Virus record (IMG/VR): IMGVR_UViG_3300010370_000292
Span: 1 to 21,320 of that record
Origin: a virus
Strand: one strand, 5' to 3'
Length of the DNA stretch: 21,320 bases
The notes beneath the pieces are model-generated. The model saw only the letters and a list, made by a program, of their open reading frames with translations, searched no databases and had not been told where the DNA came from. This document shows positions 1 to 21,320 of this stretch, piece after piece (the stretch's first letter is position 1; every line of letters begins with the position of its first letter). The translations under genes and the position numbers were made by a program.

Positions 1-678
1 CAACAACTTGGAGAGATTTCTACATTCATTGATAACGCATTGAAGACTCAAACTAATGAAACAAAGAAAACTGTAGATCTTAGAGATGGGGTTCAAGTTC
101 AAATAGGAGATCAGTCTGGAATTAGATACATTGGTGGACAACCAGTAAGCAAAGGAGCGATAAACTCTGATGTATTCAACTCGATGTACCAGAAGGAGAC
201 TAAGGCTGAAACCGAGGCGATGGGTATTCCATTTGTTTCTCAAGCTCCAGTTGCGCTTGGACAAACTTACGAGGTCGCTCCAGTTGAGGGCGTTGAAGCG
301 CGTCCAGAGGTTTATGCTCAAGCTGTTAAGGAAAAGCCAAGTAGAGCGCAAGAAGCCCTTCAAATGATTCAACAAGCAAATAAGTTGATTCAATCTGGAG
401 ACAGGGCTGGAGCGGCAGCTGTAATGCAAGCACTACAATTCCAAGACCCATTTTATGGCGGTGCTAGAATTACTCCAGAAAATGTTGGAGAGTATTTCAT
501 TTCCCAACCAGAATCAGTAGGACTAGAACAACAAGCTACAGAAACCAAACAAGAAGTAAAACTTCCACCTTCTATTGAGGTTGATGGGAAAACATATAAA
601 AGACCAGAAGGATTTACTGACGATCAATGGAGTCGCTACCTTGAGTCTCTAGGAAAAAATAAAGACAAATCAAAATGA
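1..678 (+). CDS. Unknown phage protein, 5' end outside window
   Basis: The reading frame is open from the first base. A TTG at position 40 could serve as a start, but codons 1-39 are also coding-like (they read QQLGEISTFIDNA), so the gene most likely begins left of the window. At least 225 residues are visible. It is Gln- and Glu-rich with a predicted helical segment around EALQMIQQANKLIQSGDRA and no recognisable catalytic motif. The C-terminal part (KRPEGFTDDQWSRYLES) carries an acidic-tryptophan motif that loosely resembles the SPEEWL repeats of the next gene. The stop codon overlaps the next start (ATGA), so the two are translationally coupled. Position beside a probable ejection protein suggests another internal virion or assembly protein, but function is unknown. 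Confidence 0.8.
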   Translation, partial: QQLGEISTFIDNALKTQTNETKKTVDLRDGVQVQIGDQSGIRYIGGQPVSKGAINSDVFNSMYQKETKAETEAMGIPFVSQAPVALGQTYEVAPVEGVEARPEVYAQAVKEKPSRAQEALQMIQQANKLIQSGDRAGAAAVMQALQFQDPFYGGARITPENVGEYFISQPESVGLEQQATETKQEVKLPPSIEVDGKTYKRPEGFTDDQWSRYLESLGKNKDKSK

Positions 679-3600
679 GTCCAGAAGAATGGTTGAAGCA
701 GGAGAAAGAAAAGAATCAAGCATTGTCACCAGAAGAATGGTTGGCAAGGGAGTCTGCTGAAAAACAATCATTATCTCCAGAAGAGTGGCTTACTCAAGAA
801 AAACAAAACGATCAAGTCGCGGAGAATCTTAACAAAGAAGCGCAAGGTATCCAGCCAACTGTTGTTGTTGGCATCCCCGGCGGTGGCGGTGTTTCAATCC
901 CTGTTACGGCAGAGCGCACTCAAGAGTCCGTAAATAAAGAGCTTGAGTCTAGGGTTAAAGAGGCAGAGAAAGATCCAGAAAACGAGCCATCGTTGGGTAA
1001 AGTGGCGATGGGTATGGGCGCAGAAATTGGTATTGCTGAATCCGCGAAATTATCCGGAACTCTTGGTGGAGCTGCTGTTGGCGGCCCATTTGGAGCTGGA
1101 GTTGGATATGTTGGTGGCGCACTTACTGGCGGTGCGCTTGGTAGTATTGCCGCACAAAAGATTGAAGGAAGAGATTCAACCAACTGGTGGAGAGTTGCGG
1201 CTGATGCGGTTCTCAATGTTATCCCTGGGACAAAGCTAACAAAAGGGCCGAAGATGTTAGTGAAGGCATCTGAGGTTTTAGCAAAAAAACCAATAGCAAC
1301 CACCGCCATTGTTGGTGCTGTCTCTGCTCCAATTGCAACCGCCGCTGAAGAAATTCAAGAAACTGGTGAAATTCCAGATGCGGCTAAACTAGCAAAAGCG
1401 TCAGCTATTGGTTTAGCGTTTGGTGCTGGACTTGGGTTATCTCAAGAGAAAGTGATTCCAATTCTAAAAAGAATCTCTGGAAAATCTCCAAAAGAATTTA
1501 ACGATTTAGTCAATAGTGGAGATCAATATGCAAACGCTTATGTTGATGCTATTTTTGCAGGAGTCGACGAAAAAGACTTCTTAACCAAAGATGACTTAAA
1601 GCTATTTATTGGAACTCTTGGCCAGACCGCTAAGGCTAACATTGCGCCAACTAAAGTTGTCGGACAACAGGCTGCTCAAGCAATGCGCGATGCGGCTAAC
1701 ATCGCATCGGCTGGTCGCGAGATTGGTGGTTTGCTTGGATCAAGGGTAAATGATGCTATCGCAAAGTCTTCAGATCCAGCCGCAGTCCAGCATTTTGCGT
1801 TGGAATACATTACTGGTCAAGCACCTAAAGTGCCAAAGGAACTAGAGTCCTTGTCCACTGACATGTCTCAAGCTAGGAAGTACATCGCTGAGTATCAAGA
1901 TGGACTTCTAGAAATGCACTACAATGGGCAGAGAAAGATGCCTGATATGTTGGTCAAGTATATTGAAGAAAGCAAAAATAGAGGTGACTATCTAACAAGA
2001 TCGTATGCTTTTTACGGAGATGCTAACTACTTCCCGTCAAAAGAAGCGACCAAAGAACTGCTTGATGATCTAACCACACAACCGCGCATTGGAATAGATG
2101 AGCGTAAGTTTATTCGCAAGACTGACGCACAGGGAAACAGGCTTGAGATTGAAAATCCAAACTACGGATCTGAGATCGACTTGCCACCGATGAACAAAGC
2201 TGAGGCGGAAAAGTACATTGCTGACCTTAACCTTAAAAAAGCTAGTAATCCAGATGAATTACACAACTGGATCTACTCACAGAACGCTGGAATCTTAAAA
2301 GAGAAGAAGGATTTATCCCCAGCTCTTAGAAAATATCTTGGGGAATACACAACGCCAGGCGAGAAAATCAGCGAAACAATGTCAAAGCTGTCTAGACTTG
2401 TGGCATACGATAAAGCTGACAACCAGATCTCTAACATCTTTAGGGATATGGGGATCGCAAAGTTTGCTGGGGAAGGAGTAGAGGGTCTTCAGCCGATCAA
2501 ACTGCGCAGGGGCAACGCAAGGATTGGAGAGGAAGAACTTTACGGGCCGCCAGAATTGCAGACAGCAATCAACCATTTGTACGCAAATGGATCAGATGAC
2601 GCGACAATGGACTTTGTCGGAAGGACTTTTGTAGATGCCTACCAAACATCTTTGGCTGCGTCTAAAGCAATGAAGACCGTATTTAACCCAGCTTCATATG
2701 CAACAAACTACATCTACGGCCCAATGAATATGGCTGGGATGGGGATGAATCCATTCAAAAAGTTTGGACGAGGAGCGAAGTTTGCCGCTGCTCAGTATGA
2801 GCCGGTAGCCAAGATGATGTCTAATGTTGACATTGACGAGTTTAAGGCATGGAAAGAACTTGGCGTATTTCCTAAAGGGTTGGCATTTTCCGACATCCAA
2901 GCAGGATTGAAATCTGGAAAGATTGGCAGATTCGCACAGAAGATAATTGATCCAGTTGGTAAGGCATACAGCTTCGCTGATGTTCAGAATAGATACATTA
3001 CAGCAAAGAACTACGAGTCTCAATTGTTCAAGCAGTTCCCAGGAGCATCTCCAGAACTTGTTAGAAAAGAAGCCGCAAGATTTACAAACAATACGGCTCA
3101 GAACTATGACTTCGTTAGCAATGGTGTAAAGACACTTTCTAAAAATGGTCTTCCAGCAGATCAATTTGCGGTATTTACATTTGAACTTATTCGTAACCAG
3201 TACCACCAAGGTAAGCTTATCAAGAATATGCTTGATGGTTCTTACGCCGAGGAGATGGCAAAGAAGTTCGGTGTAGTTCCAAATCAAAAAGCAATTCAAG
3301 CGGAAGCTTACAAAAGAATTGCGTCAATGGTTATGGTTTATGCTACCACCACTGCAACTGCCATGAAGACAATGGAGTTTCTTGGAGTTGATCGCGAGAA
3401 GGAGCGAGCATATCGTGAGACAGTTCTTCCAGATTACGCTGAAAAAAAACCATTATTCATCAAGGATAATCCAAAAACTGGCGAAGTTGGGTGGATGAAC
3501 CTGTCATACGTTGTACCGCAGCAACAATTGATTGGTCCGTTTATAGCAGGACTTAATGGAAGGTCGATAAATGATGCTGTTAAATTTGGGATAACTGGAT

Positions 3601-4499
3601 TAGCTGAGGATGTTGCTGGCACTGGATCGTTCGTAATGAACACGCTTTCCCAAGCTGCAAACAATTACAATTTCGATACAGACAGACCAATAAGTACATT
3701 ACCAGAAGGTATTGCAAAAACAAAAGAACAAGCAGAGTTTGCAGTAAATAACTTATTTACTCCTAATTTTGTTGATTTCGCTAAAAAATCACAAACAAGG
3801 CCGGTGTCTCAAACAGTTCAAAAACTTGCCGGGATTAGATTCAATGATACAAATATAGATAAAGGGTTTGGATTTAGGGCTAGGAATTTAAAGAACAATC
3901 TTAAAGCTATCAGCTCCAATATATCCTCCGAAAGATATAAGGTTGAAGAAGGAAGGATAAATCAACAAGAATTTGATGAAGCCTATAATCAAAACAACCA
4001 ATCATACAGAGACAACCTTCAAGCGTTAAATCGCCATGTTGCAAACCTTCGTACTATTGGACTGACCGACGGGAAGATTGCGACAATGCTAAAGGACAAT
4101 GGATTTGGTAGCGAGATTGCGCTTGCCGCTCTTGATGGAGAGATTCTTGATGCTCCAAAAATTAAGCGTGATACCATCACGGATACCTACGATGAGTTTG
4201 GCAACATCCCTAGAAAAGAGATTGAAGCTAGAATCCGTGAGATTGCAAAGCAAGATCCAAACAAGGGCAGGTCATTGGTAAGTCATCACAAACAGCGTCT
4301 TATTGATGACAAGTTAAATATTGGGGATAAAGATAAACTGGTAAAAGCACTTAGCACCAGTGATGGGACTAGGGCTAGATATATCTTTAAACAGATGCAG
4401 AAGAACCAAGAACCAGATTCTGTTCTTAAAATGTTCATGAAGAAGGGCATTGCCACACCAGAGGTTGTGCGCGACATTAGAATCCTACAAAAGAAATGA
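675..4499 (+). CDS. Very large internal virion (ejection-type) protein with N-terminal SPEEWL repeats
   Basis: The protein is 1274 residues. Residues 2-49 are three back-to-back 16-residue repeats, each starting SPEEWL. Residues 108-160 form a Gly/Ala-rich hydrophobic zipper (AMGMGAEIGIAESAKLSGTL and on), with further hydrophobic stretches near 205-225 and 240-256, all able to enter a membrane. The rest is long, mostly helical and charged, with no lysozyme or protease motif that I could recognise. Size, hydrophobic glycine zippers and position in a structural operon match the large internal proteins that short-tailed phages eject to carry DNA across the envelope. It also resembles the large multi-domain polyvalent proteins of uncultured phages. 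The ATG is fixed by the ATGA overlap with the previous gene. Codons are A/T-rich compared with the capsid genes. Role is inferred; that it is a real gene is near certain. Confidence 0.8.
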   Translation: MSPEEWLKQEKEKNQALSPEEWLARESAEKQSLSPEEWLTQEKQNDQVAENLNKEAQGIQPTVVVGIPGGGGVSIPVTAERTQESVNKELESRVKEAEKDPENEPSLGKVAMGMGAEIGIAESAKLSGTLGGAAVGGPFGAGVGYVGGALTGGALGSIAAQKIEGRDSTNWWRVAADAVLNVIPGTKLTKGPKMLVKASEVLAKKPIATTAIVGAVSAPIATAAEEIQETGEIPDAAKLAKASAIGLAFGAGLGLSQEKVIPILKRISGKSPKEFNDLVNSGDQYANAYVDAIFAGVDEKDFLTKDDLKLFIGTLGQTAKANIAPTKVVGQQAAQAMRDAANIASAGREIGGLLGSRVNDAIAKSSDPAAVQHFALEYITGQAPKVPKELESLSTDMSQARKYIAEYQDGLLEMHYNGQRKMPDMLVKYIEESKNRGDYLTRSYAFYGDANYFPSKEATKELLDDLTTQPRIGIDERKFIRKTDAQGNRLEIENPNYGSEIDLPPMNKAEAEKYIADLNLKKASNPDELHNWIYSQNAGILKEKKDLSPALRKYLGEYTTPGEKISETMSKLSRLVAYDKADNQISNIFRDMGIAKFAGEGVEGLQPIKLRRGNARIGEEELYGPPELQTAINHLYANGSDDATMDFVGRTFVDAYQTSLAASKAMKTVFNPASYATNYIYGPMNMAGMGMNPFKKFGRGAKFAAAQYEPVAKMMSNVDIDEFKAWKELGVFPKGLAFSDIQAGLKSGKIGRFAQKIIDPVGKAYSFADVQNRYITAKNYESQLFKQFPGASPELVRKEAARFTNNTAQNYDFVSNGVKTLSKNGLPADQFAVFTFELIRNQYHQGKLIKNMLDGSYAEEMAKKFGVVPNQKAIQAEAYKRIASMVMVYATTTATAMKTMEFLGVDREKERAYRETVLPDYAEKKPLFIKDNPKTGEVGWMNLSYVVPQQQLIGPFIAGLNGRSINDAVKFGITGLAEDVAGTGSFVMNTLSQAANNYNFDTDRPISTLPEGIAKTKEQAEFAVNNLFTPNFVDFAKKSQTRPVSQTVQKLAGIRFNDTNIDKGFGFRARNLKNNLKAISSNISSERYKVEEGRINQQEFDEAYNQNNQSYRDNLQALNRHVANLRTIGLTDGKIATMLKDNGFGSEIALAALDGEILDAPKIKRDTITDTYDEFGNIPRKEIEARIREIAKQDPNKGRSLVSHHKQRLIDDKLNIGDKDKLVKALSTSDGTRARYIFKQMQKNQEPDSVLKMFMKKGIATPEVVRDIRILQKK

Positions 4500-4633
4500 A
4501 AACAAAAAGCAAAAAGCAAGTCCGCTACCTGCTCAGTAAGATCTCGCCGCTTTCCTCGACGCAACAGAATAAGCTCAAAAAAGAGTTGCACTCTGGAGCC
4601 GTTAAGGTTAAAAACGGCAAGAAGACCAAATGA
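4496..4633 (+). CDS. Small basic protein of 45 residues, unknown
   Basis: The frame begins MKTKSKKQVRYLLSKISPLS and ends GKKTK. It is strongly basic (about a third Lys/Arg), with no Cys and no membrane segment. Its ATG overlaps the stop of the large upstream gene (ATGA), and its own stop overlaps the start of the small terminase gene (ATGA). It fills the gap exactly, which strongly supports it being a real coupled gene despite its size. The charge and the position just before the terminase would fit a nucleic-acid-binding accessory protein, but there is no domain evidence. It shares the ATGAAAACAAAAA start context with the gene at 10378. Confidence 0.7.
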   Translation: MKTKSKKQVRYLLSKISPLSSTQQNKLKKELHSGAVKVKNGKKTK

Positions 4634-5181
4634 GCGACGAAGACCTATCAGCGATTGATAGCAAAGAGGCAATGAAAGAGTTCTTCCTTGAAGTCAAGGA
4701 AAGGGCGAAGCAATTTCCTCGAAACACTATCGAGAACTACAACCCGAATGTGGCGGCACAGATCCTCTGGATGCTGGCACAGGGTGGGCGTATCAATGCT
4801 ATCGCAAAGAAGTGCAAGGTAACGCATGAGACTGTTCGTGCGCTGGAATGGAGACATAACGACACGCTGGAGTCAAAACGCAAGGAGTTCTCCAAGCGAT
4901 ACGCTATTGCTGCGGCTGAGTACACAGACCTTTTGTTTGAGAAGGCCGAACAACTGAGCCGTGACCCAGACCAGCTCAAGGCCATCTCCCCAGACCGATT
5001 GGCGTTGACTATTGGTATTATGACCGATAAGGCTGGACAGCTCTCTGGTATGGCTAGTACTATTGTTGAGCATCGCAAGGGGCCGTCTATTGACGATGCC
5101 GCCAAGATGATTGCAGAAGCCAAGTCTCGTATTGCCAATAAAGTCAAAGCCCAAGCAGTTGAAGCGGAAATCGTAGAATGA
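4630..5181 (+). CDS. terS: Terminase small subunit (probable)
   Basis: The protein is 183 residues. It has a helix-turn-helix-like segment at about residues 42-75 (ILWMLAQGGRINAIAKKCKV, followed by THETVRALEWRH) that resembles the DNA-recognition domain of small terminases. A long helical middle and an acidic C-terminus follow. Small terminases bind the packaging site on the concatemer and load the large subunit; the helical middle is the usual ring-oligomerisation region and the tail usually contacts the large subunit. It lies one gene upstream of the large subunit and is joined on both sides by ATGA overlaps. The family is called from fold-like features and position, not from a strict motif, so another DNA-binding packaging factor remains possible. 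Confidence 0.75.
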   Translation: MSDEDLSAIDSKEAMKEFFLEVKERAKQFPRNTIENYNPNVAAQILWMLAQGGRINAIAKKCKVTHETVRALEWRHNDTLESKRKEFSKRYAIAAAEYTDLLFEKAEQLSRDPDQLKAISPDRLALTIGIMTDKAGQLSGMASTIVEHRKGPSIDDAAKMIAEAKSRIANKVKAQAVEAEIVE

Positions 5182-5540
5182 TACTAGAACCAGAATCCAG
5201 ACACGAAGATCACCTCAAAGATGGTGGCAACCTAGTCCGCCACTATAGGGTAACGCACGATGGGATTGACTATCCATGTCATACCCTGTGCTACGCCTCG
5301 TATCTAGCCGAGAAGTTTAACTCAAAGATCTGGAATGTGGTGCTAGAAAAGCACATGAAGCCATTTATCGGAGTGTGCTTACATTGCCTTGGTCGCAAAA
5401 AGTATCGCCATCTTCACTTTGTTAGCGGCAATCGTGGATCACTACCCCCAGATGATGATGCATTTTGTTGCGAGGAATGTGATAGCGTTTACCACATTAA
5501 GGACATCTTAATGGAGACGGGCGCGTACAAAACCAAGTAA
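5178..5540 (+). CDS. Zinc-ribbon-like protein between the terminase subunits
   Basis: The protein is 120 residues. Two cysteine pairs, C67-x2-C70 (CLHC) and C98-x2-C101 (CEEC), are spaced like a four-cysteine zinc ribbon; C97 makes a CC doublet. The N-terminal half has additional His and Cys (CHTLCYASYLAEKF). There is no enzyme motif. It is inserted between the small and large terminase genes with a 4-base overlap upstream and a 1-base (TAATG) overlap downstream, so its dose is tied to the packaging motor. A DNA-binding accessory role in packaging is a reasonable inference, but I do not recognise the family. The metal-binding call rests only on the cysteine pattern. Confidence 0.65.
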   Translation: MILEPESRHEDHLKDGGNLVRHYRVTHDGIDYPCHTLCYASYLAEKFNSKIWNVVLEKHMKPFIGVCLHCLGRKKYRHLHFVSGNRGSLPPDDDAFCCEECDSVYHIKDILMETGAYKTK

Positions 5541-7546
5541 TGCAGTGGCGCAAACATCCAATCCTACAGCCTCCCAGCGATGACGAGGTTGCCTTGATGG
5601 AGCCAGATGATCTCATTGAGCTTCATCGGGTGTACCATGAGGCTATTGAGAATTCCGAGAAAGACCCATTCCGCTACGGGTTTAGACTTCCACACTGGGA
5701 GAAAGCCGAAGAACAATTATCACAAGTCTCTGAGGTTCTGGCACTTGGTGGGAACAGGTGTCTTGCAGGACATCAAGAGATATTTGATCCAGTAGCTGGA
5801 AAGCACATTCAAGTAAAAGATATTCCAAGCAGTTTCCATGTATGGGCATGGGACGAAAAATCACTTGGGTTCGTGGTGGCATTAGCTGGCAAGCCGTTTA
5901 AAAAAGATAAGGAAGAAGCCATGCTTCACTTTGAGTTTTCGGACGGCACGAGAATATCCTGTACCGCTAACCACCAGTTCTTCTGCTACCATCGCGGATG
6001 GATTCCCGCTGAATCCGTGGCATTTGAAGGCAGTAAGCTAGTGTCGCCAGACGCAATGGAACTTGTTGTCATTTCAGTTTCTAGAGACAATTATGTGCAG
6101 GATGTCTGGGATTTTCATGTCCCAATTTACAACAACTACTTTATTGGTGGAGTGTTGTCGCACAATTCAGGCAAAACGGCGTGGGGTTCCTACTGTGTGG
6201 TTAAGGCTGCCATTGAAAACCCAAAGTCAGAGATCATGTGCTTTGCTCAGACATCGGAGGTTAGCATACGCCAACAACAAAGCGCAGTATGGGAGTGGCT
6301 TCCAGCGGAAATGCGTACCAAGCAAACATCAGCTAATGCCTACATCTCGTACACGAAGAAGAACGGCTTCACGGATAACTCGCTGATTCTACCCAATGGG
6401 TCGCAGATTATCTTCAAGACCTACTCTCAATATCAGAACAATCCAACTATCCTTGAGGGCGCAGAACTTGGCAGCCGTAATCCTAAATGGCACAACATTG
6501 GTGCTTGGGTCGACGAATACTTATTAGGCCCAGAGCTAATCAATACGCTTCGATTCCGACTTGCCACGCGAGACGCTAAACTGTTGCTTACATTTACCCC
6601 GATTGACGGGTGGACTGAAGTTATTAAAGAATACTTAGATGGGGCGGCTAGTGTTGAAAGCCAAGAAGCAGAGCTTTTAGGTGGTGAACTAGTACCCTAT
6701 GTCCAGAGAAGCAAAAAGCGCAACGCCAGCGTCCATTACTTCCATAGCAAGGACAACCCTTTCGGTGGCTACGAGCGTATTAAGGAGACACTAGTTGGGC
6801 GGCCTCGGGAGGAGATCCTAATTCGTGCGTACGGGGTTCCAGTTAAGTCCCACGCCACCAAATTTCCCAAGTTCAACAAGGAGGTCAATGTCGTTTCCCC
6901 CGACAAGATCCCGACTAGTAATGTTACGCGTTATCATATCATTGACCCAGCTGGATCGAAGAACTGGTTTATGGCGTGGATTGCCGTTGATGCGTCTGGG
7001 ACATTCTGGGTCTATCGTGAGTGGCCGGGTGTTGAGGTTGGTGACTGGGCTGAATGGAAAGGTGGGAAGTGGATGCCGGGGCCGGGAGCTAAAGGTCAAG
7101 GGTTTGGTATCCGCGACTACATTGACTTGATTGCCGAGCTTGAAGGTGATGAAAAGATTTTCGAGAGACTCATTGACCCTCGACTTGGAGCTGCTAAGTA
7201 TCAGTCATCCGATGGCGCATCGAGCATCATCGAGGACTTGAATGACGCTGGTATGGTCTGCCTCCCTGCGCCCGGCTTAGACATTGACGATGGTCTTCAA
7301 GCACTTATTGGCAAGATGTCGTGGGATACGACTAAACCAGCAGACTCCATCAACCGACCACATTTCTATGTCAGTTCGGATTGCGAGAATATCATCCAAG
7401 CGTTGAGCGAGTACACAGGTGAAGGTGGGTTAAAAGAAGCATGGAAGGACTGCGTGGATATTTTAAGGTACGCTGCTATCGCAGGAATAGATCATGTTGA
7501 CGAAACCCGTAATTTTGCTACAAGACAAGGAAGCGGAGGCTACTAA
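5540..7546 (+). CDS. terL: Terminase large subunit with embedded intein
   Basis: The precursor is 668 residues; removing residues 74-209 leaves a 532-residue motor of normal length. The Walker A loop is split: GGNR ends at residue 73 and SGKT resumes at 210, giving GGNRSGKT after splicing. Walker B is AWVDEY (D325, E326), and the coupling motif follows as LLLTFTP (348-354). The C-terminal RNase H-like nuclease shows its acidic residues in HIIDPAG (D469), LIDPRLG (D546) and WKDCVDILRY (D637, D640). The protein pumps DNA into the prohead through the portal and cuts the concatemer. As translated the P-loop is broken, so activity should depend on protein splicing. The start overlaps the previous stop (TAATG). 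Confidence 0.95.
   Translation: MQWRKHPILQPPSDDEVALMEPDDLIELHRVYHEAIENSEKDPFRYGFRLPHWEKAEEQLSQVSEVLALGGNRCLAGHQEIFDPVAGKHIQVKDIPSSFHVWAWDEKSLGFVVALAGKPFKKDKEEAMLHFEFSDGTRISCTANHQFFCYHRGWIPAESVAFEGSKLVSPDAMELVVISVSRDNYVQDVWDFHVPIYNNYFIGGVLSHNSGKTAWGSYCVVKAAIENPKSEIMCFAQTSEVSIRQQQSAVWEWLPAEMRTKQTSANAYISYTKKNGFTDNSLILPNGSQIIFKTYSQYQNNPTILEGAELGSRNPKWHNIGAWVDEYLLGPELINTLRFRLATRDAKLLLTFTPIDGWTEVIKEYLDGAASVESQEAELLGGELVPYVQRSKKRNASVHYFHSKDNPFGGYERIKETLVGRPREEILIRAYGVPVKSHATKFPKFNKEVNVVSPDKIPTSNVTRYHIIDPAGSKNWFMAWIAVDASGTFWVYREWPGVEVGDWAEWKGGKWMPGPGAKGQGFGIRDYIDLIAELEGDEKIFERLIDPRLGAAKYQSSDGASSIIEDLNDAGMVCLPAPGLDIDDGLQALIGKMSWDTTKPADSINRPHFYVSSDCENIIQALSEYTGEGGLKEAWKDCVDILRYAAIAGIDHVDETRNFATRQGSGGY
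5759..6166 (+). mobile_element. Mini-intein in the TerL P-loop (136 residues, no homing endonuclease)
   Basis: The N-terminal splice block starts with C74 (CLAGHQEIFDP). Block B is DGTRISCTANHQFF with the T142-x2-H145 signature. Block F/G is VWDFHVPIYNNYFIGGVLSH ending in penultimate H208 and terminal N209, followed by S210 as the +1 nucleophile. These are all the residues needed for a class 1 intein. Only about 40 residues lie between blocks B and F, so there is no room for a LAGLIDADG or HNH endonuclease. One block F position that is often His (HNF in the consensus) is Asn here (NNY). Inteins are known to favour the conserved P-loop of phage terminases. Boundaries are set by the Cys and Asn/Ser residues and by restoration of GGNRSGKT. 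Confidence 0.93.
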
Positions 7547-7725
7547 TGGACAACCTAGAACAAACCAAAGCATTTAGTGATACGCTTGATTCCGCCATTG
7601 ACAGATTCACCCAAGAGTTCGACTTGAGCTATGCCTCTGTCATTGGGGTGCTTGCAATGAAGGCCATTGAGATCACAATCCAATCATCTATCAACTATGA
7701 AGACGACGACGAAACCAGCAGTTAA
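7546..7725 (+). CDS. Small protein of 59 residues, unknown
   Basis: The frame reads MDNLEQTKAFSDTLDSAIDR onward, with a central amphipathic to hydrophobic helix (SYASVIGVLAMKAIEITI) and an acidic tail (YEDDDETSS). Its ATG overlaps the TerL stop by one base (TAATG), and its 3' end overlaps the next gene, as expected in this tightly packed operon. It has no recognised domain. The hydrophobic stretch is interrupted by charged residues, so a buried helix in a soluble or virion protein is more likely than a membrane span. Confidence 0.6.
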   Translation: MDNLEQTKAFSDTLDSAIDRFTQEFDLSYASVIGVLAMKAIEITIQSSINYEDDDETSS

Positions 7726-7984
7726 GCGAGGCCGGCCACCCAAAATTAAGCCAGAAATTCAAGATTCCACCTTGGAATCTCAAGATGGGTTTAGCTACGA
7801 GGGCGATTATCTAGTCATCCGCAAATGCCCAAATCCAAGCTGGGTTATGGTTCGGATGGATGGTGAGGCTGTTCCAGTTAAGTGTCCACCTAGGGTATCG
7901 CACAAACTAGTTGGCAAACCTATAAAAGTTGCTATGATTCGCCCCGAAGTAGGCGAGGAGTTCTACGAATATATGCCATCATGA
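7697..7984 (+). CDS. Small protein with AT-hook-like N-terminus
   Basis: The protein is 95 residues from the ATG at 7697 (MKTTTKPAVKRGRPPKIKPE). A longer reading from a TTG at 7667 is possible and would follow a weak GAAGG; I prefer the ATG because it matches other gene starts here. The motif KRGRPPK near residues 10-16 is the core of an AT-hook, which binds the minor groove of A/T-rich DNA. The remainder is a compact beta-rich domain (YLVIRKCPNPSWVMVRMDGE). It overlaps the previous gene by 29 bases and the portal start by 4 (ATGA). A DNA-binding role is inferred from the short motif only. Confidence 0.65.
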   Translation: MKTTTKPAVKRGRPPKIKPEIQDSTLESQDGFSYEGDYLVIRKCPNPSWVMVRMDGEAVPVKCPPRVSHKLVGKPIKVAMIRPEVGEEFYEYMPS

Positions 7985-10050
7985 GCGCACCAACAGAAGA
8001 GCAAGAAGAGTCGATGATCTATGCCGAGGACGGCCCGAATGTCATGGCGTTAGCTGATGCCTACGACAAGTGCCTCATTGACTTGGAGGAATACTTCGAG
8101 GCTTGCCTTCGTTCCTATGACGACCGCCGTAACCTGTGGGAAGGTAAAACTGACGATCTGCGCAAACAAGGACCAAATGCCTTCCCTTGGCAGGGGGCGA
8201 GTGATATTGAGGTCAATGTCGTAGGAGAGCGTATCGACGCATTTGTGGCCATCCTAGACCAAGCACTGCAGCGTTCCCACATCAAGGCGTTCCCAACATC
8301 TATGGCATCCATGCCACGCGCCTCAATGGTGAGCGGATTCCTCAAGTGGATGCGTTCCACCTATATCCCGAACTTCCGTCAGCAGATGGAACTGGGTGCT
8401 AATTATCTGCTAGAGAAGGGGCTGATGGTGTCTTATGTCGGATGGAAGCGAGAAAAAAGGACATATTTGCAACGAGTATCCATCGAGGAAATCGCACAAG
8501 TCTCCCCCGATCTAGCGGAACTTATTGCCAGTGGCGCAGATGACGAGATGGTTAAGGGTATGCTTCAGACAGCATTCCCAGACCTGTCCGACAAACGCAC
8601 CAAAAAAGCTATCCTTGATCTTCGCACCAAAGGATTTGCTGAAGTCTCAATTCCTCGTACATCGGTAGATTGCCCAGTAGTTTACTCATGTGCCCCCGAT
8701 GGCGAGGTACTTTTCCCATCGTATGTGACTGACCCACAGCGTGCCCCTTATGTTTTTTGGCGCACCTTCATGACGGCTCAAGAGCTGGAGAAGAAGGTGG
8801 CTACCGAAGGCTGGGATGCTGACTGGGTTGAGACTGCTATCGAAACCCTTCGTGGGAAGGACTCAATGTACCTTGATGGCGAGAAACTCAAGACAATCGA
8901 CCGCCTGCCTATCACTGACGATAACGACCTTGTTATGGTTGTCTACGGCTACCAGCGTTTGATTGACGAGGAGGACGGGTCTGAAGGTATCTATTGCACG
9001 GTCTTCCACCCCACCACCGAGGGCTACGCCAAACACGAACTCCTTAACGGTTATGACGACTACCCCTTTGTGGTTACGCGCCTATCGAACGACCAGAAGC
9101 GCATGTACGAAACCCAGACCTTCTCGGACATCCTCCGTGGAGCGCAAATGCAAATCAAGACCGAGCGTGATTCTCGTATTGATCGTGCTTCTCTGGCTAC
9201 TCTCCCTCCATTGTTGCACCCGGCTGGTCGTCCTCCCTCTGATTGGGGGCCAGGGGTAAGGGTTCCGTATCGCCGCCTTGGTGAGATCCAATGGGGGCCG
9301 CCGCCTCCAGCCGACAATGGCTCTATTGAGGTTGAGGTATCCATGACCGCACAAGCCGACCGTGCCGTTGGTCTGGATATGGCTAACCCAATCTCTGCCT
9401 CACGCCAGCAATTCGTGGTATCCAAGTTCTTGGATCATGTCCGCGATGTACTCAACATGGCGTGGAAACTCTATCAGCGCATGGGGCCGGATGAGGTATT
9501 CTTCCAAGTTACTGGCAATCCAAACCCACAGGTGATGACCAAGGGTTCGGCTGATGAGAACTTCAGCATCGTGGTCAACTTCGACTCACAGAGCAACGAC
9601 CCAGAGACTGCTGAAACACAGCTTAAGAACATGGTGTCCTTGGTGCAGCTCGACCGCAATGGCATCATGGATGTGAACAAGTTGCTTGAATTTACAGCAT
9701 CTAGTATCAACCCGATCTTTGCTGACTATGTTCTCCAGCCTGCCGAGGAAGCGCAGCAGAAGGTGGCTAAGAATGTCACAGATGACCTTGCCAAGATCTT
9801 CGCTGGTATCGAGGTTCCTGCCCAGCCTAATGGCGCACAGATGGCGATGCAGATGATTCAAGCGTATGTCCAGCAGCCCGATGTAGCAGCACGCGCACAG
9901 CAGGACGAGGCATTTGGCGCAAGGCTTCAGAAATACATGGAGCAATACCAGTTCCAGCTTCAGCAAATGCAGAACGCTGAGATTGGTCGTATCGGCACAG
10001 CCCCAGCTCAAATGGGCGGAGTGACCACTCAAGGAATGCAACAAGGATAA
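7981..10050 (+). CDS. Portal protein
   Basis: The protein is 689 residues, a size typical of P22-type portals of short-tailed phages. The N-terminal region has a long helix (ALADAYDKCLIDLEEYFEAC) and then NAFPWQGASDIEVNVVGERI, which closely matches the FPW-GASD signature common in this portal group. Middle parts alternate beta strands and helices, with a likely wing and clip. The C-terminus is long, helical and Gln/Ala-rich (about residues 590-689), consistent with the barrel helix that extends into the capsid. The portal is a dodecameric ring at one vertex, the docking site for TerL and the tail adaptor. The start is set by the ATGA overlap with the upstream gene. It is followed at three bases by a small basic gene. 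Confidence 0.92.
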   Translation: MSAPTEEQEESMIYAEDGPNVMALADAYDKCLIDLEEYFEACLRSYDDRRNLWEGKTDDLRKQGPNAFPWQGASDIEVNVVGERIDAFVAILDQALQRSHIKAFPTSMASMPRASMVSGFLKWMRSTYIPNFRQQMELGANYLLEKGLMVSYVGWKREKRTYLQRVSIEEIAQVSPDLAELIASGADDEMVKGMLQTAFPDLSDKRTKKAILDLRTKGFAEVSIPRTSVDCPVVYSCAPDGEVLFPSYVTDPQRAPYVFWRTFMTAQELEKKVATEGWDADWVETAIETLRGKDSMYLDGEKLKTIDRLPITDDNDLVMVVYGYQRLIDEEDGSEGIYCTVFHPTTEGYAKHELLNGYDDYPFVVTRLSNDQKRMYETQTFSDILRGAQMQIKTERDSRIDRASLATLPPLLHPAGRPPSDWGPGVRVPYRRLGEIQWGPPPPADNGSIEVEVSMTAQADRAVGLDMANPISASRQQFVVSKFLDHVRDVLNMAWKLYQRMGPDEVFFQVTGNPNPQVMTKGSADENFSIVVNFDSQSNDPETAETQLKNMVSLVQLDRNGIMDVNKLLEFTASSINPIFADYVLQPAEEAQQKVAKNVTDDLAKIFAGIEVPAQPNGAQMAMQMIQAYVQQPDVAARAQQDEAFGARLQKYMEQYQFQLQQMQNAEIGRIGTAPAQMGGVTTQGMQQG

Positions 10051-10053
10051 TCT

Positions 10054-10239
10054 ATGAAAAAGCCAAAATCAAAAGCAGCCAAACAAGCAAAGATTGGTAA
10101 AGTCATGGGCGAATACAAAGCAGGTACTCTCCACGCTGGTCGTGACCCTAAAGGCCCGAAGAAAGCACCTATTGTTAAGAGTCGCAAGCAAGCAGTTGCT
10201 ATTGCACTCAGTTCGGCTGGAATGTCAAAGCGCAAGTAA
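10054..10239 (+). CDS. Small basic protein resembling the DUF6496-type phage family
   Basis: The protein is 61 residues. The pattern KIGKVMGEYKAGTLHAG, then VKSRKQAVAIALSSAGMSKRK, matches from memory a family of small phage and prophage proteins with a conserved (K/R)SRKQAIAIALS(E/S)A core, labelled DUF6496; function is unknown. It is strongly basic. AAGGA lies about six bases upstream of the ATG, one of the few Shine-Dalgarno-like signals on this strand. It is the first of four consecutive genes that end in KRK. It sits directly behind the portal, which suggests a virion or DNA-associated role. Confidence 0.75.
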   Translation: MKKPKSKAAKQAKIGKVMGEYKAGTLHAGRDPKGPKKAPIVKSRKQAVAIALSSAGMSKRK

Positions 10240-10242
10240 CTT

Positions 10243-10374
10243 ATGAAAAAAGGTAAATCATGTGGCTGCGGCCACGAAAAGATGGAGCGCAAAGGTAAAG
10301 GCAAAGGCAAAAGCTATGTCGAGATCGAGATCAAGATGAGCCGTGCGCCTAAGAAGACCGCCAAGCGCAAGTAA
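10243..10374 (+). CDS. Tiny Lys-rich protein with Cys-Gly-Cys-Gly-His motif
   Basis: The protein is 43 residues and starts MKKGKSCGCGHEKMERKGKG. The CGCGH cluster (C7, C9, H11) could bind a metal ion, and the rest is Lys/Arg-rich with one beta-like stretch (SYVEIEIKM). It ends TAKRK. It begins three bases after the stop of the previous gene. It has no recognised domain. Coding is supported by its even spacing in a run of three very short basic genes with the same C-terminal ending, and by absence of any other gene on either strand here. Confidence 0.6.
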   Translation: MKKGKSCGCGHEKMERKGKGKGKSYVEIEIKMSRAPKKTAKRK

Positions 10375-10377
10375 GCC

Positions 10378-10530
10378 ATGAAAACAAAAATGATCAAACG
10401 AGCAGATGGCTCCATGTCCAAGCGTGGAATGTGGGACAATATCCGTGCCGCTACTGGATCTGGCAAGAAGCCAACCAAGGAAATGCTCAAGCAAGAGCGC
10501 AAGATCAAACGCGCTGAGAAGCGTAAATAA
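10378..10530 (+). CDS. Tiny Lys/Arg-rich protein, 50 residues
   Basis: The frame starts MKTKMIKRADGSMSKRGMWD and ends KRAEKRK. About one third of the residues are Lys or Arg. There are no Cys residues and no membrane segment. It starts three bases after the previous stop and is followed two bases later by the next start. The start context ATGAAAACAAAAA is shared with the 45-residue gene at 4496. It is probably nucleic-acid or virion associated by charge only; function unknown. Confidence 0.6.
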   Translation: MKTKMIKRADGSMSKRGMWDNIRAATGSGKKPTKEMLKQERKIKRAEKRK

Positions 10531-10532
10531 TT

Positions 10533-11027
10533 ATGCCGGGTCTTCTGTCACAAGCATACGGGACAAACCCAAAACCAAAGGCACAACAAGCCATATTTGG
10601 TTATCAGATGCGTCAACCATACGAGTCTGAAGCTCAATTCTTCAAGTCTCGCCCAGATGTTAGAGGAATGGCGGCAGAGGATGGCAAGATTGTTTTAAAT
10701 CCGTATTCTGAGTTGTCTCAAAATGAAAAAATGGCAGTCGCTAAGAATGAAGCGGCTCGCTTGTGGATTCGTGACAATAAGCCTAAAATTGACATCAATA
10801 TTAACGATGCTCAAAAGCAGTTCTTTGCTGGTACTGAGTACGCTCAAAACCCGCAGGCAATGAAAGAAACTATCTTAGCTCGTATCATTTCTGGAGATCC
10901 TAGCGCAAAAGCCGATAAGTCACAGATACAAGCGGCCAATGAACTTCTTTCTCAGATAGAAAAATCCACAGCCAAACCAACAATCACCCAATCAATCATG
11001 TCCGCTATGGGCATGAAGCGCAAGTAA
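10533..11027 (+). CDS. Unknown 164-residue protein ending in KRK
   Basis: The sequence starts MPGLLSQAYGTNPKPKAQQA. Residues about 40-90 carry a compact motif, RPDVRGMAAEDGKIVLNPYS followed by ELSQNEKMAVAKNEAARLWI, which looks like a folded alpha/beta domain. The second half is helical and ends SIMSAMGMKRK. Its ending repeats the KRK tail of the three preceding genes. A/T-rich codons set it apart from the portal gene. I do not recognise the family; it is the fourth member of the post-portal cluster and may be a virion accessory protein. Confidence 0.75.
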   Translation: MPGLLSQAYGTNPKPKAQQAIFGYQMRQPYESEAQFFKSRPDVRGMAAEDGKIVLNPYSELSQNEKMAVAKNEAARLWIRDNKPKIDININDAQKQFFAGTEYAQNPQAMKETILARIISGDPSAKADKSQIQAANELLSQIEKSTAKPTITQSIMSAMGMKRK

Positions 11028-11067
11028 CCCTATCCTAACAAGGTCAATTCCCAGGGCTATGCTCGTT

Positions 11068-11140
11068 CGGCCTATCGAGCCATGATCAAATGAGGACGGT
11101 CATCGGATTCCAAATCCGCTTCCGAGTTAATAGGCCGCCA
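11068..11140 (+). other. Imperfect tRNA-sized structured element (tRNA-Trp-like features)
   Basis: A perfect 8-bp outer stem pairs 11068-11075 (CGGCCTAT) with 11130-11137 (ATAGGCCG) and is followed directly by CCA, giving a 73-base unit. Inside, TTCCAAA (11108-11114) is flanked by CGGA and TCCG, exactly the look of an anticodon loop with anticodon CCA (Trp). However, only 11 bases separate that arm from the acceptor strand, so there is no room for a T-arm, and no good D-arm is seen. It may be a decayed tRNA, a tRNA-like processing signal or chance. An alternative hairpin (GCTCG 11061-11065 with CGAGC 11076-11080) competes with the outer stem. Confidence 0.3.
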
Positions 11141-11153
11141 ATCTAAAACCAAC

Positions 11154-11357
11154 ATGACACCAATACCTAAACCAGACATCCAGACAGCAGTAGAAGCCCT
11201 CCGTGATCGTGAGGAATATGCTGCTATCCTTCAGTTTATCTACGACGAGCGTGAGAAGTTCTTCGGTGACTTACGCCAAGCAGAATCCTCTAACGATGTG
11301 ATGAAGATCGCAGGGTCTATCGCTACTCTAGACGAGTTGCTTGCGGTCCTCTCTTGA
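11154..11357 (+). CDS. Small acidic helical protein, 67 residues
   Basis: The sequence starts MTPIPKPDIQTAVEALRDRE and is almost entirely helical, with heptad-like Leu/Ile spacing (AILQFIYDEREKFFGDLRQA) suggesting a small coiled-coil or helical bundle. There is no catalytic motif. The ATG lies 13 bases after the tRNA-like element and has no Shine-Dalgarno sequence. It is the last gene before the tandem terminators. It is a plausible chaperone-like or head-completion helper by size only; function unknown. Confidence 0.65.
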   Translation: MTPIPKPDIQTAVEALRDREEYAAILQFIYDEREKFFGDLRQAESSNDVMKIAGSIATLDELLAVLS

Positions 11358-11386
11358 CAAACCCTGTCTAATCTGCTAACGATTCC

Positions 11387-11423
11387 CACGCATTCAACTT
11401 CGGTTGCGTGTTTTGTTTCGTTT
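11387..11423 (+). terminator. Rho-independent terminator with UUCG tetraloop (first of two)
   Basis: CAAC-TTCG-GTTG forms the top of the hairpin, the classic C(UUCG)G tetraloop, continued by CACG/CGTG with a four-base bulge on the 5' side. It is followed by TTTTGTTTCGTTT. It sits 30 bases after the last stop codon of the portal-side operon, where a terminator is expected. Confidence 0.75.
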
Positions 11424-11451
11424 AGTTCATTGTTTCATCGTTTGGGTTGCG

Positions 11452-11489
11452 CCCTCGGGAGGTTAAAATCTCTCGGGGGTGTTTCTTTT
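11452..11489 (+). terminator. Second tandem terminator
   Basis: CCCTCGGGAG (11452-11461) pairs with CTCTCGGGGG (11470-11479) over ten base pairs including two G-U pairs, with an 8-base loop, followed by TGTTTCTTTT. Together with the hairpin at 11387 it should strongly insulate the portal operon from the non-coding region and the capsid operon. Confidence 0.8.
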
Positions 11490-11508
11490 GTAACATCACC
11501 CATGTTAC
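11490..11508. repeat. 7-bp inverted repeat, operator- or hairpin-like
   Basis: GTAACAT (11490-11496) and ATGTTAC (11502-11508) are perfect reverse complements separated by five bases. It begins right after the U-tract of the second terminator and could be a dimeric operator half-site pair or the first stem of the downstream RNA. Confidence 0.5.
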
Positions 11509-11527
11509 TTTGCAAAACTAGTGGTAC

Positions 11528-11591
11528 TTAGTACTACCTACCGTTAAGTTGACTTACACTTGTCTTATTTAGTACTAATTTGTACTAATTT
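11528..11591. promoter_or_regulatory. Repeated TTAGTACTAA palindromes overlapping a possible promoter
   Basis: TTAGTACTA occurs at 11528-11536 and 11569-11577, the second extended to the perfect 10-bp palindrome TTAGTACTAA (11569-11578). GTACTAATTT is then tandemly duplicated (11572-11581 and 11582-11591). A TTGACT (11549-11554) lies upstream at a distance that would place a -10 box inside the palindrome, but no good TATAAT match is present. The layout looks like an operator cluster over a promoter for the downstream RNA or HNH gene. It is read from the sequence pattern only. Confidence 0.4.
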
Positions 11592-11633
11592 AGTAGTAGT
11601 GGTGACTCCCGGCATTCGAGGAAGGTTCTAGGG

Positions 11634-11997
11634 CATAGTTCGCCTTAAACGGCTAAACTATGTAGATACTCCCGTATATTCTTCGGAAAGGACATTCACA
11701 CACCAGCTAGGCTGGAACCAAGGATAGCAGAGGGTTGAGGCTGTAGGTCTGCATCAAGCTCCTTGATCGTCACACTCTATTTAGCTACGCCGCAACTGAC
11801 TTCAAGCGTAGTACCCATGAGACTTTTACCTAGCTTCCGTACGGTCGTTTTAGCGTTCCTCGGTTACCTGTCTATGTTGCTATACCTCTGGGTAAAACAA
11901 AGGGCTAGCACGAGGAAGTCAGAACCCGCGCTAGCCCTTAGATCCGTTGCTTAACGCTTCGGAGGGGTGATTGGTGACAGATTTCTGACTTCCTGTC
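11634..11997 (+). ncRNA. Candidate structured RNA with three mutually complementary hairpin loops
   Basis: Seven stems can be drawn: 11634-11662 (CATAGTT and GCC paired with GGC and AACTATG), 11703-11715 (CCAGC/GCTGG), 11727-11752 (GCAGA/TCTGC), 11753-11767 (ATCAAG/CTTGAT), 11785-11811 (CTACGC/GCGTAG, hairpin A), 11900-11939 (AAGGGCTAGC/GCTAGCCCTT, hairpin B) and 11976-11997 (GACAG/CTGTC, hairpin C). Loops A and C both contain CTGACTTC and loop B contains GAAGTCAG. B can therefore pair with A over 8 bases or with C over 10 (12 if C's stem opens), but not with both. There is no convincing protein in this stretch. The strand is assumed from the surrounding genes. Ends, transcription and function are unproven. 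Large phage RNAs such as GOLLD or ROOL are the nearest known concept. Confidence 0.42.
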
Positions 11998-12143
11998 GAC
12001 GCAAATAATGCACGATTTCTGTGACAAGTCAACACCAAAATAGTTATTCCTTGACGTAAAAAGTACCAACAATTTACTCCTAGACTAAACGTGGCTTGAC
12101 GCAAATATTGACAAATTCCGTTAATTTCGTTACGTGTTTATTT
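11998..12143. other. A/T-rich spacer with repeated TTGACG-type elements
   Basis: GACGCAAATA occurs at 11998-12007 and again exactly 100 bases later at 12098-12107. TTGACGTAAA lies between them at 12051, and TTGACA at 12108-12113 has a 17-base spacer to TACGTG (12131-12136). These could be -35-like promoter elements for the HNH gene or binding sites for a regulator. No gene is seen here; a TTG-started extension of the HNH frame from 12096 is possible but less likely. Confidence 0.35.
12095..12105 (+). repeat. Left copy of inverted repeat flanking the HNH gene
   Basis: CTTGACGCAAA lies 39 bases before the preferred HNH start. Its exact reverse complement is at 12708-12718, on the other side of the gene. 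The pair frames a 624-bp segment. Confidence 0.55.
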
Positions 12144-12614
12144 ATGCAAGAAGTCAAGCAAAAATTAAAATGGGGAACTATTGGTGAAGATGGGCGAGTT
12201 TTTGTAAGTCGTCATAAATGCGGAAAGGAATATTGGGTGTCTAAAGAACACTTCGATATAATGAAGAAATCTAAACAGGAAAGAGAAAGGATAGCCTACA
12301 GAAACAGCGACAAACGTAAGCACAGTGCGCTTTTATTCTCAAGGGGAAAGAAGGGCAGAAATTTAAGATTAAAACGAGTGTATGGAATTTCGCTTGAAGA
12401 CTACGAAATAAAACTATCTGAGCAAAATGGAGTGTGCGATATTTGCAAAAAAGCATGCACAACGGGCAAAAGGTTAGCTGTTGACCATGACCACGAATCA
12501 TTAAAGGTAAGGGGACTGCTGTGTACCAATTGTAATAAGGGGCTTGGGCATTTCAAGGAGTCTCCAGAAATTATCTTGAATGCGTTAGAGTATCTTAAAA
12601 AATGGGATAATTAA
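12144..12614 (+). CDS. Free-standing HNH endonuclease, recombination endonuclease VII-like
   Basis: The protein is 156 residues from the ATG at 12144; a TTG at 12096 would add 16 residues of low-quality sequence. The C-terminal half is the endonuclease VII-type fold: RVYGISLEDYEIKLSEQNG, CDICKKA, LAVDHDHESLKVRGLLC, CTNCNKGLG. Two CxxC pairs bind the structural zinc, and the VDHDH and Asn residues form the beta-beta-alpha metal site. The N-terminal half is Lys/Arg-rich and probably contacts DNA. T4 endonuclease VII resolves branched DNA during packaging, but short relatives scattered in phage genomes often behave as homing endonucleases. Here it stands alone between non-coding blocks with inverted repeats on both sides and A/T-rich codons, which favours a mobile gene. 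No interrupted gene or intron was found. Confidence 0.88.
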   Translation: MQEVKQKLKWGTIGEDGRVFVSRHKCGKEYWVSKEHFDIMKKSKQERERIAYRNSDKRKHSALLFSRGKKGRNLRLKRVYGISLEDYEIKLSEQNGVCDICKKACTTGKRLAVDHDHESLKVRGLLCTNCNKGLGHFKESPEIILNALEYLKKWDN

Positions 12615-12626
12615 CCCACGGTTTTT
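12597..12626 (+). terminator. Terminator overlapping the HNH stop codon
   Basis: TGGG (12603-12606) pairs with CCCA (12615-12618) around the stop codon, flanked by AAAAAA (12597-12602) and TTTTT (12622-12626), which can extend the stem past a three-base bulge or act as U-tracts in either direction. The GC part is short, so termination may be partial. Confidence 0.4.
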
Positions 12627-12653
12627 CCGTTCCGTCAATAGGAAATCTTTAAG

Positions 12654-12668
12654 ATCACAATTTGTGAT
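12654..12668. repeat. Palindrome 1 of a related pair
   Basis: ATCACAA-T-TTGTGAT is a perfect 7+7 inverted repeat, preceded by TTTAAG (from 12648, the G at 12653). It matches the palindrome at 12804 in all but symmetric positions. Confidence 0.6.
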
Positions 12669-12674
12669 GAGTTC

Positions 12675-12710
12675 CTCCGACCTTTACTCCGACATTTCCT
12701 CCGACATTTT
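12675..12710. repeat. Three CTCCGAC repeats with 12-bp period
   Basis: CTCCGAC starts at 12675, 12687 and 12699, exactly 12 bases apart, with A/T-rich five-base spacers (CTTTA, ATTTC, ATTTT). Direct repeats of this period are typical of iterons or arrayed protein-binding sites. No protein is coded here. Confidence 0.6.
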
Positions 12711-12718
12711 GCGTCAAG
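12708..12718 (-). repeat. Right copy of inverted repeat flanking the HNH gene
   Basis: TTTGCGTCAAG is the exact reverse complement of 12095-12105. It overlaps the end of the CTCCGAC repeat array. Confidence 0.55.
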
Positions 12719-12724
12719 TTTTGT

Positions 12725-12736
12725 GTTAAATTTAAC
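12725..12736. repeat. 12-bp perfect palindrome
   Basis: GTTAAATTTAAC is self-complementary over all 12 bases. It lies between the two related palindromes at 12654 and 12804 and may be a further protein-binding site in the leader of the capsid operon. Confidence 0.5.
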
Positions 12737-12803
12737 CCATTATTTGTCACGGATTTTGTTGGATGAATCGTTAGTTTCCCTTGTTGTTATGCGGCAAATT
12801 TAA

Positions 12804-12820
12804 GGTCGCAATTTGCGACC
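12804..12820. repeat. Palindrome 2 of a related pair
   Basis: GGTCGCAA-T-TTGCGACC is a perfect 8+8 inverted repeat, also preceded by TTTAA. Compared with 12654-12668, A-T pairs are replaced by G-C pairs on both arms at the same positions, and the two sites start exactly 150 bases apart. Confidence 0.6.
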
Positions 12821-12913
12821 GGGTTCAATACCTTACTAAACTACTTGACTTACTGATGATTTAATGCTTGACTCCACTCATCGCCGCCGCAGGGCGTTAA
12901 CCAGCGTACAAAA
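12821..12913 (+). other. Leader of the capsid operon
   Basis: This short untranslated stretch holds TTGACT twice (12845-12850 and 12868-12873), a GC-rich patch (CGCCGCCGCAGGGCG) and an A-rich run just before the scaffold ATG. No Shine-Dalgarno sequence is seen. The promoter for the capsid operon should lie here or just upstream, but no clear -10 box can be picked. Confidence 0.3.
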
Positions 12914-13960
12914 ATGACAGACAATACCAATCAAGCTATCGCCGAGGCTGACGAATCGGTGTCCGACAATCTCAGTTTCGAAGAGCTTATTGCTCGTAGA
13001 ATTGGGGAACAAACTGCACCAGAGGAGACTGAAGAAGAACCCGAGGATGCCGAGGAAACCGAAGAAACCGAACCTGCCAGTCAAGACGACGAGGAAGAGG
13101 TGGAGGAAACCGAGGAAGAGTCCGAGGAGGAATCAGAGGAATCCCAAGAGCAGTCAGACATAGACCTGTTGAATCTGACCCCAGAGCAGATCCAAGATCT
13201 AGCCAAGAAAGGCAAGAGCCGACTCCTTCAAAGGATCGGAGAACTCACCGCCCAGAAGCGCAGTCTTGAGGAAAAGCTGGCGGCACAGCCACAGATGACT
13301 CGCCAAGTCGAAGAGAACGAGATTCCAGAGGCAATCCGAAAGCTGAATACTTTCGAGAACCTCAAGGACTTCTACGACGAAATGACGAAGACTCTGGAGT
13401 CAACGGACGAGATCTTGGACGAACATGAAGACTACGGGCCAGATGACATCATCACCGTAGGCGACAAGGAGTTCACCAAGAGACAAATCCGCAAGGCCAA
13501 CAGGAACGCTAAGGAAGCACTAACCAAGTACATTCCAGCCCAACAGCAACAGTTGATCAAGGTTGCTCAGTTCGGCGAGATGTCCAAGCAGTACTCCGAG
13601 GCCGCCAAGAAAGAAGTTCCAGAGATCCAAGACGAAGAGTCCGAGATCGGAAAGAACTACAAGGTGCTAGTCGAAGACCCCCTAGTTGCGAGAGTAAAGC
13701 GGGAAATCCCCGAAATTGGGATGCAAATTGAATACATTCTTGCTCATGCAGCGAGATCTATCTTTGGAAAGAAAGCTAAGGCTATCCAAGCTGGAGCTGG
13801 GAACAAGTTGAAGGTGTCACCACCCGCTTCCCCAGTTGGATCTGGTTCGGCTAAGTCTGGTTCTAATACCAAGGCAAAGGTCAAAGACGCATACAGCAGG
13901 TTTGAATCGACTGGTTCAGTCGAAGATTGGGTTGCATCACGAATCGCTAAGTTAAAATAA
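12914..13960 (+). CDS. Scaffold-like capsid assembly protein
   Basis: The protein is 348 residues. Residues about 34-82 are almost all Glu, Asp, Thr and Ser (EETEEEPEDAEETEETEP and on), giving a very acidic disordered arm. Next come long charged helices (TPEQIQDLAKKGKSRLLQRI, GELTAQKRSLEEKLAAQ) with coiled-coil character. The C-terminus is Lys-rich and flexible (GSGSAKSGSNTKAKVKDAYS, then RFESTGSVEDWVASRIAKLK). An acidic, helical protein with a basic C-terminal hook, placed directly before the major capsid gene, is the typical layout of a scaffold that templates procapsid assembly and is later expelled. There is no protease motif, so it probably leaves intact. It has no close sequence signature; the call rests on architecture and position. 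Confidence 0.8.
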   Translation: MTDNTNQAIAEADESVSDNLSFEELIARRIGEQTAPEETEEEPEDAEETEETEPASQDDEEEVEETEEESEEESEESQEQSDIDLLNLTPEQIQDLAKKGKSRLLQRIGELTAQKRSLEEKLAAQPQMTRQVEENEIPEAIRKLNTFENLKDFYDEMTKTLESTDEILDEHEDYGPDDIITVGDKEFTKRQIRKANRNAKEALTKYIPAQQQQLIKVAQFGEMSKQYSEAAKKEVPEIQDEESEIGKNYKVLVEDPLVARVKREIPEIGMQIEYILAHAARSIFGKKAKAIQAGAGNKLKVSPPASPVGSGSAKSGSNTKAKVKDAYSRFESTGSVEDWVASRIAKLK

Positions 13961-13979
13961 CCTTTATTAAATCACTATT

Positions 13980-14966
13980 ATGAGTATCTCGAATACCTAT
14001 CAACCAAATGCGCCCCAGGCCAAGACTGGCCAAGGTTCCGCTATCTCCAACCGCGAGGATCTCAGCAACGAGCTGACCCTCCTTGCTCCCGAAGAAACCC
14101 CGCTCCTCAGCCTTTGCTCCAAGGGCAAGGCAAGTGGTACTTTCAGCGAGTGGACTGCCGATGTTCTTTCGGCTCCTTCGACTGCTGGTATCTCTGAAGG
14201 CACGGATGTGACTTCATTTGATGACAAGTTCGCTAGCCGCGCTCGTCTCGGTAACTACACCCAGATCTTCCGCCGCGACTATCTCGTGTCGAACCTGCAA
14301 CAAGCCGTTAGCTCCGTTGGCCCTGCCAATGTTGCTCAAGCTGAAGCTAAGTCGATGCGTGAACTCAAGCGCGATGTTGAGGCTGCTATCTGCTCGGACA
14401 ATGATCGTACCGTTGAGAACGGTGCTGGTACTCCATACGCCCTCCGTGGCCTTGGTGACTGGCTCGACTCAGCTGGCCCTTCGGATGTTCCTGCCGCTTA
14501 CCGCACTCCTTCTGGCTCGATTGCTACTTCGTCCCCTAACGAGACGACCTTCAACGACATCATTGCTTCGATCTACACGGTCAATGGCGAGGCTAATAAC
14601 CTCACCCTTATCGCTGGTGTTGCTCTCCGCAAGGTGATCTCGAACTTCACCCGTTCGTCTGGTGCTGCTGCTTCGGAAGCTGTTTATCGCGTCAATCAAG
14701 ATGCTTCAGCCAAGAAGGTTACGCACTCGGTGACCGTTTATGAATCCGACTTCGGTTTCGTCAATGTCATCAACGGAAACCCTTCCTGCATGCCGAATGC
14801 TAATCGTGGTTATGTTGTGAATCCGAAGTATCTCGGCTTCAACACCCTTATCCCGATGGGTTCGACTCGCCTTGAGAACCAAGGTGGTGGCGAGCGTGGT
14901 TTCGTGGACATGGTTGGTACGCTTGTTTGTAAGCACCCTGGCGCACACGGCAAGATCGCTTACTAA
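13980..14966 (+). CDS. Major capsid protein (SU10-like HK97-fold family)
   Basis: The protein is 328 residues. The N-terminus NREDLSNELTLLAPEETPLL and the segment YTQIFRRDYLVSNLQQAVSS are characteristic of the SU10-type major capsid proteins, an HK97-fold family common in phages of uncultured bacteria. A long spine-like helix follows (AQAEAKSMRELKRDVEAAIC), then a beta-rich domain and a conserved C-terminal part (GFVNVINGN, LENQGGGERGFVDMVGTLVC). It forms the hexamers and pentamers of the shell. Codons are strongly biased to C-ending forms, unlike the tail gene, as expected for the most abundant protein. It starts 19 bases after the scaffold stop with no clear Shine-Dalgarno sequence. Confidence 0.92.
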   Translation: MSISNTYQPNAPQAKTGQGSAISNREDLSNELTLLAPEETPLLSLCSKGKASGTFSEWTADVLSAPSTAGISEGTDVTSFDDKFASRARLGNYTQIFRRDYLVSNLQQAVSSVGPANVAQAEAKSMRELKRDVEAAICSDNDRTVENGAGTPYALRGLGDWLDSAGPSDVPAAYRTPSGSIATSSPNETTFNDIIASIYTVNGEANNLTLIAGVALRKVISNFTRSSGAAASEAVYRVNQDASAKKVTHSVTVYESDFGFVNVINGNPSCMPNANRGYVVNPKYLGFNTLIPMGSTRLENQGGGERGFVDMVGTLVCKHPGAHGKIAY

Positions 14967-15000
14967 TTCGCAACTAAACACTAAAGAAAGAAAATATATT

Positions 15001-15453
15001 ATGCCACAACTTGCAAATAACGAGCGTAGCCCCTACACGGATGTTGTTAAGATCACCGCTGCTGACCTTATTGCCATTGGCAATGGTGGTACTCGCGTGA
15101 TTGCCACGATTCCCGCTGGTGGTGCTGTTGAACTCTGCACAATCACTAACACCGTTGACATCGTTGGTTCGTCCAGCCTTGTTGTCGATGTCGGTACGAC
15201 CCTTGCAGACCCCGATGAGTTTGTTAACGCTCTGGATGTCGACGCTATGACCGTTGGCCTTCCGACCGTTAACCAAGGCGACCAGTTCACTGCTGGTACT
15301 GCCGTCTCGACGACTGGTCTGACCCAAGCGGTTCTTCCGCGTGCTACTGCCGCCCCTGTCTACATCAAGGTGACCGATGCCGCTGTAGCTTCGATCACCG
15401 CTGGTGAGATCATGATTGGCTTCCGCATCTTGGATCTTACCAAGTTTGCCTAA
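15001..15453 (+). CDS. Probable capsid decoration or cement protein
   Basis: The protein is 150 residues from the ATG at 15001; a reading that starts upstream inside the capsid gene is a frame extension, not a gene. It is beta-rich and low in charge (GTRVIATIPAGGAVELCTIT, SSLVVDVGTTLADPDE), with many Thr, Val, Ala and Gly. It lies immediately after the major capsid gene with similarly C-ending codons, indicating high expression. Beta-rich proteins of this size at this place usually sit on the outside of the capsid and stabilise it. An alternative is a head-fibre base. No specific family motif is recognised. Confidence 0.7.
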   Translation: MPQLANNERSPYTDVVKITAADLIAIGNGGTRVIATIPAGGAVELCTITNTVDIVGSSSLVVDVGTTLADPDEFVNALDVDAMTVGLPTVNQGDQFTAGTAVSTTGLTQAVLPRATAAPVYIKVTDAAVASITAGEIMIGFRILDLTKFA

Positions 15454-15461
15454 TCCCTGAT

Positions 15462-15494
15462 AGCGGGGGGTGGGTTCTATCCCCATCCTCCGCT
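15462..15494 (+). promoter_or_regulatory. Strong 13-bp hairpin after the decoration gene
   Basis: AGCGGGGGGTGGG (15462-15474) pairs with CCCATCCTCCGCT (15482-15494) over 13 pairs including two G-U, with a 7-base loop. There is no U-tract, so it is probably a processing or stability hairpin, or a partial terminator that lowers expression after the two most abundant proteins. Confidence 0.6.
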
Positions 15495-15511
15495 CTCTCC
15501 CAAACCAAACG

Positions 15512-15793
15512 ATGATTTCTGAAGAAGCAATGACTGACGCGTTGGTAAAGGAGCTTTGCTCTGGTCGCCAGCTCATGGAAACAAAACAAAAATTCCGCGA
15601 GGTTTCCGCAGCACAAGAAGCTGACACTCTCCGTGGAGTACAAACTGGCGCGTTGGGACGGGCAGTTGCCGTAGTTCCATCGCATGAATACTTTCTAATC
15701 CGTAATAAATATGGTGAGGACGCATGGCATGACCGTGAGTTCATCCGCGATTTCCAGAAGTTCCACCCAGAAATGGCCCCTAACGCTATCTGA
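15512..15793 (+). CDS. Small protein of 93 residues, unknown
   Basis: The preferred start is the ATG at 15512 (MISEEAMTDALVKELCSGRQ); an upstream GTG at 15470 falls within the hairpin and is less likely. The N-terminal half is helical and the C-terminal half is compact (AVVPSHEYFLIRNKYGEDAW, then HDREFIRDFQKFHPEMAPNA). Its stop overlaps the next start (TGATG), so it is coupled to the head-tail adaptor gene. Comparable small genes at this place occur in many phages without a known function. Confidence 0.75.
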   Translation: MISEEAMTDALVKELCSGRQLMETKQKFREVSAAQEADTLRGVQTGALGRAVAVVPSHEYFLIRNKYGEDAWHDREFIRDFQKFHPEMAPNAI

Positions 15794-16569
15794 TGCAAAC
15801 ACGAACCTACGCTGACCTTTTCTCGCTTATCCAAGCCCTGTGTGGTGTGGTGTTCGCCAGTATTGAAACTCCACGCATTAAGGCGTTAATCAACCGCAGG
15901 GCTATCCGAGCCTACCGCGCAAGCAACTACTGGACGCGATTTCTCAAGATTGGCGAGGAACGCTACCTTGCTGACGATCCAATCGCAGTCACAACCACCG
16001 TCTCTGGCACGGGGTACTTCATCGAAACCGTTGGCAACACCGACTTCACGCTGATCGGTGCTACCGCAAGCACGGCTGGCGAGTACTTTGTCGCCAATGG
16101 CGCGGGAACTGGCACAGGAACCGTCAGGCAATCCTTGGGCTATATTCCATACGACGAGACAGGAAAGAGCAGCGTGGATACCTTCCTGCGTATTTTTAAG
16201 CAAGCCCCATATGTCTCGGCCTCGGTTCAAGAGTTTGACTACACAGTTACTTCTAGCGGAGCTACGCTAGTTGCTGGTGACCTCAACCCAGAGACTGCAT
16301 TCGTTACCTACAAGGCACAGTTCTCAGACACCTACGGAGATGGATCTGGTGAGACATCCACCATCCCAGTCGAGTGGTTCCAGTACCTTGCCCACGGCAC
16401 ATACGCCGACTACCTCCGCGCTGAAGGCCAGCAGGAAAAGGCCGCCATTGCCGACCAAGAGGCAGAGATGCTTTTGCAGGACGAACTCATCCGTCTGGAC
16501 GAGAATCACACAAGCGGCTTTGTGAGCAATCGCATCCGCACTAACGCTAACATGCAACTTCGCTGGTAA
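15793..16569 (+). CDS. Head-tail adaptor or tail-tube-like structural protein
   Basis: The protein is 258 residues. The N-terminal helix region (YADLFSLIQALCGVVFASIE, then RIKALINRRAIRAYRASNYW) and the C-terminal helices (EWFQYLAHGTYADYLRAEGQ) bracket beta segments, a layout like T7 gp11-type adaptors that attach the tail to the portal. Residues about 70-112 contain an extra beta module (YFIETVGNTDFTLIGATAST and GAGTGTGTV) that is seen repeatedly in unrelated phage structural proteins. It lies between capsid and tail-fibre genes with a one-base overlap upstream. The adaptor call is inferred from order and architecture. Confidence 0.65.
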   Translation: MQTRTYADLFSLIQALCGVVFASIETPRIKALINRRAIRAYRASNYWTRFLKIGEERYLADDPIAVTTTVSGTGYFIETVGNTDFTLIGATASTAGEYFVANGAGTGTGTVRQSLGYIPYDETGKSSVDTFLRIFKQAPYVSASVQEFDYTVTSSGATLVAGDLNPETAFVTYKAQFSDTYGDGSGETSTIPVEWFQYLAHGTYADYLRAEGQQEKAAIADQEAEMLLQDELIRLDENHTSGFVSNRIRTNANMQLRW

Positions 16570-16570
16570 T

Positions 16571-17989
16571 ATGCAATACTCGCTTTCGAATCGACTTGGA
16601 AGGTTTTCTGGTGTCCTTGATCCAGCGGCAAAATCATATATTGCTTTAGTTGAAGCTGCTGATGGTATTGCTCTTGAACCATTAATTAAAAACGCAATCA
16701 ATAATTTTGTTAAAGGTTGCAAGTCTGATGCTAGTCCAAATTCTGGGGTAAGTAACTGGGATGCAATTAAAGCATGTTGCTTGCTTGCTGGGCCAAGAAG
16801 TCTTAATGGCGCACTTGTTCCGCTTAAAGGTTCTGCCCCAACTAAATTTGGGTTTGTCGGAGCAGGTACGGACTATGCTAGAGCAACTGGCCCAGTTGGA
16901 AACGGTACCACTAAATACCTTAATTCAAATAGGCTGAACAACGCAGACCCACAAAACAATAACCATAATTCAGTTTATATTACAAACGCAATAACAAATG
17001 TTACTGCGGCTTACATTGGTGCTGGAGGTGGGAGTGGGGCTGGAGCAAATACAATAAGTCAAACTAATACAACAGCTACATTAAGATCAAGGAATGTTAC
17101 CGCATTGTCTTTGGGTGTGCCTCACATAAATGGTTTTGTTTGCCATTCAAGAAACAGCAGCGGATCATACACCTATAGGTTTCGTGGGACGACTGGATCA
17201 AACACAGTCACTTCTGGAACACCATCAGCTGATAATGTATTAGTATTTGCTAGAAGCAATGGGGCTGCTGTCGAGATTCCTACAGCGTCATCAATTGGAT
17301 TTTATTCGATCGGGGAAGCGGTAGATGTAGTTAAACTGGAGAGCAGGGTTAATTCATATTTCTCATCAATCTTGAGTGTCCTGTCCCCGCCACTTCCATC
17401 TACACCATCCGCATATATTCTTGGATCTAGTACTGCTGTAGGAACTGGAGCAACCGCTGGTAACTCTTGGGCATCTAAATTTACCACTTATTATACCAGT
17501 ACTGGTACAACTACGAATCTCGCTGTCGGTGGTACTACAATAGCAAACGCATCACCAACTGGCTATACAATTCCAACTGGATGGACAGATCAGCCCGACC
17601 CACTGAAGAACATCACGTACGCCGCGAACGCTGGTGCTGATCTGGTTTTAATCAACTTCCCCAGTAATTTTATTAACCAAGCAAACGGCACTACTGCAAA
17701 TTACATGACGGTTTTGTCATCCATTGTTAGTTTGTGTGTTAATTTGGGGATTGACTATAGAGTATTTACAACGCAGCCAAGAAATGTGGATACAACTAAA
17801 AAACAAATTCTTAAAGATACTGCTGATGCAATTATAGCAACATACGGATCTAAGGTCGTAAACACATTTGCTGAACTGGCAGATCCCGTAACGCTCGAAG
17901 TAAAATCAACATATAGCGCAGGAGATGGTGTTCACATTAACAACGCTGGTCATCTTTATTTGTACAATCAATTAATCGCAACATTATAA
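16571..17989 (+). CDS. Tail or receptor-binding protein with C-terminal SGNH hydrolase domain
   Basis: The protein is 472 residues. The N-terminal part (LDPAAKSYIALVEAADGIAL, then NFVKGCK, WDAIKACCLLAGPRSLNGAL) is a domain common in tail fibres of uncultured phages, followed by a lectin-like beta region to about residue 265. From 281 onward lies an SGNH/GDSL hydrolase: block I LGSSTAVGTGA (Ser 287 probable nucleophile), block II NLAVGGTTI (Gly), block III INFPSNF (Asn 366) and block V DGVHINNAGH (Asp 452, His 455). Such domains remove acetyl groups from surface polysaccharides. It probably binds the host and trims its O-acetyl receptor. Codons are clearly more A/T-rich than in the capsid genes, typical for exchanged tail genes. 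Confidence 0.85.
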   Translation: MQYSLSNRLGRFSGVLDPAAKSYIALVEAADGIALEPLIKNAINNFVKGCKSDASPNSGVSNWDAIKACCLLAGPRSLNGALVPLKGSAPTKFGFVGAGTDYARATGPVGNGTTKYLNSNRLNNADPQNNNHNSVYITNAITNVTAAYIGAGGGSGAGANTISQTNTTATLRSRNVTALSLGVPHINGFVCHSRNSSGSYTYRFRGTTGSNTVTSGTPSADNVLVFARSNGAAVEIPTASSIGFYSIGEAVDVVKLESRVNSYFSSILSVLSPPLPSTPSAYILGSSTAVGTGATAGNSWASKFTTYYTSTGTTTNLAVGGTTIANASPTGYTIPTGWTDQPDPLKNITYAANAGADLVLINFPSNFINQANGTTANYMTVLSSIVSLCVNLGIDYRVFTTQPRNVDTTKKQILKDTADAIIATYGSKVVNTFAELADPVTLEVKSTYSAGDGVHINNAGHLYLYNQLIATL

Positions 17990-17995
17990 TATATT

Positions 17996-18148
17996 ATGAA
18001 AACTACCGCACTTGGCATTCTCACTATCGTCGCAACGCTCGCTAATGTTGGCGTTCAAGTCCTCAAGGGTGGCGCACCCGACTTCATGGGTGCTTTTGCC
18101 GCTGTCACGGCTGGCATCGGCCTCATCAAGGCGAGGGACAACAAATGA
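17996..18148 (+). CDS. Small membrane protein of 50 residues, holin candidate
   Basis: The sequence starts MKTTALGILTIVATLANVGV. It has two hydrophobic segments (about residues 4-22 and 31-45) with a short KGGAPDF turn and a charged end (KARDNK). Two short membrane helices just before the endolysin fit a small holin or a membrane-anchored accessory lysis protein. Its stop overlaps the start of the next membrane protein (ATGA). The leader AATATATT before the ATG is shared with the decoration gene. Confidence 0.65.
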   Translation: MKTTALGILTIVATLANVGVQVLKGGAPDFMGAFAAVTAGIGLIKARDNK

Positions 18149-18321
18149 TCCCAGACCACGGGCGCGACTTTCTGCATGGGGTTGTGGGCAGCGTTGCCCC
18201 AGCCCTTGGCTTTGTCACCTCCATGCAGGAGCAGGTTGAGTGGAGTCTGCGAGTCACCTCTCTGATAATCGGCATCATCGTGGGCTTGCTTTCCCTGCGG
18301 AAATTGCTTAAAAAGCGTTGA
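18145..18321 (+). CDS. Small membrane protein of 58 residues, holin or spanin candidate
   Basis: The sequence starts MIPDHGRDFLHGVVGSVAPA. It has one clear membrane helix (VTSLIIGIIVGLLSL, about residues 37-51) followed by a basic tail (RKLLKKR), giving an N-out, C-in topology by the positive-inside rule. A weaker hydrophobic part lies at residues 12-24. It overlaps the previous small membrane gene by four bases and precedes the endolysin. The pair may act together as holin and antiholin. Function is inferred from position and topology. Confidence 0.65.
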   Translation: MIPDHGRDFLHGVVGSVAPALGFVTSMQEQVEWSLRVTSLIIGIIVGLLSLRKLLKKR

Positions 18322-18324
18322 GTA

Positions 18325-18360
18325 GGTCAAGGTGGTCTTGACCTGTAGTGTAAATTACAG
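18325..18360 (+). promoter_or_regulatory. Two adjacent hairpins before the endolysin gene
   Basis: GGTCAAG (18325-18331) pairs perfectly with CTTGACC (18337-18343) around a 5-base loop. Next, CTGTA (18343-18347) can pair with TACAG (18356-18360), ending two bases before the endolysin ATG. No U-tract follows. The second stem sits over the ribosome-binding region and could delay endolysin synthesis. Confidence 0.45.
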
Positions 18361-18362
18361 TC

Positions 18363-18926
18363 ATGAATCACAACCAGATCATCGAGCTTCAGAAGCGTGT
18401 AGGAGCCACTCCAGACGGGTTCTTCGGAGAGAAGTCCATAAAAGCCTGCAAGGAACATCTCCGCAAGCTCATGCCCGTAGACCACCCTTGGCCGACACAG
18501 GATCAAGGTGCGCTCACTAGGTTCTATGGAAGGGCTGGTGAGGAGTCTATGCTGGTCAACCTTGCTGTCAATGACCTCGATATTCGTTATGATGGGAAGA
18601 ATGTTAAGAGCATTCGCTGTCATCACAAGGTAGCCCCCAGCCTGCGTAGGATTCTAGAGAATATCAGCAAGACACCCCATGCGTGGGTTCTCAAAGAGTA
18701 CGCTGGGTGCTACAATCACAGACCAATGAGAGGCGGTTCTCTGCCCTCCCTGCACGCTAGAGGCGCGGCTATTGACCTTGCGCCTAGCACCAATCAGTTC
18801 CGCGAGCATTGGCCAAAGTCAGCGAACATGCCCATTGAGGTGATGGAAGAGTTCGCCAAAGAAGGATGGTTGCCAGCAGGTGCTTTTTGGTCCTACGATG
18901 GGCAACACTTTCAAGCCACGCGATGA
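18363..18926 (+). CDS. Endolysin: peptidoglycan-binding domain plus M15-type peptidase
   Basis: The protein is 187 residues. Residues about 4-34 (IIELQKRVGATPDGFFGEKS) are a short peptidoglycan-binding domain. Residues about 80-187 are an M15-like D-Ala-D-Ala or L-Ala-D-Glu peptidase: R123 in HRPMRGGS, H131 and D138 in LHARGAAIDLAP, and H182 in DGQHFQA are the expected zinc ligands, with upstream support residues. It cuts peptide cross-links in the cell wall at the end of infection. There is no signal peptide, so it needs a holin, and two small membrane genes lie directly upstream. Its stop overlaps the next start (ATGA). Confidence 0.9.
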   Translation: MNHNQIIELQKRVGATPDGFFGEKSIKACKEHLRKLMPVDHPWPTQDQGALTRFYGRAGEESMLVNLAVNDLDIRYDGKNVKSIRCHHKVAPSLRRILENISKTPHAWVLKEYAGCYNHRPMRGGSLPSLHARGAAIDLAPSTNQFREHWPKSANMPIEVMEEFAKEGWLPAGAFWSYDGQHFQATR

Positions 18927-19267
18927 AAATACCCCCATCCATAAGCATAGGTGGGCAGGAAGTGGAGATCGTCGTCGAAAAGGATTTAGCAGAATATGGT
19001 CTTTTTTGTCTTGACGATATGAGAATAACTCTGCGTAGTGCGGATACAGACATCATGGCATCCACACTCCGTCACGAAATGATGCATGCTGCTTTTGCCA
19101 TTGGAGGCATAGCGCATTGCAAGCCTTTCGAGGACATGGAGGAGGGTGCTGTTAGATGTCTGGAGAACATCTTCTTCCCTGCTTGGGAGAGGATCAACAC
19201 CAAACCAAAACGAAAAACAAAATGTATAAAAAGTTCCTCGTCGCTGCCGATAACCACGGGAGCCTAG
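18923..19267 (+). CDS. Small HExxH zinc metallopeptidase-like protein
   Basis: The protein is 114 residues from the ATG at 18923 (MKIPPSISIGGQEVEIVVEK), fixed by the ATGA overlap with the endolysin. HEMMH at residues 51-55 is the zinc motif, and a Glu-rich stretch (DMEEGAVRCLEN) supplies the likely third ligand. The size and the preceding strands (DDMRITLRSA) match a family of small phage HExxH proteins whose targets are unknown. Its last 15 codons overlap the next gene in another frame by 46 bases, and that tail (CIKSSSSLPITTGA) looks unstructured. A role in lysis or in processing a host protein is possible. Confidence 0.8.
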   Translation: MKIPPSISIGGQEVEIVVEKDLAEYGLFCLDDMRITLRSADTDIMASTLRHEMMHAAFAIGGIAHCKPFEDMEEGAVRCLENIFFPAWERINTKPKRKTKCIKSSSSLPITTGA

Positions 19268-19950
19268 TCTCGGAAGAGGCTAAAAAGAAGATACTGGATT
19301 TTGCTAAAACATGGAAGCCCCACTACAAGGTGCATTTGGGCGATCTCTGGGACTTCTCGCCTTTGCGCCGAGGATGTAGCCCAGAAGAGAAAGCAGATGG
19401 CATCTCTGACGATTACCAGATGGGCTTGGAGTTTCTAGATGCATTCAAACCCGACTACCTAACGCTGGGAAACCACGACGACCGCATCTGGATGAACTCC
19501 ACAAAGTGCGCTGACGGCATGCTCCGTGAGCATTGTGCAAAGCTCGCACAGGCATCCGAGGACGAGTTCCGCAAGCGCAAGATTAAGTGGGTTCCGTACC
19601 ATGTGAGCAAGTACCTAATGCTCCCAGAAGGTGGACCAAAATTGATCCACGGGTTCCGTGCCACAATGTACCCTGCTCGTTCCCATTACGAGAACTGGGG
19701 GCCATGCATCCACGGTCACGTCCACAAGCCCGATGTCTATGTGGCTCGCCACATCGAAGGTCAATCCTCGTTCTCCGTTGGATGCCTTGCCGACATCGAC
19801 CAGCTGTCATACGCCGACCGTACACCCGCGAAACTGGCGTGGCGCAATGGGTTTTTGTACGGCCTCATCAATGAAAAGACAGGCGCATGGCAGGCGTGGA
19901 ATGTCATCAAGGAAGGTGATGTCTGGATCTCGCCTATGGGCATTCTGTAG
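19222..19950 (+). CDS. Calcineurin-like metallophosphoesterase
   Basis: The protein is 242 residues from the ATG at 19222 (MYKKFLVAADNHGSLVSEEA); an upstream in-frame ATG at 19156 lies deep inside the previous gene. The metal-binding motifs appear in order: D10-x-H12, GD at 40-41, GNHD at 83-86, H143 and GHVH at 165-168. The fold hydrolyses phosphomonoesters or phosphodiesters with two metal ions. Phage members may act on cyclic nucleotides, nucleic acid ends or RNA caps; the substrate here is unknown. It stands in the late operon between the lysis genes and small membrane and regulator genes. Confidence 0.88.
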   Translation: MYKKFLVAADNHGSLVSEEAKKKILDFAKTWKPHYKVHLGDLWDFSPLRRGCSPEEKADGISDDYQMGLEFLDAFKPDYLTLGNHDDRIWMNSTKCADGMLREHCAKLAQASEDEFRKRKIKWVPYHVSKYLMLPEGGPKLIHGFRATMYPARSHYENWGPCIHGHVHKPDVYVARHIEGQSSFSVGCLADIDQLSYADRTPAKLAWRNGFLYGLINEKTGAWQAWNVIKEGDVWISPMGIL

Positions 19951-19990
19951 CCGATCACCTACATCAAACCAATGTACCCGAACGACAACA

Positions 19991-20194
19991 ATGAAAACGA
20001 AACAAGACGAAAACGAGTTTATGATTAAAGCTATTATTGCGAGAAATCGCTTCTTAGAGCAAGAATCGGCATCAAATCATGGAGATTACAAATTTCCGTG
20101 GTGGGTGAATATACCTATAATTTGGATGTGGTTGATTATGCTTTTTATTTGGACATCTGTTGCCATTGACATATTTAACTCAATCTTCAAATGA
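19991..20194 (+). CDS. Small membrane protein of 67 residues
   Basis: The sequence starts MKTKQDENEFMIKAIIARNR. A charged N-terminal half is followed by one Trp-rich membrane helix (WWVNIPIIWMWLIMLFIWTS, about residues 37-61) and a short tail. A longer reading from further upstream overlaps the phosphoesterase and is not coding-like. The first 16 bases are identical to those of the next gene, whose start overlaps this stop (ATGA). A second holin, an i-spanin or a membrane regulator are all possible. Confidence 0.7.
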   Translation: MKTKQDENEFMIKAIIARNRFLEQESASNHGDYKFPWWVNIPIIWMWLIMLFIWTSVAIDIFNSIFK

Positions 20195-20421
20195 AAACGA
20201 AACAAGCACTAGACGCACTAGATAAAGCTATTGCCCTCATCGGCACAGAGCAACCTCGCCGCGATGACGAGTTCACCGTGAACGAGTACGCTGAAAGGGC
20301 TGGAATCTCCCCACCTCACGCTGCTGGAGTCCTACGGCAAAAGGTTGCTGACGGATTGCTCGTCATGCGTAAGAGCCGAGTCAACGGACGGAGTACCAAC
20401 ATGTATTCCTTGGCCGAGTAA
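20191..20421 (+). CDS. Small winged-helix DNA-binding protein
   Basis: The protein is 76 residues. Residues about 28-54 (FTVNEYAERAGISPPHAAGV) are a helix-turn-helix, and residues 56-73 (LVMRKSRVNGRSTNMYSL) form the beta wing, an MarR- or replication-initiator-like winged helix. It has no dimerisation domain. It is the last gene of the plus-strand late operon and faces the replication module. It may be a transcriptional regulator of the late or early genes. The start is set by the ATGA overlap with the previous gene. Confidence 0.75.
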   Translation: MKTKQALDALDKAIALIGTEQPRRDDEFTVNEYAERAGISPPHAAGVLRQKVADGLLVMRKSRVNGRSTNMYSLAE

Positions 20422-20470
20422 GTGCACATTCTGGCAACTTATCCGCTAGAATGCTACACATTATGGAAAT

Positions 20471-20493
20471 GTGGACATATTGCGTCCACTTTT
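20471..20493. terminator. Convergent terminator between late and replication operons
   Basis: GTGGAC (20471-20476) and GTCCAC (20484-20489) pair perfectly around a 7-base loop, followed by TTTT and preceded by AAAT, so it could stop transcription from both sides. It lies in the 80-base gap where the two operons converge. A further 6-bp inverted repeat (CATTCT at 20426-20431 with AGAATG at 20449-20454) lies just left of it. Confidence 0.6.
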
Positions 20494-20501
20494 GCGTATG
20501 G

Positions 20502-21089
20502 TTACACAGACCCTTGTTTGCGGTAGCTTGTCCAGTTGAAGTGCAATCCGCATCCATTCTCACGGATTCTGTCTAGCACCGCCGCTGATAATTTTGAGGC
20601 AAATTCCTCGCGTGAGTAGTTGGAAATCAATATGGTAGGCCTTTCGTTGCGATAACGAGCGTCGATAATACTGGTGATCTTCCTATCCTCGAAGGGTGTT
20701 TCACCGCGCTCCTGGAACTCGTCAATCACTAGCAACCCTGCCTCGGTGTATTTCTTCACCACGGACATCTCGGATTGCTCGGAGTCTGGTCGGAATGTAT
20801 CACGGATCTCCATGAATAAGTCTACCGCCGTGGTGTAAATGGCGGGTCTGTCCTTCTTCCCGCAGTTCCAGCCCATGCCCCCAGTGGCAAAATGCGAGTC
20901 TTTTGGGGTGCATTTCTTGGCAACCTCGTAGGCCATGCGGGTCTTACCCGTGCCATTCGTGCCGTACATCACCACAATGCCCCCAGAATCGCTTGTAGCG
21001 AGGGCTTGGCGGTAGTGTGTCCACCACGCATCTCCAACGCATTCTGGGGCGTCCTCGTAGCGTTTAGGAAATCCCTTTAATGTGTTCAT
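20502..21089 (-). CDS. DnaC-like AAA+ ATPase, replication helicase loader
   Basis: The protein is 195 residues from the ATG at 21089, chosen because AGGAGG sits a few bases upstream; a longer in-frame reading lacks support. Walker A is GTNGTGKT (43-50), Walker B is LLVIDEF (D123, E124), sensor 1 is TILISNYS and an arginine finger lies in VLDRIRENG. These are the hallmarks of DnaC/IstB-type helicase loaders, which place the replicative helicase on single-stranded DNA. The N-terminal helicase-binding part is short. A GWNCGKKD insertion lies between the Walker motifs. Its start overlaps the stop of the next upstream gene (ATGA). Confidence 0.85.
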   Translation of the reverse strand: MNTLKGFPKRYEDAPECVGDAWWTHYRQALATSDSGGIVVMYGTNGTGKTRMAYEVAKKCTPKDSHFATGGMGWNCGKKDRPAIYTTAVDLFMEIRDTFRPDSEQSEMSVVKKYTEAGLLVIDEFQERGETPFEDRKITSIIDARYRNERPTILISNYSREEFASKLSAAVLDRIRENGCGLHFNWTSYRKQGSV

Positions 21090-21320
21090 GCTCGGCTCCT
21101 CCTTCTGCGGTATGAGGCCTCTAACACATCCGTGAGGCGGTAGAACTGCCTCTTCTCCTTGTACTCGTCCCAATTGACCTCTGGCGTAGGCTCGATCCCC
21201 TCGGACTCCTGCGTCCGAATTAGCCTTTCTACGGCACTAGATAGCGAGCAATCTATCCTTTTGGAAAGGTTATCTACCCGCTTGAATGTCTCCACCGAGA
21301 GCGAGACTCGGATGTTGATC
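21086..21320 (-). CDS. Ribbon-helix-helix DNA-binding protein, 5' end outside window
   Basis: The visible 77 residues begin INIRVSLSVETFKRVDNLSK, continuing RIDCSLSSAVERLI. This is a beta strand and two helices in the ribbon-helix-helix (Arc/MetJ) pattern. A GTG at 21295 could be read as a start but would remove the essential strand, so the gene runs past the right edge. The C-terminal part (WDEYKEKRQFYRLTDVLEAS) ends in five Arg of the last eight residues. It is coupled to the DnaC-like gene and is probably a regulator of the early operon or an origin-binding protein. Confidence 0.8.
   Translation of the reverse strand, partial: INIRVSLSVETFKRVDNLSKRIDCSLSSAVERLIRTQESEGIEPTPEVNWDEYKEKRQFYRLTDVLEASYRRRRSRA

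Follow-up and report, generated by a model that had tools for sequence, protein, structure and literature searches.

An RNA gene of a group of uncultured phages, not previously described, lies in the stretch of DNA analysed here (the window; 21,320 nt, positions 1-21,320 of IMG/VR virus record IMGVR_UViG_3300010370_000292). That it is a real structured RNA, encoded on the minus strand, in which the loops of two hairpins (B and C) pair with each other, we regard as close to certain. The phage RNA family it represents is not in Rfam; its covariation is unusually strong, its promoter is defined and its end probable, and its downstream part is exchangeable. A sequence-only reading had previously drawn attention to the region, describing three hairpins in a plus-strand RNA at 11785-11997. 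The sequences it quoted, its hairpins (A 11785-11811, B 11900-11939 with ten perfect stem pairs, C 11976-11997) and its loop matches are all present in the window, but the feature is larger than proposed, about 11605-12032, and lies on the opposite strand.

A minus-strand module with a covarying loop pair

In the minus direction the order is promoter, hairpin C, hairpin D, hairpin B, a U-run and the exchangeable downstream part, or cargo; hairpin C to the U-run make up a constant module of about 100-110 nt. The features in the window are:

12027..12032, minus: -35 box TTGACT, conserved in position in about 80 of 84 distinct copies, as TTGACT/G/A or TTGCGT
12005..12010, minus: -10 box CATTAT, at a spacer of 16
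11976..11997, minus: hairpin C, which opens the transcript; its stem, GACAG/CTGTC, has covarying columns
11983..11994, minus: C-loop pairing segment, AGGAAGTCAGAA on the minus strand, from covariation
11943..11963, minus: hairpin D, from nested-pair covariation and folding
11900..11939, minus: hairpin B, a strong GC-rich, terminator-like stem with compensatory changes in 12 of 14 counted pairs
11913..11924, minus: B-loop pairing segment, TTCTGACTTCCT on the minus strand, from covariation
11894..11901, minus: U-run TTTGTTTT at the end of B, intrinsic-terminator-like
11605..11890, minus favoured, less certainly than for the module: type I downstream (cargo) RNA domain, replaced by other domains or ORFs in relatives
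11785..11811, minus: hairpin A, part of the type I domain; match of its loop to B not conserved

Relatives were collected as 80 loci in IMG/VR via the major capsid protein, with more from pattern scans for the different domains, and the loops were compared across 84 distinct modules holding 28 distinct C/B loop pairs. In the window, positions 11913-11924 of loop B are complementary to 11983-11994 of loop C over 12 nt, an inverted match that occurred in none of 100 dinucleotide shuffles of 11605-12005. The claim that the loop matches are non-random thus holds for B and C. Taken alone, the 8-nt match between A and B is weak evidence, as chance would give a sequence this long about 1.4 complementary 8-nt pairs; 9 were observed, a count that takes in overlapping positions of longer helices. 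Among the relatives, the C and B loops are complementary over 9-14 nt in nearly all 28 distinct pairs, with alleles that differ among phages. In a register picked by best helix, 9 of 9 counted B-C pairs change on both sides (80 doubly changed cells) and 100% of cells are paired, compared to 64.7% in shuffles; since the register was chosen in this way, the less biased figure is the mean score of own versus cross pairing, 9.9 versus 5.8. The nested stems covary as well, with compensatory changes in 20 of 24 pairs, a level reached by 0 of 500 shuffles. The B-C pairing of the sequence-only reading thus withstands both the chance estimate and the comparison of homologues. Only one copy is clearly mismatched, L131 (648-776), which combines B from one allele with C from another and is either a natural recombinant or an assembly chimera.

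The plus-strand reading is contradicted by the wobble bias, the promoter and the fold energies. Over the whole module read as minus, G.U cells outnumber A.C cells 76 to 22 (p=4e-8, with cells of related sequences not independent), and the B stem read as plus would contain 66 A.C but 7 G.U mismatches. The fold of the window beats its shuffles on the minus strand (z-scores of -2.6 for the module and -2.5 for module plus cargo) but not on the plus strand (-0.9), and minus folds are better than plus folds in all four cargo types. An apparent fourth hairpin at the 3' end of the plus strand turned out to be the minus-strand promoter instead. The promoter boxes are in place in about 80 of the 84 copies (with TATTTT, CATTAT, TAGGAT, TAAGAT, TAGATT or TAAATT as the -10 box), and the spacer is 16 or 17 in 81 of them, within the 16-18 nt of sigma-70 promoters; a generic promoter scan also flags the window promoter, although such hits are by themselves not above chance. 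Transcription would start near 11998.

At the other end, hairpin B and the U-run form an intrinsic-terminator-like end, at which transcription is predicted to stop. The combination of a GC-rich hairpin followed by a U-run is found in the minus reading only and is present in cargo types I-III and 0, with a mean hairpin energy of -24.8 kcal/mol and a mean of 7.7 T among the 12 nt that follow the final G/C of this hairpin (76 copies in each case, type IV not counted). The B loop, 10-14 nt, is long for an intrinsic terminator.

Exchangeable cargo in a fixed genomic slot

What follows the module is either one of four unrelated structured domains, types I (the window), II, III and IV, or, in type 0, small same-strand ORFs that start shortly after the U-run. 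Mapped onto the capsid-gene tree, cargo type has switched 22 times or more, without ever leaving the one gene slot, and it differs even between close neighbours (III in L163, II in L067). Since identical loop alleles are found with different cargo types, module and cargo recombine. On the plus strand the module always comes after types I-IV, which places it ahead of the cargo in the RNA, and covariation within the cargo was found for types I and II. The strand of the cargo is less sure than that of the module: the data fit minus for types I and IV, are too sparse in informative cells for type III, and are ambiguous for type II, whose G.U/A.C ratio of 5:16 points to plus and whose energy favours minus. 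A protein-coding origin of the type I stretch was rejected, as it holds no minus-strand ORF of 60 aa or more and relatives differ by frame-breaking indels. Four unrelated structured domains in one slot amount to further uncharacterised RNAs.

Several observations concern individual cargo regions. In L017 the slot holds, next to a type III RNA, a 30-nt remnant of the type I domain end (3941-3970), which suggests that one cargo was replaced by another. The type IV domain (L070, L075, L077, L078; minus) contains a T-arm-like hairpin, GGTTCAATCC, whose stem changes from CGGG/CCCG to CCGG/CCGG; no tRNA or tmRNA was called in the relatives, this domain included. Elsewhere in the window, 11060-11150 looks tRNA-like by eye (GGCCTAT...ATAGGCC followed by GCCA, with the arm CGGATTCCAAATCCG), and ARAGORN found no tRNA in the window.

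Wherever flanks were examined, the RNA has a 67-aa ORF on one side and the scaffold and capsid genes on the other, and is on the strand opposite to the head genes; phages without the RNA have about 110-270 bp in this slot, or other ORFs. A covariance model of the module gives a single strong match per contig in 12 RNA-bearing contigs and none in 14 RNA-less records; two further marginal matches are to the other strand of true copies, which they overlap. No copies were found in bacterial genome contigs searched with the type I pattern and the capsid protein, and no near-neighbour DNA among sequenced phages. The HNH ORF (12144-12614, plus; Endonuclease_7, endonuclease VII-type), which lies directly upstream of the RNA promoter and is divergent from it, had been put forward as a neighbour of the RNA. 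It proved optional, recurring only in L042/L111 (91% aa) and L093 (58%), with none or unrelated endonucleases at other loci. Given this scatter, and other endonuclease-like ORFs that occupy the slot in other phages, the slot seems open to homing-type genes. No phage integrase (PF00589) was found in 16 related contigs of 34-43 kb; the phages are therefore probably lytic, and a P4-like lysogenic immunity is unlikely.

Other features of these genomes were noted in passing. Downstream of the RNA and on its strand, L011 has a 163-aa ORF (3802-4293, minus) with weak matches to sigma-70 region 4 and helix-turn-helix families, and ORFs of similar size occur in L001, L003, L006, L014, L017 and L023. 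Type IV phages carry a second conserved stem-rich stretch, CCCGTAACGTGGGTC...GGTGGTCGACTAGCCACCGACC, between the RNA promoter and the scaffold gene (L070 4700-4820, L077 4660-4810). The large terminase gene of the window (5540-7546) contains an intein, with Pfam Intein_splicing matching residues 89-155 and the terminase domain 207-442.

A proposed leader mechanism and its rivals

Tentatively, and with somewhat more doubt than confidence, we propose that the module is a leader of the attenuator or antisense type, whose self-complementary loops control read-through into the cargo. A sigma-70-type promoter would start a minus-strand RNA that runs through hairpins C, D and B into the U-run, and most transcripts would stop at B. 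Pairing of the C loop with the B loop, whether inside one nascent transcript or between two transcripts that share an allele, could then alter how often the polymerase passes B into the cargo. The basis for this in the sequence is the minus-strand promoter, the structure, the covarying loop pair, the U-run and the exchange of cargo; termination at B, regulation by the C-B pairing, and any action in trans, we infer. That type 0 ORFs start shortly after the U-run is as expected if the module gates what follows. Against the proposal, loop pairing might leave a lower B stem free to form, so that any effect could go in either direction; the length of the B loop and the type II wobble ratio, which favours plus, also speak against it. 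A search for trans targets of the loop 9-mers in 8 phage genomes gave only scattered recurrences, no more than slightly above expectation and with no position seen in common among the genomes.

On the proposed leader reading, the RNA looks like a self-recognising control element that phages re-equip with new cargo. One could also speculate, although we think this unlikely, that a self-recognising module with diversified, always-matching loop alleles gating RNA or protein cargo provides, at the level of RNA, a specificity comparable to immunity or incompatibility, acting when lytic phages of one clade co-infect. Ready-made mutants exist in the natural loop alleles and in the mismatched L131, and a role of the loops as self/non-self tags between phages is directly testable.

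The main rival, a possible reading that we nonetheless consider less probable than not by some distance, is that module and cargo make up a single ornate noncoding RNA, about 290-510 nt long, in which the B-C contact is an architectural pseudoknot of a conserved 5' domain, the variable 3' domain is the functional part, and B is no terminator. The structured cargo of types I-IV, covarying in types I and II and always preceded by the module, would fit this, as would the joining of one conserved to one less conserved region in GOLLD (PMC12286853); in type I, moreover, the U-run can pair with a conserved GGUAAAA. However, type 0 loci have ORFs after the module, the U-run after B is kept across types, and pairing between the module and the cargo end is unsupported: a helix closing the C-D linker onto the cargo 3' end, plausible by eye and in a single-sequence fold, was rejected because own pairing (13.6) was not above cross-type pairing (14.2).

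Multimerisation, with pairing between the C of one RNA and the B of a second RNA that has the same allele, would give dimers or rings working in the manner of phi29 pRNA or ROOL, with allele diversity separating the RNAs of different phages; this strikes us as improbable. The loops do vary among relatives yet match each other, the same allele occurs with different cargo types, and loop diversity somewhat exceeds that of the B stem (mean pairwise identity 0.66 versus 0.75-0.78), but the D region is diverse too (0.71), and intramolecular pairing gives the same covariation, which does not separate cis from trans.

A DNA-level element is more improbable still, and we give it very little weight: the inverted repeat would stay complementary through template switching, or cargo exchange would use it as a site of recombination or folding. 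The frequency of that exchange beside the module and the several HNH-type endonuclease ORFs in the slot would be in keeping with this, whereas the strand-biased wobble pairs, the conserved promoter and the U-run on one strand point to RNA.

The switch of the sequence-only reading, in which the loops of A and C vie for loop B in a plus-strand RNA, can be dismissed with near certainty: its 8-nt A-B match is present in the window and in L011, L014, L089, L096 and L079, but the A loop keeps CTGACTTC in L103 and L082 (with one change in L082) where B and C differ, and is different in L004 and L093, whose B/C core allele is that of the window; the type I domain, and hairpin A with it, is absent from types II-IV and 0; and the strand assumed is the wrong one. 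A does not follow B and C and does not compete with C for B. The third proposed partner of B, TTCCTCG, is part of its own local covarying hairpin and its match to B is not conserved either, which leaves nothing of a mutually exclusive three-way arrangement.

Comparison with known RNA systems

A cmscan with Rfam 15, run on the window and on relatives with each cargo type, gave no gathering match, models for GOLLD, ROOL, HEARO, group I introns and c4 included, and a relaxed search of the window region returned weak unrelated matches only, far below the cut-offs. The kinship with GOLLD, ROOL, HEARO or group I introns that had been considered thus falls away, and the alternative, a phage RNA outside Rfam with genuine loop-loop pairing, is borne out by the covarying B-C loops. 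HEARO is regularly linked to its HNH-type ORF; the HNH ORF of the window accompanies the present RNA only there, in L042/L111 and in L093.

Among systems with comparable parts, phi29-type pRNA has two complementary loops in one RNA, as C and B do here, that could pair between molecules, but the phage is not phi29-like and nothing links the RNA to packaging. In pT181-type antisense attenuation, use of a terminator hairpin could likewise depend on RNA-RNA pairing; here, in contrast, both partners are on the same strand and predicted transcript.

ROOL is also a structured phage or prophage RNA with kissing loops (PMC12286853), although size and anatomy differ and its covariance model finds no match. 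Closer in outline is GOLLD, which is phage-borne, has no known protein, and combines a conserved with a variable domain and loop-loop contacts (PMC12286853). In the present RNA, however, it is the 5' part that stays constant, and the entire 3' part is exchanged; the RNA is smaller, does not match the GOLLD model, and occupies a single slot beside head genes with no tRNA found.

For the proposed leader mechanism the nearest parallels are the CI RNA of phage P4, which acts on its own leader, pairing with complementary segments there and terminating transcription early (PMC4825925), and c4 RNA, another phage antisense RNA, tied to heteroimmunity (PMC12197685). As in the seqA-seqB-seqC leader of P4 and the c4 of P1/P7, complementary segments precede genes that they might control, on what is here a predicted common leader, and allele-specific pairing could provide self/non-self specificity (PMC4825925; PMC12197685). 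The present module differs in having two complementary loops rather than three segments, an intrinsic-type terminator and cargo that is often RNA, and, where P4 CI and c4 belong to temperate elements, in the lack of an integrase in the 16 contigs and of a match to the Rfam c4 model. We do not claim membership in CI or c4, but by analogy the module may work like the CI RNA of phage P4.
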